DNA from: Methanosphaera sp. ISO3-F5 | Lineage (GTDB): Archaea; Methanobacteriota; Methanobacteria; Methanobacteriales; Methanobacteriaceae | Direction: 5' to 3' | DNA length: 64,000 bases | NCBI RefSeq assembly: GCF_034480035.2 | Contig: NZ_CP118753.2 | Span: forward strand, 124,001-188,000 | Shown here: in pieces, positions 1-64,000 of the stretch | How positions within the stretch are numbered: position 1 is the first letter of the stretch | How the letters are laid out: the number at the start of each line of letters is the position of its first letter | The notes under the pieces: model-generated | The model's input: only the letters and a program-made list of their open reading frames with translations | Database searches by the model: none | Told to the model about the DNA's origin: nothing | Program-made: the position numbers and the translations under genes

Positions 1-840
1 GTTACGTCTTTTAGGAACTTCTAATATTTCTTCAGCAATATCCTTAAATATTTCTCTTTTTCCATCTGGTATATATCGTGATATCTTTTTTGCCATATTC
101 TGTGCTAATGATTCAGTAAATCTGCGTGTAGAAACAAAGGTTAACATTTGTGAAGAATCATTTAATGTATCATTCAATATTTTAAAAACGATATTGTTTT
201 TATCTTTGGTTCCGAATTCTTCTGCACATAAAACTTCCTTATGTAGGGGTACTGGTCTATAATCATGGGTGACTACTTCTGCTTCAAGCCAGTGTGCCAT
301 TTCATCCATGTTCTGGAGTGTTGCAGATAATGCAATTATTCGTATTCCCTTGTTTTGTTCCTTTATTCTTGTTATTGCACATTCTATGGTTGGTCCTCTT
401 GAATAATCTCCAATCATATGAAATTCATCTATTATTACTAAATCAATTTCATGAAGTGTGTTTCTTGAAAATCTTGTTATTGCATCAAATGATTCAAAAA
501 CCATTACTGCAATATCTGCACTTGAAGGGTGTTTACCTACTTTGTATCCGTATTGTTCAAAAATTTTGAATTCTTTGTATTTTTCGTTCTGTAATGAGAT
601 TAAGGGAACTGCATATACTACTTTTCCACCCTGGAGAAGTACCTTTAGTGAGGCTAAAACTCCTAAAACAGTTTTTCCACTTGCTGTTGGTATTGATATA
701 ATATAGTTATCTTTTTTATCAATATAACCTGAATCTATCACTGCTTGTTGTGCTGGATTATATTCTTCAATGAATGGATAACATTCTTTCATTATTTTTT
801 CAATTTCTGGATCTATGTTTGTCAATTTTTTCCACCCCAT
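1..840 (-). CDS. Ski2/Hel308-like superfamily 2 helicase, N-terminal part (runs off window)
   Basis: The frame is open from ATG at 840 to the window edge, giving 280 codons. Walker A reads PTASGKT at about residue 50, the DEAH-box variant is DEFH within IIDEFHMIGDYSRGPT, motif III is ALSATLQN, and a YRPVPL segment follows, as is typical of Hel308/Ski2 helicases. Only RecA domain 1 and the start of RecA domain 2 are present. The family unwinds branched DNA or RNA using ATP; which substrate applies here cannot be told without the C-terminal half. The gene starts 1 bp after the stop of the upstream glycosyltransferase, so the two are probably co-transcribed. Confidence 0.85.
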   Translation of the reverse strand, partial: MGWKKLTNIDPEIEKIMKECYPFIEEYNPAQQAVIDSGYIDKKDNYIISIPTASGKTVLGVLASLKVLLQGGKVVYAVPLISLQNEKYKEFKIFEQYGYKVGKHPSSADIAVMVFESFDAITRFSRNTLHEIDLVIIDEFHMIGDYSRGPTIECAITRIKEQNKGIRIIALSATLQNMDEMAHWLEAEVVTHDYRPVPLHKEVLCAEEFGTKDKNNIVFKILNDTLNDSSQMLTFVSTRRFTESLAQNMAKKISRYIPDGKREIFKDIAEEILEVPKRRN

Positions 841-841
841 A

Positions 842-1894
842 TTAATTAGAGTATGGTATGTTCATTTTCGAATATTTATTAACTATTAATTTTCTTGCGT
901 TTTGCCCTATTTTTTCTCTTTCCTGTTCATTTGTAACTAGTTTATCTATTGCTTCAGATAGTGCTTTCGGATTTTTGGTTGGAACTATTATTCCATCAAC
1001 ATTATCTGTTATGATGTTACTTATGTTTCCAGTGTCGGTTGCTATTAATGCTTTTGCACAGGACATGCTTTCTAGTGCTACGATACTTGCACCTTCTGAT
1101 AATGATGGTAAAACCATTATGTCTGTTTTGGGTATTATTTTTTCAGGTTCTCTTGTTTTTCCCATAAGTTTGGTATTTTTCAGATTATTTGTTTCTATGT
1201 ATTTTTGAAGTAATTCTTTTTGAGGTCCGTCTCCATATATTTGTAGATTATATTTTGTATTTGATATTTTCTTAGCTTCTAGCAGGTATTGTAATCCTTT
1301 TTGTTCTACTAGATTTCCTATGAATGTTACTGTTGGAATATTGTTTTTGTTGGATGTTTTTTCGTGTTTAGGTTTGAATTTATTTGTGTTGACTGTATTG
1401 GGTGTTATGAATGATTTTTTTGTAATGTTTTCGCCACATAAATTAATAGCTTTTTCTTCCAATTTTTCACTTACGAAGTATAGAGCATCCGCTTTGTTTA
1501 AGATAAATTTCAGTATCGGTCTTAATATTTTATTATTTGGTAATATATTAATATCGGAACCGTGGATTGTTATGATTTTCTTAGCATTACTTTTATTTAA
1601 AACACTCACAAGACCTGGAGGTAAAATATAATTTGCATGGATTATGTCAATATCATGTTTTTTAACAATTTTATTTAACATAAAATAACTGGATATAATA
1701 AATGAAAAACCACGAATAATAGGAATATTAAGACTTTTTGCTACATAAACATTATCAGAAACTTGTGCATCTTGTTTATATGTTAAAATATAAACATTAT
1801 GACCTTCCTCGGAAAGTTTTTCCTCTAATTGCTTAGCATATGTGGAAACACCACCTACTTGTGGAGGATATTGGCCTACAATACAAATATTCAT
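842..1894 (-). CDS. GT4-family glycosyltransferase
   Basis: This is a 350-residue GT-B-fold protein. It starts MNICIVGQYPPQVGGVSTYA, the classic N-terminal glycine-rich loop of GT4 enzymes. Mid-protein VTFIGNLVEQKGLQYLL marks the start of the second Rossmann domain, and LPSLSEGASIVALESMSCAKALIAT is the donor-binding region with the E-x7-E motif. GT4 enzymes transfer sugars from nucleotide-sugar donors to lipids, glycans or surface polymers; the acceptor cannot be predicted. No membrane segment is obvious. It sits between cbiD (10 bp upstream) and the helicase (1 bp downstream) on the same strand. Confidence 0.85.
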   Translation of the reverse strand: MNICIVGQYPPQVGGVSTYAKQLEEKLSEEGHNVYILTYKQDAQVSDNVYVAKSLNIPIIRGFSFIISSYFMLNKIVKKHDIDIIHANYILPPGLVSVLNKSNAKKIITIHGSDINILPNNKILRPILKFILNKADALYFVSEKLEEKAINLCGENITKKSFITPNTVNTNKFKPKHEKTSNKNNIPTVTFIGNLVEQKGLQYLLEAKKISNTKYNLQIYGDGPQKELLQKYIETNNLKNTKLMGKTREPEKIIPKTDIMVLPSLSEGASIVALESMSCAKALIATDTGNISNIITDNVDGIIVPTKNPKALSEAIDKLVTNEQEREKIGQNARKLIVNKYSKMNIPYSN

Positions 1895-1903
1895 ACAATC
1901 ACT

Positions 1904-3010
1904 TTATTTCCATTTAAACGGGATATCCTCTATTTTGGATGGATTTAAAACAGTACCATCCATCTGAACAATCACAGCATTAAATTTAATATTGAATTTT
2001 AATTCACATAATTCAACAATTTTATCTGCAATTAACTCAAAAACAGCCGTAGTTAACCCTTGTTTATTCAGTATTTTAATAACGTCCTCTGTAGTAATGC
2101 ATTCATAGATTGATTTCATAGTTTCAGTATCTGCACCAACCAATCCCGCATAAGCAGTCATAATTTCTCTACGTGCATCAGCAACACTTTGTTTAGTATT
2201 AAATATACCTGCAGCTATCTTAATTAACTTTCCAGCATGACCAAACAAAGTAATCGAATTGACTTTTTCAGTTTTATCTGCTTCTTCTAACATAAAACCA
2301 ACAAAATTACTCATTTCAATAATTTCATCATCTTTGATTTCTAATTTTTCTTTGGCAATACGTGTACCAATATTTCCCGGTACAAACAATAAATCATAAT
2401 AACCATTAGCAATAGCAACATCAATTTGAACTCTTAAAGAATCTGTGTATGCTTTAGAGGACATAGGCCTAGCTATACCTGTAGTTCCTAAAACAGAGAT
2501 TCCATCTAAAATACCTAGTCTGCTGTTCATAGTTTTAGGAGCTAACTTTTTTCCTTCAGGAATAATTATTTTAACAATTGCACCTTTATTTTCTGGTAAA
2601 AATTTTTTAACATTTTTTTCAATCATTTTACGAGGTACAGGATTAATAGCGTATTCTCCAACAGGAATTTGTAATCCTGGTTTGGTTACTTTTCCAACAC
2701 CTTCTCCTGCAGTTATTTCAACCATGTCTATGTTGTCAGTTAATGTAACTTCTGAAATAATTTCAATCCCTCTTGTAACATCAGGATCATTATAAGTAGG
2801 TTTTATTACAGTTGCAGAAGCTTTTGTGGAATTTATTGATTTAGATTCCTTGATTTCAACTATTAATTCAGAATTTGGAGCATCTATTGTAACAACTTCG
2901 GGTGTTTTATCCGTAATTGTTAATAAAGCAGCTACACTTGCTGCAGTAGCTACACTGCCTGTTGTTATACCAGATTTTTCTTTTGAATTCTCATGATGTT
3001 CTATTTTAAT
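1904..3010 (-). CDS. cbiD: cobalt-precorrin-5B C1-methyltransferase CbiD, non-canonical start
   Basis: CbiD methylates C1 of cobalt-precorrin-5B in anaerobic cobalamin synthesis, needed here for the corrinoid proteins of methyl transfer. The family N-terminal signature is present as SGITTGSVATAASVAALL (about 2920-2975), followed by PTYNDPDVTRGIEI and, further on, LFVPGNIGTRIA and ITLFGHAGKLIKIAAG. The frame is open from a TAG at 3017-3019 down to the stop, but there is no ATG, GTG or TTG between that TAG and Met at 2725, which lies well inside the conserved domain. The start given is an ATT at 3010-3008 with AGGT a few bases upstream. This length (368 residues) fits the family. The alternative is an indel near 3010. 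Confidence 0.8.
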   Translation of the reverse strand: MKIEHHENSKEKSGITTGSVATAASVAALLTITDKTPEVVTIDAPNSELIVEIKESKSINSTKASATVIKPTYNDPDVTRGIEIISEVTLTDNIDMVEITAGEGVGKVTKPGLQIPVGEYAINPVPRKMIEKNVKKFLPENKGAIVKIIIPEGKKLAPKTMNSRLGILDGISVLGTTGIARPMSSKAYTDSLRVQIDVAIANGYYDLLFVPGNIGTRIAKEKLEIKDDEIIEMSNFVGFMLEEADKTEKVNSITLFGHAGKLIKIAAGIFNTKQSVADARREIMTAYAGLVGADTETMKSIYECITTEDVIKILNKQGLTTAVFELIADKIVELCELKFNIKFNAVIVQMDGTVLNPSKIEDIPFKWK

Positions 3011-3142
3011 CCCAACCTAAATTAAATTAATATCCTATTGTTATTATTACTAATATATGTAATATTTAAATTAATTATTTTTATTAAAAAAAAGTATTTA
3101 AAAAAATAAAGAATTTTTGAATGGGTGGTTAAGAAAAATAAA

Positions 3143-3409
3143 TTATCCTTTTCTAAGTAATGTTTTTCTGATTTTTTTAGAAAGTTCTTCAGGTGTAGGT
3201 GCACCGACAAATGCTACTTCGCCATCTACTACAACAGTAGGTACTGACATTATTTGATATTCTCTTACTTTATCAATGTTTTCATCTACATTTAAGTGTT
3301 CATATTCTACTTGGTCACCTAATTCTTTTACTACTTCTTCTGCTGCTGAAACTGCCATAGGACAGTAAGGACATGAATGTGATGTGAATACTTCTAATTT
3401 TACAGTCAT
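3143..3409 (-). CDS. small thioredoxin/glutaredoxin-like protein
   Basis: An 88-residue thioredoxin-fold protein with the redox motif CPYC at about residues 13-16 (FTSHSCPYCPMAV) and the cis-proline loop MSVPTVVVDGEVAFVGAPT. Length and sequence resemble the minimal archaeal glutaredoxin-like thioredoxins of Methanothermobacter and Methanocaldococcus, which act as cytosolic dithiol-disulfide oxidoreductases. It is a single gene 132 bp upstream of cbiD on the same strand. The start ATG at 3409 is preceded by GGAGAAAAGAAA on the minus strand. The reductant (F420-dependent or NADPH-dependent reductase) is not visible here. Confidence 0.9.
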   Translation of the reverse strand: MTVKLEVFTSHSCPYCPMAVSAAEEVVKELGDQVEYEHLNVDENIDKVREYQIMSVPTVVVDGEVAFVGAPTPEELSKKIRKTLLRKG

Positions 3410-3518
3410 TTTCTTTTCTCCATTATTTTATATTATTATTTATTTATTGTTTTTAAAATATTAATAAGGATTGTTATATAATATTATAATAGTATTTTTT
3501 TTTAGGGGATTGGTAATT

Positions 3519-4436
3519 ATGGTTAAAGTTCGTTCACCTGCATCAGCAACAGTTATTAATGCAATAAGCACTGGTAAAGGATCAGCATTTGGTATAGAAT
3601 TATATGTAACCGCTGAGGTAAAAATATTAAACAGAGAATCTGACTCAGATATATCTTATGTTTGTAAAAGCTTAGATAATCCTGACATGGATACAACATT
3701 AATGGAATTATGTGTAGAAAAAGTATATGATAGATTATTAGAACATCCAAAATTTAATTTAAAGAATATTACATTGCTTGTTGAAACAAAATCAGATATT
3801 CCTCCGGGTTCTGGATTATCAAGTAGTAGTGCTGCATCTAATTCTGTTGTTTATGCAACAATATTAACACTTTTAGAAGAAGCTAATATGACGTTGGATG
3901 ATGTAAACATTACTGATGAGGATATATTGAATTTGGGTATTGATGCATCATTAGAATGTGGAGTTACAAAAACAGGATCATATGATGATGCTTCCGCTTC
4001 ATATTATGGTGGTTGGAAAATTACTGATAATTATGAAAGAAAAATGTTATATGAATATTCTATCGAATATCAAAAAATATTAATATATATACCTAACAAA
4101 TCTTTATATACTGCACAGTCTGATGTTAAAGCTATGAAAACTTTATCATCACTTGTGGAAATTGCATTCGATAATGCAGTAAATAAGAATATTGAGAAAG
4201 CTCTAACTTTAAATGGCTTATTGTATTGTGCGGCATTGGATTTAGATAGTCAAATATCCATGGATGCATTAAAATCAGGAGCTAAAGCTGCAGGATTATC
4301 AGGAACTGGATCTGCATACACTATTTTAGTAGATGATACTTCAAATATTGATGAAATTAAGAAAGTTTTATCGAAATATCCTGGTAAATTAATTGAAACA
4401 AAACCAGACACTATTGGGACTGTAGTTTTAAAGTAA
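3519..4436 (+). CDS. aroK: archaeal shikimate kinase (GHMP superfamily)
   Basis: This 305-residue kinase phosphorylates shikimate in the aromatic amino acid pathway. It begins VRSPASATVINAISTGKGSA, the archaeal shikimate kinase N-terminus, has the GHMP phosphate-binding loop PPGSGLSSSSAASNS, and ends with the GHMP C-terminal motif AAGLSGTGSAYTILVD. It is unrelated to bacterial P-loop AroK. The ATG at 3519 follows AGGGGAT by about 9 bp and is chosen over an upstream in-frame start at 3471 that would add non-homologous residues. The stop overlaps a possible ATG of the chorismate mutase gene, so the two form an aromatic-pathway operon. Confidence 0.92.
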   Translation: MVKVRSPASATVINAISTGKGSAFGIELYVTAEVKILNRESDSDISYVCKSLDNPDMDTTLMELCVEKVYDRLLEHPKFNLKNITLLVETKSDIPPGSGLSSSSAASNSVVYATILTLLEEANMTLDDVNITDEDILNLGIDASLECGVTKTGSYDDASASYYGGWKITDNYERKMLYEYSIEYQKILIYIPNKSLYTAQSDVKAMKTLSSLVEIAFDNAVNKNIEKALTLNGLLYCAALDLDSQISMDALKSGAKAAGLSGTGSAYTILVDDTSNIDEIKKVLSKYPGKLIETKPDTIGTVVLK

Positions 4437-4447
4437 TGCGTGATAAT

Positions 4448-4735
4448 ATGAATAAAGATGAAGCACAACATTTATTGAACAAATCAAGGGAAAAAATAGA
4501 TGAATTAGATGATAAAATATTAGAATTAATCCTTGAACGTACTTCACTAGCTGAAGATATTATAACATCTAAGAAAGCTTTAAATAAAGAATTATTCGAT
4601 TCTTCTAGAGAAAATATTATTCACAATAAAATAAAAAATGCGGTTGCTGATAAACAAATAAACACGGATAAAGTTCTACAAATTTTTGATTTATTAGCAT
4701 CAATCAATAAAGAAGAGCAAGAAAAATATCTATAA
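4448..4735 (+). CDS. chorismate mutase, AroQ type
   Basis: A single-domain, all-helical chorismate mutase of 95 residues converting chorismate to prephenate. The typical AroQ core is seen: the sequence [20 protein letters not shown] carries the Arg and the D/E residues of the first helix, followed by [14 protein letters not shown] and a final helix. The ATG at 4448 is preceded by GTGAT, a good match to the anti-Shine-Dalgarno sequence. An ATG at 4436 overlapping the aroK stop (TAATG) is possible but has no ribosome-binding site. It is translationally linked to shikimate kinase. Confidence 0.88.
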
Positions 4736-4776
4736 TAACGTTAATTAATTACTTAAGAAAAACTGGAGGTTTGATT

Positions 4777-4959
4777 ATGGGAAATATAAGAACAACATTT
4801 GTAAAAAGAACAGCAAAAGAATTATTAGAATTACACGGTGATAAATTCAACAGTGATTTTGAGAACAACAAACAAATGGTTGCTGAATACTCAACAGTAT
4901 CCACAAAACATTTAAGAAATCAAATTGCTGGATACGCAACACACTTATTAGAACAATAA
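4777..4959 (+). CDS. rps17e: ribosomal protein eS17 (S17e)
   Basis: A 60-residue archaeal/eukaryotic small-subunit ribosomal protein. [18 protein letters not shown] and the C-terminal [15 protein letters not shown] match the family closely and at full length. The ATG at 4777 follows a strong GGAGGT at 4765-4770; an in-frame TTG at 4771 abuts that site too closely to be the start. It lies 41 bp after chorismate mutase, probably in the same transcript, and ends at a hairpin terminator. Confidence 0.95.
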
Positions 4960-4985
4960 TTTTATTATTGAATCTACTTTTTTTA
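4954..4985 (+). terminator. hairpin plus T-run after rps17e
   Basis: CAATAAT (4954-4960) and ATTATTG (4964-4970) form a short stem that includes the rps17e stop codon. A T-rich stretch begins at 4978. This is consistent with U-tract termination in archaea. Confidence 0.45.
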
Positions 4986-5231
4986 ATTTTATTTTATTAT
5001 TTTTCATATCTTTTAACAGATATACTACTTATTTTACAACTTTATCACAGTATCAATAACCCTACTTTTTAAATTTAAAATGGCTCTGTAGAAAACCTTG
5101 CATTGAGAGAAATATGAGTAATAACCCAAATATAGTTTTTTTTACAGAGGGAAATATTTTATTTCAATATTCTCCTTTCTTCATCATAATACAATTCTCA
5201 CTCATATTGAGTAATTGTAATTTTTCATTTG

Positions 5232-5335
5232 ATTCCTGCCTAATTGCCGCCAACGCTAAGCATAGTAAGTGGTACAGGCGATCTCCGGGAAACCCTCGGT
5301 TCACATATAAAAATACTTTGTTTATATAATTATAT
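5232..5335 (-). ncRNA. possible omega-RNA / right-end structured RNA of the tnpB element
   Basis: Directly downstream of the tnpB stop (minus strand) is a segment far richer in G and C than its surroundings. It contains local stems such as CCGAGGG-TTT-CCCGG and outer GTG...CAC complementarity. TnpB elements of the IS200/IS605 group encode their guide RNA at exactly this place, overlapping the 3' end of tnpB. No covariance search was possible, and the linked tnpB is broken, so the RNA may be a relic. Confidence 0.35.
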
Positions 5336-6443
5336 TTTTTTTAATCCTTCTCGTTGTATGTTTTTGGCTGCGTTTATGTCTCTGTCATGTGTGTTTCCAC
5401 ATTGTGGACATGTCCATATTCTGTTGTCGAGTTTTAACTTGTCATTGTAGTATTGGCAGTTGTTGCATGTTTTACTGGAGGGGTACCATTGGTCGATGTG
5501 TATTAGTGTTCGTCCGTGTTCATATGCTTTTTGTTCTATTATTTTTGTGAACATGTGCCATGATTTTTCCTGTATACTCTTAGATAGTCTGCTGTTTTTT
5601 AGCATACCTTTGATGTTTAGTGTTTCCATGCAGATTACTTGGTATTTTTCTGTTAATCGTTGCGCTATCTTATAGAAGTGATAGTCTAGTATGTTATGTA
5701 TTTTTTCATAGGTTTGTGCTATTTTCTTTTTGATTTTATTATAGTTTTTGCTGCTAAATTCTTTTTTGGAAATAGTTTTCTTTGTAATCTTCGTATTTTG
5801 TTGTTTAGTTGTATGATTTTGTTTTGTTGTGGGAACTGTATTATTTTGCCCGTGTTTATTGTGACAAAACGTGATACTCCCAAATCTATACCACAACTAC
5901 GATTATTACTCTTAAAAATATGTCTTGTAACATTTTTACATAAAATAGAAATAAAATATTTGCCGGATGCTTTTTGTTTAACTGTTACAGATTGTATTTG
6001 GCCAGTTATCTTTTGATGGGTACGAAATCGGATCCAACCTACCTTAGGAAGACGAATAAATTTGTCCTTAATTCTATATATTGTTATTGTATATTATTGG
6101 TTTTATAAGATTGTACTGGATTATATTTATTTTTATGGCGTGGATACTTGCTGATTTGGTTAAAGAATCTGTTAAATGCATTTTCTAAATTTTTCAATGA
6201 TTCAATTAAACCTGTGGAATCAACTCGTTTTAACCAAGTTTTAGACTTTTTTAGCTCAGTTAACATAGCTGAACAATCATAAAAAGACAAATACTCTCCC
6301 TTTTCAGTATATACTTTCTTTTTGGCATCCAGAAAAGTATTAAAAACAAACCGACAACAACCAAACTGATTGGTGAAAAAATTCTCTTGAACCTCATCAG
6401 GATAAATACGAACAACAAAACTCTTATACATAACAACTTTCAA
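5330..6443 (-). pseudogene. tnpB: frameshifted tnpB (IS200/IS605-type RNA-guided nuclease)
   Basis: Three reading-frame pieces together make one nearly full-length TnpB. Piece one (6443 to about 6084) is the N-terminal domain, starting MYKSFVVRIYPDEVQ. Piece two (about 6075 to 5780) carries GWIRFRTHQKITG and the first RuvC motif CGIDLGVS. Piece three (about 5779 to 5330) carries METLNIKGMLKN (RuvC II), the zinc-ribbon pairs CNNC and CPQC, and DRDINAAKNI (RuvC III). Frame changes fall near 6080 and 5779. All RuvC acidic residues and zinc cysteines survive, so the inactivation looks recent. No partner tnpA is present. Confidence 0.85.
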
Positions 6444-6659
6444 AAAAATACACCAAATAATAAAATATTAAATATAGATAATAAATTATTACTTATTGTA
6501 TAGTTAATAATTATTCGATAATAGTATTTAAATATTTTGATAAAAAGTCAATGCTATTAAGTTGAGGTATTGTTGAACTTTGGTAGGATTATATATTTTT
6601 TTTAATGTTTATTTTTTTTTACATAATATTTATAAGTGATGATGTATATATTATTATAT

Positions 6660-7130
6660 ATGGTAGGCAAAACTAAAATTGATATTTTTAGGAATATGTC
6701 TAAATCTGAGTTAAAAGAAGCAATGCATGAGTATGTTATAGCTCATAGAATATATGAACGATTATATGCTATTAATTTATTAGCAGAAGGTTATTCATAT
6801 GATATGGTAGCACATAAAATGAATAAATCTTATCAGACTATTCACAGGTGGGCTAAAATTTGTGAATCTGAGGGAATTGATGGTTTGAAACCTAATTATA
6901 CTGGTGGAAGACCAGAAAAAATAAGTAAATCAGATTTACATAAAGTAGACCTTATGATTAAAGAAAATGATGAAATTACTATTCAAGAAGTTCATGATTT
7001 TATTTTAAAAGAATTTAATGTCGATTACAGTATGAAGCAAATATGGGAGATTTTAACTCAAAAACTAAATTATAAATGTAAAAATACTAAAGTTATACCC
7101 AAAAATAAAGAGTTAATCAGTAATACATAG
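6660..7130 (+). CDS. helix-turn-helix protein, IS630-transposase N-terminus-like, inside the IS
   Basis: A 156-residue protein made of two DNA-binding units. The first HTH is LLAEGYSYDMVAHKMNKSYQTIHRW, followed by the GLKPNYTGGRPEKIS linker, then a winged-helix part ITIQEVHDFILKEFNVDYSMKQIWEIL. This layout is that of the N-terminal half of IS630/Tc1-type transposases, but the DDE catalytic half is missing and the gene stops cleanly. It lies within the IS4-type inverted repeats, so it is either a passenger or a regulator of the element. ATG at 6660 is preferred over the GTG at 6636, which would add a hydrophobic stretch without similarity. Confidence 0.75.
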   Translation: MVGKTKIDIFRNMSKSELKEAMHEYVIAHRIYERLYAINLLAEGYSYDMVAHKMNKSYQTIHRWAKICESEGIDGLKPNYTGGRPEKISKSDLHKVDLMIKENDEITIQEVHDFILKEFNVDYSMKQIWEILTQKLNYKCKNTKVIPKNKELISNT

Positions 7131-7239
7131 TAATTTATAGGTTTAGATCATTATTCTTATTGTTTTTAATCTAATATTTTTTTTTGCATCACATCATCTA
7201 TAAAAAACATTATGTAATATTTTGGTGGTTTGATTTATC

Positions 7240-8571
7240 ATGTTTTCAAAAGTAATAGTATCCAACACATTATCCAATTTACGAAATATAGATAAAAAGT
7301 ATTATGTTAATGAAAATAACTTCATATATTCAAAAAAATTAACTCCCGAAAACACAGCAGGTATTATATTGAATAATAATGGATTAAACATTAATTCACA
7401 AGCTAGACATTTCATCAAAAGAATTGAAAAAAATTGGTTTTTTAAAGTTTCAGGTTCTGCTTTTTGCCAAAGAAGACAAAATTTACTCCCTGAATTATTT
7501 AAAGAGGAAAATGATAAGTTAATTCATAACGTATACAAACAATTAAAACATTTACATAAATATAATGGAAAATCATTACTTGCAGCAGATACTTCTATCA
7601 TAACACTAACTAATCATACTATTACTAACGAAAAATATGGAATTAAGTCCAAATTAGATGCTAAAAACACTATTCCACGAGCAAGAATTTCATGTATAAC
7701 TGATACACTAACTAATATGGTAATAAGTGCTAGCATCAATATTAAAGCAACTAGCGAACCTAAACTTGCATCTAGACAAATAAATGAGCTTAAAAACATC
7801 ATCGATTTAGAAAACAGCATAATTATGGGTGACAGAGGATATGACTCACTAGAAATGATGTTAAACATCATAGAACAAAACTCCTATTTCATAATACGAT
7901 TAAAAGACTCCACATTCAAAAAAGAACGCGAAAATTTAACAAAACAGGATGAAAACATATGGATTAACATAAATAATACTCGTTTAAAAAATGCTGAAAA
8001 TAAAGAAATAAAAGAAAAATACCTAAAAGAAGGACGAATTAAACTAAGAATAATCGAAATAAAATTAGAAAAAGAAAATGATGAAGAAGAAAATAAAGAA
8101 TACCTTATTACAAATTTAACAAAAGAAATGGCACCATATGATGATTTTAAAGAGTTATATCATCAAAGATGGAGTATAGAAACAGAATTTGACCGATTAA
8201 AAAACATACACGAAATAGAAAATTTCAGCGGTAGAAAAGAAATATGCATAAAACAAGACTTCTACGCTAAAATATTAACATACAACATGACTATGACACT
8301 TAAACAAGACGGAGAAAGATTTATGACAATATTAATCTCAAAAAACAAAAAAAGACGATACCAAATCAACATATCAACTGCACTCAGTTTATTCAAAGAC
8401 ATATTAATAGTATTATTAAGAGAAAAAGAAGAATTTAAACTAAAATTATTAGAATTTTGTATATACGAGATGATAGAAGATTTATCTTCATCCTTAATCG
8501 ATCCACCAAACACAGAAAGAATAGTAAAAGACATAACCAACAAATTTCCAGGAAATATCAAAAGAGCATAA
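7240..8571 (+). CDS. IS4-family DDE transposase
   Basis: A 443-residue transposase with all three catalytic acids in context: the first Asp in LLAADTSIITL, the second in SIIMGDRGYDSLEMM, and the Glu in the YREK-type signature LYHQRWSIETEFDRLK. Between the second Asp and the Glu is the beta-strand insertion domain usual in IS4. The reading frame is intact and ends 36 bp before the right inverted repeat. The coding bias (A-rich) matches the host genome. Confidence 0.92.
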   Translation: MFSKVIVSNTLSNLRNIDKKYYVNENNFIYSKKLTPENTAGIILNNNGLNINSQARHFIKRIEKNWFFKVSGSAFCQRRQNLLPELFKEENDKLIHNVYKQLKHLHKYNGKSLLAADTSIITLTNHTITNEKYGIKSKLDAKNTIPRARISCITDTLTNMVISASINIKATSEPKLASRQINELKNIIDLENSIIMGDRGYDSLEMMLNIIEQNSYFIIRLKDSTFKKERENLTKQDENIWININNTRLKNAENKEIKEKYLKEGRIKLRIIEIKLEKENDEEENKEYLITNLTKEMAPYDDFKELYHQRWSIETEFDRLKNIHEIENFSGRKEICIKQDFYAKILTYNMTMTLKQDGERFMTILISKNKKRRYQINISTALSLFKDILIVLLREKEEFKLKLLEFCIYEMIEDLSSSLIDPPNTERIVKDITNKFPGNIKRA

Positions 8572-8782
8572 AAAAAGATAAAAAAATAACTCAACTTAAT
8601 AGCATTGATAAAAAGTATTACTTTTCACACTTTATTCATATGATTTCTACAGGGCCTTTAAAATATAAAACTCCACTTTTTTTGCATTAATTTTATTTAC
8701 TAAAAAATCACATATATTATTAGGAATAATTATATTGTTAACTAAAATTTAAAATCTATATCAAATAAATAAAGGTGAATTT

Positions 8783-10009
8783 ATGGGAATAGTTGTGGCG
8801 AAATTCGGAGGTACATCTGTAGGTTCAGGTGAACGTATACAAAAAGCAGCTAATTCAGTTGTAAATGAATATATGCAAGGAAGTAAAGTTGTAGTAGTAG
8901 TTTCTGCTATAAATAAAACAACTGATGAATCAATAAAATTAGTCAAAGAATCAATTGGTGATACAGTTACTTCAAAACAATTAGCAGGAATCCTTTCAAT
9001 GGGTGAAATGCAAAGTGTACGTATAATGGCAGCAACAATAGAATCATTAGGTGTAAAATCTGAATATATTGATCCATTCAATGAAAAATGGCCAGTAATA
9101 ACAGATAGTGATTATCTGAATGCAAAAATAGACCGTGAAGAAACAAAAAAAAGAGTTCAGGAACACATTACCAAACTAATTAATCAAGGAATAATTCCAG
9201 TAATTTGTGGATTTTTAGGAAAAGATTTAGAAGGATCAGTAACAACTCTTGGAAGAGGAGGAAGTGATGTTTCAGCATTTCTTTTAGGTCACTGTATTGA
9301 TGCAGATGAAGTTGTAATAGTAACTGATGTAAAAGGAGTTATGTCTACAGACCCTAGAAAACTAGACAATGCCGAAAAATTAGATAAAATCACTGTAGAA
9401 GAAATGGTAGATTTAGCTAATTATGGTGCACAAGTATTACATCCAAACGCTTTAAGATACAAGGATCCTGACATCAAAGCAAAAATAATAAGTTTTGAAT
9501 ATGGTGATTTAAGAGTTCATGGAACAGACATTATTGGACCGGCACACCCAGAAGATGAAGTAATATCAATAATGAAGCTTAATGAAAAATTATCAGTCAT
9601 TGCAGTTGTAGGCGAAGACTTAATGAATAAACAGGGAATTATTGCTGACATAACCAAGAAAGTAAGTGATAATAATATTGGTATATACGGAATATCAACA
9701 GGCGAAAGTTCAATTACATTATTCTTTGAAGAAAAAGATGCAATTAAAGCACATGAAGTATTACATGAATTAGTAATAGGTGGCGACAGATTAAGTTCAC
9801 TTTCATTAGGACAAAAAATAGCAATGATATCAGTGGTAAGCCATGATTTTATAGACACCCCTGGCATCATAGCAAGCATTACAAAACCATTACATGAAAA
9901 TAACATAAATATTGTTGAATTATCCTCAAGTCAAACATCAGTAGTAGTATTTGTTGATTGGGGTGATGGTGATAGAGCATACGAGTTAATAAGGGAGACT
10001 TTAAAATGA
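8783..10009 (+). CDS. lysC: aspartate kinase
   Basis: Catalyses ATP-dependent phosphorylation of aspartate, the first step to lysine, threonine and methionine. [13 protein letters not shown] at residues 7-19 is the kinase signature, and [16 protein letters not shown] and the ATP-binding [14 protein letters not shown] region are also present. Two C-terminal ACT domains (about residues 265-335 and 340-408) suggest allosteric feedback by an end-product amino acid. The ATG follows AAAGGTGAATTT. It is the first gene of a four-gene operon; its stop overlaps the dapA start as ATGA. Confidence 0.95.
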
Positions 10010-10896
10010 ATTTAGATGGAACACATGTAGCAATGGTCACACCATTAGATGATGACAAAAAAATTAATGAAGAAGCATATAGAAACTTAATAGATTTTCT
10101 AATAGATGGAGGAGTAGAAGGAATTCTTGCAGCAGGAACAACCGGTGAATCTGCAACAATGACTCATGAAGAACATCAAAAAGTAATCGACATAATGGTT
10201 GATCAAGCAGATGGAAGAGCAGTAACAATTGCAGGAGCAGGAAGTAATGCAACTGCAGAAGCAATGGATTTAGTAAAATATGCTGAAGATGCTGGTGCAG
10301 ATGCAGCTTTGGTAATAACTCCTTATTATAACAAACCACAACAAAGTGGATTATATGATCATTTTAAATTATTAAATGATTCAAATAACATTCCTATAAT
10401 AGCATATAATGTACCTTCAAGAACAGGTATAGATTTATCAGTAGATTCAATAATTGATATAGCAAAATTAGACAATATAATTGCAATAAAGGAAGCAAAT
10501 CCAGATTTAAATAAGTTAGCAACAGTATTTAATGAAATTGAAAAGCAAGACATTAAAGATTTCACAGTATTATCAGGAAATGACTCATTAACATTACCTA
10601 TGATAGCACAAGGAGCAAGAGGAGTAATAAGTGTAGCTGCTAATATAATGCCGAATAAAACCTCAACAATGGTAAGAAAAGCTTTAGAAGGAAATTATGA
10701 TGAAGCTAGAACATTATCCAACGAATTATTTGATTTAATGGATGTAATGTTTATTGAAGCAAGTCCAGCTCCTGCAAAAAGAGCATTAAATTTAATGGGT
10801 AAAAATGCTGGCGGATTAAGAATGCCATTAAAAGAAATGAGCAAAGAAAACGATGTAATATTACAAGAAATTCTTAAAAGATATGAATTAATATAA
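10006..10896 (+). CDS. dapA: 4-hydroxy-tetrahydrodipicolinate synthase
   Basis: Condenses pyruvate with aspartate semialdehyde, the committed step of lysine and diaminopimelate synthesis. The family motifs are all present: [14 protein letters not shown], the tyrosine loop [12 protein letters not shown], and the Schiff-base lysine in [12 protein letters not shown]. At 296 residues it is full length. It overlaps lysC by 4 bp, indicating translational coupling. Lysine is also a building block of pseudomurein in this order. Confidence 0.96.
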
Positions 10897-10905
10897 GGTG
10901 AAAAA

Positions 10906-11727
10906 ATGATAAGAGTAGCAGTAACTGGCTGTCTAGGAAATATGGGTTCAAAAATTATAAGAACCGTACAAGAACAAGAAAATATGGAAGTAGTACTAGG
11001 TATAGAAATGCCAAATTCTCCATTAGCAGGAAAAGATTTAGGTGAACAAATAGGTTTAGGAACTATGGGAGTTAAAATCATAGGCTCACAAGATCTTAAA
11101 TCAGAACTGGAAGCTGTAAAACCTGACGTACTAATTGATTTTACCATTGCAACAGCAGCAGTAGAAACAGTGAAAATATGTGCTGAATGTGGAGTAAATG
11201 TTGTTGTAGGAACTACTGGAATTAAAGATGATCAATTAGAAGTGATGCATAATGCAATCAAAGAAAACAATATCAAAGCAGTAATTTCACCTAACATGGC
11301 CACAGGAGTAAATGTTTTCTTCGAAATAGTAGGACAAGTAGCTAAAATATTGGGTCATGAATATGATGTTGAAATAGTGGAAGCACATCATCATAATAAA
11401 CAGGATGCACCTTCAGGAACTGCTAAACGTGCAGCAGAAATAGTTGCAGAAAATCTAGATTTAAGCTTAAATGATTCTGCATGTTATGGAAGAGAAGGAA
11501 TGGTTGGTAAAAGACCAAAAGATGAAATAGGTATTCATGCAGTACGTGGTGGCGATATTGTAGGAGATCATACAGTAATGTTCTGTGGTGATGGTGAAAG
11601 AATAGAAGTTATCCATAGAGCTTCAACCAGACAAGCATTTGTTAATGGTGTAATAAGAGCAGTAAATTATTTAATGAACAAACAAGAAAAACCTATAGCT
11701 GACATGTTTGATGTACTAGGTTTATAA
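10906..11727 (+). CDS. dapB: 4-hydroxy-tetrahydrodipicolinate reductase
   Basis: Reduces the DapA product with NAD(P)H. The nucleotide-binding loop VAVTGCLGNMGSKI is at the N-terminus. The catalytic and substrate-binding HHHNKQDAPSGTA motif is near residue 160, and GDIVGDHTVMF is also typical. It is full length at 273 residues. A GGTGAAAAA site precedes the ATG, 9 bp after dapA. Confidence 0.96.
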   Translation: MIRVAVTGCLGNMGSKIIRTVQEQENMEVVLGIEMPNSPLAGKDLGEQIGLGTMGVKIIGSQDLKSELEAVKPDVLIDFTIATAAVETVKICAECGVNVVVGTTGIKDDQLEVMHNAIKENNIKAVISPNMATGVNVFFEIVGQVAKILGHEYDVEIVEAHHHNKQDAPSGTAKRAAEIVAENLDLSLNDSACYGREGMVGKRPKDEIGIHAVRGGDIVGDHTVMFCGDGERIEVIHRASTRQAFVNGVIRAVNYLMNKQEKPIADMFDVLGL

Positions 11728-11738
11728 AGGTGAAATTT

Positions 11739-12791
11739 ATGGTAAGAAATGTGTGTGTACTTGGTGCTACTGGAATGGTAGGACAAAGATTTATTCAATT
11801 ATTGTCCCAAGTACCAGATTTTAATATAGTTAACGTGGCAGCTTCTGAAAGATCTGCCGGAAAAAAATATGAAGATGCAGTAACATGGCATCAAACAACA
11901 CCTATTCCTGAAGAAGTTAGGGAAATGAGAATAGTTAATACTGATCCATCAGAAGTAAGTGATGATGTTGATTTCGTATTTGCTTCTCTTCCAGCAGGAC
12001 TGGCTGAACCAGTTGAAGCAGCTTTTGCTGAAAAATTCATAGTTGCATCTAATGCTAGTGTAAATCGTATGAAAGAAAATATTCCATTAGTTATTCCAGA
12101 AGTTAATCCGGAACACTTGGAAATGATGGAAACACAAAAAGATGTAAATGGATGGGATGGTTGTATTGTAACAAATCCTAACTGTTCTACAATTGCATTA
12201 ACTTTAACATTAAAACCATTGTTTGATAAATATACTTTTAAAAGAGTTTCTGTAACTACTATGCAGGCAGTTAGTGGTGCAGGATACAATGGAGTACCAT
12301 CAATGGGTATTTTGGATAATGTCATACCATATATTGGTGGCGAAGAAGAAAAAATGCAATCTGAAACTTTACATTTATTAGGTAAAGTAAACGGTGGTCT
12401 AGTTGAAAAAGCTAATTTCCCTTTAAGTGCATCATGTAATAGGGTTGGTGTTGTGGATGGACATACAGAATCTGTTTCAATAGAGTTTGAAGATGATGAT
12501 GTTACAGTGGAAGATATTGAGAAAGCTATGAATGATTTTAAAGGTATTCCTCAGAAAGAAAAATTGTCTTTTGCTCCAGAACAACCGGTAATTGTTAGAA
12601 AAGAAGAGGATAGGCCTCAACCTCGTATGGATAGGGATGCTGGTCATGGTATGAGTGTTTCAGTAGGAAGAGTAAGGGAGGATGTATTTGAGAACAGTTT
12701 CAAATATACTCTTGTTGGCCATAATACTATACGTGGTGCAGCAGGTGCTTCTATCTTAAATGCACAATTAATTTCTAAATTATACTTATAA
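11739..12791 (+). CDS. asd: aspartate-semialdehyde dehydrogenase
   Basis: Reduces aspartyl phosphate to the semialdehyde, linking LysC to DapA. The NADP-binding loop VCVLGATGMVGQRF is at the N-terminus and the catalytic cysteine lies in TNPNCSTIALT; GHGMSVSVGRVR near the C-terminus is typical of the archaeal/fungal branch. ATG at 11739 follows GGTGAAATTT; the GTG at 11730 overlaps this ribosome-binding site and is rejected as the start. It is the last gene of the lysC-dapA-dapB-asd operon. Confidence 0.95.
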   Translation: MVRNVCVLGATGMVGQRFIQLLSQVPDFNIVNVAASERSAGKKYEDAVTWHQTTPIPEEVREMRIVNTDPSEVSDDVDFVFASLPAGLAEPVEAAFAEKFIVASNASVNRMKENIPLVIPEVNPEHLEMMETQKDVNGWDGCIVTNPNCSTIALTLTLKPLFDKYTFKRVSVTTMQAVSGAGYNGVPSMGILDNVIPYIGGEEEKMQSETLHLLGKVNGGLVEKANFPLSASCNRVGVVDGHTESVSIEFEDDDVTVEDIEKAMNDFKGIPQKEKLSFAPEQPVIVRKEEDRPQPRMDRDAGHGMSVSVGRVREDVFENSFKYTLVGHNTIRGAAGASILNAQLISKLYL

Positions 12792-12822
12792 TCTTCAATT
12801 TTTTTCTTTTTTAGGTGATGTT

Positions 12823-13350
12823 ATGTTATTAATATTACAATCACTTGACCAATTTATATTAGAATTTATTAATTTATCTTATCATAGTATGTTGCTGGAT
12901 AATGTTGTATTGTTAATATCATATATGGGTTTAATATTTTTTTGGATTTTAATTGCATTAATATTGTATTTTTGTGGTAATGAAAAAGGAAAAAGTGTTG
13001 CAAAGAGAATGATTATTATTCTTATATTAGTCACAATTGTAACTCAATTACTTAAAATTATTATAATGAGACCAAGACCTTATACTGTATTGTCATCGTT
13101 GGTGGTTCTTGCTACTGAAAGTGATTATTCTTTCCCTTCAGGTCATACTTCTATCTCAGTTTCAATGATTTATTTATTGGCTAAAAATTATGATAATTAT
13201 TATTTATGGATTATTCCTATATTGGTGATGTTATCAAGATTGTATATGGGAGTGCATTATCCTTCTGATGTATTGGGAGGTTTTTTAGTAGGTTTATTGG
13301 TAGCGTATGGGGGAGATTATTGTCTTAATCTTAAAAGAATTAAATTATAG
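12823..13350 (+). CDS. PAP2-family membrane phosphatase
   Basis: A 175-residue membrane protein with about five hydrophobic segments and the three-part PAP2 signature: K-x6-RP in KIIIMRPRP, PSGH in SFPSGHTSIS, and SR-x5-H-x3-D in SRLYMGVHYPSD. Such enzymes dephosphorylate lipid phosphates or pyrophosphates, for example polyprenyl diphosphate carriers. Position after the lysine operon could link it to pseudomurein or glycan carrier recycling, which is inference. The start follows AGGTGATGTT. Confidence 0.9.
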   Translation: MLLILQSLDQFILEFINLSYHSMLLDNVVLLISYMGLIFFWILIALILYFCGNEKGKSVAKRMIIILILVTIVTQLLKIIIMRPRPYTVLSSLVVLATESDYSFPSGHTSISVSMIYLLAKNYDNYYLWIIPILVMLSRLYMGVHYPSDVLGGFLVGLLVAYGGDYCLNLKRIKL

Positions 13351-13410
13351 TTTTTTATTAAAGAAAAAGTTTAAAAGTTTGAATTAAATATATATTAAAT
13401 AGTGATCACA

Positions 13411-16400
13411 ATGGCGTTTTTAAAGGATGTAGAATCAGAAGAGTTGAGAGAATTAGTTAAATCTTGTTTTAAAGAAATTAACAATCTTAAAGAACAATTG
13501 AACGAAGAAAATAGGGATATTAAAACAAATGAAGTAGTTAAAAATGTTTTAATCCAAAATGAAAATCAAAACAGTAACTTAACCACAAGAATAAATGAAC
13601 TTACTGACGAAGTAAACAAGAAAGAAACAATCCTTAAAGAAAAAGATCTTCAACTTCAAGAAAAAGACACACAATTAAAAGAAAAAGATCTTTTAATAAG
13701 TGAACTAAATTCAAAAATGAATTCATCAAGTACTGGAACAGAAGGAATCGAATCAGAATACAAACAACAAATATCTGACCTAGAAAATACAATTGAAGAT
13801 CAAATAAAAGAAATTGAACTACTAAAATCAGTACATACAGATTCAAACGAACAATCAGATAAAGAACTTAAATTAGAACTAACCAAACTTAAAGAACAAA
13901 ACGAAGAATTAAAAAAATTATCATCACAAACAGAAATTACACAACTACGCTCAGTAATTGACAGACAAACAGAAGAACTTAAAGAAATTCCAATACTTAA
14001 AAATCAGTTAACAATAGAAATAACAGGCAGAGACCAAAAAATCAAAAAATACGAAGAAGAAATAGAATCATTAAACCAGAAATTATCAACAACAGACCAA
14101 ACAGAAGCTCAAAAAATAATAGAATCTAAAGATACAGAATTAAATCAATTAAACAGTCAGATATCTGAACTAGAATCAACAATAGAAGAACTAAAAAACA
14201 ATGATGAATCCGATGAAATAAGTCAACTAAAATCAGAAATATCCGTATTAAAAGAAGAAAATGAAACACTAAAATTATCTAATGAAAAACCTTCATCAGA
14301 TAACATGTCTGCTTTAATCGAAGATTTCACAAAAAAATCAAATGAACTAATAGAAGTTCAAGCAGAATTACAAAAAATCAAAGACTTGAATAAAATAAAC
14401 GAATTTAAATTAACAGAACTAGAAAATGAAAACGCCAAATTAAAGAAATCTGTTGATACCGAAGAAATTCCAATTCAAGTAACTGATTCACAAAAAGAAG
14501 AAATAGATTCTCTTAAACAAAAACTATCCGAAAAAGAAGAATTACTATCTTCTAAAGATGAAGAAATAGAATCATTAAACAAAAAATTAGAAACATATAT
14601 ATCTGAAGAACAAATTGATGAAGAAGAATTCAACGCATTAAAACATGACTTAGAAAACAAAACACAAGAATACGATGCACTACAATTAGATTTAATTGAA
14701 AAAGATGCAACAATAAAATCTTTCAAACAACAATATGAAACATTAGAACTTAAATACAATAATTTACAAGAAGACAACAACAAAGTGTCACAAGAATTAA
14801 AAGTACTAACAGAAAAAACCAATGAACAAGACTTAGAAATTAATACATTAACTTTAGATGATGAGTCCAATTCAGATAAAATCAAAGAATTAGAATCATT
14901 ATTATCTCAAAAAGACCAGGAAATAGCATCATTAAAAGTCCAATTAGACTCAGTAGATATTGATTCAAAAGCTTCAGAAGATTCAATCGATTTACAAGAA
15001 GAACTTAAAGAAACTAAAAAGTTATTATACGAAAAAGATGCAGAATATGATAAACTTAAACTAGATTATAATCAGCTACGTAAATCCACAACTAAACAAA
15101 TAGATGATTTAAACGAAAACATGTCCGGTTTCTTAAACAACAACGAAAAATTAAGAACCGAAAATGAATATTTGGATAAAACATTAAATGATAAAAATAT
15201 TCTTCTTAACAAATTAAAACAAGATAAAGAAACACTAGAATTAACAATAAAAGAAAAAGATGCAAGCTATGATAAATTAAAAGATGAATCTTTCGCAGTT
15301 AAAAAATATAATGAAAACCAAATAAGCAAACTTAAAGAAGAAGTTCAAGAAAAATCAGATAAAGTAGCAGCACTTCCACAAAAAATTGAACTAAAAAATA
15401 TTGAAATTTCACAATTAAATAAACTACTTAAAGCTGCTCAATCAGAATCTGCTTCAAAAACAGAAACTATAAAAGATTTACGTAATAATATCCAAGTCTC
15501 TCAAGAAGAAATTAAGCAATTAAAAGATAAACTTGCTAAAGATTCAATACTTGTTGATGATAAACTAAAAGCTAAAGAAGATGAAATATTCAAATTAAAT
15601 GAAAAATTCACTAATGAATCTAATGAAAAAGATAATGAATTATCAAAACTAAATTCCTTGTTAAGTCAAAGACAATATAAAATAGAAGAATTAAATGAAA
15701 CAATTAATTCTCTACAAAAAGATTTAGTTTCATTAAATAATCAAGTAGAAGAAAGTTCTGCTAAATTTGCACAATCAGAATCAATCATTGAAGCTAAAGA
15801 CACTACAATATCAAAACAAGATGAATTATTATCTGACTTAAATGCACAAATAGGAAGATTTGAAAACAAACTCAAACTTAAAGATGATGATATTGACGAA
15901 TTAAATACTAAAATATCTCAGAAAGACACGGTTATTGATTCCTTGAAAACAGAGGTTTCTGATTCTAACAAAAAACTTGAACAAATTGATGTCTTATCTT
16001 CTGAAATAACAGAAAAAGAAGCACTAATTTCCAATATTCGTTCCGAGTTGGATGAAAAAACTAATGAATTACATGAAAGTAGGGATGCTGTAATTAGTTC
16101 TAATGCTAGAATTCAAGAACTAAAAGATCTTGTTGACAGAAAAAATAAGGATATAGATGACCATAAACAATTGTTATATGATAAAAACGAGGAATTGGAT
16201 AAACTTAAAGATTTACAGCCACGTATTCGTGCATTAGAACTGGAAAAAGCTGATTTAAAATCTGATTATGAAAAACAAATAACCTCTCTTAAAGCTGATT
16301 TACAAAAAGCAGAAGTATTAAAAGATAATAATGAAAAATTAGATCAAGAAATAAGTAGATTAAACGAGGTTGTTAATGATAAAGATATTCAGTTAGGTGA

Positions 16401-16671
16401 TATGGCTAAATTCAAAGATTATTTCAATGCAATGATTTCTAAACCATTGCCTGGTTTAACTAGTTTCCAATCACAAATATATCATTTATTACCGGATGCA
16501 CATAGTGCTAGTGAATTATATGATTACCTGATGGACTTAGGTTTTACTGAGCTTGAAAAAGAAAGTTTTGCAAAAACACTTAAAGCTTTAGAAAAACGTG
16601 GTTTCTGTCAACGTGCTAGAGATGGGGATAAAATTATTTGGGTAAAAAATCCAGTTAATTTAGAAGAATAA
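13411..16671 (+). CDS. giant coiled-coil protein with C-terminal winged-helix-like domain
   Basis: A 1086-residue protein that is almost wholly heptad-repeat coiled coil from about residue 10 to 1000, rich in K, E, L, S and Q, with no Walker A or B motif, no signal peptide and no membrane segment. The last 80 or so residues change character (PGLTSFQSQIYHLLPDAHSA, then an ELYDYLMDLGF helix, ALEKRGFCQRARDGDKIIWV) and look like a winged-helix fold. The ATG at 13411 follows GTGATC, which includes an upstream in-frame GTG. It resembles SMC arms without the ATPase heads. The function is unknown; a chromosome-organising or scaffolding role is conceivable. Confidence 0.8.
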   Translation: MAFLKDVESEELRELVKSCFKEINNLKEQLNEENRDIKTNEVVKNVLIQNENQNSNLTTRINELTDEVNKKETILKEKDLQLQEKDTQLKEKDLLISELNSKMNSSSTGTEGIESEYKQQISDLENTIEDQIKEIELLKSVHTDSNEQSDKELKLELTKLKEQNEELKKLSSQTEITQLRSVIDRQTEELKEIPILKNQLTIEITGRDQKIKKYEEEIESLNQKLSTTDQTEAQKIIESKDTELNQLNSQISELESTIEELKNNDESDEISQLKSEISVLKEENETLKLSNEKPSSDNMSALIEDFTKKSNELIEVQAELQKIKDLNKINEFKLTELENENAKLKKSVDTEEIPIQVTDSQKEEIDSLKQKLSEKEELLSSKDEEIESLNKKLETYISEEQIDEEEFNALKHDLENKTQEYDALQLDLIEKDATIKSFKQQYETLELKYNNLQEDNNKVSQELKVLTEKTNEQDLEINTLTLDDESNSDKIKELESLLSQKDQEIASLKVQLDSVDIDSKASEDSIDLQEELKETKKLLYEKDAEYDKLKLDYNQLRKSTTKQIDDLNENMSGFLNNNEKLRTENEYLDKTLNDKNILLNKLKQDKETLELTIKEKDASYDKLKDESFAVKKYNENQISKLKEEVQEKSDKVAALPQKIELKNIEISQLNKLLKAAQSESASKTETIKDLRNNIQVSQEEIKQLKDKLAKDSILVDDKLKAKEDEIFKLNEKFTNESNEKDNELSKLNSLLSQRQYKIEELNETINSLQKDLVSLNNQVEESSAKFAQSESIIEAKDTTISKQDELLSDLNAQIGRFENKLKLKDDDIDELNTKISQKDTVIDSLKTEVSDSNKKLEQIDVLSSEITEKEALISNIRSELDEKTNELHESRDAVISSNARIQELKDLVDRKNKDIDDHKQLLYDKNEELDKLKDLQPRIRALELEKADLKSDYEKQITSLKADLQKAEVLKDNNEKLDQEISRLNEVVNDKDIQLGDMAKFKDYFNAMISKPLPGLTSFQSQIYHLLPDAHSASELYDYLMDLGFTELEKESFAKTLKALEKRGFCQRARDGDKIIWVKNPVNLEE

Positions 16672-16754
16672 TCCTCTTATTTCACTCCTTTTTTTATTTT
16701 ACTGTTTTTGCAAAGTTTTTACTTATTTTAAATTTTAATTTATTTTCATTAATG

Positions 16755-16822
16755 TTTTTCTGTATTCAGTACAGAAAAATAACCATAAAGTATTTATATA
16801 ATGTCAAACCCATTAATGAATA
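16755..16822 (+). promoter_or_regulatory. promoter of thermosome gene 1 with a 10-bp inverted repeat
   Basis: TTTTTCTGTA (16755-16764) and TACAGAAAAA (16770-16779) form a perfect inverted repeat with a 5-bp spacer. It sits directly upstream of ACCATAAAG and the TATA box TATTTATATA (16791-16800). The block from 16782 to about 16820 recurs upstream of the second thermosome gene (37325 onward), with 20 identical bases at its core. The leader from the likely start to the ATG is long, about 80 bp. Confidence 0.65.
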
Positions 16823-16903
16823 TAGACTGATTGTAAAAAAATTATTTTAATGAAATATTATAAACTAAAAAAAAATTATTAGAATTTAATTTGAGGTAAT
16901 AAA

Positions 16904-18520
16904 ATGGCACAACAAACACAACAACCATTAATCATCTTACCTGAAGGAACATCAAGAGCTTTAGGAAGAGATGCACAAAGAAACAATATATTAGCAGGAA
17001 AAGTATTAGCAGAAACCGTAAGAACAACATTAGGTCCAAAAGGTATGGACAAAATGCTCGTTGACGGAATCGGAGACATCGTAGTAACAAACGATGGAGT
17101 AACCATCCTAAAAGAAATGGACATCGAACATCCAGCAGCAAAAATGCTAGTAGAAGTAGCAAAAACCCAAGAAGACGAAGTAGGGGACGGAACAACAACA
17201 GCAGTAATCATCGCAGGAGAATTACTCAAAAGATCAGAAGAATTATTAGACAAAGACATCCACCCAACCATCGTAGCATTAGGTTACAGACAAGCAGCAC
17301 AAAAAGCACAAGAATTACTAGAATCAATATCACTCGACACTTCCGATAAAGAAACATTACTAAAAGTAGCAATGACAGCAATGACCGGAAAAGGAACAGA
17401 AAAAGCAAGAGAACCATTAGCAGAATTAATTGTTGGCGCAGTAAGTCAAGTAGAAGAAGACGGTAAAGTAGACATCGAACAAATAAAAATCGAATCAAAA
17501 GACGGTGCAGCAATAGAAGACTCAGAATTAGTATCTGGAGTAATCATAGACAAAGAAAGAGTACACCCAGGAATGCCTACAAACATTGAAAACGCTAAAA
17601 TCGCATTAGTAAACAGTGCAATAGAAGTTAAAGAAACAGAAGTAGATGCAGAAATCAGAATTACCGACCCAGCACAAATGCAAGCATTCATCGAACAAGA
17701 AGAAGCAATGATTAAAGAAATGGTAGATGAATTAGTAAACGCTGGAGCAAACGTATTATTCTGTCAAAAAGGTATCGATGACTTAGCACAACACTACTTA
17801 GCAAAAGCAGGAATCTTAGCAACAAGAAGAGTTAAAAAATCAGACATGGAAAAATTAGCAAAAGCAACCGGTGCAAAAATCGTAACAAACATCCAAGACC
17901 TAACCGCAGAAGATTTAGGAGATGCAGGATCAGTAGCTGAAGATAAAGTATCCGGTGACGACATGATCTTTGTAAAAGAATGTAAAGATCCAAAAGCAGT
18001 AACCTTATTATTAAGAGGTTCAACCAGTCACGTAGTAGACGAAATCGAAAGAGCAGTAGAAGATGCAATAGGTGTAGTAGCTTCAACAGTAGAAGATGGA
18101 AAAGTTGTTGTTGGTGGAGGAGCTCCTGAAATAGCAATAGCAAAAGGATTAAAAGACTACGCAGAAACAATCAGTGGAAGAGAACAATTAGCAGTTATGG
18201 CATTTGCTGATGCATTAGAAGTTGTACCAAGAACCTTAGCAGAAAATGCAGGTCTAGACAGCATAGACTCCTTAGTAGATTTAAGAGCAGCTCACGAAGA
18301 TTCAATATACATGGGATTAAATGTATTTGAAGGTGGAGTAGCAGACATGAAAGAAGCAGGAGTTATCGAACCTCAAAGAGTTAAAAAACAAGCAATTCAA
18401 TCTGCAGCAGAAGCAGCTGAAATGATTTTAAGAATCGATGATGTAATTGCATCCTCCAGCCAAGGAGATGTAGCAGCAGCTCAAGGTATGGATGGAATGG
18501 GCGGAATGCCTCCAATGTAA
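16904..18520 (+). CDS. thsA: thermosome subunit (group II chaperonin), canonical type
   Basis: A 538-residue CCT-like chaperonin subunit that folds proteins in an ATP-driven double-ring complex. Diagnostic motifs are [27 protein letters not shown], the ATPase GDGTTTAV loop, and [12 protein letters not shown]. The C-terminus ends in the methionine/glycine tail GMGGMPPM typical of chaperonins. Codon use is more biased (GAC, ATC, CTC) than in neighbours, as in highly expressed genes. A second, diverged subunit lies at 37576; a hetero-oligomer is plausible. Confidence 0.96.
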
Positions 18521-18600
18521 GTAGGTTAAAACCTATAAAATGTTAAATTACCTATAAATTAAACTATTAGGAACTTTCTAAAGTATTAATATTAGGGGAA

Positions 18601-18634
18601 AATCCATGATAATTTTTCATGGATTACTTTTTTT
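18601..18634 (+). terminator. strong hairpin terminator downstream of thermosome gene 1
   Basis: AATCCATGA (18601-18609) pairs with TCATGGATT (18617-18625), followed by a run of T from 18628. It is the clearest intrinsic-type terminator in the left half of the window and lies 80 bp after the thermosome stop. Confidence 0.7.
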
Positions 18635-18706
18635 TATAATTTTTTTATTAAATTATTTATTCTTTTTCTAACAAAACTTCATATAACAATATAAGAGTGG
18701 AAATAT

Positions 18707-19210
18707 ATGGATAAAATTCTCGACTTTAATAATTTATTTTTTGGAGATATAACCGAGTATAAAAAATTAATTATATCCTTGTTCGATTCCTTAAAAAATG
18801 TAACATCTGCTACTTATTGGAGTATGGATACAGATACTCCTAAAGGATTATCTACAGTTGTAGCAATGGAAATAATTAATTTAATATTAGATTCTTTTGA
18901 TAAAATTTCGGACAATTTATACTCTAACGATTTAATAACACATGAATATCCATTTTTTGTAGAAATTAAAGAAATGATAGAATGTTTATTATTGGATCCA
19001 TTTTATGAATCTGATGAATATATCAATTTGGCAATAACATTATTTTCAGATTATTTCACATTACTGGAAGTTAAACTCTTATTATTTGATGGATGTTCTA
19101 TAGAATTAGAAGCAGAAGAAAAAGTATTAAGAGAATATGATTTAGAACTTGATAAATATGTTCTTAGATTAGATCATTATCGTGATGAATTCATAGCATT
19201 ACATAATTGA
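18707..19210 (+). CDS. hypothetical protein, acidic, helical
   Basis: A 167-residue acidic protein with no membrane segment and no recognisable catalytic motif. It looks mostly helical and ends in DKYVLRLDHYRDEFIALHN. The ATG at 18707 follows GAGTGGAAAT. It is flanked by hairpin terminators on both sides, so it is a single-gene transcript. I do not recognise a family. Confidence 0.65.
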   Translation: MDKILDFNNLFFGDITEYKKLIISLFDSLKNVTSATYWSMDTDTPKGLSTVVAMEIINLILDSFDKISDNLYSNDLITHEYPFFVEIKEMIECLLLDPFYESDEYINLAITLFSDYFTLLEVKLLLFDGCSIELEAEEKVLREYDLELDKYVLRLDHYRDEFIALHN

Positions 19211-19244
19211 GACTTAGCATAAATTAGTTTCAAGAGAAAAAGTA

Positions 19245-19275
19245 TTAATCTAAAAAAAGATTAACCTTTTTTTTT
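19245..19275 (+). terminator. hairpin terminator with nine T
   Basis: TTAATCT (19245-19251) pairs with AGATTAA (19258-19264), followed by an uninterrupted T run from 19267. It lies 35 bp after the hypothetical gene. Confidence 0.65.
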
Positions 19276-19344
19276 CAAAAAAATAATACCTAAATTTATG
19301 CCTTTCTTCAAATCAAAATGTAACAAGAGCATTTTTTTTATTGT

Positions 19345-19530
19345 TTATTTTTTAAAATGGTCTCGTATTTTTTTTGATTTTCCCTGGGACAGTCCATGCC
19401 CACTAGTACAGTCGTTATTTGGGGAATTTCTACTACTTTTGCGTATAATATTATATGCTGCATTGATATCGGCATTTATTAATGTTCCGTTGCTTGTTTT
19501 ATAGAGTCCTCTTTTAATTCGCTCACCTTT
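19345..19530 (-). pseudogene. tnpB: tnpB C-terminal relic
   Basis: Translation of the minus strand gives [20 protein letters not shown] and then [14 protein letters not shown], the C-terminal end of TnpB/IS1341-type proteins containing the third RuvC motif ([10 protein letters not shown]). It ends at a TAA at 19347-19345. The rest of the gene upstream is deleted or unrecognisable. It is not the same lineage as the tnpB at 5330-6443, whose equivalent motif is DRDINAAKNI. The 19531-19705 stretch beside it shows nothing I can assign. Confidence 0.7.
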
Positions 19531-19705
19531 ATTAAATTTAATCTAAAAGCATCTGGTAAGCACTCAATAGGAGGTTTTAGTAAGAAATTTTTTCACAAAA
19601 TTAGATATACATAAGAACAAGCATACTAAAAAAAGTTTCATCCAGATAAAGAGTATTACAAAAACGAGTTCATGCCAACATTCTAATTAAAAAAAAATAA
19701 GAGTT

Positions 19706-20395
19706 TTATTCGCTTATCATTTTATAAACTACTTTTAACAAATCTAAAGTTCTATCCGTGGAATCTTGTTCAGTTATATTTTCAGGAATTTCATAAACTA
19801 ATGTAGGATAACCAGCATCAGCCAAAGGTTTGGAAACTAATTCTATGGAAGTACTTTTATATGTTTCATTAGTTGGTGTTCTAAAATAATTAAAATCTAT
19901 ACCCGAATTTTTCACACCTTCTCCTAAACGAACAGAAGCTTCATCCATTGCAGGAGTTGCAAGATAAAATCCTTCTCCATAACCTTCTTCATGTGAATGA
20001 CTAATAATTATCACATCCGCTTTTAGGCTATAAATATCGGGCAAAATATAGTTAGCAACTAAATGTTCTCCATTATATCTGCCTTTTTTAAAATCTTCTT
20101 TATCTTTAGTGACAGTTACATTATAATTAATCATTTTAACATTATTTGTAAGTGCAAACTGTTTTAATGATTCAATTTCTGGATTTATTGCTAAGGGTTC
20201 TCTAGGATGTATTCCCGTAATCATGATAATAGTTTTTTCTGAATTAAAATAATTGTATACATCTTTTGTCACATAACCTGTATCATCTGAGCCTAGTTTT
20301 TCATGCGTAATTCGTTCATTTAGTAAATAGGGTATGGTTATTACAATTAAACCTATGATGATAATAGTTATAACTGTCTTTCCAATATTTCTCAT
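19706..20395 (-). CDS. membrane-anchored M14-like zinc peptidase/deacylase
   Basis: A 229-residue protein with one N-terminal hydrophobic anchor (residues 8-25), so the rest is probably outside the cell. TGIHPREPLAI (His63, Glu66) matches the HxxE zinc motif of M14 carboxypeptidases and AstE-type deacylases. IIISHSHEEGYGEG supplies a candidate third zinc His, and LVYEIPE a candidate catalytic Glu202. The substrate could be a peptide of the pseudomurein wall, which is inference. It lies downstream of the thiolase gene on the same strand. A relative lacking these residues is encoded at 23134-24057. Confidence 0.65.
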   Translation of the reverse strand: MRNIGKTVITIIIIGLIVITIPYLLNERITHEKLGSDDTGYVTKDVYNYFNSEKTIIMITGIHPREPLAINPEIESLKQFALTNNVKMINYNVTVTKDKEDFKKGRYNGEHLVANYILPDIYSLKADVIIISHSHEEGYGEGFYLATPAMDEASVRLGEGVKNSGIDFNYFRTPTNETYKSTSIELVSKPLADAGYPTLVYEIPENITEQDSTDRTLDLLKVVYKMISE

Positions 20396-20493
20396 ATTTA
20401 AACTCCATATAATATTAGATATTATTCTTATGAAGTTAAATATTTTTGTTTAAAAAAAGTTATAATGATGGAGGTGAATTAAATATTGGACAA

Positions 20494-21678
<1,185 letters not shown>

Positions 21679-22719
21679 TTATTCCATTTTTATTTTTCCT
21701 TTAAATTTAGCATAAGTAGCATAATCTACGTAAGTTAAATTTTCTTGTATTTCTTCTAGTGTTTTAGCTTTATTTCTGACTTCTTCAATTCTATCATTTA
21801 CTGTTATGGTGAATGCATCACTTCCTGCACCTGATCCATAGGATACTGCAAATATTTTGTCTCCTGGTTTTGCTATGTCAAGGACTGATGCTAGTCCTAA
21901 TGGTGTTGCTCCGGAGTATGTATTTCCTATGTTTGGTGTTAGTAATCCTTGTTTGTATTGTTCTTCGCTGAAACCTAGTTTTCTTGCTGCTCTTATGTAG
22001 AATTTTCCATTTGGTTGGTGGAATACTGCATAGTCATAATCTTCTGCTGTTGTCCCGGTTTTTTCTAACATTCTGTTTGCAGCTCCAAGAACGTGTTTGA
22101 AGTATGCTGGTTCTCCTGTGAATCTTCCACCGTGTGATGGGTAAGTTTCACCTTCTCTTCTGTAAAAGTCAGGAGTATCTGTGGTAAAACTGCATGTTTC
22201 TTCTATATCGGCTATTGTGTTGTCTTCACCAATAATGTATGCAGCTCCTCCTGCACTTGCAGTATATTCTAATGCATCTCCTGGTGCACCTTGTGATGTG
22301 TCTGCTCCTATTGCAAGTCCGTATTTGATTATTCCTGATTTAACAAGTCCTACTGCTGCTTGAATTCCTGCAGTACCAGCTTTACAAGCAAATTCTAAAT
22401 CTGCTGCGGTTAGGTTTGGAGAAGCTCTTATAGCATCTGCAACTATTGTGGCAGTAGGTTTTACTGCATATGGATGTGATTCTGATCCAACATATATTGC
22501 TCCTATGTCTTGTGGGTCTATTTCTGCACGTTTTAATGCTCTTCTTGCTGCTTCTACTGCTATTGTAACAGTATCTTCATCTGGTCCAGGTACTGATTTT
22601 TCATTAACGACTAATCCTTTTGAAATAGAGTTTGGGTCATCTCCCCATACTTTAGCAATTTCTTCTACTTTGATTCTGTAAGAGGGAACATGTGCTCCAT
22701 ATCCAACAATTCCTGTCAT
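21679..22719 (-). CDS. hydroxymethylglutaryl-CoA synthase (archaeal)
   Basis: A 346-residue HMG-CoA synthase, the usual archaeal length. The active-site cysteine lies in [16 protein letters not shown], the histidine in [12 protein letters not shown], and [12 protein letters not shown] is conserved. ATG at 22719 follows AAAGGTGATAAA; an in-frame start at 22764 would add 15 residues not seen in the family. It produces HMG-CoA for archaeal isoprenoid lipids, in an operon with thiolase. Confidence 0.94.
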
Positions 22720-23133
22720 TTTATCACCTTTGGTGTAAATTTTTTTTGGTTCTTTTTTCTGCAAAAAGCAGAGATTATTTTTGTATCGTTTTATTTTTTA
22801 TAGATTTAAAATATTTCTATAGTCTATATTAATTAAAGTTTAGTTTAAACAACTTAATATATTTATTTTTAATATTTTTTTTTATTGGCTAATTTTGTTT
22901 TTTTTTTATGTCAATGTTTAAATTATTATTTTTGTTTTAAGGTTATTATTTGGTGTTATTTTAATTGAATCTGTTTTTTTATTCTTTTTTTTATTATATT
23001 GCTTCCGGGGGGTTATTTTTGATTTTTTAGTTAAACATTAATTTCTTATTTATTGAGATACATATTAATTATTATATTGGTTAATATCTTAGGAGTTTAT
23101 TTTATAAGAAATTTTAAATTAGGAGGTTAGATT
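22720..23133. other. non-coding AT-rich divergent promoter region
   Basis: About 410 bp between the divergent HMG-CoA synthase and M14-like genes. It is T-rich on the plus strand with no open frame of note. An isolated GC-rich patch, CTTCCGGGGGGTTA, lies near 23002. AGGAGG before 23134 is the ribosome-binding site of the next gene. Confidence 0.6.
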
Positions 23134-24057
23134 ATGTATGATGATTCGGGTAAGGTCCCAATTGGTTCTTCTAAATTGGTTATAGTTCTTATAATGGCTG
23201 TTATTGTGGTTATGGGTCTAACTATTGTGTTAAATGGTGGTTTTTCAACACCTGATCCTGAAGAACCAGAAAATGTGACAAATAATACTTCTGATGTTCC
23301 GGATGTACAATATAAAATGGTGGGTCAAAATTCTTATGGTACAGTGACTAAAATTTCTGGTTTTGGTAATCCTTCTTCGGATATTAAGGTAGCATTGATT
23401 TTGGGTGTTGATGCAAAACAAAAATCTGCAAATGCTATTGTTCCAACATTACAAAATGATGATACATTCAAATATTGTTATGATGTATATATAGTTAATG
23501 CTTCATATTCTTCAAGTAATGAGGGTGAAGAAAATAATGAAAATAATCTAACGGTAAATGAAATGTCTGAAAGTTTAGCATCAGAATTTGCTGTCCAAGA
23601 TATTATAAAAAATGGTTATAATTTTACAGCAGATATTCATAGTACTAATGATTCAAATTCATATGTATTTGTTCCATCCAATGATACTTATACTTCTAAA
23701 ATGGTTGTAGATTATATTTCAAATAATACTGGGGTAGGCATGTATACTCCTGATAGTCATTCATATACAGAATCAGTTTCAGAAAAAATCATAAATAATA
23801 ATATTCCGTCAATCGTATATGTAACTAAAGAATACTATGTTGATGGGGTGTCAAATGAAATAAATAGTATACTCCTTGCTATAGATAATTTTGATTTTAT
23901 AAACTTATTTAATTCTAATAGTACGGATAGTAATGATACGTATACTAGTACTAATAGTTCTAATAGTTCTGTAACAAGTTCTGTAGATTCAGAAAATGGA
24001 GAATATGGAAAAACTATTGTTGTTTCTAATTCTTCTGGAAATAGGGAAGTTAATTAA
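23134..24057 (+). CDS. membrane-anchored M14-like paralogue lacking catalytic residues
   Basis: A 307-residue protein with one anchor (residues 14-33), an exposed domain and a Ser/Asn/Thr-rich tail from about residue 255. The fold order matches the 19706-20395 protein: a strand VALILGVDAKQ replaces the HPRE zinc motif, YNFTADIHSTNDSN aligns with the second zinc His region, and SIVYVTKEYY aligns with the catalytic LVYEIPE segment. So the HxxE pair and probably the catalytic Glu are gone. It is likely a binding or structural wall-associated protein. The relationship is my reading of weak similarity. Confidence 0.6.
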   Translation: MYDDSGKVPIGSSKLVIVLIMAVIVVMGLTIVLNGGFSTPDPEEPENVTNNTSDVPDVQYKMVGQNSYGTVTKISGFGNPSSDIKVALILGVDAKQKSANAIVPTLQNDDTFKYCYDVYIVNASYSSSNEGEENNENNLTVNEMSESLASEFAVQDIIKNGYNFTADIHSTNDSNSYVFVPSNDTYTSKMVVDYISNNTGVGMYTPDSHSYTESVSEKIINNNIPSIVYVTKEYYVDGVSNEINSILLAIDNFDFINLFNSNSTDSNDTYTSTNSSNSSVTSSVDSENGEYGKTIVVSNSSGNREVN

Positions 24058-24123
24058 TTTTATCAGGATTTTCCTGTAATTTCTTTTTTTTGATTTTTTT
24101 TTTAATTTTAATATATTATTAAA

Positions 24124-24158
24124 AACATTTATATGTACATATGAACATATTATCATAT
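24124..24158 (+). promoter_or_regulatory. candidate metalloregulator operator over the P-type ATPase promoter
   Basis: The perfect 12-bp palindrome ATATGTACATAT (24131-24142) overlaps the TATA-like ATTTATATG. Next to it, ATATGA (24139-24144) and TCATAT (24153-24158) form a second inverted repeat. ATATGAACA-type half-sites are typical of ArsR/SmtB regulators, which would suit a metal exporter. No ArsR-type gene is adjacent. Confidence 0.45.
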
Positions 24159-24226
24159 AACAATTATTATTAACATATCAAATTTAAAATAATACTCAAA
24201 TTATTCAAAATAATAAAGATGGTAAA

Positions 24227-26908
24227 ATGGAAAACAACACTAAAAAAACGCACATGCCAAAATGTCATGATGAAAACTGCACTAATCCAGAACATTATGA
24301 TTTCATTTGTCTAGATCCCGACTGTCATGACGATCATTGTGAATTAGAAGAACATTATAATAAAAAAATGCTTCAAAAACTACATAAATTAGAAAATACT
24401 GAAGAACACAATGAATGTTATGATTCAGATTGTCAAGAAGCAATCTGCAAAGATCCCGGACATTATAATTACATATGTATGGATCCAGAATGTCCTGATG
24501 ATCATTGTGAAATTATGGAACATTATGATAAACAATTACTCAAAAACTATCAAGAATCAACAGATTATTCTCAATATGACCACAGGGAAAAAATAGATTT
24601 TGACGAAGATGTGGATATTAAAATATGTAGCTGTGATGATTGTGCAGATGAAAAACATTCTCATGGTTCAGAACATTCTCATGAGGGGGATTCTTGTACT
24701 TGTGGAGGACATGATCATTCTCATGAATCTGATCATTCTCATGATTTAGAACATTCTCATGAGGGGGATTCTTGTACTTGTGGAGGACATGATCATTCTC
24801 ATGAATCTGATCATTCTCATGGTTCAGAACATTCTCATGAGGGGGATTCTTGTACTTGTGGAGGACATGATCATTCTCATGATTCAGAACATTCTCATAA
24901 TGAACATTCTTGTGGATGTGATGATGATTGTTGTGATGATGATATAAAAATATGTAACTGTGATGATTGTTCTGATGACGATGATGATGAAGAACCAGTA
25001 ATAGCTGAAGGAAAACCATTATTAGCAAACAGATCAATTCAAATCATAGTATCAAGTGGAATACTATTTGTACTAGGACACATATTAGAATATTTAAATA
25101 TTATGAACGGAATGCTCGCAACACCAGTATTCATGTTAGGTGCTATAATAGCTGGTTACGAAATAGCATTAATGGGATGGAAAGCAATAACCAAAAGGCA
25201 CACAATTAGTCCTGCAGTTTTAATGACAGTAGCATGTATAGCTTCATTTATAATAGGACATCCAGAAGAAGGAGCTGCAATCACATTTTTATATTATATA
25301 GCAGAATTTTTAGAAGATTATGCTGAGCTAAGAGCACAAAACTCTATAAAATCCCTGGTCGAAATAGCTCCTGAAACAGCAAGAGTAAAAAGAGGGTCCG
25401 ATGAAGAAATTATTAAAGTAGATGATGTGGAAGTAGGTGAAACAGTAATCGTTAAACCTGGAGATAAAATACCTTTAGATGGTAAAGTAAGTTCAGGTAT
25501 ATCTTCAATTAACCAGGCATCAATTACAGGAGAAAGTGTTCCAGTAACGAAAAATGTTGGTGATAAAGTATATTCTGGAACAGTTAATGAGGATGGATAT
25601 CTTGAAATAGAAGTAACTAAAAAATCAAAGGATAGTGTTATTTCAAAAATAGTTACATTAGTAAAACGTTCACAATTAAACAGATCTACAACTGAAACTC
25701 TTGTAGAAAAAATAGCAAAATATTACACACCTGCTATGGTGGTAATTACATTATGTGTAGCATTTATTCCACCAATAATATTGGGAGGAGATATGACAGT
25801 ATTCAAAGAATGGATTTACAGAGCATTATCAATTATGGTAATTTCATGTCCATGTGCATTTTTAATATCCACTCCTATAGGTATGGTATCATCAATCACA
25901 TCTGCAACCAGACAAGGAGTAATAATTAAAGGAAGTACTCACGTAGAAGAAATGAGAAATATCAAGGCAGTAATATTCGATAAAACAGGAACATTAACTG
26001 AGGGTAAATTAGAAGTTGTTGATATAAAAGTATTAGATGAGCATTATAATAAAGAAGAATTAGTACAAATAGCAGCTTCATTAGAAAACAAATCAACTCA
26101 TCCAATCGGATTAGCAATAGTAAATTATGCACAAAAGAATAACATAAAATTACTAAACATATCTCAATTCAAAAACGTTCCAGGTAAAGGTATTGTAGGT
26201 AAATTTGGTGACTATGAGTATTATGCAGCAAATGAAGCCTTGATTGAAGGAAGTAAATTTGAAATTGATCACTCTAAAGTAGTTGAACACTCTTCCAATG
26301 GAGAAACAATAATATTTGTAGGAAATCAACATGATCTCATGGGTATTATCTCTGTCAAAGATAAAATTAGGGATGAATCCAAAGAAGTAATTTCCACTTT
26401 AAATAATGTTGGTATAAAAACAATAATGTTAACTGGGGATAATAAAGAATCTGCACGTAGTGTTGCAAATCAAATAGGAGTACAATATGTCTATGCTAAC
26501 TTAATGCCGGAAGATAAACTAAACATATTGGATATTATAAGAAATAAATTTGGTGATGTGGCAATGGTGGGTGATGGAATTAATGATGCACCCGCATTAG
26601 CCCGGGCAAATGTAGGTATAGCTATGGGTGCTGTTGGATCAGATGTGGCAATTGAAACAGCTGATGTAGCTTTAATGCAAGATGATTTAACTAAATTGCC
26701 TTACTTGTTTAGGTTAAGTAGAAAAACTATGGGAATTATTAAGCAGAATATTATAGTATCAATTTCCGTTAAATTTTTATTTGTAATACTTGCAATATTA
26801 GGTTTAATTACTTTAATGATGGCAGTAGGTATTGGTGATTTAGGATTAACTTTGTTAGTTATATTTAATTCATTTAGGATAGGATTTGTAAAAGATTCCC
26901 TATTTTAA
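24227..26908 (+). CDS. heavy-metal P1B-type ATPase with large His/Cys-rich N-terminus
   Basis: An 893-residue metal-exporting ATPase. The core (from about residue 265) has TGESVPVTK, the metal-binding CPC in SCPCAFLISTP, phosphorylation site DKTGTLTEG, the STHPIG motif and GDGINDAPALARANVGIAMG. The Zn/Cd/Pb class is likely from the CPC motif and His-rich domain. The first 255 or so residues are unusual: two copies of a Cys/His unit (CHDDHCELEEHY and CPDDHCEIMEHY), then CSCDDC, three His-rich repeats, CDDDCC and CNCDDC. No classical HMA ferredoxin-like domain is seen. It is probably a metal sensor or buffer appended to the pump. Confidence 0.92.
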   Translation: MENNTKKTHMPKCHDENCTNPEHYDFICLDPDCHDDHCELEEHYNKKMLQKLHKLENTEEHNECYDSDCQEAICKDPGHYNYICMDPECPDDHCEIMEHYDKQLLKNYQESTDYSQYDHREKIDFDEDVDIKICSCDDCADEKHSHGSEHSHEGDSCTCGGHDHSHESDHSHDLEHSHEGDSCTCGGHDHSHESDHSHGSEHSHEGDSCTCGGHDHSHDSEHSHNEHSCGCDDDCCDDDIKICNCDDCSDDDDDEEPVIAEGKPLLANRSIQIIVSSGILFVLGHILEYLNIMNGMLATPVFMLGAIIAGYEIALMGWKAITKRHTISPAVLMTVACIASFIIGHPEEGAAITFLYYIAEFLEDYAELRAQNSIKSLVEIAPETARVKRGSDEEIIKVDDVEVGETVIVKPGDKIPLDGKVSSGISSINQASITGESVPVTKNVGDKVYSGTVNEDGYLEIEVTKKSKDSVISKIVTLVKRSQLNRSTTETLVEKIAKYYTPAMVVITLCVAFIPPIILGGDMTVFKEWIYRALSIMVISCPCAFLISTPIGMVSSITSATRQGVIIKGSTHVEEMRNIKAVIFDKTGTLTEGKLEVVDIKVLDEHYNKEELVQIAASLENKSTHPIGLAIVNYAQKNNIKLLNISQFKNVPGKGIVGKFGDYEYYAANEALIEGSKFEIDHSKVVEHSSNGETIIFVGNQHDLMGIISVKDKIRDESKEVISTLNNVGIKTIMLTGDNKESARSVANQIGVQYVYANLMPEDKLNILDIIRNKFGDVAMVGDGINDAPALARANVGIAMGAVGSDVAIETADVALMQDDLTKLPYLFRLSRKTMGIIKQNIIVSISVKFLFVILAILGLITLMMAVGIGDLGLTLLVIFNSFRIGFVKDSLF
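24671..24890 (+). repeat. 78-bp in-frame tandem repeat in the P-type ATPase gene
   Basis: A 78-bp (26-codon) unit begins at 24671, 24749 and 24827, the last copy partial. Each copy encodes EHSHEGDSCTCGGHDHSH plus a variable HSH tail. Copies are nearly identical at DNA level, so the number of metal-binding units can probably change by recombination or slippage. Confidence 0.9.
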
Positions 26909-27144
26909 ACATTTTTTTTATTTCTAAAGTTTTTATTATTATTTTTTTTATTATATTATTTTTTTAGACATATCTTAATTTTTTTTTATATTTTTAATCT
27001 TTTTGTTTCTTATTTTCTTATTTTAAAGGAGATAAAAAATAATATATTCTATTATTATCACTCACTTTATCTATACTTTGGTTTAATAACAATATATTTA
27101 AATATTATTATTTTAAAACTATATATTATATTGGAGGTGAATAT

Positions 27145-27354
27145 ATGTCAGAGTTACCTGTAGCTCCTTTCGGAAGATTATTGAAAAAATCAGGTGCAAC
27201 TAGAGTAAGTGAGGATGCTAAAATAGAATTAACAAATGCTTTAGAAGAAATAGCTATGGATATTGCAGAAAATGCAGTTATATTAGCAAAACACGCTGGA
27301 AGAAAAACAGTTAAAGCATCAGATATCCAATTAGCACTTGAAGATTATAAATAA
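27145..27354 (+). CDS. archaeal histone (HMf/HMt type)
   Basis: A 69-residue single histone fold that packages DNA as dimers and longer multimers. It starts [20 protein letters not shown] and ends [18 protein letters not shown], with RVS, K and T residues at the DNA-contact positions. There are no tails. Start ATG follows GGAGGTG. It is monocistronic in a T-rich intergenic setting; an AATATATTTAAATA TATA-like element lies at about 27090. Confidence 0.96.
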
Positions 27355-27497
27355 TTATTTTCATAAAAATTTATTTATTTTTATTTTTTTATTTTTTTAT
27401 CTATTTCTATTAAATATTTTTCCAGTAATTTTTTATCCAAAAAGTTTATATATTATTAAATGTAAACATTATATTGCTAACATCTTATTTTGTTAAT

Positions 27498-27568
27498 GCC
27501 AAGATGACCGAGAGGCTAGGTGTGTGGCTGCAGACCATATCACAGGGGTTCAAATCCCTTTCTTGGCT
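27498..27568 (+). tRNA. tRNA-Cys (GCA)
   Basis: The acceptor stem GCCAAGA (27498-27504) pairs with TCTTGGC (27561-27567). The T arm reads AGGGGTTCAAATCCCTT and the anticodon loop has GCA. The next base, T at 27568, gives the U73 discriminator expected for cysteine tRNA. CCA is not encoded and no intron is seen. A TATA box (AGTTTATATA) lies about 55 bp upstream. It sits 100 bp before cysS. Confidence 0.93.
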
Positions 27569-27667
27569 TTTTAATTAATATCTTATTTTAGAATAACTTA
27601 TTTATCAGTTTTTACAAAAATATTAACATATTTCTAATAGTACTATCTAATTATAAAGGGGAACTTC

Positions 27668-29044
27668 ATGATTAAAGTATATAATACAATGACTAGAGAA
27701 AAAGAAGAATTGAAAGTAGTAAATAACAAACTCAAACTGTTTGTATGTGGACCTACAGTTTATGATTATTCTCATATAGGGCATGCAAGAACATATATTT
27801 CTTTTGATGTTATAGTAAGATACCTAAAACATAAAGGAATTTCAGTATTCTATTTACAGAATATCACAGACATAGATGATAAAATAATTAACAGGGCTAA
27901 AGAAAATGGTGAAGATCCATTAGAATTATCACATAGATTCGAAAAAGAATACCTTGAAGATATGGCCTTATTAAATGTAAATAATGTAAACTTCTATGCT
28001 AGGGCAACAGAACACATGGATGAAATTATTAAACAAATTGAAGATTTAATAAACAAAGGATATGCTTATGATACCGAAACCGGAGTCTATTTTGATGTTT
28101 CTAAATTTGAAGACTTTGGGAAGTTATCTAATCGTAACTTAGATGATTTACAAAATACAAGGATAGAAGTAGATACTACAAAAAAAGATGCTAAAGATTT
28201 CGCGTTATGGAAAAAACAGGATGAAAAACCATATTGGGATTCTCCTTGGGGAAATGGACGTCCGGGTTGGCATATAGAAGATACAGCAATAACTGAAAGT
28301 TATTTTGGTCCTCAATATAATATTCATGGTGGAGGTTTAGATTTAATATTTCCGCATCATGATGCAGAAATTGCACAAATGGAAGCAGCCAGTGGAAAAG
28401 AACCATTAGTAGAATATTGGATGCATACTGGATTCTTAAATGTGCGTGGAGAAAAAATGAGTAAATCATTAGGTAATTTCATTACTATAAAAGAATTATT
28501 AAAAGATTATTCACCTGAAGTTTACAGATTCTTTGTTTTATCTACTCATTATAGAAGTCCAATAGATTTTAGTGATGATATTTTAAAACAAGCAGAAAAC
28601 AGTTTAAAACGTATACAAAATACTGGAAATAATCTTTTAGAAAGAGCTAATTCAGAAGATCTTCCTGAATCTGACTTGTCTGATATTTTATCAGAGTTAT
28701 CTACATTTAAAAAAGAATTCTTTGATGCTATGGATAATGATTTTAATACACCTATTGCATTATCTAGCTTATTTGAATTTACTCATAAAATCAATAAAGC
28801 TCTAAATGATAATAGTATATCTAAAGACTCCTTGGATTTAATTGTTAATAGTTTAAGAATCATCGAGGAAATTTTAGGATTTTCAATAATTCAAGAGGAT
28901 AATCTTGGTTCTGACCTATCTGATGATTTATTGGACATAATTACAGAAGTAAGACAAGATTTAAGAGCTAAAAAAGATTGGGATTCTGCTGATAAAATAA
29001 GAGATAAACTTGCAGAATTAGATATATCTTTAGAAGATAAATAA
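27668..29044 (+). CDS. cysS: cysteinyl-tRNA synthetase
   Basis: A 458-residue class I synthetase charging tRNA-Cys. It has the family start KLFVCGPTVYDYSHIGHART with the HIGH motif, zinc-binding residues including Cys28, WHIEDTA, HGGGLDLIFPHHDAEIAQ and the KMSKS loop in GEKMSKSLGNF. Its substrate tRNA is encoded immediately upstream on the same strand. Several methanogens lack this enzyme and use SepRS/SepCysS instead, so its presence here is informative. Confidence 0.96.
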   Translation: MIKVYNTMTREKEELKVVNNKLKLFVCGPTVYDYSHIGHARTYISFDVIVRYLKHKGISVFYLQNITDIDDKIINRAKENGEDPLELSHRFEKEYLEDMALLNVNNVNFYARATEHMDEIIKQIEDLINKGYAYDTETGVYFDVSKFEDFGKLSNRNLDDLQNTRIEVDTTKKDAKDFALWKKQDEKPYWDSPWGNGRPGWHIEDTAITESYFGPQYNIHGGGLDLIFPHHDAEIAQMEAASGKEPLVEYWMHTGFLNVRGEKMSKSLGNFITIKELLKDYSPEVYRFFVLSTHYRSPIDFSDDILKQAENSLKRIQNTGNNLLERANSEDLPESDLSDILSELSTFKKEFFDAMDNDFNTPIALSSLFEFTHKINKALNDNSISKDSLDLIVNSLRIIEEILGFSIIQEDNLGSDLSDDLLDIITEVRQDLRAKKDWDSADKIRDKLAELDISLEDK

Positions 29045-29248
29045 TCTTCATTGTTCTATTTTTTTATTTTTAAACTTTTATCTAACTTTTTTTATTTTTT
29101 TTTACTTCAAAGCATTAATAATTAACAGTGTTATTTATATGGTATTATCAATACAATATAATTATAAAGTAATATTTATGAAATCAATTAATAAAAATTT
29201 GTACTTGAAGAATGATGAATAAATAAATTTTATAATAGGTGTATTGTT

Positions 29249-29857
29249 TTGATAAAATTGAATAGACGTGAAATGAATCAAAAATCCGAAGAAGATCTTG
29301 CTCATAAAGTACTAAAAGATATAAAAGCACCTTCGGATTTGGGATTGTTGCGATGTGTACAATGTGGATTATGTACTTCTACATGTCCGGCATCAAGACA
29401 TTCCGATTATGATTCAAGAGAAATTATCAAAAGAGTTTTAGACAATGATGAATCAATAATTGAAGATGATATTATTTGGAATTGTTTCTATTGTTACACA
29501 TGTCAAAGTGTATGTCCCGTTGGTAATAGCGTATGTGAAGTAAATCAAATTCTTCGTGAAATGGCAATACAAGAAGACGTAGGTAAAAAGAAAATAGAAT
29601 CTTTCATGAGTTTTGCAGACAGTTATCTTGCAGAAGGATTGGGAATGATTCCTGAAGAATATCATGGACAATTAAAAATAGACTATGGAAAACATTGGGA
29701 AAATCTTCAAGAACAACTTCAAGACGTCAGGGAGGAATTAGGTTTAGAAAGTATGTTTTTATATCCCGATGCAAAAAAATCAGTAGATAAAACATTAGAA
29801 GCTATTGGATTTAAGAAACGTGTAGAACAAATAAAAGATGTAAGAAATAGAAAATAG
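29249..29857 (+). CDS. hdrC: heterodisulfide reductase subunit C
   Basis: A 202-residue iron-sulfur subunit with two ferredoxin-type [4Fe-4S] motifs, CVQCGLCTSTCP and CFYCYTCQSVCP. It passes electrons from HdrA to the HdrB active site, where CoM-S-S-CoB is reduced. The TTG at 29249 lies about 7 bp after AGGTG and is taken as the start; an internal ATG at 29273 (MNQKSEED) is possible. It is first in an hdrC-hdrB-hdrA operon. Confidence 0.9.
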   Translation: MIKLNRREMNQKSEEDLAHKVLKDIKAPSDLGLLRCVQCGLCTSTCPASRHSDYDSREIIKRVLDNDESIIEDDIIWNCFYCYTCQSVCPVGNSVCEVNQILREMAIQEDVGKKKIESFMSFADSYLAEGLGMIPEEYHGQLKIDYGKHWENLQEQLQDVREELGLESMFLYPDAKKSVDKTLEAIGFKKRVEQIKDVRNRK

Positions 29858-29864
29858 GGGTATA

Positions 29865-30854
29865 ATGATGGAAGATATAAAAAAATTCATACCTACAGAA
29901 AATATCACACTATTTAGAAGTTGTCTTGTATCTGCAGAATATCCTGGAATAGAAGCTTCAACTAAATATGTTTTTGATAAGTTAGGAGTGGAATATGTTA
30001 TTGATAGAAATCAGTCATGTTGTACTGGTTTAGGACATTACTATGATATATTTGATGAATTATCCACAACAGCATTAGCTGCAAGAAATTTCAGTTTAGC
30101 AATAAAAAATAATCATAAACAGTATGTGCCAATGTGTGCAACTTGTTATGCCATCTTAAAAACTGCAGCAAAAACATTAAACGAAAAAGATGAAGTAAGA
30201 GAACATATTAACAGGGCATTCCAAGAAAACGGGCTTGAAGAATTTCAATATACTAAAGGAGATATTAATCCAAGTGATGATATTACCCATGTAGTGGATG
30301 TTTTGTATTATTTAAGGGATAAAATACCAGAAAATAAAAAAAGAGATATTTCTGGTTTAAATATAGCAACGCATCATGGTTGTCATTACTGTAAGATACA
30401 TCATGAAGATACATTATGTGGTTATAGAAATCCTGAAGTAATAGATAAAATATGTGAAGTAATGGATGCTCCAACAATAGGATGGTATGATCAGAAACCA
30501 CGCCATTGTGGTGGTGGATTTAGACAAAGATATGCAAATAGGGAATTATCATTAGATGCAACTGTAGATAAATTTGAAAGTTTACACAAAGAAAATGTTG
30601 ATTTGTTATTAGTAATGTGCCCTAATTGTCATTTACAATTTGATCGTTATGAACAAGTATTGGAAGAAAAAACTGGAGATAAACATTATTTTGCTGTATT
30701 GAACATTGCTCAACTAGTTGCATTGTATATGGGTGCAGATCCATATAAGATATTGGGTATCCAAACTCATACAGTAAATGTAGAACCATTACTTGATAAA
30801 TTAGGAATAGATTATGATTCTAGGGAGGATACTTTGCATGTCAGAAACAAATAA
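29865..30854 (+). CDS. hdrB: heterodisulfide reductase subunit B, divergent second CCG domain
   Basis: A 329-residue subunit that normally holds two non-cubane [4Fe-4S] clusters in tandem CCG domains. Domain one is complete: SCL, QSCCTGLG, CATC. In domain two HHGC and CPNC are present, but the central pair, normally Cys-Cys-Gly, reads RHCGGGF, so one cysteine is replaced by His. It starts 7 bp after hdrC and overlaps hdrA by 17 bp. It is a real family member by length and motif order; whether it reduces CoM-S-S-CoB or another disulfide is uncertain. Confidence 0.87.
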   Translation: MMEDIKKFIPTENITLFRSCLVSAEYPGIEASTKYVFDKLGVEYVIDRNQSCCTGLGHYYDIFDELSTTALAARNFSLAIKNNHKQYVPMCATCYAILKTAAKTLNEKDEVREHINRAFQENGLEEFQYTKGDINPSDDITHVVDVLYYLRDKIPENKKRDISGLNIATHHGCHYCKIHHEDTLCGYRNPEVIDKICEVMDAPTIGWYDQKPRHCGGGFRQRYANRELSLDATVDKFESLHKENVDLLLVMCPNCHLQFDRYEQVLEEKTGDKHYFAVLNIAQLVALYMGADPYKILGIQTHTVNVEPLLDKLGIDYDSREDTLHVRNK

Positions 30855-33153
30855 AATAGGAGTATTCTTATGTCACTGTGGTGGTAACATATCTGATAAT
30901 GTAGATTTGAACCAAATTGAAGAAAAATTATCAGAAAATGGGGAAGTAGTCATAATAAAGCATCATGAAAATTTATGTTCTCTTGAAGGAAGAAACATTA
31001 TCAAAGATCAAATTTTACGTCAAGATTTGGATAGGGTAGTTATATCAGCATGTTCTAAGATAACACATGGTGCAACTTTTCAAAAATATATAAAACCTTT
31101 AAATCCATATCTGTTTGAAATGCCAAATGTAAGGGAACAATGTTCATGGGTTACATATAACAAGGAAGAAGCAACAAAAAAGGCATTATCCCTAATTAAT
31201 TCAGGTATTGAATCAGTTAAATTTAACGAACCTCTAAAAAAAATACCGACCAATGTAAAAAAAAGTGTTTTAGTTATTGGTGCAGGTATATCAGGAATAA
31301 CTGCAGCTAATTCTTTAGCAAAACAAGGAATGGAAGTAACATTAATAGAGGAAAGACCTGCAGTTGGAGGAGCAATGATTCAAGTGGGTAAAGTTTTCAC
31401 TCCGGATAAAATGTCTGAAGATTGTGCTGCTTGTCTATTAAATCCGGTAATTGATGAGATGGTTCATAATGAGAATATAACTCTATTAACAAATACGGTT
31501 CTTGAAAAATCAACTAGGAACTCTGGAAATTTTGATGTTCGTTTACGTAAAAAACCGGAATATGTGGATACGGATAAATGTACTAGTTGTGGAAAATGTA
31601 CGTCAATATGTCCAACATTAACTCCTGATGAATGGAATGAAGGTTTAAATCAACGTAAATCAATTTATAAACCATTTCCACAAGCAGTTCCAAGTACATA
31701 TACACTTGATGATAAATCATGCATTAAATGCGGGGCATGTATAGAAGTTTGTCCTACAAACGCAATTAATCTTGATGTTATTGATGAAATTATAGCATTA
31801 ACTGTTGGTTCAGTAGTTATAGCCACAGGACATCAGCGTTTCGATACAAGTAAACGTCCAGAATATGGTCATCCATTCTATGAGGATGTTTTAAGTCAAA
31901 TGCAATTAGCAAGATTAATGGGGGTAAATGGACCTACTAATGGACATCTTAAAGTACCCTCAACAGGTAAAATACCACGAAGAATTGTCATGATTCAATG
32001 TGTAGGTTCAAGAGATCAGATGCCCGGAGGACATAAATATTGTTCTAAAGTATGTTGTATGGTAGCTCTTAAAAATGCTAATTTAATACGTTCTCATTAT
32101 CCAGATACTGAGATAATTATCTGTTATACTGATGTACGAACACCGGGAGTATATGAAAAATATTATAAGTATGTACAGGATAATGGAATACAATTTATCA
32201 GGGGAAGACCTGGTGAAATAGCAAGGGAAGAAGATCATTTGATAGTGCGTATAGAAGATACTCTAACACGTAATAAACAGGAAATACCAACAGATTTGGT
32301 GGTATTATCAGCAGCATTAGAATCATCAGAAGGTACAATAAATGCTGCAAAGACTTTAGGTGTACCCTTGACAGAAGATTATTTTATTAAAGAAAAACAT
32401 CCTAAAATGCAACCAGTATCAACAGATATAGAAGGAATATTTGTTTGTGGAACAGCTCAAGGTCCAAAAGATATCACGGACAGTATAATTCAAGCAAATA
32501 CTGCTGCTACAAAAATATCTGAACTAGTTAATGGTGGATTAGAGGTAGATCCATTTATTGCAACAATCAATGTTAAAAAATGCATTTTATGTGAAAAATG
32601 TATTGATAATTGTCGCTATCAAGCATTAACTCTGGATAATAATTCTATTAGGGTTGGTCCAATATCATGTACTGGTTGTGGTGATTGTATAGTAACATGT
32701 CCTCAAGAGGCTATAACAATACGTGGACAAAGTGATGAAAAATTAGAAGCAAGCATTAAAGGTATATTAAAGGATAAGGATGAAGATGAACAGATAATCA
32801 TAGCATTTTTAGATGATATTGGTAATGTATCTGCAAATAATATGGGTATTAATAGGGTGGATTGTCCACCAAGTATAAGAATTATTAATGTGCCATTTAT
32901 TAATCGTGTTAAATATAGGCATATTAAATATGCTTTAACTCATGGGGCTAGCGGTGTTTTTCTTGGTGAATATCCAGATACTCCAAAACATGATGAAATA
33001 CGTGAAAATATTAATATTATGAAAAGACATTTGGAAGAAGATGGGATTAATCCTGAAAGATTATTAATACACAGCGTATTTATTCCATATTTCCGTGGAT
33101 TAGCGAATCAATTTAAGGAATTTGATGATGAGTTAAGAGTTTTAAGTAATTAA
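30838..33153 (+). CDS. hdrA: heterodisulfide reductase subunit A fused to an MvhD-like tail
   Basis: A 771-residue flavin and iron-sulfur protein. It has CHCGGNIS at the N-terminus, the FAD loop VLVIGAGISGITAA (about 144-157), SEDCAACLLNP, two inserted ferredoxin motifs (CTSCGKCTSICP, CIKCGACIEVCP) and two C-terminal ones (CILCEKCIDNC, CTGCGDCIVTCP). Ordinary HdrA ends about here (near 655). The extra 140 residues (about 629-771) resemble MvhD/FrhD (YALTHGASGVFLGEYPDTPK, LEEDGINPERL) but keep only one cysteine. ATG at 30838 follows GGGAGGAT and lies inside the end of hdrB. Confidence 0.9.
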   Translation: MSETNKIGVFLCHCGGNISDNVDLNQIEEKLSENGEVVIIKHHENLCSLEGRNIIKDQILRQDLDRVVISACSKITHGATFQKYIKPLNPYLFEMPNVREQCSWVTYNKEEATKKALSLINSGIESVKFNEPLKKIPTNVKKSVLVIGAGISGITAANSLAKQGMEVTLIEERPAVGGAMIQVGKVFTPDKMSEDCAACLLNPVIDEMVHNENITLLTNTVLEKSTRNSGNFDVRLRKKPEYVDTDKCTSCGKCTSICPTLTPDEWNEGLNQRKSIYKPFPQAVPSTYTLDDKSCIKCGACIEVCPTNAINLDVIDEIIALTVGSVVIATGHQRFDTSKRPEYGHPFYEDVLSQMQLARLMGVNGPTNGHLKVPSTGKIPRRIVMIQCVGSRDQMPGGHKYCSKVCCMVALKNANLIRSHYPDTEIIICYTDVRTPGVYEKYYKYVQDNGIQFIRGRPGEIAREEDHLIVRIEDTLTRNKQEIPTDLVVLSAALESSEGTINAAKTLGVPLTEDYFIKEKHPKMQPVSTDIEGIFVCGTAQGPKDITDSIIQANTAATKISELVNGGLEVDPFIATINVKKCILCEKCIDNCRYQALTLDNNSIRVGPISCTGCGDCIVTCPQEAITIRGQSDEKLEASIKGILKDKDEDEQIIIAFLDDIGNVSANNMGINRVDCPPSIRIINVPFINRVKYRHIKYALTHGASGVFLGEYPDTPKHDEIRENINIMKRHLEEDGINPERLLIHSVFIPYFRGLANQFKEFDDELRVLSN

Positions 33154-33189
33154 ATTCCTAACTTTTCTATTTTTTTGGGGATGTATTTT

Positions 33190-35382
33190 ATGATTTCTGA
33201 AGAAAAATATATTGAACTTATTGAAAATGTATTAGGTATTACTGTAGAAGATAATTTAAATCAGAAAGAAGCAATATTATCTTCATTGGATGAAGATCAA
33301 TATATTGTTGCTGGTCCGGGTAGTGGTAAGACTACTGTTCTTGTTTTAAAGATTTTGAAGTATGTCTTTGTTGATGGTTTAAATTTTGAAAATATTATTG
33401 TAACTACTTTTACTAAAAAGGCAGCTAAAGAAATTAAAGAAAGAATTGTTAATTGGCATTATCTTTTATGTAAACAATTAAATATTGATGAATCTTTGAA
33501 TTTAAATAATTTTCTTATAGGCACTTTAGATAGTATTGCTGAAGAATTAATCTCAGATTATGTTGATGTTGAAGTTATAGATAATTTTACAGCATCTGCT
33601 ATAATGATGCAAAATTTACTAACTGATGAACGTAATAATGATAAGAAATTAAAGCAATTTACAAAAAATTTAAGGGGTAATATGGGTGGTGTCAGTACTT
33701 CTGAAATTAATAATTTAATTCAAACTATTAAAGAACGAATTTATTATGATTTATTGGATTTTGACTTACTTCGAAGAAATGCTGGTCGTGAACAAATATT
33801 GTATGATATTTTGGAGGATTATATTAATCAGTTAGAGTCAAGAAATGTTATGGATTATGCAATGCTTGAGAACAAATTTTATGAAATTCTTTCTACTAAT
33901 ACTATTGAAAGATTAAATAATATTTCAGTACTACTTATTGATGAATATCAGGACACTAATCTGTTGCAAGAGGGCATATATTTTAAAATTACAGAATATG
34001 TTAAAAAGAATAATGGTAATATTACTGTTGTGGGGGATGATGATCAATCCTTGTACCGTTTTAGGGGAGCTACAATATCATTATTCACGAATTATGTTAA
34101 AAGAATTTCCTCAAAATTAAATGTAAGTCCTAAAACAATCTTTTTAGAAGTTAATTACAGGTCTACTAAGGCGGTAATTGATTTTACTAATGATTTTATT
34201 CATTTGGATGATAAGTATCAGATGTCACGTACTACTAATAAACCATATATTTCTACAAGCAATACCACTGAGAATGGTCTTCCTATTATGGGAATGTTTA
34301 GAAATAATATTGAAGAATTGTCCACGGATTTATCTAATTTGATTTATGATTTAAAATTGGGGAATGATTATATTGTGGATAGAAATGGTATAAAGTATAA
34401 TATTTCAACAAAAAATACCAACCCATCTATAGCAGTACTTCTTAATTCACCAAAAGAAATAAGTGCATTCAATAAAAAACGATTACCCTTTTATATAAGA
34501 GAAACTTTATCATATAAAGATGAAAATATAGGGGTATTTAATCCACGAGGTCAAAGTATTGAAACAACAGATATTGTATCATTGATATGTGGTTTAATCC
34601 TATTAAGCATAGATCCAAATTCAACTACTGAAAAACAATTAGATAATCTTCCACCACATACAAAAAATTCACTAAAAACATGGAGAAAATATGCTCAAGA
34701 ATACATTGAAACAGTGAATAAGAAGTTACCAACATATTATGATGAAATTAATCTAAACATGTTGCTTGAAGATATACATGAGGAATGTTCCATTTTATTA
34801 GAAGAATCTAATGAAAATGTAATTTATCATGATATTATCATGGAAACAATTTCTCAAACAAACAATGCAATTAATAATGATGGATTTTTATCAGTTAATC
34901 AAGTATTTTGGCATATACTTGTTCCAATAGCTTCGGGTGCTATTGAAATAGATGATGATATGTTTGATGTTAGTCTGGAAGAAAATATTAATATAATGTC
35001 AATTCATCAATCAAAAGGTTTAGAATTTGATGTTGTAATTGTTGATGTAGGTTCGGATATTGTTAATAATAATCCTGGAATGGCTTTTAAAAGATTTCCT
35101 AAAAATGGTGGAATAACATACAACTTAGAAAAATATCTTAAAATAACTAACGAAGAAGATAATATTAGTGGATTAGATAAAGCGTTTAATGATTTAATTA
35201 GAAAATATTTTGTAGCATATACTCGCGCAAAATCAATATTAATACTTGTTGGATTAAATAGTATGCGTTATGGATATAAGGGCGATTTTCAGGATAAAAT
35301 TGAAATACCTAATATAGCTACAGGATGGACTCGTGATAAAGTATGGCATTGGGATTCTTTAGATAATTTATTCAGTATTTAA
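33190..35382 (+). CDS. UvrD/PcrA-like superfamily 1 helicase
   Basis: A 730-residue ATP-dependent DNA helicase. Motif I is AGPGSGKTTVLV at about residues 41-52, motif Ia TTFTKKAAKEI, motif II LLIDEYQDTN, motif III GDDDQSLYRFRGA, motif IV EVNYRST, motif V IMSIHQSKGLEFDVVIV and motif VI YVAYTRAKSIL-like (FVAYTRAKSILILVG). ATG at 33190 follows GGGGAT by 8 bp and is preferred to TTG at 33175. It lies 36 bp after hdrA. Role in repair or replication restart is likely from the family. Confidence 0.9.
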   Translation: MISEEKYIELIENVLGITVEDNLNQKEAILSSLDEDQYIVAGPGSGKTTVLVLKILKYVFVDGLNFENIIVTTFTKKAAKEIKERIVNWHYLLCKQLNIDESLNLNNFLIGTLDSIAEELISDYVDVEVIDNFTASAIMMQNLLTDERNNDKKLKQFTKNLRGNMGGVSTSEINNLIQTIKERIYYDLLDFDLLRRNAGREQILYDILEDYINQLESRNVMDYAMLENKFYEILSTNTIERLNNISVLLIDEYQDTNLLQEGIYFKITEYVKKNNGNITVVGDDDQSLYRFRGATISLFTNYVKRISSKLNVSPKTIFLEVNYRSTKAVIDFTNDFIHLDDKYQMSRTTNKPYISTSNTTENGLPIMGMFRNNIEELSTDLSNLIYDLKLGNDYIVDRNGIKYNISTKNTNPSIAVLLNSPKEISAFNKKRLPFYIRETLSYKDENIGVFNPRGQSIETTDIVSLICGLILLSIDPNSTTEKQLDNLPPHTKNSLKTWRKYAQEYIETVNKKLPTYYDEINLNMLLEDIHEECSILLEESNENVIYHDIIMETISQTNNAINNDGFLSVNQVFWHILVPIASGAIEIDDDMFDVSLEENINIMSIHQSKGLEFDVVIVDVGSDIVNNNPGMAFKRFPKNGGITYNLEKYLKITNEEDNISGLDKAFNDLIRKYFVAYTRAKSILILVGLNSMRYGYKGDFQDKIEIPNIATGWTRDKVWHWDSLDNLFSI

Positions 35383-35434
35383 AATTAGTACATTTTTTTT
35401 TGGGTGGTTAATAAAAAGAAAGAATTTAAGATAC

Positions 35435-35542
35435 TTATCCTCGGTATCTTTTTTCTTTTACTCCTCTTCCTTTTTTGTTTCCTTGTTTTTTGTATCCAGA
35501 TTTAGGTCTGGTTCTTCTGTTTGTTCCTTTGACTTTTGCCAT
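35435..35542 (-). CDS. 35-residue very basic protein
   Basis: A short open frame with a strong ribosome-binding site (GGGAGG, 6 bp before the ATG at 35542). It encodes MAKVKGTNRRTRPKSGYKKQ and then GNKKGRGVKEKRYRG: more than 40 percent Lys/Arg and no acidic residue except one Glu. Composition and size resemble small ribosomal or nucleic-acid-binding proteins. I do not recognise a named family. Its compact start context and codon use argue that it is real. Confidence 0.7.
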   Translation of the reverse strand: MAKVKGTNRRTRPKSGYKKQGNKKGRGVKEKRYRG

Positions 35543-35930
35543 AATAATCCCTCCCTTATAGTTTTATGTCAAAATATTTTGAACATCTTATAATAAACTA
35601 TGAAATAGTTGTTATCTTTATTTGTCCTTAATTTTCAAAATGAGAATTAATTCATTATGAAATAGTATATATAATTATCTTTAAAATCTTTAATATATAT
35701 TTTTTGTTTTTTTCAGAATGCTTTAAATTCACATGTTATAACATGTTGTATTAAATACTAAAATCCGAAAATAGATATACTCCGAAATTTGAGAGAATGA
35801 TATGAAAAAAATCATAATAAATAAAACATATACTAGTAATATAAAACGATTGAACTATATGACTTCAGTATTAATTTTTCATAATTTCAGACATATATTT
35901 CAAGTGTAAAAAATATGTGAGAGGTGGACT
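35543..35930. other. non-coding divergent promoter region upstream of cpgS
   Basis: About 390 bp with no credible gene. A 25-bp segment at 35885-35909, just before cpgS, recurs with two mismatches at 55629-55653. The immediate upstream sequence GAGAGGTGG is the cpgS ribosome-binding site. Confidence 0.6.
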
Positions 35931-37301
35931 ATGGCACAAAATAAAGTTCTATGTTTAGTGGATGGTGAACATTATTTTCCAGTAACAAAATCTGCAGTAG
36001 ATAAGATAGAGTCAAAAGGATATGATGTTAAATTATTATTATTTATAGGTGGAACAGAAAAGCTTAGAGACAATAATGTTGAAACAATATCTGAAATATT
36101 TAATAAACCAGTAATATTTGGACAAGATCATAAAAAAATTCCATATGACTTAATTGAACAAGCTATAATTGATTATGATGTGGATTATGTCTTTGATTTA
36201 TCGGATGAACCAGTAGTTAATTATTCAAAAAGATTTAAAATCGCAACAGTGGTATTGCAACATAATGTACCATATAAAGGTCCTGATTTTGAGTTTAAAC
36301 CATTAAAAGAATATGATGTACTTGAAAATCCTTCATATAAAATATTAGGGACAGGTAAAAGAATTGGAAAAACTGCAGTCAGTGCATATACTGCTAGATT
36401 GATAAATACTGAAGATAAGTATGATCCATGTATTGTTGCTATGGGACGAGGCGGTCCGGAAGTTCCAGAAGTTGTTCATGGGGATGAAATAAAATTAACA
36501 CCTCAATATCTTATGGAACAATCGGATATGGGAAAACACGCTGCTTCTGATCATTGGGAAGATGCATTATTAAGTAGGGTTTTAACAGTTGGTTGCAGAC
36601 GTTGTGCTGGAGGTATGGTTGGACAAGTTTACATAACAAATATGGTTGATGGAGCAAAGTTAACAAATGATTTAAACACTAATTTAATTGCAATAGAAGG
36701 AAGTGGGTCAGCAATTCCTCCAATTAAAACAGATAAAAATATAGTATTAGTGGGAGCTAATCAACCTATTGAAACAATAACAGAATATTTTGGGCCGTTT
36801 AGAATTAAATTAGCTGATTTAATAATTATAACTATGTGTGATGAACAAATTTGTTCTAAAGAAAAATTAGATAACTTAATGGAAGAAATTAAGAATATTA
36901 ATCCGGATGCAGAAATTATTCCTACAATTTTCAGGCCTTATCCTGTTGAATCTATCAAAAATAAGAATGTATTGTTTGCAACAACTGCTCCTGAATCAGT
37001 ACAACATTTGTTAAAAGAATATCTTGAAGATAATTTCGATTGTAATGTTGTTGCAATATCATCTAATTTATCTAATAGGCCTCTTTTACAGGAAGATATT
37101 GATAAGAATATAGATAATGTTGATATAATGTTGACAGAAATAAAAGCAGCAGCCATAGATGTTGCTACAAAAGTTGCATTAAATAAAGGTTTAGAAGTGG
37201 TATACTGTGATAACATACCTATTCCAATTAATGATGATTATGATTTGGATAATGCAATAATGAATATTGTTCATAGAGCTGTTAATGATTTTAACAGTTA
37301 A
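35931..37301 (+). CDS. cpgS: cyclic 2,3-diphosphoglycerate synthetase
   Basis: A 456-residue enzyme that closes 2,3-diphosphoglycerate to the cyclic form with ATP. It begins [20 protein letters not shown], and has a P-loop [16 protein letters not shown] and the segment [16 protein letters not shown], all matching the Methanothermus/Methanothermobacter enzyme at full length. In thermophiles the product is a thermoprotectant; in a mesophile it may serve as a phosphate and energy store. It is single-gene, with a strong AGGTGG ribosome-binding site. Confidence 0.92.
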
Positions 37302-37324
37302 TCTTATTTTTTTTAAAAATTTTT

Positions 37325-37365
37325 ACCATAAAGTATTTATATAAGTTCAAACACCTTAATAATCA
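37325..37365 (+). promoter_or_regulatory. promoter of thermosome gene 2, sharing the thermosome block
   Basis: ACCATAAAG (37325-37333) followed by TATTTATATA (37334-37343) is identical to the block at 16782-16800. The following bases, TTCAAACACCTTAAT, closely match those at 16804-16817. The untranslated leader to the ATG at 37576 is over 200 bp. Confidence 0.65.
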
Positions 37366-37575
37366 ATACCTTTATTATAAAGTAGAAATATATTATAATA
37401 TAGTTGGAAATTTAACATTTTGAAGTTATTTTCATAATAACATATTTTATTAATTATCAATTTTTTTACATCAGTCTAGAAACACGGTTTTAGATAATTA
37501 TTCATTAAATATCAAATCAGTCTATAAAAATAATGAAATTTAAAAAAATAATATCTAAATTGGAGGATAATTAAT

Positions 37576-39183
37576 ATGGTACAAAATACCCAACAACCAT
37601 TAATAGTTCTCGCTGATGGTTCAACAAGGACAGTTGGAAGTCAAGCAACAAGAAATAATATAATGGCTGCAAAACTATTATCCAACGTATTAATTACAAC
37701 ATTAGGTCCAAGAGGAATGGACAAAATGTTAGTAAACACTATTGGTGACGTAAAAATAACCAATGACGGTTACACAGTTTTAAAAGAAACTGAACCAGAT
37801 CATCCTGCTGCAAAAATGATAGTAGACTTATCAAAAACACAGGAAGAAGACTATGGTGATGGAACAACAACAGTAGTAGTAATAGTTGGAGAATTATTAA
37901 AACAAGCAGAAAAATTAATTGACCAAGGAATACCTATATCAACAATAGTTAAAGGTTTCGAAGCAGCAAAAAACAAAGCATTAGAAGTATTAGATGATAT
38001 AGCAATTGATGTTAGTAAAGAAGAACTAATTAACATTGCAAGAACTTCAATGTCAGGAAAAGGATCATTCACAAATCTTGATTCAATGGCATCCAAATTA
38101 GTCACAGTATTAATGGACTTAATCGAAAAAGATGCAATAGATAAAGACATGATAAAAATCAGAAAAATCCATGGTAAAGGAACAGCAAATACAGAAATAA
38201 CAGAATCAGTAACTGTTGATAAAGAAGTTCTAGAACCAGAAATGCCACATGACATAAAAAATGCAAAAATCTGTTTACTCCAATATCCTATTGATGCAAG
38301 AGAACTACAAAACAGTGCAAAAATCAAACTAACAACACCTGGAGAATATCAAGCATACCTTGATAAAGAAGAGGAAATGTTAGAAGAAGAAGTACAAAAA
38401 ATAGTTGAATCAGGAGCAAATGTTTTATTCAACAATAAAAAAATCAGTGATCTTGGACAACACTTCCTAACAAAACATGGAATCATGGCAGCAAAAAGAG
38501 TAAAATCTGGCGACCTTGAAAGATTAGCAAAAGCTACCGGAGCAAATATAGTTAACAATATACGTGAACTCACTAGTGATGACATTGGAGAAGCAGGACA
38601 CGTATATGAACGAGAAGTATACGAAGACAGAGAATACATATTCGTAGAAGACTGTAAAAATGCAGGTACTCTAAATATAATCGTAAGAGGAAGTACAAAA
38701 CACATCACAGATTTACTAGAAAGAGCAATAGAAGATGCAATTGGTGCTGTAACACAAACAATCAAAAACAATAAAGCACTCCCTGGAGGAGGAGCTTCTG
38801 ATATGGCAGTAGCAAAAGCATTAAGAAAATATGCAGAATCTTTCACAGATAAACAACAATTAGTAATCAAAGCATATGCTGAAGCATTAGAACAAATACC
38901 ATTAGCTTTAGCAAAAAATGCAGGAATGGATACAATTGATGTATTAACTGAATTAACTGCAGCTCAAGAAAAATCAACAAATATGGGTGTAAATGTAATA
39001 AAACGTGAAATTACAGACATGACAGAAGATAAAATCCTTGATTCACAAAGCGCCAAAAAATCAATGATGGATTCATGTACTGAAATTGCAGCAGAAGTAC
39101 TACGTATTGATGACGTAGTAGCATCACGACCAGAAACTCCTGTAGGAGGAGACATGCCTGGAACACCTAACCCATACTTATAA
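37576..39183 (+). CDS. thermosome subunit, diverged second type
   Basis: A 535-residue group II chaperonin subunit. The ATPase motifs are preserved ([43 protein letters not shown]), but the sequence differs throughout from the subunit at 16904 and the usual Gly-Met tail is missing; it ends MPGTPNPYL. Less conserved changes (NDGYT for NDGAT/NDGVT) suggest specialisation. It has its own promoter of the shared type, so both subunits are probably induced together. Confidence 0.94.
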
Positions 39184-39210
39184 TAAGATAAATTCATTTT
39201 TATCTTATTA
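39181..39210 (+). terminator. inverted repeat at the end of thermosome gene 2
   Basis: TAATAAGATAAA (39181-39192) pairs with TTTATCTTATTA (39199-39210), a 12-bp perfect stem that includes the stop codon. The following sequence is only moderately T-rich. Confidence 0.55.
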
Positions 39211-39322
39211 AACTTCTTTAAAACTATTTTTATACATTATTTACTATTTAAAAAATATAATAATAATTTTTAATAATATTAAATAGATATATTACTATAA
39301 TCAGTATTGTTGGAGGATTAAA

Positions 39323-40606
39323 TTGCTAGAAATAAAAAAATTAAAAACAGAAGACTTTTCAAAATATTCCGAACGTATTGAAATGGATTCAACAGAAGTA
39401 CTACAACCAGTTCAAGAAATTATCAATAATGTTAAAACAAATAAAGATAAAGCATTGCATGATTACACACTAAAATTCGATAAAGCAGATATCAAAGAAC
39501 TAAAAGTACCAGAAAAAACAATTGAAGAAAGTATAAACAAAATAAGTCCAAAATTAAGAAAAGCATTAGAAGATGCAAGGGACAACATAAGTAAATTCCA
39601 TAAAGCACAAATACCATCTGATTGGACAATGGAAGTAAAAGAAGGAGTAAAAGCAGGTCAAATAATACGACCATTAAACAGAGTAGGTTGTTACATTCCT
39701 GGAGGAAGAGCAGCATACCCATCATCAATCCTAATGACAGTAATTCCAGCAAAAATTGCAGGAGTTAAAGAAATTATATGTTGTACACCTCCAGATAAAG
39801 AAGGTAATATAAGCGATGAAATATTAGCTGCAGCATACATTGCAGGAGCAACACATATCTACAAAGTTGGAGGAGCTCAAGCTATAGCAGCAATGGCATA
39901 TTCAACAGAAACAATACCTTCAGTGGATAAAATAGTAGGACCTGGAAACATATTTGTCGCAACAGCTAAAAAATTAGTATATGGAACAGTAGATATAGAA
40001 TTTCCGGCAGGACCATCCGAAATGCTTGCTTTAATAGATGAAACAGCAAATCCCTCATATATTGCTACAGAAATTCTATCACAAGCAGAACATGATCCTA
40101 ATGCAGCAACAATACTAGTATCTACTTCACAGGAAGTAGCAGAAGAAACAGTTAAATATGTGGAAAAATATCTTGAAGTACAAGAAAGAAAAGAAATAAT
40201 AAAAGAATCATTATCTAAATATTGTCATATATTAGTTGCTGATGATATTAAACAAGCAATAAACTTCACTAATACTTATGCTCCAGAACATTTAGTTATT
40301 GTAACCAAAGATCATTATAAAACATTAGAATCAATACATAATGCAGGTTCAATATTCTTAGGAAATTTAACACCAGTAGCTGGTGGAGATTATGGTTCAG
40401 GAACAAACCATGTACTTCCAACTAGTGGAGGCGCAAGAATGTACTCTGGTTTATCAGCAGAATCATTCATTAAAAAACCAACAATACAAGAATTATCTCC
40501 AGAAGGAGTTAAAAATATTAAAGACATGGTAATTAACCTAGCAGAAGCAGAAGGTTTATTTGCTCATGCATTATCTATTAAAAAAAGGGCAGAGGATGTT
40601 GAATAA
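39323..40606 (+). CDS. hisD: histidinol dehydrogenase
   Basis: A 427-residue NAD-dependent enzyme performing the last two oxidations of histidine synthesis. Motifs include [49 protein letters not shown], the zinc and catalytic region [11 protein letters not shown], and [18 protein letters not shown]. The TTG at 39323 is used as start, 6 bp after GGAGGATT. No other his gene is in the window. Confidence 0.95.
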
Positions 40607-40728
40607 ATTTCACATCTCTTTTTTTATTTTATTTTTTAAACAAAAACTTAACATTCATAAAAAACATAATTATATATTATTGTAAATAATTTTTATCCAA
40701 TCATATAATAATTTATACAGGTGAAAAA

Positions 40729-42048
40729 GTGACAGACATATTTGAAAAATGTAAAAGAACTCATTATTCATCAGAAATTTCCCCAGAATTAGCTGGAGAA
40801 ACAGTTAAAGTAACAGGATGGGTACATGAAATAAGAGATCTTGGTGGAATAGTATTTGTATTAATAAGAGACAAAAAAGGAATCACACAACTAACAGCAC
40901 CAAGTAAAAAATTATCTGAAGAAATGATGGCAGATGTAAGAGCTGCAAGAAAAGAAACAATCATCACAGTAACAGGTACAGTACAAGAATCTGGAAAAGC
41001 ACCAAATGGTGTTGAATTAATTCCATCAAACATAGATATAATCAATGTATCTCAATTACCATTACCATTAGACACTACAGAAAAAGTAGATGCAGAAATG
41101 GATACTAGATTAGATGCACGTTTCATGGATTTAAGAAAACATGATGTAAGTGCAATATTCAAAATCAAAAATGAAATGTTACACACAGTACGTAACTATT
41201 TCTATGACAATGACTTCACAGAAATAACAACACCTAAACTAGTAGCATCTGCAACAGAAGGTGGAACAGAATTATTCCCAATCACATACTTTGAAAAAGA
41301 AGCATTCCTTGGACAAAGTCCTCAATTATATAAACAAATGATGATGGCAACAGGATTAGACAATGTATTTGAAATAGGACAAATCTTCAGAGCAGAAGAA
41401 CATGATACATTAAGACACTTGAACGAAGCATTATCTATAGATGCAGAAATGTCTTTCAGAAGTCAAGAAGATGTAATGGATTTATTAGAAAATTTAATTA
41501 AAAACATATTAAACAATCTACAAGAAAAATGTGCTCCAGAATTAGAAGATTTAGGACATGAATTAGATGTTCCTTCAGGTGCATTCCCAGTAGTTCCATA
41601 TGAAGAAGTAATTGACATAGTAAACAGTCAAGATGTTGAAATGGAATATGGGGAAGACTTAAACAGAGCAGCAGAAAAAGTTCTTGGAGAAACAATGGGC
41701 AGTTACTACTTCATAACAGAATGGCCAACAGCAATAAAACCATTTTATGTAATGCCAAAAAGTGACAATCCTGAAAAAAGTACTGCTTTCGACTTAATGT
41801 ACAGAGATTTAGAATTATCAAGTGGTTCTCAACGTATACATGACTATGATTTATTATACAGTCAAATTGAAGCTAAAGATTTAAATCCTGATTCATTCGA
41901 AAAATATTTACAAGCATTCAAATATGGTATGCCACCACATTCTGGTTGGGGTATGGGTGCAGACAGGTTAACAATGGTTTTAACCGGTGCAAAAAACATT
42001 AGGGAAACAGTACTATTCCCTAGAGATAGAAGACGACTAACTCCATAA
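40729..42048 (+). CDS. aspS: aspartyl-tRNA synthetase, archaeal type
   Basis: A 439-residue class IIb synthetase. An N-terminal OB-fold anticodon domain ([21 protein letters not shown]) is followed by class II motif 2 ([20 protein letters not shown]) and motif 3 ([15 protein letters not shown]). The starting GTG at 40729 follows AGGTGAAAAA. Archaeal forms of this length may be non-discriminating and also charge tRNA-Asn; the deciding residues cannot be judged by eye. Confidence 0.94.
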
Positions 42049-42096
42049 TCTTCTATTTCTTTTCAAAAAAGGTATATTTGGGAGATTATTAACTTC

Positions 42097-42429
42097 TTAT
42101 TCAATTTTTTCTTTTGATTCAATGTAAAGGTATATCCTTTCTTTTTCAAAGTAGTATGTTTGATCTTCATCTATTTCTTCAGCAATTTCATAAAGTATTC
42201 TATTTTTTTCTAATTGTTTTAATCGTTTAATAAATTCGTCATATTCATGTTGGCTAGTTTTATCAGTATACACTCTATTTAATCCATAAGTAGTCCAGTC
42301 TAATCCGTCCCAACCAAGCATTCTGAAGTCATCTGGTTTTATGATTATTAGTTTTATCAATACCTGAAAATCATCTTCTTCGTATTTTCCATCGAGAACA
42401 GTACATTGAATCTCTTTATTTGTTGACAA
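42097..42429 (-). CDS. hypothetical protein
   Basis: A 110-residue acidic protein with no membrane segment. It starts at TTG 42429, preceded by GAGGAAT. The segment EYDEFIKRLKQLEKN resembles EFEDFITRVHDYMVH in the neighbouring protein upstream (42439-42762), 9 bp away on the same strand, so the two may be distant paralogues in one transcript. No function recognised. Confidence 0.65.
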   Translation of the reverse strand: MSTNKEIQCTVLDGKYEEDDFQVLIKLIIIKPDDFRMLGWDGLDWTTYGLNRVYTDKTSQHEYDEFIKRLKQLEKNRILYEIAEEIDEDQTYYFEKERIYLYIESKEKIE

Positions 42430-42438
42430 TATTATTCC

Positions 42439-42762
42439 TCATATTTTTTTTGATTTGATTACTAGTTTATAGGATTCTTTTGTTTCTTCTTCGTTATCTT
42501 TTATTTCTTTAATGTCTTGCCATATGTTTCCGTGAACCATGTAATCATGTACTCTTGTTATAAAGTCTTCAAATTCTTTTGTTTCTTCTTCATTATCTGG
42601 TGATAATTTGTGCAGGTCTATAAAATCTTTTAACCATTTGCTACCATCATAAAAATAATAGTTAGTGTCATATTCATTATTTGTATTGTATTCAACTTTG
42701 CATTTGATATTATATTGATTATTTTCTTGGTCTTCGATGGTATATTCATATGTTTCTTTCAT
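42439..42762 (-). CDS. hypothetical protein, first of a two-gene unit
   Basis: A 107-residue acidic, Tyr/Asn-rich protein with a GGTGATAAA ribosome-binding site before ATG 42762. It has a beta-rich N-terminal half (EYTIEDQENNQYNIKCKVEY) and ends with LVIKSKKI. It is translated just before the 42097-42429 gene. No family recognised. Confidence 0.65.
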   Translation of the reverse strand: MKETYEYTIEDQENNQYNIKCKVEYNTNNEYDTNYYFYDGSKWLKDFIDLHKLSPDNEEETKEFEDFITRVHDYMVHGNIWQDIKEIKDNEEETKESYKLVIKSKKI

Positions 42763-42935
42763 TTTATCACCTTATATCTATTATATGTTTTATTTTTTTT
42801 AGTTAATAAATTAAGCTTGTAATAACTTTATTATCTTTTGTATGATTTAATCACAATAAATATATATTTATAATTACAAAATATTATTAAATATATTTAG
42901 GTTTGATTATTATTTTTTTTTAAGAAGGGACTCAA

Positions 42936-43238
42936 ATGAAATCAAGAATAAATAGTATTATTAAGAATTTTAATAATACAATAAACGGCACATCTGTCCA
43001 TAACTTGTCTTCCAAGGAAAGCTCTGGAGATACAAGAAAGATTTACCAAATAGATGAAGCCGGAGATTACATAGAAACAACATACAAAGGGATAACAGTA
43101 TACATCAGAGAAAATTATCCTTATTATAATCCTCAAAATGACAAAGTATACTATTCAAAAGAGGAAGAAGCAGAAGATTTATACAAAATAGCAGAAGAAA
43201 TGAATAAATCTTCATTAGAAACCCTAAATGATTTATAA
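42936..43238 (+). CDS. hypothetical protein
   Basis: A 100-residue soluble protein with GAAGGGA 11 bp before the ATG. The N-terminal part is Asn/Ser-rich, the middle is beta-rich and Tyr-rich (YIETTYKGITVYIRENYPYY), and the C-terminus is an acidic helix. No family recognised. It is divergent from the two small genes to its left. Confidence 0.6.
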   Translation: MKSRINSIIKNFNNTINGTSVHNLSSKESSGDTRKIYQIDEAGDYIETTYKGITVYIRENYPYYNPQNDKVYYSKEEEAEDLYKIAEEMNKSSLETLNDL

Positions 43239-43291
43239 TTTCATTAATAAAACTTTTTTTAGCATTTTTTAATTACTTGAAGGTCATATCT

Positions 43292-44635
43292 TTGAAAAAT
43301 TATGCAGTACTAGATATAGAAAATCCAAATTTTAGACAAAACTCTATATGTGCAATAGGAATTATACTAGTTAAAAACAATCAAATTATAAAGAAAGAAT
43401 ACTCATTAATCAACCCAGAAGACACATTTGACAGAATAAACATTGATATAACTAAAATAACACCTCAAAGAGTAAAAAAAAGTCCTACACTACCAGATTA
43501 CTGGCCAAAAATAAAAAATTTACTAATAAATAACATAGTAATTGGACATAATGTAATCTATGATTTAAGAGTACTTTCTAAATCATTACAAAGATACAAT
43601 ATACCTATTCCTGATTTTGATTATATATGTACATTATCTTTATCTAGAAAAAACTTAAAACTATCCTCATATAAACTCGAAAACATAGCCAAAGAATTAC
43701 ATATCAAATATAATCCACATATAGCAATAGAAGATGCAAGAGCAGCTCAAGAATTATTCGAATACATTAATAAACAAAACCAAATATCTTCTAAACAGGT
43801 AAACCATTATCATTTTGTTCCAAAAGTACATGAAAAATATGATCCTAAACTATCCACAAATATAAATAATCTTTATGGTATGATTAGAGTAATACTTTTT
43901 GAAGAATATATAACAGAACCCCAATTTGCTTTATTTGAAGAATGGTATATCAATAACAAAAAATACAACCAATACCTTATATTTCATAAAATAAGTTTAG
44001 TACTTAAAACAATAATAGAAAAAGGATATATTGAAGGATCAGATAAAAAAGAATTAGTAAACATAGTAGATTTTGTACCAATATCAAGTATTTATTCAAA
44101 GAAAACACTTAAAAACCAAGTATTACAAGGAATAATTAAAACTATAACCGCAGATAATAAGGTAACAATAGAAGAATTAACACATTTAAAAGAATGGTTA
44201 CTCCGAAATAATTCATTAAAAGGAACTTACCCTTACGATAAAATACTTATTATAACAGAAACAATTTTAACAAAAGCAGTAATTGATTTTAATCAACAAG
44301 AAAAATTAGCAGATACATTTAAAGACTTAATAACACCAATCAAAAATACAAATGAAACTTTTGAATTAAAAAGTAAAAACTTCTCCTTATCAGGCGAATT
44401 CAACTATGGAAACAAAGAAGATATTATAAAAATATTAGAAAAATATGGATGCACATACAAATCATCAATATCTAACAAGGTGGATTATTTGTTTGTAGGA
44501 GATTTAGGAAGTCCTGCATGGAAATATGGTAACATGGGAGGAAAAATAGTCAAAGCACAAAAATTACAGGATCAAGGCGGAAAAATAAAGATAATAAGTG
44601 AAAAAAATTTATTTAATAACTTAAAAAACATTTAA
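43292..44635 (+). CDS. DEDDh exonuclease with C-terminal BRCT domain
   Basis: A 447-residue protein. The N-terminal third is a DnaQ-type 3'-5' exonuclease: YAVLDIENP (first acidic pair), IGHNVIYDLRVL (second Asp) and HIAIEDARAAQELF (catalytic His and last Asp). A middle helical region of about 170 residues follows, and residues from about 365 form a BRCT-like domain (SLSGEFNYGNKEDIIKILEK ... KVDYLFVGD ... KAQKLQDQGGKIKIISE). Exonuclease plus BRCT suggests a DNA repair role. TTG at 43292, after AAGGTCAT, is preferred over TTG at 43277. Confidence 0.82.
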   Translation: MKNYAVLDIENPNFRQNSICAIGIILVKNNQIIKKEYSLINPEDTFDRINIDITKITPQRVKKSPTLPDYWPKIKNLLINNIVIGHNVIYDLRVLSKSLQRYNIPIPDFDYICTLSLSRKNLKLSSYKLENIAKELHIKYNPHIAIEDARAAQELFEYINKQNQISSKQVNHYHFVPKVHEKYDPKLSTNINNLYGMIRVILFEEYITEPQFALFEEWYINNKKYNQYLIFHKISLVLKTIIEKGYIEGSDKKELVNIVDFVPISSIYSKKTLKNQVLQGIIKTITADNKVTIEELTHLKEWLLRNNSLKGTYPYDKILIITETILTKAVIDFNQQEKLADTFKDLITPIKNTNETFELKSKNFSLSGEFNYGNKEDIIKILEKYGCTYKSSISNKVDYLFVGDLGSPAWKYGNMGGKIVKAQKLQDQGGKIKIISEKNLFNNLKNI

Positions 44636-44927
44636 CTTTTATAGTAACATTCAAATTTTCATTTATCTGGCCTGTTTATCTAGAATGTACGGTTTATCCT
44701 AATAAAAAGAGAATTTTAAATCAAATTATCCCTTAAATAATTATTAGACATAACTTAATTATTAAATTCATATTTAATTTATTTAATGCTTTTTTTCACA
44801 TATCTCATTTAATATTTTCTTTTAATATTAAAAATTATTATAAAAAATCATTATATTTTAATAATATGATAAATAAATTATATATTATACTATTAAATAT
44901 TGTATTGAAAAATAGGAGGTTAATTAG

Positions 44928-45176
44928 ATGGCAGATCAAGTACATAAAGAAATTTTAAAAACAATTTCTGTTTTAATGACAACAGCTTTCGCATTTGTAG
45001 CAGGTTCTGCATGGAATGAAGCAATTCAAACTTTAATTAAAGAATTCATTGGTACATCCGGTTCAGCTGTATCCAGTATGTTAATTTATGCTGTTGTAGT
45101 AACAATTATTGCAGTAGTTGTAACTTTATTCATTGGAAGATTAGTCGGTAAAGCAGGTATCGATATTGAAGAATAA
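44928..45176 (+). CDS. DUF5654 small membrane protein
   Basis: An 82-residue protein with two hydrophobic segments (about 14-30 and 50-72). FAFVAGSAWNEAIQTLI and the second helix YAVVVTIIAVVVTLFIGRL match the DUF5654 family, common in Methanobacteriales and of unknown function. A very strong AGGAGGT precedes the ATG and the codon use is biased, suggesting high expression. The roughly 290 bp before it has no gene. Confidence 0.85.
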   Translation: MADQVHKEILKTISVLMTTAFAFVAGSAWNEAIQTLIKEFIGTSGSAVSSMLIYAVVVTIIAVVVTLFIGRLVGKAGIDIEE

Positions 45177-45353
45177 GCAAATATTTCTTGTTTAATCTTC
45201 TTTTATTTTTAATTTTTAGAATTAATTAAATTAACAGCTTATTTTTTATCTAAAAAAAGATAATTTTTTTAATTTATACTTAACTATGCATATCTATTTT
45301 TTATACATAAAAAGTTAATTTTTGTGAACTATTGTAAAAAGAAATTAGTCTGA

Positions 45354-46382
45354 TTATAAATCACAAAAATCATTTCTGGCTTTTATCATAGCTTGTATAT
45401 TTTTTAATTGTGTGTTTGGGGAGATCATGCACCCTGGACTAAGAATGTCTATTCCTTTGCCTAATATATTTAATGTTTCATTATAAATTTCTTTTGGAGT
45501 TTTTCTAAACAATGTTTCATTAGTAGAAATATTTCCACAGATTCTAGTTTTTGTGTTTAATTCTGCTTGTATCTGTTTAGCATAAGTAATATCTACCTTT
45601 TCAGCAATACTTATTCCTTCAAAACCACAAGTTAATACTTCTTTTAGTGTAGAAGTTATGTCTCCACAGATATGTAATACGGTGGGTGTCTTTGAATAGT
45701 TTGCTAACTCTTCTAGAAAAGGTTTTAATATTTTTTTGAATAAATGTGGTTCTAATATTGATTGTGTAGCATTAGGTTCATAGATTGCGATGATATCAAT
45801 GCCTATCTCATCATAGAATTTAATTTCTTCCATTAGACCTGTTGTAATAGAATATAATGCATCTTCAACATCAACAATATTTGTATTTAATTGTTTTATA
45901 ACACCTTCTAGACCTTCGTAGTAAATTTGTCCTAAGAGTGTGAATGGTCCTACTATGGAACCGATTATTGGAATTTCCTCATTATAATTATCTGTTAAGA
46001 TTTTTGTTGCTTTTTCTAAAGTAGGAAATCTTGCATTATTTGTAAAATCTTCGGGTATTTCTATGTATTCCATTTGTGTAAATGGTGTATCTATTATTTC
46101 TTTGGTATTTGTTTCTTTTAGTTTAACAGTGCATCCTAATGCCTCTGCTTCAAAACATAAATCAAAAGGTAATGCTATACTTTCAAATCCACAATATTCA
46201 TGGCTTATGGAGGCTATTTTTGCTATTTGTTCGGGATCATTATGTAATTGTGGGAAAGTTATATTGTTTTTTTTAGTTATTTCTGTTAGATTTACTGCTG
46301 AAAATGTAGTGCAGGGTATCCATTCTATTTCATTTAATGTTAATGAGTTATATAAATTGTTTTTTGTATTAATTTTAATCAC
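45354..46382 (-). CDS. MtaA-like methylcobalamin:coenzyme M methyltransferase paralogue
   Basis: A 342-residue protein of the MtaA/uroporphyrinogen decarboxylase fold. The zinc ligands are visible as LHICG (His and Cys) and the downstream Cys in LSPGCMISP. FDLCFEAEALGC and PIIGSIVGPFTLLGQ match the neighbouring MtaA. Such enzymes move the methyl group from a corrinoid protein to coenzyme M. It starts with GTG at 46382 and lacks a clear ribosome-binding site, the GTGAT itself being the start. It lies 46 bp after the other copy and is more diverged. Confidence 0.85.
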   Translation of the reverse strand: MIKINTKNNLYNSLTLNEIEWIPCTTFSAVNLTEITKKNNITFPQLHNDPEQIAKIASISHEYCGFESIALPFDLCFEAEALGCTVKLKETNTKEIIDTPFTQMEYIEIPEDFTNNARFPTLEKATKILTDNYNEEIPIIGSIVGPFTLLGQIYYEGLEGVIKQLNTNIVDVEDALYSITTGLMEEIKFYDEIGIDIIAIYEPNATQSILEPHLFKKILKPFLEELANYSKTPTVLHICGDITSTLKEVLTCGFEGISIAEKVDITYAKQIQAELNTKTRICGNISTNETLFRKTPKEIYNETLNILGKGIDILSPGCMISPNTQLKNIQAMIKARNDFCDL

Positions 46383-46428
46383 GATTTATATTCAATTTAT
46401 AAAAAGAAAAAAAGTTTGGGGATGGGGA

Positions 46429-47451
46429 TTATATTCCAAAGTATTCGTTTCTTGCTTGAACCATTGCACGTACGTTTTCTGCTGGTGATAATGGTGCAAT
46501 CATACATGCTGGTAATAATACTCCTACATTTTTGTCTAGTGCTACTTTTACTTCTTCTTTTACTGCTTCTGGTGATTTCATGAATAATGTATCTGTTACT
46601 GAAATGTTTCCACATACTACAGTATCTGAACCTAATCTTTCACGTACTGCTTGTGCTTCGTTTATGTCTACATCATCTGCAATACTTATTCCCTGGTAAC
46701 CGGTACTTAGCATGTTTTCTGCTTGTGGAAGTGAGTTTCCACATATGTGTAATACCATTGGGATGTCGGAGGTATCTGTTAGTTCTTCATGTAGTGGGTT
46801 TAATAATTGTTTGTATAATGGTGGTGCTAATAGTTCTGGTGCTCCGTTTGGTTCATATAATACGATTGCATCCATATCTAATTCATTATATAGTTCTATT
46901 TGTTCAATTAAAGCAATGTTTACTTCATCTAATGCATCTTCAACAACATTTATTTTTGTGTTTATATCTTTTAATACTCCTTCTATTCCTAGACATTGTC
47001 CTAGAACGGTTAATGGACCACTCATTGCTCCTACTATTGGTACGTCTTTATCATCATATTTTTCATGTAATATGTTGGTTGCTTCTACCATTGCAGGGAA
47101 TCTTGCATTGTGGATGTAGTCTTCTGGTGCTTCGAATGTTTCTATGTCGAATGGACAGTTGATTGTTGATGATGAGTTGTCATGATCAGTTAGTGCAATT
47201 TCACATCCTAATGCATCTGCTTCGAAACATAAATCGAATGGTAAAACCATACTTTCTAATCCTACATGTTCGTATGCACTTGCTGCAATTGTTGCCATGT
47301 CTTCAGCATCAGTATGTCCTTTTGGCCAGGAAACTCCTTCTTTTTCCATTAATTCTATCATACATGTTGCGGGAAAAGATCCTACTGGAGTTACTTCATT
47401 ATCTTCTGTTGTTAATGCTGCTATTAAATTATCTCTTAAATTAAGATCCAT
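46429..47451 (-). CDS. mtaA: methylcobalamin:coenzyme M methyltransferase MtaA
   Basis: A 340-residue enzyme for the last step of methanol activation, transferring methyl from MtaC-bound cobalamin to coenzyme M. Zinc ligands lie in VLHICGNS and LLPACMIAP. FDLCFEADALGCEI, PIVGAMSGPLTVLGQ and YEPNGAPELL are typical. ATG at 47451 is preceded by GTGATG; the GTG at 47460 is that ribosome-binding site. GC content and codon bias are higher than in the downstream copy, suggesting it is the main, highly expressed enzyme. mtaB and mtaC are not in the window. Confidence 0.92.
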   Translation of the reverse strand: MDLNLRDNLIAALTTEDNEVTPVGSFPATCMIELMEKEGVSWPKGHTDAEDMATIAASAYEHVGLESMVLPFDLCFEADALGCEIALTDHDNSSSTINCPFDIETFEAPEDYIHNARFPAMVEATNILHEKYDDKDVPIVGAMSGPLTVLGQCLGIEGVLKDINTKINVVEDALDEVNIALIEQIELYNELDMDAIVLYEPNGAPELLAPPLYKQLLNPLHEELTDTSDIPMVLHICGNSLPQAENMLSTGYQGISIADDVDINEAQAVRERLGSDTVVCGNISVTDTLFMKSPEAVKEEVKVALDKNVGVLLPACMIAPLSPAENVRAMVQARNEYFGI

Positions 47452-47951
47452 ATACATCACATCTATTTATTATTATGAAACTCAGACGATTATCCTTTTT
47501 TCAATTACCAATAGTAAACCAATTATTTTTTTTTTAAACACTCTGGAGTTATTATATGTATAATGTTACACATTCTTTAAATTCTAATAATCGTATGAAT
47601 TTCTACTTAATAGTATGTTTAACCTATTATTCATATTTTTTAACAAATTTTAAGACAATTTAAAGCTTAAAAATCAAAATAAGTTGTTTATATCAATTTA
47701 TTATTTTTAATTTTATAATCAATTTCAAATATTTTTTTATAGATTAAATTATGATTATTTACTTAAATTTAAAAGTTAATACATATTTTGAAATTTTTAT
47801 ATTTTTTCAAATATACTGTTTATATTATAAAAAAATATGTTACTCTAAGAAAAAGATGGTGGATACAATGATAATAAATAAAATATATTTCTAAAAAAAT
47901 TAAAAATATAATATAAAAAAGTATATAATAAAACATTAAAGTTAAAAGATA
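47452..47951. other. non-coding AT-rich region between mtaA and a FilR1-like regulator
   Basis: About 490 bp without a credible gene. On the minus strand it includes the mtaA promoter, with a TATA-like ATTATACATATAATA near 47560. The long leader leaves room for operators. A tiny frame at 47869 with a GGTGG site codes only 8 residues and is discounted. Confidence 0.55.
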
Positions 47952-48773
47952 TTAAACATTATTTAAAATTAAATATGTGTCATCTGACATGGATTCAATT
48001 TCTTCAAATAATTTATTTCCCCATTCTATAAATTTCGGATCATGGGAAATAACTCCAGCATTAGTATCATATGTTTTATTATTATTATATAAAACAAACA
48101 TTACCTCTTCTTCGGATATAGCTAAAGATAACTTAATATTTTCAACCGATTTAACTTTAACTGTCCTATTTTTCAAGGGACTAGATTTAATCTCCTTTTT
48201 GTTCTGAATTAAAAATTCTTTAATATTATCTGGTACTAAAATTTTTAATTCAGTCGTTGTATCTGAATCAATTTCAGTTGTTTTCCTAAATTCAGGATGT
48301 ACATGCGTGAAAATAATTTTAACACTTTTTTCTGATGTCATATTTTTGGTAAAGTTATTGACTACTTTGTATGGATTTAAAGGTGTATTATGTATGATTT
48401 CATAGTTTTCACTCAAAGGTAATTCTTCAAGAACTTTTATTTTATTATTTTTCACATAATGATGATTAATATAATCTTCAAAACAATCTATATTTTCAAT
48501 AGTTTTGTTTAAATAAAGTAAATTTATCATCTTCTTTTTAACTGAATTTTTTATATGGTATTTATCGTTTAATTTTGTTATTAATCCATTTTTCTCTAAT
48601 TGTTTAATGTTGCTTGATATTGAACCGTAATTGATACCCTTATCACTTAATTCTCTTGCATTCAAATCGGATTTACATAAATTGGACAAAATCTTCAATT
48701 TTATTTCTGATCGCACCATAAATTTAATCTCTTTTTGAATTGTATCATATTCCGTTATATCTTCAAATACCAT
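47952..48773 (-). CDS. winged-helix regulator with FilR1-like (DUF1724) domain
   Basis: A 273-residue archaeal transcription factor. The N-terminal winged helix covers about residues 20-80 (IKLKILSNLCKSDLNARELS, then YGSISSNIKQLEKNGLITK). The C-terminal 170 residues follow the FilR1/DUF1724 pattern of methanogen regulators. ATG at 48773 follows AAAGGTGTATAG. It is 500 bp upstream of mtaA on the same strand and divergent from a second regulator of the same class. Related Methanosarcina Msr proteins control methanol methyltransferase genes, so a similar role is a reasonable inference. Confidence 0.78.
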   Translation of the reverse strand: MVFEDITEYDTIQKEIKFMVRSEIKLKILSNLCKSDLNARELSDKGINYGSISSNIKQLEKNGLITKLNDKYHIKNSVKKKMINLLYLNKTIENIDCFEDYINHHYVKNNKIKVLEELPLSENYEIIHNTPLNPYKVVNNFTKNMTSEKSVKIIFTHVHPEFRKTTEIDSDTTTELKILVPDNIKEFLIQNKKEIKSSPLKNRTVKVKSVENIKLSLAISEEEVMFVLYNNNKTYDTNAGVISHDPKFIEWGNKLFEEIESMSDDTYLILNNV

Positions 48774-48972
48774 TCTATACACCTTTTGTATACTGTTTTA
48801 ATTTTTATTTTTATTTATTTATATTGTATGAGGTGTTTTTTGTCAATTTTACTTTATTTTTCTTAAATTTTATTTTTAAATCACTAATATCGCACATTTT
48901 ATATTTTAATTATGATATAGATAATATTAATAAGAATTCTAGCTAACATATAATAAAATTTTGGGTGATTTT

Positions 48973-49794
48973 ATGGGATCTGATGAAAATTTATTATTTA
49001 ATCAACAATCGTTTGAAAAAATACAGTATTTTTTAACTAGTACTTTTCGTGTAGAGATTTTGTTGGAGTTGTATGAATCAGATAAAACAGTTAAGAATCT
49101 TAAAGAAATTCTTAATAAATCTGAAAGTAATATTTTACATTACTTAAAAGACTTTGAAGATAAAGATCTTATTGAACGAAATAAAGAGTTATACACTTTA
49201 ACTTCTAAAGGTTATTTCACAATCAGACATATTGTTAAACTAATCAGTAACTGGGGAAGTATTAATTCCAATTTAGATTTTTGGGATAATCATTTATATG
49301 ATAAATTACCTTTACCATTTGTTTTAAATATGGAATTATGGGATAATTCTTCAATAGTAGAAAATGATAATCTCGATTATAATAAGCCATCCCATGTTTA
49401 TTCAGAATTAATATCAAAATCTAAGCATATAAAAGTAATATTGCCTGTATTATCCACATATCATTTAGAAGCAATTCTAAATTCACTAGAAAAAAATGAT
49501 GGAACATTAGACTTAATTACATCTAATATCCTTTTAAAAAATATATATGCCTCCGAGCTTCATGAAAGGTTTTTTAAACTAAAAGGTAAAGGAAAAATCA
49601 GATTATGGGCAGTAAATCAGGGAAGTAGATTGAATAAATTTTTAACTTGTACCGAAAAATTTTCATCATTATTCCTAATATATGATAATGGAGTTTATGA
49701 TGACTCCGTAATGTTATTAAACGAAGATAAAACGAATGTTAAAAAATTAAATAATTTATTTGATTCATATAAAGAAACTACGCATCCTCAATAG
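48973..49794 (+). CDS. second winged-helix regulator with FilR1-like (DUF1724) domain
   Basis: A 273-residue protein with the same architecture as its divergent neighbour: winged helix at about residues 20-75 (FRVEILLELYESDKTVKNLK, NILHYLKDFEDKDLIERNK) and a C-terminal FilR1-type domain with YSELISKSKHIKVILPVLS and the tail ending in LNNLFDSYKE. ATG at 48973 follows GGGTGATTTT; TTG at 48961 overlaps that site. The two proteins are clearly diverged, so they probably sense different signals or bind different promoters. Confidence 0.78.
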   Translation: MGSDENLLFNQQSFEKIQYFLTSTFRVEILLELYESDKTVKNLKEILNKSESNILHYLKDFEDKDLIERNKELYTLTSKGYFTIRHIVKLISNWGSINSNLDFWDNHLYDKLPLPFVLNMELWDNSSIVENDNLDYNKPSHVYSELISKSKHIKVILPVLSTYHLEAILNSLEKNDGTLDLITSNILLKNIYASELHERFFKLKGKGKIRLWAVNQGSRLNKFLTCTEKFSSLFLIYDNGVYDDSVMLLNEDKTNVKKLNNLFDSYKETTHPQ

Positions 49795-49836
49795 AATTTA
49801 TCTGATCAAATTAATATTTTGAATGAAGGAATACAC

Positions 49837-50964
49837 ATGAATAAAATAGTTTTACTTTCAAATTATCTTAGAAAAGAAGGAATGCCAGTAAGTATTAGAA
49901 GCACGTCATTAGCAATGGAAGTAGTCGAAACATTAGGTAAATCAATGACAGTTAACGAATTATATAACTCACTGAAAGTAATATATGTTAAAAACCTCGA
50001 AGACTATGATAAATTTGACAGAGTTTTCAATAAAATTTTTACAAACGTAAACATAAAATCTAGAAAAAATAACAGAAAAAAACAGGATCATGAAGAAGTA
50101 GTACTAGAAGAAGTAACTGGTGAAGACTTAATATTTAATCAAAATGAAGATCTAGACCAACTTGAACAATTATATGATGAAATGATAGAATATAACTCTG
50201 AAACTAAAGCATCTCAGGGAAAATTAGTCAATCAAAGTATGTTACTATTAGATAATTTTGATCAAAGATTATTTGAGTTATGCAAAAAACTCAGCAGAAA
50301 AATAGCCAATAAACGTTCAAAAAGAAGAAAAAAGAATAACTCGCACCATATTGACATGACTAGAACAATCAGGGCAAACATAAAAAATGGGGGACATATA
50401 ATGAAATTAATATATGATAAACCTCCGATGAAAAAGACAAAACATATCTTTCTATGCGATGTTAGCGGATCCTGTGAATGGGTTACATCCTGGTTTTTCT
50501 TATTATTATACGGATGCATAAACACATTTGATAAAGTAAAAGTATATGACTTTGACAACAGATTAATTGATGTAACAGATTTATTACTAAATGAACACTT
50601 TGGAACTATAGGACAAGTAAATGTAGCACAACGTAGCAAGGGAATATTATGTTATGGACAATCAGACATGGTAAAATCATTTAAAGAATTTCTTGATGAG
50701 GCAGAAATAACTCATCGTACTGATATCATTATATTAACCGATTGCAGGGACTGGAAAGGAAAACGAGTAAATGGAGTATTAGAAAGTGCAACACTCATGA
50801 AACATATGGTACAAAAAGCAAATCGTGTCATAATATTAAATCCTGAAAAGAAAATTAGGTGGAATAATGCCACAAGTTGTGTACAAGACTACGAAGATGT
50901 AGGAGTCGAAATATACGAAACTTCTAGTCTTGATAAATTTGAAAAAGTAATAAGTCAATTATAA
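49837..50964 (+). CDS. VWA-domain protein, CoxE-like
   Basis: A 375-residue protein. The N-terminal half is helical and charged. The C-terminal half is a von Willebrand A domain with the metal-ion site DVSGS in HIFLCDVSGSCEW, and TDCRDWKG as a further metal-coordinating loop. CoxE-type VWA proteins normally work with a MoxR-type AAA ATPase to insert metals or remodel complexes, but no MoxR gene is adjacent. ATG at 49837 follows AAGGAAT; TTG at 49819 is possible but weaker. Confidence 0.82.
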   Translation: MNKIVLLSNYLRKEGMPVSIRSTSLAMEVVETLGKSMTVNELYNSLKVIYVKNLEDYDKFDRVFNKIFTNVNIKSRKNNRKKQDHEEVVLEEVTGEDLIFNQNEDLDQLEQLYDEMIEYNSETKASQGKLVNQSMLLLDNFDQRLFELCKKLSRKIANKRSKRRKKNNSHHIDMTRTIRANIKNGGHIMKLIYDKPPMKKTKHIFLCDVSGSCEWVTSWFFLLLYGCINTFDKVKVYDFDNRLIDVTDLLLNEHFGTIGQVNVAQRSKGILCYGQSDMVKSFKEFLDEAEITHRTDIIILTDCRDWKGKRVNGVLESATLMKHMVQKANRVIILNPEKKIRWNNATSCVQDYEDVGVEIYETSSLDKFEKVISQL

Positions 50965-51188
50965 ATTCACCAATCCTTTTTTTAATATTTTTTATTTTAA
51001 TAGTTAGAAGTAATCTTTTCTTATTTTAAAAGAAGACAATAATAAACTCTCCTGTAAATCACAGATTATAAAATATCGCAGATCCAGCATATTTCTTCTT
51101 ATTTAAATTTTAACAGAAACTGTATTATAACACACATATAAGACTATTTAATATGTTATAATTATGATATAAGTACTGATATAATTAT

Positions 51189-51830
51189 CTACTTATTCAA
51201 TAGTAATTCTGGATGTTCTAAGTATTGTTCTACTTTTTCATAGAATAATTTGAAATGATATCCAAATATGAATACATGGCTTGCAGTTAATGAAATAGGG
51301 ATTTTTCCATCAACTAGTTTTCCCCAAGCTATAACGGGCATTAATTGGTTAGGTGAGGCTATGATGTTGGTCATTGAGTCAAAGTTTATCCAAGGAATGC
51401 AAGATAAGTTACATATAGGTAGTATGTCTCTTAATGATGGCTCAACTAGGAATTGATTGTTTTCTATATTTTTTTTCTTATTTTCTATATATTCATTATA
51501 TTTTTCTAATGATCCTAGTTCTGAAAGAGGGGGGATTTCTATTTCTCTAATGCTATGGTCTTCTTGCATTATTGGACTAATAGCATTTATCTTTTCATAC
51601 TCGTAGACTTTGCCATCTATTATTCTTCTTTTAAATTCAGGTATTTCATTTATTGCTTCTAAGATGCATGATGCAGTCATGTTGAAGAAAGGTATGTTAT
51701 TTTTTTTAGAATATGTATATGTTTTTTGAGCATTTACTCTTACTGTCATGGAGTATCTTGATGTTAGAAAATCTTGGAAAGGTAATTCTTCTACTTTAAT
51801 ATCTAATTCTGTTTTAGGATATTGACCCAT
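51189..51830 (-). CDS. chloramphenicol acetyltransferase-like protein with altered active site
   Basis: A 213-residue protein with the CAT fold from N-terminus (SRYSMTVRVNAQKTYTYSKK) to C-terminus. The segment IPWINFDSMTNI and the final ISLTASHVFIFGYHFKLFYE correspond to the CAT catalytic loop HHxxxDG. The His five residues before the Gly is kept, but the first His is Ser and the structural Asp is Phe. It may acylate a different substrate. Start ATG 51830 follows AGGAGAATAATAAA. It is a single gene. Confidence 0.75.
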   Translation of the reverse strand: MGQYPKTELDIKVEELPFQDFLTSRYSMTVRVNAQKTYTYSKKNNIPFFNMTASCILEAINEIPEFKRRIIDGKVYEYEKINAISPIMQEDHSIREIEIPPLSELGSLEKYNEYIENKKKNIENNQFLVEPSLRDILPICNLSCIPWINFDSMTNIIASPNQLMPVIAWGKLVDGKIPISLTASHVFIFGYHFKLFYEKVEQYLEHPELLLNK

Positions 51831-52212
51831 TTTATTATTCTCCTTTTTGTGCTAAATTATATATACTTTATTTTATAAATAATCATATAATAAATTTAGG
51901 AAATTGAGAAATATGTGTATATCAGTAGCAGTATTTGCTTCTTTAATTAGAATATAATATTCGATTTTTTGTTGAATTAATGAAGATTAATTAAAATTTA
52001 AATATAAGGGCACTCGCTCGACAATTTTTAAATCAAATACTCACTGTAATCATTCTAAAATGCACATATTTACTTATTTAATGCTATTTTTTTTAGAAGA
52101 TTATATTATTATTTGCATTGTTATTATATTAAAATATTGTCCATATATTTACTTTTTAATTAATTTTTATTTGTATTTTAGAATTTTATATGTTATTTAA
52201 GGAGTAAATTAT
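51831..52212. other. non-coding region upstream of the MATE gene
   Basis: About 380 bp of AT-rich sequence without a gene. One short GC-rich patch (GGGCACTCGCTCGAC, near 52008) stands out. AAGGAG at 52199 is the ribosome-binding site of the MATE gene. Confidence 0.5.
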
Positions 52213-53613
52213 ATGAAAGAAAAATTTTCAAAAAGAGAAGAAACTGAAGGAGTAAATTTATTAAGAGGAAATCCAAAAGAAGCAGTACTAAAATTATCAA
52301 TACCATTGATGTTATCAATGATGATAATATCGTTATATAATATTATTGACTCTTTTTGGATAGCAGGATTAGGGGCAGATGAATTAGCTGCAGTAGGATT
52401 TGTCATACCACTTGAATTTTTAATAATCAGTATAGGAACATCAATGGGTGCAGGTATAACATCTGTTGTATCAAAATATATTGGACAAAAAGATGATAAA
52501 ATGGCTGATAACTCAGCAACACATTCAGTCATATTGTCATTAATAGTCTCCATAATTGTAACGGTTATATTTACAGTTTTCATGAAAGAATTACTTATTT
52601 GTATGGGTGCAAGAGGCATGGCTCTTAATTATGCAATGCAATATGCACGTATATACTTTGTAGGAAGTATATTTGTTGTAATGCCAAATGCTTTATATGG
52701 GCTGCTAAGATCAGAAGGAGATAACAAACGTACAATGTATGTAATGGTATTTTGTGCAGTAATAAATATGATACTTGATCCAATATTTATATACTCACTT
52801 GATATGGGAATGTTTGGAGCAGCATTATCAACGGTATTATCATTAATAATGGTGCTTTTTGTAATAATCTACTGGATTTACATCAAAAAGGACACTTATC
52901 TAAAACCAACATTATCTCACTTTAACTACAAACCGGAAATATTCCGAGATATACTAAAAGTAGCCATTCCATCTATATGTGAGATGATATTTATAACATT
53001 TATCACAGCTATGATGCACTTTATAATACTTGCAGTATCAACAACAGATTCAGTAGCAGTATTTGAAAATGGATGGAGAATGGTAACACTTGCAACAGAA
53101 CCAATGATGGCAATATCTGTTGCATTAATCTCAATAATTGCAACAAACTATGGAGCACAAAAATATGAAAACATGAGGATAGCTTATAATTACTCTATGA
53201 AAATAGGAACAATATTAGGTGTACTATCATTAGTAGTATTTTTAGTATTTGCACCACAAATTGCATACATATTCTCCTATGGAGAAACAAGCATAAGACT
53301 ATTTGAACCAACAGTAGAATTCTTCCACATATTTGCATGGTTCTTCATAGTGTTCCCAGGAGGAGTAATATCCACATATATGTTTCAGGGTCTCGGAAAA
53401 GGGACAACGTCTCTTATATTCACAATAATCAGAGAAGCAATATGTGCAACACTGTTTGCAGTACTGTTTGGAGTAATACTAAAATGGGGAATAAATGGAG
53501 TATGGTTTGGAATTCTTGTTGGATATACTATTGGAGGATTAATAGCAATAATATCTGCAAATAACTATTTAAATAAACTAGTAAAAGAAAATAAAACAGA
53601 AAATACCTCTTAA
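52213..53613 (+). CDS. MATE-family efflux transporter
   Basis: A 466-residue membrane protein with 12 predicted helices in two similar halves. It starts with the MATE pattern LLRGNPKEAVLKLSIPLMLS and has DSFWIAGLGADELAAVGF, GAGITSVVSKYIGQK and FQGLGKGTTSLIFTIIRE. MATE proteins export cationic drugs or metabolites by Na+ or H+ antiport. It is closest in style to the NorM/DinF group of methanogens and clostridia. A clear terminator follows. Confidence 0.92.
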   Translation: MKEKFSKREETEGVNLLRGNPKEAVLKLSIPLMLSMMIISLYNIIDSFWIAGLGADELAAVGFVIPLEFLIISIGTSMGAGITSVVSKYIGQKDDKMADNSATHSVILSLIVSIIVTVIFTVFMKELLICMGARGMALNYAMQYARIYFVGSIFVVMPNALYGLLRSEGDNKRTMYVMVFCAVINMILDPIFIYSLDMGMFGAALSTVLSLIMVLFVIIYWIYIKKDTYLKPTLSHFNYKPEIFRDILKVAIPSICEMIFITFITAMMHFIILAVSTTDSVAVFENGWRMVTLATEPMMAISVALISIIATNYGAQKYENMRIAYNYSMKIGTILGVLSLVVFLVFAPQIAYIFSYGETSIRLFEPTVEFFHIFAWFFIVFPGGVISTYMFQGLGKGTTSLIFTIIREAICATLFAVLFGVILKWGINGVWFGILVGYTIGGLIAIISANNYLNKLVKENKTENTS

Positions 53614-53629
53614 TATTTCCAATCAATCA

Positions 53630-53666
53630 GTTGGCTACCATTTATAGCCAACTCCAACTCTTTTTT
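53630..53666 (+). terminator. hairpin terminator after the MATE gene
   Basis: GTTGGCTA (53630-53637) pairs with TAGCCAAC (53645-53652), a GC-containing 8-bp stem in an AT-rich region, followed by TTTTTT at 53661-53666. Confidence 0.7.
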
Positions 53667-53838
53667 AATTCAATTTTAATTATAATTCTTTGAATACATT
53701 TAATTAATAATATTCATTAAGTATATATGATTAAAAATAGGTAATTATTCATATTCCTATCTAAATATAAAAATCGCAAAATGATAAAGAACATCATTTC
53801 AAGTAAGAAGATAGAGGGGGGGGGAACTGTAAAACTAC

Positions 53839-54128
53839 CATTTATGCATATTAACAGACTTTGAAGAACTAACAATACATGATACAACAATAAAACCAGA
53901 TAAAAACCAAAGTGCAAGCATAGAACGAATTAAATGCTACAAACACATAGAATACATAGAAATTGGTGAAATGTACAACATATTCAGTAAAAACGTAGTA
54001 CTAAGTAAAATTTGATAACTATGCAAACAGCATAACATGACAAAAAAGGAACCAGTACAAGATAAATGTATAAATCCGATTTTGATTATTTTTTGGAAGA
54101 ATTTGATGATAAATTTAAAAAGGAATGA
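53839..54128 (+). pseudogene. fragment of a type IIG (Eco57I-like) restriction-modification gene
   Basis: A frame with an upstream stop reads LCILTDFEELTIHDTTIKPD and then ERIKCYKHIEYIEIGEMYNIFSKNVVL, matching the N-terminal region of fused endonuclease/methyltransferases (LTDFEE-x-YDxRIKP... IYNxFSKEAV). After one shift it continues FDNYANSIT, then TKKEPVQDK, and after another DYFLEEFDDKFKKE before TGA. At least two frameshifts and a missing start show decay. A run of nine G (53816-53824) lies directly upstream. Confidence 0.7.
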
Positions 54129-54172
54129 ATAGGATCAGTTTATATGATTATAATATATTATGGAGGCTAAAA

Positions 54173-54649
54173 ATGTCTAAAGAATCTGAAATATTTTTAA
54201 GAAAAATGTTTAATTATTTTAAAGAAAATAACTCTAAAGGAAGATATTTACATTATATGCCCGAAAAAGAGTTTTCTGAAATATTGGCACCGTTAACAGA
54301 TTTTTTCAAAGAAATGGATTATGTTACTTATGATTCTAAAAAAGCTACAATCACGATGATAACTAAATCAGGCCAAGTATATGCTCTTAAAGATATAATC
54401 TCTTTTAATAATAATTATTCAGAGGACCTCTGTATTATTGGTGTGGGTAATAAAGTATCATCAGTTAATCATGATGCAGGTGGTGCAGTTATTGGATTTC
54501 AAGTAAACATACAGAAATATAAAGAAATTATAGAGGAATATGGTTATGATCCAGACTTTGAAGATAACGATGAAGAATTGGATGAGGAATATATTGACCG
54601 TATTTTGTCTTTATTTAAATCAAATAATATTAAAAAGCAAGATATTTAA
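54173..54649 (+). CDS. hypothetical protein
   Basis: A 158-residue acidic protein, probably alpha/beta, with a basic helical N-terminus (ESEIFLRKMFNYFKENNSKG) and an acidic C-terminus. No motif recognised. GGAGGCT precedes the ATG at 54173; the in-frame ATG at 54125 lies inside the restriction-gene relic and is rejected. It faces a toxin gene on the opposite strand, 15 bp from its end. Confidence 0.6.
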   Translation: MSKESEIFLRKMFNYFKENNSKGRYLHYMPEKEFSEILAPLTDFFKEMDYVTYDSKKATITMITKSGQVYALKDIISFNNNYSEDLCIIGVGNKVSSVNHDAGGAVIGFQVNIQKYKEIIEEYGYDPDFEDNDEELDEEYIDRILSLFKSNNIKKQDI

Positions 54650-54664
54650 TTATATCTTATTTTT

Positions 54665-54943
54665 TTAATATTTTCTGTAAATATTTGCTCTATCATCCAC
54701 ATCTATAAATTCAACAAATTTTTTCTTAGTATTAACATAGTATACTATTCTATAGTTTCCAACTCGATATCTTTTACATTTTGGACATTTTTTACTTTTT
54801 AATTGTCTATTTGTTGAATTGAATGGATTTTTGGTTATAATGTCTAAACTATTGAGTATATTGTCATATAGTTCTTTATTTGTTTTTGAGTATTTTGATA
54901 GCTTTTTTAAGAATAATTTTGTTGGTTTTTTAGAATATTTCAT
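54665..54943 (-). CDS. RelE/ParE-superfamily toxin
   Basis: A 92-residue protein with the RelE fold order: helical N-terminus (KLFLKKLSKYSKTNKELYDN), then RQLKSKKCPKCKRYRVGNYRIVYYV and the C-terminal DVDDRANIYRKY. The RVGNYRIVY strand and final basic tail are typical of mRNA-cleaving or gyrase-targeting toxins. A CPKC motif before the core strand is unusual. It overlaps the antitoxin gene by 4 bp (ATGA). Confidence 0.8.
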   Translation of the reverse strand: MKYSKKPTKLFLKKLSKYSKTNKELYDNILNSLDIITKNPFNSTNRQLKSKKCPKCKRYRVGNYRIVYYVNTKKKFVEFIDVDDRANIYRKY

Positions 54944-55206
54944 ATTGTGCCTTCAGATTCTAATCTTTCTAGTTCTTCATCAATGTTATCAAAGTCTACT
55001 TCGATTATATCACTGTAATCTTCATTTTCTATTTTTTCTATGCATTTGTTATAGTAGTCTGCTTGATCATCTTCAAATTCTTCAGAATATTGTTCGTTAT
55101 GTTCATTAATTAATTTGAGAATAATGTCATTGTATGTATCTTTTTTATTACCTATTTCTGATAACATTGAATGTACTTCTTGTGTTACTTTAATTGTTTT
55201 CATCAT
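54940..55206 (-). CDS. antitoxin of the RelE-type pair
   Basis: An 88-residue acidic protein. The N-terminus (KTIKVTQEVHSMLSEIGNKK, then DTYNDIILKLINEH) is a ribbon-helix-helix-like DNA-binding segment of the VapB/DUF7557 kind. The rest is very acidic, as expected for the part that wraps the toxin. ATG at 55206 follows GTGAG. Three direct repeats and a palindrome upstream (55409-55522) are candidate operators. Confidence 0.78.
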   Translation of the reverse strand: MMKTIKVTQEVHSMLSEIGNKKDTYNDIILKLINEHNEQYSEEFEDDQADYYNKCIEKIENEDYSDIIEVDFDNIDEELERLESEGTI

Positions 55207-55408
55207 ATTTCTCACTCATTATTATTGTTTACACATTTTATTCTTAGTTTTATTTTTTCTATTATTTATACTTGGTGTACTTTTTCTCCTTCATTTTCAT
55301 TTTTTCATTACTTTTATAATTTGATATTACTTCATGTATATGTAATGGTTGATTTTTACTATTTTAGTAAGTTTTCTATTTTTCAATATTTTTCATAAAA
55401 TGAGTTTG

Positions 55409-55522
55409 TTACTTTTTGTCTTCTGAGTGGTTAACATTTTTTTGTATTACTTTTTAGCTTAAATTCACCTAAAAAGTATTACTTTTTATCTATATTATTT
55501 CGTTATACATAGATATAACGAA
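55409..55522 (-). promoter_or_regulatory. direct repeats and palindrome upstream of the toxin-antitoxin operon
   Basis: On the minus strand, AAAAAGTAA-type units occur at about 55409, 55446 and 55482. The last is part of the symmetric AAAAAGTATTACTTTTT. Farther out, TTCGTTATA (55499-55507) and TATAACGAA (55514-55522) form a perfect 9-bp inverted repeat. The same AAAAAGTATTACTTTT core is also the rebuilt target site of the IS4-type element at 8608. Confidence 0.45.
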
Positions 55523-55852
55523 GTAAACTTTCAAATTTTTCTTTTGATCAAAAATTCTTCCAAAAATAGGGGTAATTTAGATTCATTTTTCATATATGAC
55601 ATATACACCAACAACTTAATATTTCGATTTTCAGACATACATTGCAAGTGTAACTACTATTTTTCTCATTTTCTACTTTATCTTTCCTACTATAAAAAGG
55701 AGTATCTTTTTTTCATTTTACTAAACTCGTTTATCCTCTCTAAAAATTTATATTTTTTATATTAATCATAATATTTTTATTTTCTATAACATCAATAATA
55801 AAATATAAATAATTTTAATTTTATAATTCTGTAAAATATTAAGTTGATCGTA

Positions 55853-56001
55853 ATGAATTCACGTTTCAGATGAAGTTCATAGAATTATAACAAACATGGA
55901 TAATAAAAAACAATCTTATAATGACATAATATACTGATAGAAAAAATATGGTCATGGAAGAATTTTCTGAAGAAGAATCTATAATTATTCAATATCTTTA
56001 A
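55853..56001 (+). pseudogene. antitoxin gene relic
   Basis: The frame at 55863 reads VSDEVHRIITNMDNKKQSYN and then DIIY followed by TGA. It matches the intact antitoxin at 54940-55206 (VTQEVHSMLSEIGNKKDTYNDII). The ATG at 55853 is out of frame with it, and an acidic tail MVMEEFSEEESIIIQYL follows in another frame. No toxin remains next to it. Confidence 0.6.
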
Positions 56002-56070
56002 ATAATAGCAACAAGAGATTTTACTGATAAAAACTTAGTCTTATATGAATCATTTTTTTTTAATATTTTT

Positions 56071-56335
56071 GGATTTGTTGTTCATTTTTTGAATACGTTT
56101 TTTGTTGTTTTTATTTTGGTTTTTTGTTTATTTATTTGTTGGGTATTGTTTGTATGTTGTGTTTTATTTTAATGGTTTTGTTTTTATTTTGGTTTTTGGA
56201 TTTGTTGTTCATTTTTTGAATACGTTTTTTGTTGTTTTTATTTTGGTTTTTTGTTTGTTTATTTGTTGGGTATTGTTTGTATGTTGTGTTTTATTTTAAT
56301 GGTTTTGTTTTTATTTTGGTTTTTGAATACGTTGA
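56071..56335. repeat. 127-bp GT-rich tandem repeat, just over two copies
   Basis: GGATTTGTTGTTCATTTTTT begins at 56071 and again at 56198, with near-identical sequence between. A third partial copy starts about 56318. The plus strand is almost free of C and has little A. Frames through it are low-complexity Phe/Val/Leu and are not believable genes. Confidence 0.85.
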
Positions 56336-56374
56336 AATTTATATAAACAATTAAAACTATAGAGTTGTGTTTAT

Positions 56375-57388
56375 ATGTCAATAAAAATATTTTTAAGTAG
56401 TAATCTTAGTGAATTCATCGAGGAACGTTTATTTATTTAAAAAAGTTTAGCTGAAGATCCCTTATTGAAAAATTGGATAACTATATTTTTGTTTGAGGAA
56501 GATGTTGAATCATCTTCTCCTCCACCAAAAGATATTTATGTTTCAGAAGTCAGAAATTCTGATATTTATATTGGTTTATTGGGTTATACTTATGGTAATA
56601 TTACTGAAGAGGGAATATCTGCAACAGAACTGGAATATAACGAATATAAAAAAATAAAATCGGATTATTTTTTCTATGTTAAATGGATGAATAAACGTGA
56701 AAAGGAAACAAATGAATTTATCAAGAGAATTCAACAAGAAACAACTTATACAACTTTTGATTCTAAAGAAGAATTGTTAACAGAAATAAAAAAGACAATT
56801 ATTTCTTATATGAATAAACGACTTTCATCAGACCCTTTTGATGAATCAATAATTAAAAATTCATCATTGGATGATGTGGATATTACATCATATGAAAGAT
56901 ATTTTGATTTTTTAAGTAATCAAGGTTTAAAATCTTTAAAAGGATATAGAGAAAAAACTGAAATTTTACAATATCTTCATGCAGGTGTTTTGATGGGTAC
57001 CACATTCCATTTAACTAATGCTGGTGCATTATTTTTCAGTAACAATATTAAAAAGTATAATATAGAACATGAAATTAAAATGGTTCGATTTGAAGGAAAA
57101 GATAGATTAACTATTATTGATTATCAAGAATCTCATGCACCCATTCCTATTTTATTAGATGATGTTGAAAATTTTTTCAAAAGAAATACGAGGCATGGAG
57201 TAATAGTAAAAGGTTTTAGAAGCGTTTCTATCCCAGAGTATCCATTTGAAGCTATTAGGGAAGCAATTGTTAATGCAATTGCTCATAAAGATTATACTAT
57301 TCCTGGAGATACAATAACCTTTTATATTTACTCCAATAGGATAGAAATAATAAGTCCCGGCAGATTTTTAGTACCTGTGGAAGATTAA
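56375..57388 (+). pseudogene. DUF4062 plus AlbA/HATPase-type protein, nonsense-mutated and 3'-truncated
   Basis: From ATG 56375 the frame reads MSIKIFLSSNLSEFIEERLF, then an in-frame TAA at 56438-56440, and continues in the same frame with [20 protein letters not shown] and [20 protein letters not shown], which is the DUF4062 N-terminal domain. Later residues include TNAGALFFS and [20 protein letters not shown], the C-terminal GHKL-type ATPase of Schlafen/AlbA_2 regulators, ending abruptly at ISPGRF. It is related to ATP-dependent regulators and some defence-linked proteins. Truncation coincides with the start of a restriction-gene fragment. Confidence 0.75.
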
Positions 57389-57687
57389 AAGGCGATTACA
57401 GGTATTCTAATACTTTGGTATATAATAACTATCCATTTCCTATGGACGTTTCAGAGGACTTGAAAGATAAAATAAGAAGCCAGGTAACTGAAATATTAAA
57501 AATAAGGGATAAGTATGATGATACATTGGCAAACTTATATGATCCATTAATCATGCCTCCTGATTTGAAAAAGGCTCATGAAAAGTTGGATAAACTTGTT
57601 GATAAGTGTTATCAGAGTAAAGCGTTTAAGAATGATGAAGAACGTATGAAGTTATTGTTTAAATTATATTCTGAGTATGGTGCTTAA
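57370..57687 (+). pseudogene. C-terminal fragment of an MmeI-like type IIL restriction-modification enzyme
   Basis: The frame reads [35 protein letters not shown] and TLANLYDPLIMPPDLKKAHE, ending KLLFKLYSEYGA. This is the conserved C-terminus of MmeI-type single-chain enzymes (CGRL, YRYSN, VYN, LYDP-MPP-L-KAH). The catalytic nuclease and methylase domains are gone. It is joined out of frame to the preceding ATPase pseudogene at about 57370. There is no start codon with a ribosome-binding site. Confidence 0.8.
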
Positions 57688-57880
57688 TTATGTGTTCCTC
57701 TTTTCAATTTTTTTTTATTAATTCAGTTATAATTTCTATATTTTATATTTATTAATTATTAAGTCACTTATAATTTATGTTATTATTTTATATTTTTTAT
57801 TAAGTCACTTTAAAAAATTATATATGCTTTTGTTTATAAATACTTATATATTAAGAATTGTATTCTATGTGTGGTTAGTT

Positions 57881-59098
57881 ATGGTTAAACGTTTGCAATA
57901 TATGGATAAATTAAGTAAATTAATGAATACTGATGATGTAAAAATAATCACCGGTGTTCGCCGATCAGGAAAAACACATTTAATTAAGTCGTTTATGGAT
58001 GAATTGAAAAGAAGTAATGTTCCTGATGAAAACATTATATATATTTCACTTGAAACAGGAAAGTATAGGCATATTCAGAAGGATACTCAGCTGGATGAGG
58101 TAATTTATGATTTAGTAAAGAATAATAAAGGTAAAATATACATGTTTTTTGATGAAATACATAGAGTTAATAACTGGGAGGAAGCTATTAATTCATATCG
58201 TGTGGATTTTGACTCAGACATATATGTCACGGGGTCTTATGCTAGAGTGCTTGGAGGAATCAATAGAACTGTATTATCTGGTAGATATGTAACTGTAAAA
58301 ATACATCCGTTTTCATACAAGGAATACCTTGACTACTATAAAGAAAAAGGATTAACTATTGATATAACAACTGAATTAAAACTATTTGAGGAGTATTTAA
58401 TTTATGGTGGATTGCCGGGTCATCTGAAATATGAGGGTGGTGATGAAAAAGATGATTACCTGTTGGATGTTTATAATTCCATAATGTTAAATGATATTTT
58501 TGATTTAGAGAAGATAACCTCAACAGATTTGTATCGTAAACTAATTGAGTATGTGGTAATTAATATTGGGAACTTGTTTTCTGTAAATTCCATAAAAAAA
58601 TATTTAAAATCTGAGGGTCGTAATTCTCACCCTGATACTATAATGAATTATATTTTATATGCAACTAATGCTTATTTGTTATATCAAGTTAAACGTGAAA
58701 GCATTAAGAAGAAAGAAGTACTTAAAACACTTGAAAAATATTATGTAGTTGATATAGGATTTTATAATTTATTAATTAGTGATGAATTTAGGGATAGAGG
58801 TTTTATACTGGAAAACATAGTCTTTCTTGAGTTACTTAGGCGAGGATATGAAATAACTGTTGGAAACATTGCTCATAATGAAGTTGATTTTGTATGTAAA
58901 AAAAGAAGAAATAAAATTTATGTTCAAGTTTCTGAGTCATTGCTTGATGTAAAAACAAGAGAACGGGAATTTAAATCATTAGAATTGATACAGGATAATT
59001 ATCCGAAGTATATTTTAACAATGGATGGATATGATTATTCACGAAATGGTATAAAACATATGAATATACTTGATTTTCTCAAAGATGAAAATATATAA
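57881..59098 (+). CDS. DUF4143-type AAA ATPase
   Basis: A 405-residue ATPase. Walker A is ITGVRRSGKTHLIKS (residues 23-37) and Walker B KIYMFFDEIHRVNNW. The sensor segment YVTGSYARVLGGINRTVLSG followed by RYVTVKIHPFSYKEYL is diagnostic of this family. The C-terminal part is the DUF4143 nuclease-like domain (FILENIVFLELLRRGYEITV ... NEVDFVCKK). Cellular function in archaea is unknown. ATG at 57881 is chosen; the longer frame from 57824 adds an unlikely hydrophobic leader. Confidence 0.85.
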   Translation: MVKRLQYMDKLSKLMNTDDVKIITGVRRSGKTHLIKSFMDELKRSNVPDENIIYISLETGKYRHIQKDTQLDEVIYDLVKNNKGKIYMFFDEIHRVNNWEEAINSYRVDFDSDIYVTGSYARVLGGINRTVLSGRYVTVKIHPFSYKEYLDYYKEKGLTIDITTELKLFEEYLIYGGLPGHLKYEGGDEKDDYLLDVYNSIMLNDIFDLEKITSTDLYRKLIEYVVINIGNLFSVNSIKKYLKSEGRNSHPDTIMNYILYATNAYLLYQVKRESIKKKEVLKTLEKYYVVDIGFYNLLISDEFRDRGFILENIVFLELLRRGYEITVGNIAHNEVDFVCKKRRNKIYVQVSESLLDVKTREREFKSLELIQDNYPKYILTMDGYDYSRNGIKHMNILDFLKDENI

Positions 59099-59204
59099 TG
59101 TAAAATTTTAAAGAGATAATTATTGATGATAGTACTGTGGGTTTTATGTTATTTGCATAATTTATATATATTATATAATTTATATACTTCGTATAGGTGA
59201 ATTT

Positions 59205-59441
59205 ATGGATGCAACAAGTATAAGGATAAGTAAACTAATAAATAAACGGTTAACTGATTTAGCTCGAAAAAATCAATCATATGATAATTTAATTAATGAA
59301 ATATTGGATAGGAATGAACGTTTATTTGATTTAAATGATATTGATGAGGAATATGAAAGTCATTTAGAAAATATTATTAAAGAAGATAATTTTAATGAGT
59401 ATGAAAATGATGAAGAATTTATTAATGCTATGAGAGGTTAA
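59205..59441 (+). CDS. antitoxin-like protein of a broken toxin-antitoxin pair
   Basis: A 78-residue acidic protein with a DNA-binding N-terminus (SIRISKLINKRLTDLARKNQ, SYDNLINEIL) and an acidic C-terminus ending FINAMRG. The layout matches VapB/RelB-like antitoxins. AGGTGAATTT precedes the ATG, and TATAATTTATATAC just before is a promoter-like sequence. The toxin gene that follows by 7 bp carries a nonsense mutation. Confidence 0.75.
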   Translation: MDATSIRISKLINKRLTDLARKNQSYDNLINEILDRNERLFDLNDIDEEYESHLENIIKEDNFNEYENDEEFINAMRG

Positions 59442-59448
59442 TAAAATT

Positions 59449-59697
59449 ATGAAACTAAGAATAAGTAATGAAGCAGAAATTTTTATTCGAAAATCTAAAA
59501 ATCCTCTTAAAGATAGGGTTATATGTAATATTTTATCCATTTAAAAAGTTTATTATCATAAAAAATATAAAAATATTAAAACAAAAAGACCTTTTAAACG
59601 TTCTAGGTGTGGGTATAGGATTATCTTATTTGTTGATGGAAAAGAGGATGCACTAAATATTGTAGATATCATTCATAGAAAGAAGATTTATAAGTAA
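59449..59697 (+). pseudogene. RelE-type toxin gene with a premature stop
   Basis: The frame from ATG 59449 reads MKLRISNEAEIFIRKSKNPL and KDRVICNILSI, then TAA at 59542-59544, and continues in frame with KRPFKRSRCGYRIILFVDGK and ALNIVDIIHRKKIYK to a stop at 59697. The Arg-rich core strand (RCGYRIILFVD) and final IIHRKKIYK tail are those of RelE/ParE-like toxins. A single nonsense change therefore inactivates the toxin while the antitoxin stays intact. Confidence 0.75.
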
Positions 59698-59875
59698 TTA
59701 TTTTTTTCACATAAAGTTTGTCTAATTTTTATGAAAATAATTTTTCTAGTTAAAAATAATTTACTATGGGTGTGTTATTATGTCTGTAGATAAAAAAATA
59801 TATTCCTACATATCTATCAAGTAATGTGGATAAATAATTTATAATTTTAATATTTTGGATTTGTTGGTGGTTGTA

Positions 59876-60325
59876 ATGTATTTTGATGAAGCTAATAAAC
59901 ATAGGGAATTTGAGTTTAATCAGGTTCAAAAGAATGTTGATGAATTGATTGTTGAATGTGAAGGTATGTACAGTTCTCTTTTAAAGTATAATGATTTGAT
60001 TACTTATGAGGAGTTGTATGAATTAACTGATGAGGATAAGGAAAATTTTATAAAAATTAGGGATAGGGCTCATGAGATGGAGCATAGTTTGTTGCATTAT
60101 AAGGAGGATTTAATTCGTCTTGTGGAGGGTGATGTTGAGTGGTTTTTAACTGATGTTGAGTCTAATGATAATTATTTTGATGATTATCAGAAATCTAATG
60201 TCTTTTTTAACTATTTTAGGGCGGAAATTTCTCTTGCATTGTTGTTTGATAAGTTGAAGCAGTTGAATGTTCCTAGAAAGAATGTTTCTGAGTTGCATGT
60301 TCATAGTGGTGGGGGTTGTTGTTAA
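59876..60325 (+). CDS. hypothetical protein with C-terminal GGGCC
   Basis: A 149-residue acidic, mainly helical protein with no membrane segment. It ends SELHVHSGGGCC, a flexible tail with two terminal cysteines and two histidines that could bind metal or be modified. GGTGGTTGTA before the ATG at 59876 sets the start; the TTG at 59855 is weaker. Plus-strand GC skew and codon choice (AAG, GAG, GTT) differ from most neighbours. No family recognised. Confidence 0.6.
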   Translation: MYFDEANKHREFEFNQVQKNVDELIVECEGMYSSLLKYNDLITYEELYELTDEDKENFIKIRDRAHEMEHSLLHYKEDLIRLVEGDVEWFLTDVESNDNYFDDYQKSNVFFNYFRAEISLALLFDKLKQLNVPRKNVSELHVHSGGGCC

Positions 60326-60351
60326 ATATTATTTTTTTTTAAAAATATATG

Positions 60352-60441
60352 TCATGATTAATCATGATAAATTATCGTTATGTTTATATACTCCAAGAAC
60401 TAAACTAAATATAGAACTGAATATAATGATTAATCATTATA
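60352..60441 (+). promoter_or_regulatory. two perfect palindromes flanking the alcohol dehydrogenase promoter
   Basis: TCATGATTAATCATGA (60352-60367) and TATAATGATTAATCATTATA (60422-60441) are perfect palindromes of 16 and 20 bp that share the core ATGATTAATCAT. Between them lies a TATA box (GTTTATATACTCC, about 60381-60393). One site is upstream and one downstream of the likely start point. This is the layout of a dimeric repressor with two operators. Confidence 0.7.
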
Positions 60442-60497
60442 ATTTTTTTAAGATATATCATGGTATTTGGTTTTAACTACAATATTGGTGAAAGAAA

Positions 60498-61565
60498 ATG
60501 TCAAAATTCACAGGATTCGCAATGAAAAAACTAAACGAAGTTGGATGGGTAGAAAAAGAAAAACCAGAATGTGGTAGACGAGATGCGATAATTAAACCAT
60601 TAGCATTATCTCCATGTACCTCAGATATACATACAGTATGGGAAGGAGCAATAGGTGACAGAAAAGACATGATTCTAGGACATGAAGCAGTAGGAATCAT
60701 AGAAGAAGTAGGACCAGACGTAAAAGATTTCAAAGTAGGGGATGAAGTAATAGTTCCAGCAATAACACCAGACTGGGAAGATGAAGCAGCACAAAGAGGA
60801 TTCCCATCACAAACCACAGGAGCATTAGGTGGATGGAAATTTTCAAACTTCAAAGATGGAGTATTCGGAGAAGTATTCCATGTAAACTTAGCAGATGCAA
60901 ACTTAGCAAAATTACCTGAAAATGTAAAACCAGAAACAGCAGTAATGCTCTCAGACATGTTCTCAACAGGAATGATGGGATCAGAAAATGCAAAAATAAA
61001 ACTAGGATCAACAGTGGCAGTAATTGGAATAGGTCCTGTAGGATTATGTTCAGTAGCCGGAGCAAGAAACCTAGGTGCAGGTAGAATATTTGCAGTAGGA
61101 ACAAGACCAAACTGTGTAAAAGTAGCAAAAGAATACGGAGCAACAGATATTGTAAATTATAAAGAAGGCCCAATAGATGAACAAATAATGGAAGCAACAG
61201 ATAATGAAGGTGTGGATGCAGTAATTATTGCTGGAGGAAACATGGAAACATGGAAACAAGCAGTAAAAATGGCAAAAGCAGGATCAGTAATATCAAATGT
61301 AAACTATCTCAGTGGAGCAGACATAGTTCCATTACCACGTGAAGCATGGGGTTGTGGAATGGCAAATATAGATATAGCAACAGGATTATGTCCTGGTGGA
61401 AGAGTAAGAATGGAACGTCTAGCAAGCCTTATAGAATATGGTAGAATAAACCCTGACTCACTCATAACACACAAATTCAAAGGATTTGATAAAGTAGAAG
61501 ATGCTTTAATGTTAATGAAAGATAAACCAAAAGACTTAATTAAACCAGTTGTTTTATGTGATTAA
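60498..61565 (+). CDS. NADP-dependent secondary alcohol dehydrogenase, clostridial type
   Basis: A 355-residue medium-chain zinc alcohol dehydrogenase very similar in layout to the Thermoanaerobacter brockii and Clostridium beijerinckii enzymes. LALSPCTSDIHTVWEGAIGD and MILGHEAVG give Cys and His zinc ligands, and Asp of MLSDMFSTG is the third. GIGPVGL is the cofactor loop and VGTRPNC the NADP-specific segment. WGCGMANIDIATGLCPGG and LMLMKDKPKDLIKPVV are near-identical to the bacterial family. Gene transfer from gut Firmicutes is likely. It could oxidise 2-propanol or ethanol or reduce ketones. Confidence 0.92.
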   Translation: MSKFTGFAMKKLNEVGWVEKEKPECGRRDAIIKPLALSPCTSDIHTVWEGAIGDRKDMILGHEAVGIIEEVGPDVKDFKVGDEVIVPAITPDWEDEAAQRGFPSQTTGALGGWKFSNFKDGVFGEVFHVNLADANLAKLPENVKPETAVMLSDMFSTGMMGSENAKIKLGSTVAVIGIGPVGLCSVAGARNLGAGRIFAVGTRPNCVKVAKEYGATDIVNYKEGPIDEQIMEATDNEGVDAVIIAGGNMETWKQAVKMAKAGSVISNVNYLSGADIVPLPREAWGCGMANIDIATGLCPGGRVRMERLASLIEYGRINPDSLITHKFKGFDKVEDALMLMKDKPKDLIKPVVLCD

Positions 61566-61718
61566 ACAACAACACATTTTTTTTTACTTTTTTTTATTAG
61601 GTATTTCCAGTTCAAAACATTACTAACTATTATAATAAAAAATTTTTAATCTTTCATAATTCAAAATAAAACTAGTTTTTTTCATTTCATTAAAAAAAGT
61701 ATTGGGGGATATTTAATT

Positions 61719-62669
61719 TTATTCTTCTTTATTCAAATATTTCCTGAATAAGTATGCAAGTATTGATCCTGCAAGATTTTGCCAAACAGAATATAAAGCA
61801 CCAGGAACGGTTGCAATAGGGTAATTAGGAAAATGTGTTTTTGCCAGACTTGTTGATAAACCAGAATTTTGGAATCCTAATTCAATTGCAACAGTTGTAA
61901 TTTGTTTCATTTTCATTCCTGATAAATAACCCACAACAAAACCCAATGCTACACCTATAAAATATTGTAATATGATAACTACTAATATTATCCATGAAGC
62001 AGTATAAATTGAGTTAATATTCGCACCCAAAACTCCTCCAATTATTAAACATATCACAATTGAAGATACTGCAGGCAAATAATCTTTTAAATTTTCAGTA
62101 AAGTCTGGGAATTTGTAATTAACCAGTAAACCTAAGATTATAGGGATGAGTACAATTTGAACTATTGAAATGAACATCTCAATTGGATTAAAATGTATGT
62201 GATTTCCGATTAGTAGCACTGTGATTAAAGGTGTTAATAATGGGGATATTACAGTTGATATTGCTGTTAAAGACACACTTAATGCTAAGTCTCCTTTAGC
62301 AAGAAATGTGATAACATCAGATGCTGTTCCACCAGGTACTGTGCCTACAAGGATTAATCCTGCAGTTAAAGCAGTATCTAATTTAAATATGTAAGCAAGT
62401 GTCAACGCTAATAGGGGCATTATCATATACTGTGCTATTAATCCGACTCCTATCTCTTTTGGTTTTTTGAAAACTTCTGTGAAATTTTCAAATTTTAGGG
62501 TTGTACCCATACCAAATAGTATAATACTTAAAAGTAAGTTCATTATATTTATTCCATGAACTTTACCTAATACCCATGAGAAGATATTTGGATATAATAA
62601 AGTGATGGCTACAAAAAGTATTACAATTACAAAAAAGTTGTTTTCAATAAATTTAAAAATTCTTTTCAT
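61719..62669 (-). CDS. bile acid:sodium symporter family (BASS/SBF) transporter
   Basis: A 316-residue protein with nine or ten hydrophobic helices. LVGTVPGGTASDVITFLAKG and IELGFQNSGLSTSLAKTHFP are the two conserved unwound-helix motifs that bind sodium and substrate in this family. Substrates in prokaryotes include organic acids, pantoate and bile acids; the actual one is unknown. A gut habitat makes bile acid contact possible, but that is inference. It is a single gene, convergent with the alcohol dehydrogenase. Confidence 0.88.
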   Translation of the reverse strand: MKRIFKFIENNFFVIVILFVAITLLYPNIFSWVLGKVHGINIMNLLLSIILFGMGTTLKFENFTEVFKKPKEIGVGLIAQYMIMPLLALTLAYIFKLDTALTAGLILVGTVPGGTASDVITFLAKGDLALSVSLTAISTVISPLLTPLITVLLIGNHIHFNPIEMFISIVQIVLIPIILGLLVNYKFPDFTENLKDYLPAVSSIVICLIIGGVLGANINSIYTASWIILVVIILQYFIGVALGFVVGYLSGMKMKQITTVAIELGFQNSGLSTSLAKTHFPNYPIATVPGALYSVWQNLAGSILAYLFRKYLNKEE

Positions 62670-62770
62670 ATTATTCTTTATGTGAATTTTAATATATTAA
62701 CATATTAATTATTTACTGTAATATTGTTCTTTGATAGAAAAGAATGGTGTGTTGGGGTGGGGGTGATAGT

Positions 62771-63838
62771 TTAATTTTTCATACCAGTAACTTTCTTTAA
62801 TATTGGTATTTTATTCATCACATATAATATTATTATCGAAATAATTATTGAAATAGTTATTAATAGGGGAATGTTGATAAAAGGGCTAATTTCTAAGTTA
62901 AACCAGCCATGGTCTTTTATAAAATCTAAAGGTATGTTAACTATTAAATATATTCCATAAGTATATCCTGCAAATTTAAGTATATATGAATTAATTTTAT
63001 CAGAATATTTGCCAAATACTTTTTTAAAATTTATATTTTTAAATATTATGAATAATCCCATCATTTTTAAACATGAACCTGGTTCTATATTCCCTACTAA
63101 GATATAACTAGTATCTGTTTGGCCGGCTATTAAAGCAGGAATATAAAAACTTAATATCAGTATCAATATTCCTAATAGGAATAGGGTTAATCCAAATTTT
63201 TTACTTTTAGTATACTTCGAATCTTTTTTATGCAAATAGTATCCTAGTATGAAGTAACCCAGAGGTCCTGTGAATAAATTCATATAATTTAAGATGTATA
63301 TTTTATGTTTGAAGAAATTTAATAATAATACTATAAACCATATAACTAGGAAATATTCTATTTCTTTTTCTGAAACATGTTTTATCATCTGATATAATAA
63401 TGGTAACATTAAATAAAAGGCCACAATCATATAAATATACCAAAATTCTATAGATATCTTCGTAGGATCAGATAATACATTAATTAATTCTATAAAAAAT
63501 GTGTTTGTTGAATTCACATTAACTAATTGGTGATCAAGTAACACATCTTTCATAAAATAGTAAAATAACCAGAAATAAAAGGGTATCAGTACTCGTTTTA
63601 ATCGTTGAGGTACTTTACTTAATGGTTCTTCTCTATCTAGCAGCAGCATTCCTGATACCATTATGAATAATAATACTCCAGCTCTTGTTATTGCAGAAGA
63701 AAGTATTCCTTGAAACCACATGTTTGTAAAAGCGTGGTGGAAATTTACATAGGATAAAGATAAGTGAATTCCAATAACACATATTATCCCAATTACTCTT
63801 AAATAATCAGCGTATATAATTCGTTCCATCATTATCAT
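62771..63838 (-). CDS. membrane acyltransferase, family 3
   Basis: A 355-residue protein with about ten hydrophobic helices. The N-terminus YADYLRVIGIICVIGIHLSL has the R and H residues of acyltransferase-3 proteins, and MLLLDREEPLSKVPQRLKRVLIPFYFWLFYY is the next conserved block. Such enzymes O-acetylate surface sugars or lipids. Start ATG at 63838 could also be the Met codons at 63832 or 63829. No gene is visible from 63839 to 64000. Confidence 0.87.
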   Translation of the reverse strand: MIMMERIIYADYLRVIGIICVIGIHLSLSYVNFHHAFTNMWFQGILSSAITRAGVLLFIMVSGMLLLDREEPLSKVPQRLKRVLIPFYFWLFYYFMKDVLLDHQLVNVNSTNTFFIELINVLSDPTKISIEFWYIYMIVAFYLMLPLLYQMIKHVSEKEIEYFLVIWFIVLLLNFFKHKIYILNYMNLFTGPLGYFILGYYLHKKDSKYTKSKKFGLTLFLLGILILILSFYIPALIAGQTDTSYILVGNIEPGSCLKMMGLFIIFKNINFKKVFGKYSDKINSYILKFAGYTYGIYLIVNIPLDFIKDHGWFNLEISPFINIPLLITISIIISIIILYVMNKIPILKKVTGMKN

Positions 63839-64000
63839 TTCAAAAATTTTGATATATCTAAAAAAATAATATTTAGCTTTTTGTATATACTTATTTTTAA
63901 AGTTAATTTAATATATTTTTTATTATTTTTTAATAATAAAATTCTACTGGAAAATTAAAAACTTCCAAAATATTTTTTAATAATGATTTTAGTATACCAT

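Follow-up and report, generated by a model that had tools for sequence, protein, structure and literature searches.

A Fused HdrA with an MvhD-Derived Tail Lacking Cluster Ligands in Methanosphaera and Other Methanobacteriaceae, with a Probable Role in Coenzyme M Metabolism Suggested by Gene Context

The hdrCBA Operon of Methanosphaera

The window analyzed in this study is a stretch of 64,000 nucleotides from the genome of Methanosphaera sp. ISO3-F5, and it contains a compact operon in which hdrC, hdrB, and hdrA lie in a row, all on the (+) strand. The first gene, hdrC (29249..29857, +), encodes two intact [4Fe-4S] motifs and was recognized by NCBIfam NF041890/NF041779 and by Fer4_8; its start codon is uncertain, with an alternative in-frame ATG at 29273. 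The product of hdrB (29865..30854, +) is of the ferredoxin-type family (NF041780, 498.9 bits against a cut-off of 450) and has an altered second CCG motif. The third gene, hdrA (30838..33153, +), encodes a protein of 771 aa with a fused FlpD/MvhD-like tail. This open reading frame is real: it has an ATG at 30838, a GGAGG sequence lies ~9 bases upstream, and its start overlaps the 3′ end of hdrB. The core of the protein is made up of the N-terminal, FAD, and ferredoxin domains typical of HdrA, and the FlpD/MvhD domain is at the C-terminal end. Alignment showed that the HdrA cluster cysteines are kept across the fusion family.

The operon is flanked by cysS on one side and a helicase-like gene on the other, and hydrogenase genes are absent from the genes adjoining it in the window. 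Both tRNA-Cys and cysS lie upstream, and Methanosphaera was the only genus among the loci compared in which cysS adjoins the operon. Elsewhere in the window (24227–26908) is an ORF that resembles a heavy-metal P-type ATPase and has a long run of His/Cys-rich repeats in its N-terminal part, and in some other genera a related ATPase was observed close to the hdr operon.

An initial annotation of this locus had advised looking for a second, canonical hdr set. Such genes are present, as canonical forms of both HdrA (653 aa) and HdrB are encoded in the same genome, along with two stand-alone FlpD/MvhD proteins. Both stand-alone copies have all of the MvhD cysteines (CxxCC, VMCSGR, and GGCHxGDCHY). 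We also noted that one of the stand-alone MvhD/FlpD genes of this genome is directly behind an ORF resembling an FdhB/FrhB-type F420-dependent subunit, not behind a hydrogenase gene (L002:288-1457 and 1459-1875).

An MvhD-Derived Tail without Cluster Ligands

The initial annotation, made from the sequence alone, had described the protein as an HdrA with an MvhD-like tail (residues 629–771) that retains a single cysteine and has lost its cluster ligands. Our analyses bear out this description. The tail domain (residues 654–769; 32797..33144, +) matched Pfam PF02662 (FlpD) with an E-value of 3.6e-21 and 75.9 bits (threshold 22.3), and the tail alone matched the solved MvhD chain 5odc_D in sequence (E 5.9e-6). 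An AlphaFold model of the tail alone had a pLDDT of 80, and in a Foldseek search with this model the significant matches were all MvhD-type chains (e.g., 5odh_D, E 3.2e-9, TM 0.73); a model of full-length HdrA, made with ten Methanosphaera sequences, had a pLDDT of 42 and was not used. The tail is a descendant of an MvhD-type domain. It has its fold and sequence in common with MvhD/VhuD of the HdrABC-MvhAGD complex but differs in that it is fused to HdrA and is without cluster ligands.

Every MvhD cysteine position is substituted in the tail of the Methanosphaera HdrA. The only cysteine in residues 629–771, Cys676 (32863..32865, +), falls opposite a Tyr in 5odc_D and not opposite a Cys, and the alignment of fusions showed it to be a feature of Methanosphaera, so it cannot be a retained ligand. 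Replacement cluster ligands were also considered and were rejected, as the alignment has no conserved cysteine in the fusion tails.

Spread of the Fusion and of the Cysteine Loss

Our sample of the order consisted of 139 Methanobacteriaceae genomes and 12 genomes from two other families. In a family search, the fusion was found in ~108 of the 139 Methanobacteriaceae genomes, representing 14 genera, whereas all 12 genomes from the other families were without it. Canonical HdrA co-occurs with the fusion in the Methanobacteriaceae genomes. The number of genomes with the fusion led us to reject sequencing error or chance resemblance as its origin. The loss of all of the ligand cysteines could be read as a sign that the tail is a decaying leftover with no role, and yet its presence in so many genera, together with a tail dN/dS of 0.035–0.075 that is similar to that of the core (with dS near saturation), renders this highly improbable. 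The low dN/dS is indicative of strong purifying selection on the tail, and a pseudogene was rejected for the same reason.

The MvhD cysteines were absent from the tails of all of the Methanobacteriaceae fusions that were aligned (50/50). In another archaeal group, fusions were found with full sets of tail cysteines (L115, L118, L122; L113, L114) and with four tail cysteines (L128); the tail from L115 scored 238.5 bits against the HdrA2 profile. These data have two consequences for the earlier suggestion that the cysteine loss would be distinctive. It is not distinctive for this particular protein, as it is common to the family, but it does set the family apart from the HdrA2-type fusions, which keep their cysteines and do not share the loss. 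The loss therefore marks the Methanobacteriaceae family and not fused HdrA proteins generally.

A search of genome contigs produced matches only to Methanosphaera and to two unrelated loci, one of which led to the other archaeal group. A plasmid search for HdrA relatives returned one Ilyobacter HdrA and two weaker partial matches, and no HdrA relatives were found in phages or in viral contigs.

Flavin Site of HdrA

In HdrA, residue E356 positions the flavin lysine K409, and a published proposal uses the pair to tell bifurcating HdrA proteins from others (PMC12054007). In the Methanosphaera HdrA, the E356 position at the bifurcating FAD, which is Glu in canonical HdrA, is occupied by Ala358 (31909..31911, +), and the K409 position (FAD N5) is kept as Lys412 (32071..32073, +). 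The same is true of the family, since 50/50 fusions have Ala or Gly at the former position and Lys at the latter. In a tree of 77 HdrA sequences, the Methanobacteriaceae fusions formed one clade with a support of 100. E356 was kept in all 34 tail-less HdrA proteins of this tree and in 12/12 fusions outside the clade, each of which has at least two tail cysteines. Judged from these residues, the loss of the flavin Glu has probably produced a non-bifurcating HdrA. In the other archaeal group, the fusions at L107–L112 have two tail cysteines only and an intact E356, and appear to be intermediates of cluster loss.

The initial annotation had raised the possibility of a bifurcating complex. Such a complex could resemble HdrA2B2C2, in bifurcating or confurcating mode; F420H2 would then act at the FAD directly, and the tail would do no more than fill the place of MvhD. 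The retention of K409 and of the HdrA cluster cysteines is compatible with this, and HdrA2B2C2 of M. acetivorans does bifurcate with F420H2 (PMC5296606). The HdrA2 of that organism also has an HdrA core and an MvhD-derived tail, as in the Methanosphaera fusion, and its tail is reported to have an Fe2S2 site (PMC5296606). However, HdrA2-like fusions keep both the tail cysteines and E356, both of which are lost in the Methanosphaera fusion and across its family. In addition, the Methanosphaera HdrA scored 748.2 bits against the HdrA2 profile NF040770, far under the cut-off of 1100. The Ala at the E356 position makes bifurcation less probable than the initial annotation suggested, and we regard a bifurcating complex as an unlikely explanation.

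A Remodelled HdrB

Canonical HdrB has five cysteines per non-cubane cluster site. The first of these sites is intact in the HdrB of the window, and the second is changed in two ways. His214-Cys215 (30504..30509, +) corresponds to C193-C194 in HdrB of M. thermolithotrophicus, with only the second cysteine of the pair remaining, and Cys173-x-x-Cys176 (30381..30392, +) includes a gained cysteine, C176, at a position that is Leu or Ile in most canonical HdrB. Both changes are general among the partners of the fused HdrA: C193 of the second-site CC pair was replaced in 55/55 partner HdrB (Thr in 45 and His in 10), and a cysteine three residues past C173 was gained in all 55. The CC pair was present in the 20 other HdrB compared. 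From this alteration of the second non-cubane cluster site, we infer that the substrate may have changed.

One genome has a second, deep-branching HdrA fusion (L070, G139:C4:212435-222789) in addition to an ordinary one. Its tail is also without cysteines, its E356 position is Ala, and the HdrB of this locus has Ser at cysteine positions of the CCG motifs.

Family Profiles and Relationship to HdrA1

The fusion family is already catalogued in NCBIfam (NF041891, NF041780), and the Methanosphaera HdrA itself is an ordinary member of it. All three subunits of the operon had full-length matches, to NF041891 (hdrA_Methbact), NF041780 (HdrB), and NF041890 (HdrC). The Methanosphaera HdrA scored 1185.2 bits against NF041891, below its cut-off of 1300; all Methanosphaera proteins fell just below this value, which was exceeded by relatives from other genera. 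Within the fusion clade, the Methanosphaera HdrA is in a sub-branch of its own.

The HdrB and HdrA profiles group the operon with the ferredoxin:CoB-CoM type, i.e., it is HdrA1-like and not HdrA2-like. We took HdrA1B1C1 of M. acetivorans to be the source of NF041778 and NF041780, and the comparison was by profiles only. That NF041778 represents HdrA1 is supported by M. acetivorans exceeding its cut-off of 1400; the Methanosphaera HdrA matched this profile over its whole length, including the tail, at 795.9 bits, well below that cut-off. The tail alone also matched NF041778 (E 1.3e-12, profile positions 635–767), and this suggests that HdrA1 too probably has a cryptic MvhD-derived tail. Yan and Ferry (2018) stated that HdrA1 has no such tail.

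Genomic Association with Coenzyme M Synthesis Genes

In several genera, the genes are in the operon order comA, MMP16, hdrC, hdrB, hdrA, with overlapping or near-adjacent ORFs, and in several genera this com-hdr cluster faces comE/comD (MMP16 was identified by TIGR03287, and comA, for phosphosulfolactate synthase, by TIGR03849). The hdrCBA genes were within 8 kb of MMP16 in 67 of 106 genomes, from five genera. Across the 139 Methanobacteriaceae genomes, the fusion and MMP16 were both present in 106, the fusion only in two, MMP16 only in six, and neither in 25 (Fisher p 1e-19, uncorrected for kinship or genome incompleteness); for the fusion and ComA the corresponding counts were 106, 2, 11, and 20. 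This co-occurrence must be read with the caveat that linked genes can be co-lost through one deletion. ComA, MMP16, and the fusion were all missing in genomes of >90% completeness from three genera (G012; G022, G023, G027, G033; G063, G104). The published comparison of M. ruminantium M1, which has neither CoM synthesis nor an additional hdrABC, with M. millerae SM9, which has an additional hdrABC (PMC4987999), fits a joint loss of the fusion and CoM synthesis. The Methanosphaera operon is not beside com genes, its MMP16 and comA being ~1.8 Mb away by contig coordinates, and genera g14 and g17, like the other two families sampled, make CoM without the fusion. Overall, the genomic data suggest a role in coenzyme M metabolism; our literature search found no paper linking the fused Hdr operon to CoM synthesis.

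Studies on M. acetivorans provide additional data on hdr genes and CoM. This organism relies on MMP16 as its primary CoM synthase, deletion of MMP16 raises hdrABC transcripts, and under CoM starvation hdrABC rises together with uptake and synthesis genes (PMC12068725). A deletion mutant of hdrA1B1C1 had a reduced CoM content and CoB too low to be measured, and its growth was poor with cysteine as the sole sulfur source (PMC12713407, PMC9963511). These HdrA1 phenotypes would be transferable to the Methanobacteriaceae through the family profiles only.

The same data bear on a different explanation, in which ferredoxin provides the complex with electrons for recycling CoM-S-S-CoB or other disulfides of CoM; the genes would then be linked because they are co-regulated with the supply of CoM, and not because the complex takes part in its synthesis. 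NCBIfam gives the families of this operon the name ferredoxin:CoB-CoM heterodisulfide reductase, and both the starvation response and the altered CoM redox pools of the hdrA1B1C1 mutant are in keeping with such a role. Against this, the remodelled second non-cubane site of HdrB makes an unaltered heterodisulfide substrate less likely, and CoM auxotrophs, in which the operon is missing, should benefit from recycling as well. We consider recycling to be possible but doubtful.

Proposed Role of the Complex

On balance, we lean toward an HdrA1-like complex that works without hydrogenase, and probably without bifurcation, as a reductase in the synthesis of CoM or in its thiol chemistry, with the tail in a docking or structural role. 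This reading draws on sequence comparisons and gene neighborhoods. The link to CoM is suggested by the joining of the operon to comA and MMP16 in several genera and its being missing where CoM synthesis has been lost. As the [2Fe-2S] ligands are missing, electrons from hydrogenase would not enter via MvhD, and the most likely route of entry would be from ferredoxin into the [4Fe-4S] chain of HdrA. With the flavin Glu gone, the FAD is probably a plain relay and not a bifurcating site, and its electrons would pass to HdrC and then to HdrB with its remodelled second cluster site. The MvhD-derived tail would be a former electron path turned structural or docking part; the suggestion in the initial annotation that it is a docking domain is a fair guess. 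As far as could be found, the combination of a lost tail cluster, a lost flavin Glu, a remodelled HdrB, and a tie to CoM has not been described.

The presence of an HdrA-MvhD fusion is not enough to imply a bifurcating complex linked to hydrogenase or F420. A domain-based classification in which the tail is scored as an electron-transfer domain would wrongly assign the enzymes of ~100 methanogens, mostly from gut and rumen. Which sulfur species the last step of CoM synthesis uses, and how many electrons, is an open question (PMC12068725), and the fused Hdr operon is a testable candidate for the supplier of sulfur or electrons to that step. More specifically, and tentatively, the complex may be a dedicated CoM-synthesis reductase that gives ferredoxin electrons to MMP16 or to its sulfur donor, with the tail as the docking face for an MMP16 partner.

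There are two kinds of MMP16, as the hdr-linked protein reads CGTCG and that of Methanosphaera reads CGTSG (L157:6652-7899 and L148:3159-4448), and three genomes of genus g8 have two MMP16 copies. A PRK04334-type protein with no known function recurs near the com-hdr cluster (L148:853-1587; cluster-7 genes in 10 loci).

Follow-up and report, generated by a model that had tools for sequence, protein, structure and literature searches.

Methanosphaera grows on methanol and H2 in the rumen and gut. The genome of Methanosphaera sp. ISO3-F5 harbours a cassette of two MtaA-like genes and two FilR1/DUF1724 regulators (45354-49794 of the window, which is the whole 64,000-nucleotide stretch analysed here), and the question is what these regulators control. 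All four genes named in the first-pass annotation (two mtaA and two DUF1724 regulators) were found as open reading frames at their coordinates (Table 1). Our analysis suggests that FilR-A and FilR-B control the extra mtaA copies beside them.

Table 1. Features of the mtaA-FilR cassette and its flank (window positions).
Feature	Position	Strand	Description
mtaA1	45354..46382	-	MtaA-like methylcobalamin:CoM methyltransferase; fast-evolving paralogue
mtaA2	46429..47451	-	MtaA-like methylcobalamin:CoM methyltransferase; strong codon bias
Upstream block of mtaA2	47597..47684	-	Proposed operator and promoter; core 47646-47681
FilR-A	47952..48782	-	FilR1_middle (DUF1724) regulator; winged helix at profile level; clade A
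FilR-A/FilR-B intergenic region	48783..48960	.	178 bp, between head-to-head genes
FilR-B	48961..49794	+	Winged-helix regulator with FilR1_middle (DUF1724); clade B
VWA/CoxE-like gene	49819..50964	+	Starts 24 bp 3' of FilR-B

The mtaA2 frame in the list of open reading frames extends to 47460 with a GTG start. The ATG at 47451-47449, located 4 nt past a ribosome-binding-like site (GTGAT), appears to be the likelier start. Genes mtaA2 and mtaA1 have 46 bp of T-rich sequence between them, and mtaA1 might either be co-transcribed with mtaA2 under partial termination or possess its own promoter. The VWA/CoxE-like gene is possibly co-transcribed with FilR-B, its place in the unit being uncertain. 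A homologue of this gene adjoins MtaA-like genes in two other genomes. Except for one tRNA, no Rfam RNA or riboswitch reached the gathering score in the window.

Both regulators exceed the cut-off of 27 bits for FilR1_middle (PF08350), with 65.0 bits for FilR-A and 44.4 bits for FilR-B, and they are the only two PF08350 matches in the whole genome. FilR-B also matches HTH_5 (27.9, cut-off 22). The helix-turn-helix of FilR-A is visible only through a profile of 12 A-clade proteins, with HlyU as best PDB match (E 0.00076). Profile searches of the PDB with the regulators returned only winged-helix proteins (HlyU and ArsR types) at E <= 0.001, and no receiver domain was detected by Pfam in either protein. 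An AlphaFold2 model of the lone FilR-B sequence had a mean pLDDT of 42, too low for a structure search. The regulators had been described as divergent, which is true of their head-to-head orientation and of their sequences (22% identity over 262 residues). They had also been taken as two similar genes, and here the tree led to a different picture, in which they are two members of an old A/B pair.

This tree comprised 56 FilR proteins, that is 27 of the 29 Methanosphaera open reading frames (fragments of 137 and 171 aa were dropped) and 29 genes of other genera from 14 regions picked among the matches listed. Each of the 27 adjacent pairs consists of one clade A and one clade B gene (27/27), and the distances within the two clades are correlated (r 0.905; best of 2000 shuffles 0.307). 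The two unpaired rows are a FilR-B without partner in G002 and one gene of G148, which sits on the A side with a long branch. The A/B split predates the separation of the two families in which it occurs, and the pair has remained together since an early stage of Methanobacteriales evolution. No MtaA gene was found within the regions examined around the 14 A/B pairs of other genera, and no FilR gene was found in 12 mtaA stretches of other genera, so the older role of the pair was probably something else. The promoter region shared by both regulators was considered as a common operator and rejected, since conservation in this intergenic region did not rise above shuffles.

Within Methanosphaera the two families are found together. 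Of the 16 FilR loci detected in 20 genomes, nine have an MtaA gene no more than 5 kb away, against 0.40 expected. The cassette-type regulator is present in 6 of the 7 genomes with the mtaA2 clade and in none of the 13 without (6/1/0/13, p 0.00018). After merging two near-identical genomes the counts are 5/1/0/13 (p 0.0005). The MtaA tree behind these counts holds 39 of 43 clustered open reading frames (four fragments of <=190 aa were dropped), including one 642-aa row with unknown residues that was shortened to 300. The 69 MtaA matches stronger than 1e-15 correspond to these 39 rows, 4 behind the dropped fragments, 20 typed by best match, none of them nearest to mtaA2 or mtaA1 (0/20), and 6 that score >400 bits, unlike any mtaA2-clade gene. 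FilR types associate with particular MtaA types, and in several genomes both are damaged. In G002 and G003 no FilR-A match is left; mtaA2 has an internal stop in G002, and in G003 mtaA2 is cut short and FilR-B truncated. In G019 another FilR-B and its adjoining MtaA are both fragments. Genome G004 retains mtaA2 and has no FilR match at all.

Upstream of mtaA2, an 88-bp block is kept in the three genomes with the intact cassette, with pairwise scores of 50, 65.6 and 32.6 (largest shuffle 21.0). A TATA-like stretch and a leader of ~150 nt come after its core. The block falls inside 47452-47951, the region that the first-pass annotation had named for regulator binding. No such block was detected before mtaA2 in G002, G003 and G004, in which regulators are missing or decayed, and in G002 it is absent from the whole upstream region of mtaA2 (20/36). 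Genome G013 possesses both regulators and an mtaA2-clade gene, located on separate short contigs, and its best match to the block (24/36) does not exceed the shuffles (maximum 27). A profile scan of the window and 40 stretches revealed three sites (38.9-45.1), with the next best at 19.7, and the genome has no second copy at up to 3 mismatches. In G017 a transposase gene lies between FilR-A and mtaA2, and the block stays beside mtaA2. Since the three block-bearing genomes group as a single clade in the mtaA2 tree, part of the conservation is due to shared descent. Moreover, conserved blocks also precede other mtaA paralogues (long form and operon form) in genomes where no FilR gene adjoins them; therefore a conserved block by itself does not indicate FilR. 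The mtaA2 leader RNA has a z of -1.98, and 10 of 200 shuffles folded equally well or better. A mini-ORF within the block in G000 was rejected, as it is not kept, by eye, in G014 and G017.

Alternatively, the main targets of the pair might be other genes, such as the mtaABC operon or redox genes, with its proximity to mtaA resulting from joint duplication and shuffling in unstable regions. The A/B pairs examined from other genera, none of them near mtaA, would agree with this. So would the remaining 7 of the 16 Methanosphaera FilR loci, which have no MtaA match within 5 kb: two are on contigs of ~5 kb or less, and at the other five the pair has a neighbour from a single nitroreductase cluster, examined by Pfam at one of these loci. 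The cassette moreover lies within an 11-kb block that was not found in a draft genome of the same species. Nevertheless, FilR types track MtaA types and some decay jointly, G000 and G017 hold the cassette at a common aspS/hisD site, and the block upstream of mtaA2 was found only with both regulators intact. We consider this alternative unlikely. The link between regulators and mtaA genes drawn in the first-pass annotation is supported by co-localisation, co-occurrence, joint decay and the conserved block.

The products of mtaA1 and mtaA2 both score above the cut-off of NF004889, methylcobalamin:coenzyme M methyltransferase (mtaA1 281.3 and mtaA2 262.6 bits, cut-off 244). They score below those of the MtaA equivalog NF040654 (288.4 and 310.9 bits, cut-off 400), which the operon mtaA of the ISO3-F5 genome also narrowly misses (395.2), and of the MtaA/CmuA family TIGR01463 (217.8 and 220.0 bits, cut-off 235.4). 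The two share 42% identity. Like MtaA of known structure (PDB 4ay7/4ay8), with which they align over the full length (4.6e-58 and 2.1e-51), both possess the His, Cys and Cys that we take to be the zinc-binding residues of MtaA. These are present in 38 of the 39 Methanosphaera rows, the remaining sequence being cut before the last Cys. The two window proteins differ from that MtaA in falling below the equivalog cut-off, in lying outside any mtaBC operon, and in having YEPN where operon MtaA, solo MtaA and 4ay7 have (V/I)ADP. The genome encodes five MtaA-like proteins and three MtaC-type corrinoid proteins (PF02607), all three beside mtaB, and no PF02607 protein elsewhere. An expansion of MtaA was seen only in Methanosphaera, with one copy in each of 16 other MtaA-bearing genomes, and mtaA1 and mtaA2 belong to this expansion.

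The two mtaA genes had been reported to differ in codon bias and divergence, and the codon adaptation index (CAI) and dN bear this out. CAI is 0.78 for mtaA2, 0.60 for mtaA1 and 0.84 for the operon mtaA. With a slightly altered reference set, mtaA2 has 0.74 (rank 3) and mtaA1 0.56 (rank 18) among 43 open reading frames of the window. The codon bias of mtaA2 is that of a major methanol gene. Measured from ISO3-F5 to two orthologues, mtaA2 has NG86 dN values of 0.07 and 0.10; for mtaA1, which evolves three to five times faster, they are 0.31 and 0.30. Gene mtaA2 is strongly constrained (omega 0.11-0.13), omega being a rough guide only, because dS approaches saturation in mtaA1 and, for the regulators, is saturated or not computable.

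The first-pass annotation had suggested that the locus may be a switch between CoM methyltransferases. A true substrate-dependent switch would mean that mtaA2 and mtaA1 replace the operon MtaA under one condition, either low methanol or high H2. The codon adaptation of mtaA2, near that of the operon gene, and the three MtaC for five MtaA-like proteins would fit, as would Methanosarcina MsrD and MsrE, which activate one isozyme of mtaCB while repressing a second (PMC3960522). However, the operon promoter has no copy of the block, and we regard such a switch as improbable. It is just as improbable that mtaA1 and mtaA2 have left the methanol pathway to become methyltransferases of the URO-D family that use a different donor or acceptor, as the scores below the MtaA and MtaA/CmuA cut-offs, the YEPN replacement and the fast evolution of mtaA1 might indicate, given the retained zinc ligands, the strong constraint on mtaA2 and a genome without PF02607 corrinoid proteins beyond those adjoining mtaB.

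On balance, we lean towards local and joint regulation of mtaA2-mtaA1 by FilR-A and FilR-B. In this view, the cassette varies between strains, and its regulator genes are a duplicate of an old two-protein system that acts on the adjacent MtaA-like pair specific to Methanosphaera. Both FilR-A and FilR-B would be required, probably as a heteromer, and would bind the candidate operator, which immediately precedes the TATA-like element of mtaA2. Binding would alter transcription of mtaA2 and, via read-through, of mtaA1, in response to a signal that the FilR1_middle domains are predicted to sense. The MtaA-like enzymes would be active zinc methyltransferases, drawing the methyl group from the common MtaC pool.

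The likeness to Methanosarcina Msr regulators pointed out earlier holds for function and domain. In M. acetivorans, MsrA/MsrB and MsrD/MsrE are described as controlling mtaCB isozymes in pairs, both members being needed per target (PMC3960522, PMC11218639), with mtaCB2 as the target of MsrD/MsrE (PMC3960522). At least MsrC and MsrX have HTH and DUF1724 domains (PMC11784639). The one-A-one-B pairing is consistent with this rule for methanol methyltransferase regulators; the comparison is one of function and domain, and unlike the Msr genes, the FilR genes are head to head and have MtaA-like genes, not mtaCB, as neighbours. FilR1 of Methanosaeta harundinacea, the source of the name of the FilR1_middle domain present in FilR-A and FilR-B, is reported in PMC3991700 to bind promoters of methanogenesis genes. 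The same paper presents FilR1 as the response regulator cognate to the kinase FilI. The window proteins have no receiver domain in Pfam. A wider idea, which we offer as doubtful, is that FilR-A and FilR-B may be subunits of one obligately heteromeric archaeal factor dating from early Methanobacteriales. On becoming dependent on methanol alone, Methanosphaera would have multiplied MtaA and the pair, so that several mtaA paralogues came to have an A/B copy and an operator of their own, and this modular design of one pair per isozyme may underlie the Methanosarcina Msr pairs too.

In Methanosphaera, mtaB mRNA is reported to soar after feeding, at high H2 (PMC10658910). A limited literature search met no account of methanol-gene control in this genus. 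With this locus, both a candidate regulator pair and its candidate operator and target can be named, and each is open to experiment in a rumen strain that is in culture. Given the one-A-one-B pairing, a single FilR subunit is predicted to be non-functional without its partner, which would offer a simple explanation for the need of both members in the Methanosarcina pairs MsrA/MsrB and MsrD/MsrE.

The genome of Methanosphaera sp. ISO3-F5, a strain described in PMC11008217 as of sheep rumen origin, comprises 2,680,162 bases, with a chromosome of 2,506,044 bases, of which the window covers positions 124001-188000. The two MtaA-like genes and the two FilR1_middle (DUF1724, PF08350) regulator genes reported by the first-pass annotation were all present as described and at the same positions. 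Both MtaA-like products exceed the cut-off of the broader MtaA subfamily profile, and fall under those of the MtaA equivalog and of MtaA/CmuA. Both align over the full length of the solved enzyme 4ay7 and retain the zinc ligands. The gap in codon bias and divergence that had been noticed between the two genes holds. Measured against the methanol operon genes, codon adaptation reaches 0.78 in mtaA2 versus 0.60 in mtaA1 (operon mtaA 0.84; regulators 0.48 and 0.50), and among three orthologues NG86 dN is 0.07-0.10 versus 0.30-0.34, with omega of 0.11-0.13 and 0.23-0.33, respectively, at dS near saturation. The start of mtaA2 is likely the ATG at 47451, 4 bases past a GTGAT site, and this GTGAT-NNNN-ATG layout was also read in genomes G014 and G017. 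In the same three genomes the start of mtaA1 reads GTGAT-NNNN-ATT (window 46370-46382; L074 ~2834; L079 ~10981), corresponding either to the GTG inside the GTGAT site or to an unusual ATT.

Locations of the features discussed (L numbers are loci fetched from other genomes; all other positions are those of the window)
Feature	Location	Strand	Description
mtaA1	45354-46382	-	MtaA-like gene
mtaA2	46429-47460	-	MtaA-like gene, extent from the ORF list
Conserved block	47597-47684		candidate operator upstream of mtaA2
Block core	47646-47681		
FilR-A	47952-48782	-	regulator gene
FilR-B	48961-49794	+	regulator gene
VWA/CoxE-like protein	49819-50964; L074:612-1739; L100:643-1767		near non-canonical MtaA genes or their regulators
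Nitroreductase-cluster genes	L066:9114-9668; L068:8229-8792; L070:5669-6232; L077:7514-8071; L080:9504-10067		beside A/B pairs
~160-215 aa protein family	L065:5824-6426; L096:7367-7975; L186:5324-5881 and others		at mtaA loci
Conserved element AATAGTCTTRTACTCACA	L082:6509-6930; matching regions of L065, L071, L094, L096, L090		upstream of operon mtaA
Cassette remnants	L081:10711-12785		FilR-B fragment and broken long-form MtaA, G019

ISO3-F5 possesses five MtaA-like genes (a sixth match is weak, 22 bits), three mtaB and three PF02607 corrinoid proteins, every one adjoining mtaB; three corrinoid proteins are thus common to five CoM methyltransferase-like proteins. Four homologues per mta subunit are given for M. 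stadtmanae in an earlier report, as cited in PMC6120340. MtaA was detected at E <= 1e-60 in 34 out of 151 genomes of the phylum, with one to seven matches in each of 18 Methanosphaera and exactly one in each of 16 others. The mtaA stretch was fetched with its flanks for twelve of these 16; nine show the order mtaB-mtaC-ramA-mtaA, two end at a contig end, and one contains ramA and mtaA without mtaBC. The gene between mtaC and mtaA, presumably ramA, encodes RACo domains. None of the twelve stretches harbours a FilR gene. In the MtaA tree, both window genes fall within a 26-row clade (100/99) composed solely of Methanosphaera paralogues outside the operon, so within the present data the MtaA expansion is confined to Methanosphaera. 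A protein family of ~160-215 aa without Pfam match (two members scanned) was found in eleven of the twelve stretches, directly facing mtaA in ten, and at five Methanosphaera operon loci; it is absent from the ISO3-F5 operon stretch.

With PF08350 present in 133 out of 151 genomes of the phylum, the family is not methanol-specific. The FilR tree, which combines 27 proteins of Methanosphaera with 29 encoded in 14 regions of other genera, separates two clades, A and B, both with members from families f1 and f3 of Methanobacteriales; four genomes of the third family, f2, gave no PF08350 match. Every one of the 27 adjacent FilR pairs combines an A with a B gene. Outside Methanosphaera, the A gene immediately precedes B on the same strand in 14/14 pairs; within the genus it does so in 9/13, the four exceptions being the head-to-head pairs of window type (ISO3-F5, G013, G014 and G017). 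The correlation between distances in the A and B trees is 0.905 overall and 0.885 for Methanosphaera alone, the latter reached by none of 5000 shuffles; since neighbouring genes inherited together are expected to correlate highly anyway, we place the weight on the pair surviving duplications, through which the A and B kinds are kept together. Eight of the other-genus regions contain a gene that we take to be glyS-like; in seven of them the pair lies between this gene and the same second neighbour, and these seven stretches contain no mta gene.

Among 20 Methanosphaera genomes, 29 FilR matches were found in 12 genomes at 16 loci. Nine of these loci, which are not independent of one another, have an MtaA match within 5 kb (0.40 expected); of the other seven, two sit on contigs no longer than ~5 kb and a third (G001:C10) is <2 kb from a contig end. 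The window-type arrangement, with mtaA2-clade genes, occurs in ISO3-F5, G014 and G017 and is decayed in G002 and G003, which have no FilR-A match left; in G003 both FilR-B and mtaA2 are shortened, and in G002 mtaA2 is interrupted by a stop. In G001 and G012 the regulators are of a tandem type, flanked by the mtaABC operon on one side and an amidase gene on the other, and accompanied by a long-form MtaA. G015 has a third FilR type next to long-form MtaA, with remnants in G019, where a FilR-B fragment adjoins a broken long-form MtaA. Window-type regulators and the mtaA2 clade occur together in six genomes (ISO3-F5, G002, G003, G014, G017 and G013, the last with the genes on separate short contigs). 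G004 has the clade without the regulators, no genome has the regulators without the clade, and 13 have neither (p = 0.00018 by Fisher's test, or 0.0005 if the near-identical G002 and G003 are counted as one). Typing 20 further MtaA matches left these counts unchanged. In five genomes an A/B pair lies beside a gene belonging to a single nitroreductase cluster and not mtaA (Pfam checked for L068). VWA/CoxE-like proteins, which usually partner a MoxR ATPase, were observed in three genomes.

The cassette is strain-variable, subject to the incompleteness of G010, a same-species draft genome (93% complete) in which neither a FilR match nor either cassette mtaA was found. Its contig C157 is 98% identical to the window as far as 45269, with its last 372 bases differing, and the high-identity match restarts at 56235 on another contig. 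The ~11 kb without a high-identity match in G010 (45270-56234) cover, besides the cassette and the VWA gene, genes for a CAT-like acetyltransferase and a MatE transporter.

The 491 bp between FilR-A and mtaA2 are mostly poorly aligned, except for a block kept in ISO3-F5, G014 and G017. Its ungapped scores (50.0, 65.6 and 32.6) exceed all 100 shuffles each (largest 21.0), and the core matches at 33/36 and 30/36 positions; the head-to-head FilR-A/FilR-B region showed no excess over shuffles in four out of four comparisons. An A-rich, TATA-like stretch follows the core, which suggests that the block is positioned where an archaeal activator would bind. The block is unique in the ISO3-F5 genome at <=3 mismatches, and a profile scan of the window plus 40 stretches gave no other site of similar quality. 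In G017 a transposase gene separates FilR-A from mtaA2, and the block remains with mtaA2. No copy was detected ahead of mtaA2 in G002 and G003 (20/36 each, whole region) or G004 (22/36), and the best G013 match (24/36) is not above chance. The block should be read with caution, as operon and long-form mtaA likewise have conserved upstream blocks in genomes where no FilR gene is adjacent, and the three block-bearing genomes form one clade. The conserved element AATAGTCTTRTACTCACA precedes the called start of operon mtaA by ~150-240 nt in five genomes and by ~370 nt in G008.

Control of methanol genes by Msr regulators is already known in Methanosarcina. As described in PMC3960522 and PMC11218639, MsrA and MsrB act jointly on mtaCB1, where losing either can abolish expression, and MsrD/MsrE behave likewise on mtaCB2. 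Literature searches among open-licence papers returned no description of a one-A-one-B rule across Methanobacteriales, of FilR-mtaA cassettes in Methanosphaera, or of the conserved block. By analogy with the Msr pairs, FilR-A and FilR-B would act jointly at the block upstream of mtaA2, and together they probably determine how strongly mtaA2 and mtaA1 are expressed. This reading is compatible with the hypothetical switch between CoM methyltransferases proposed by the first-pass annotation.
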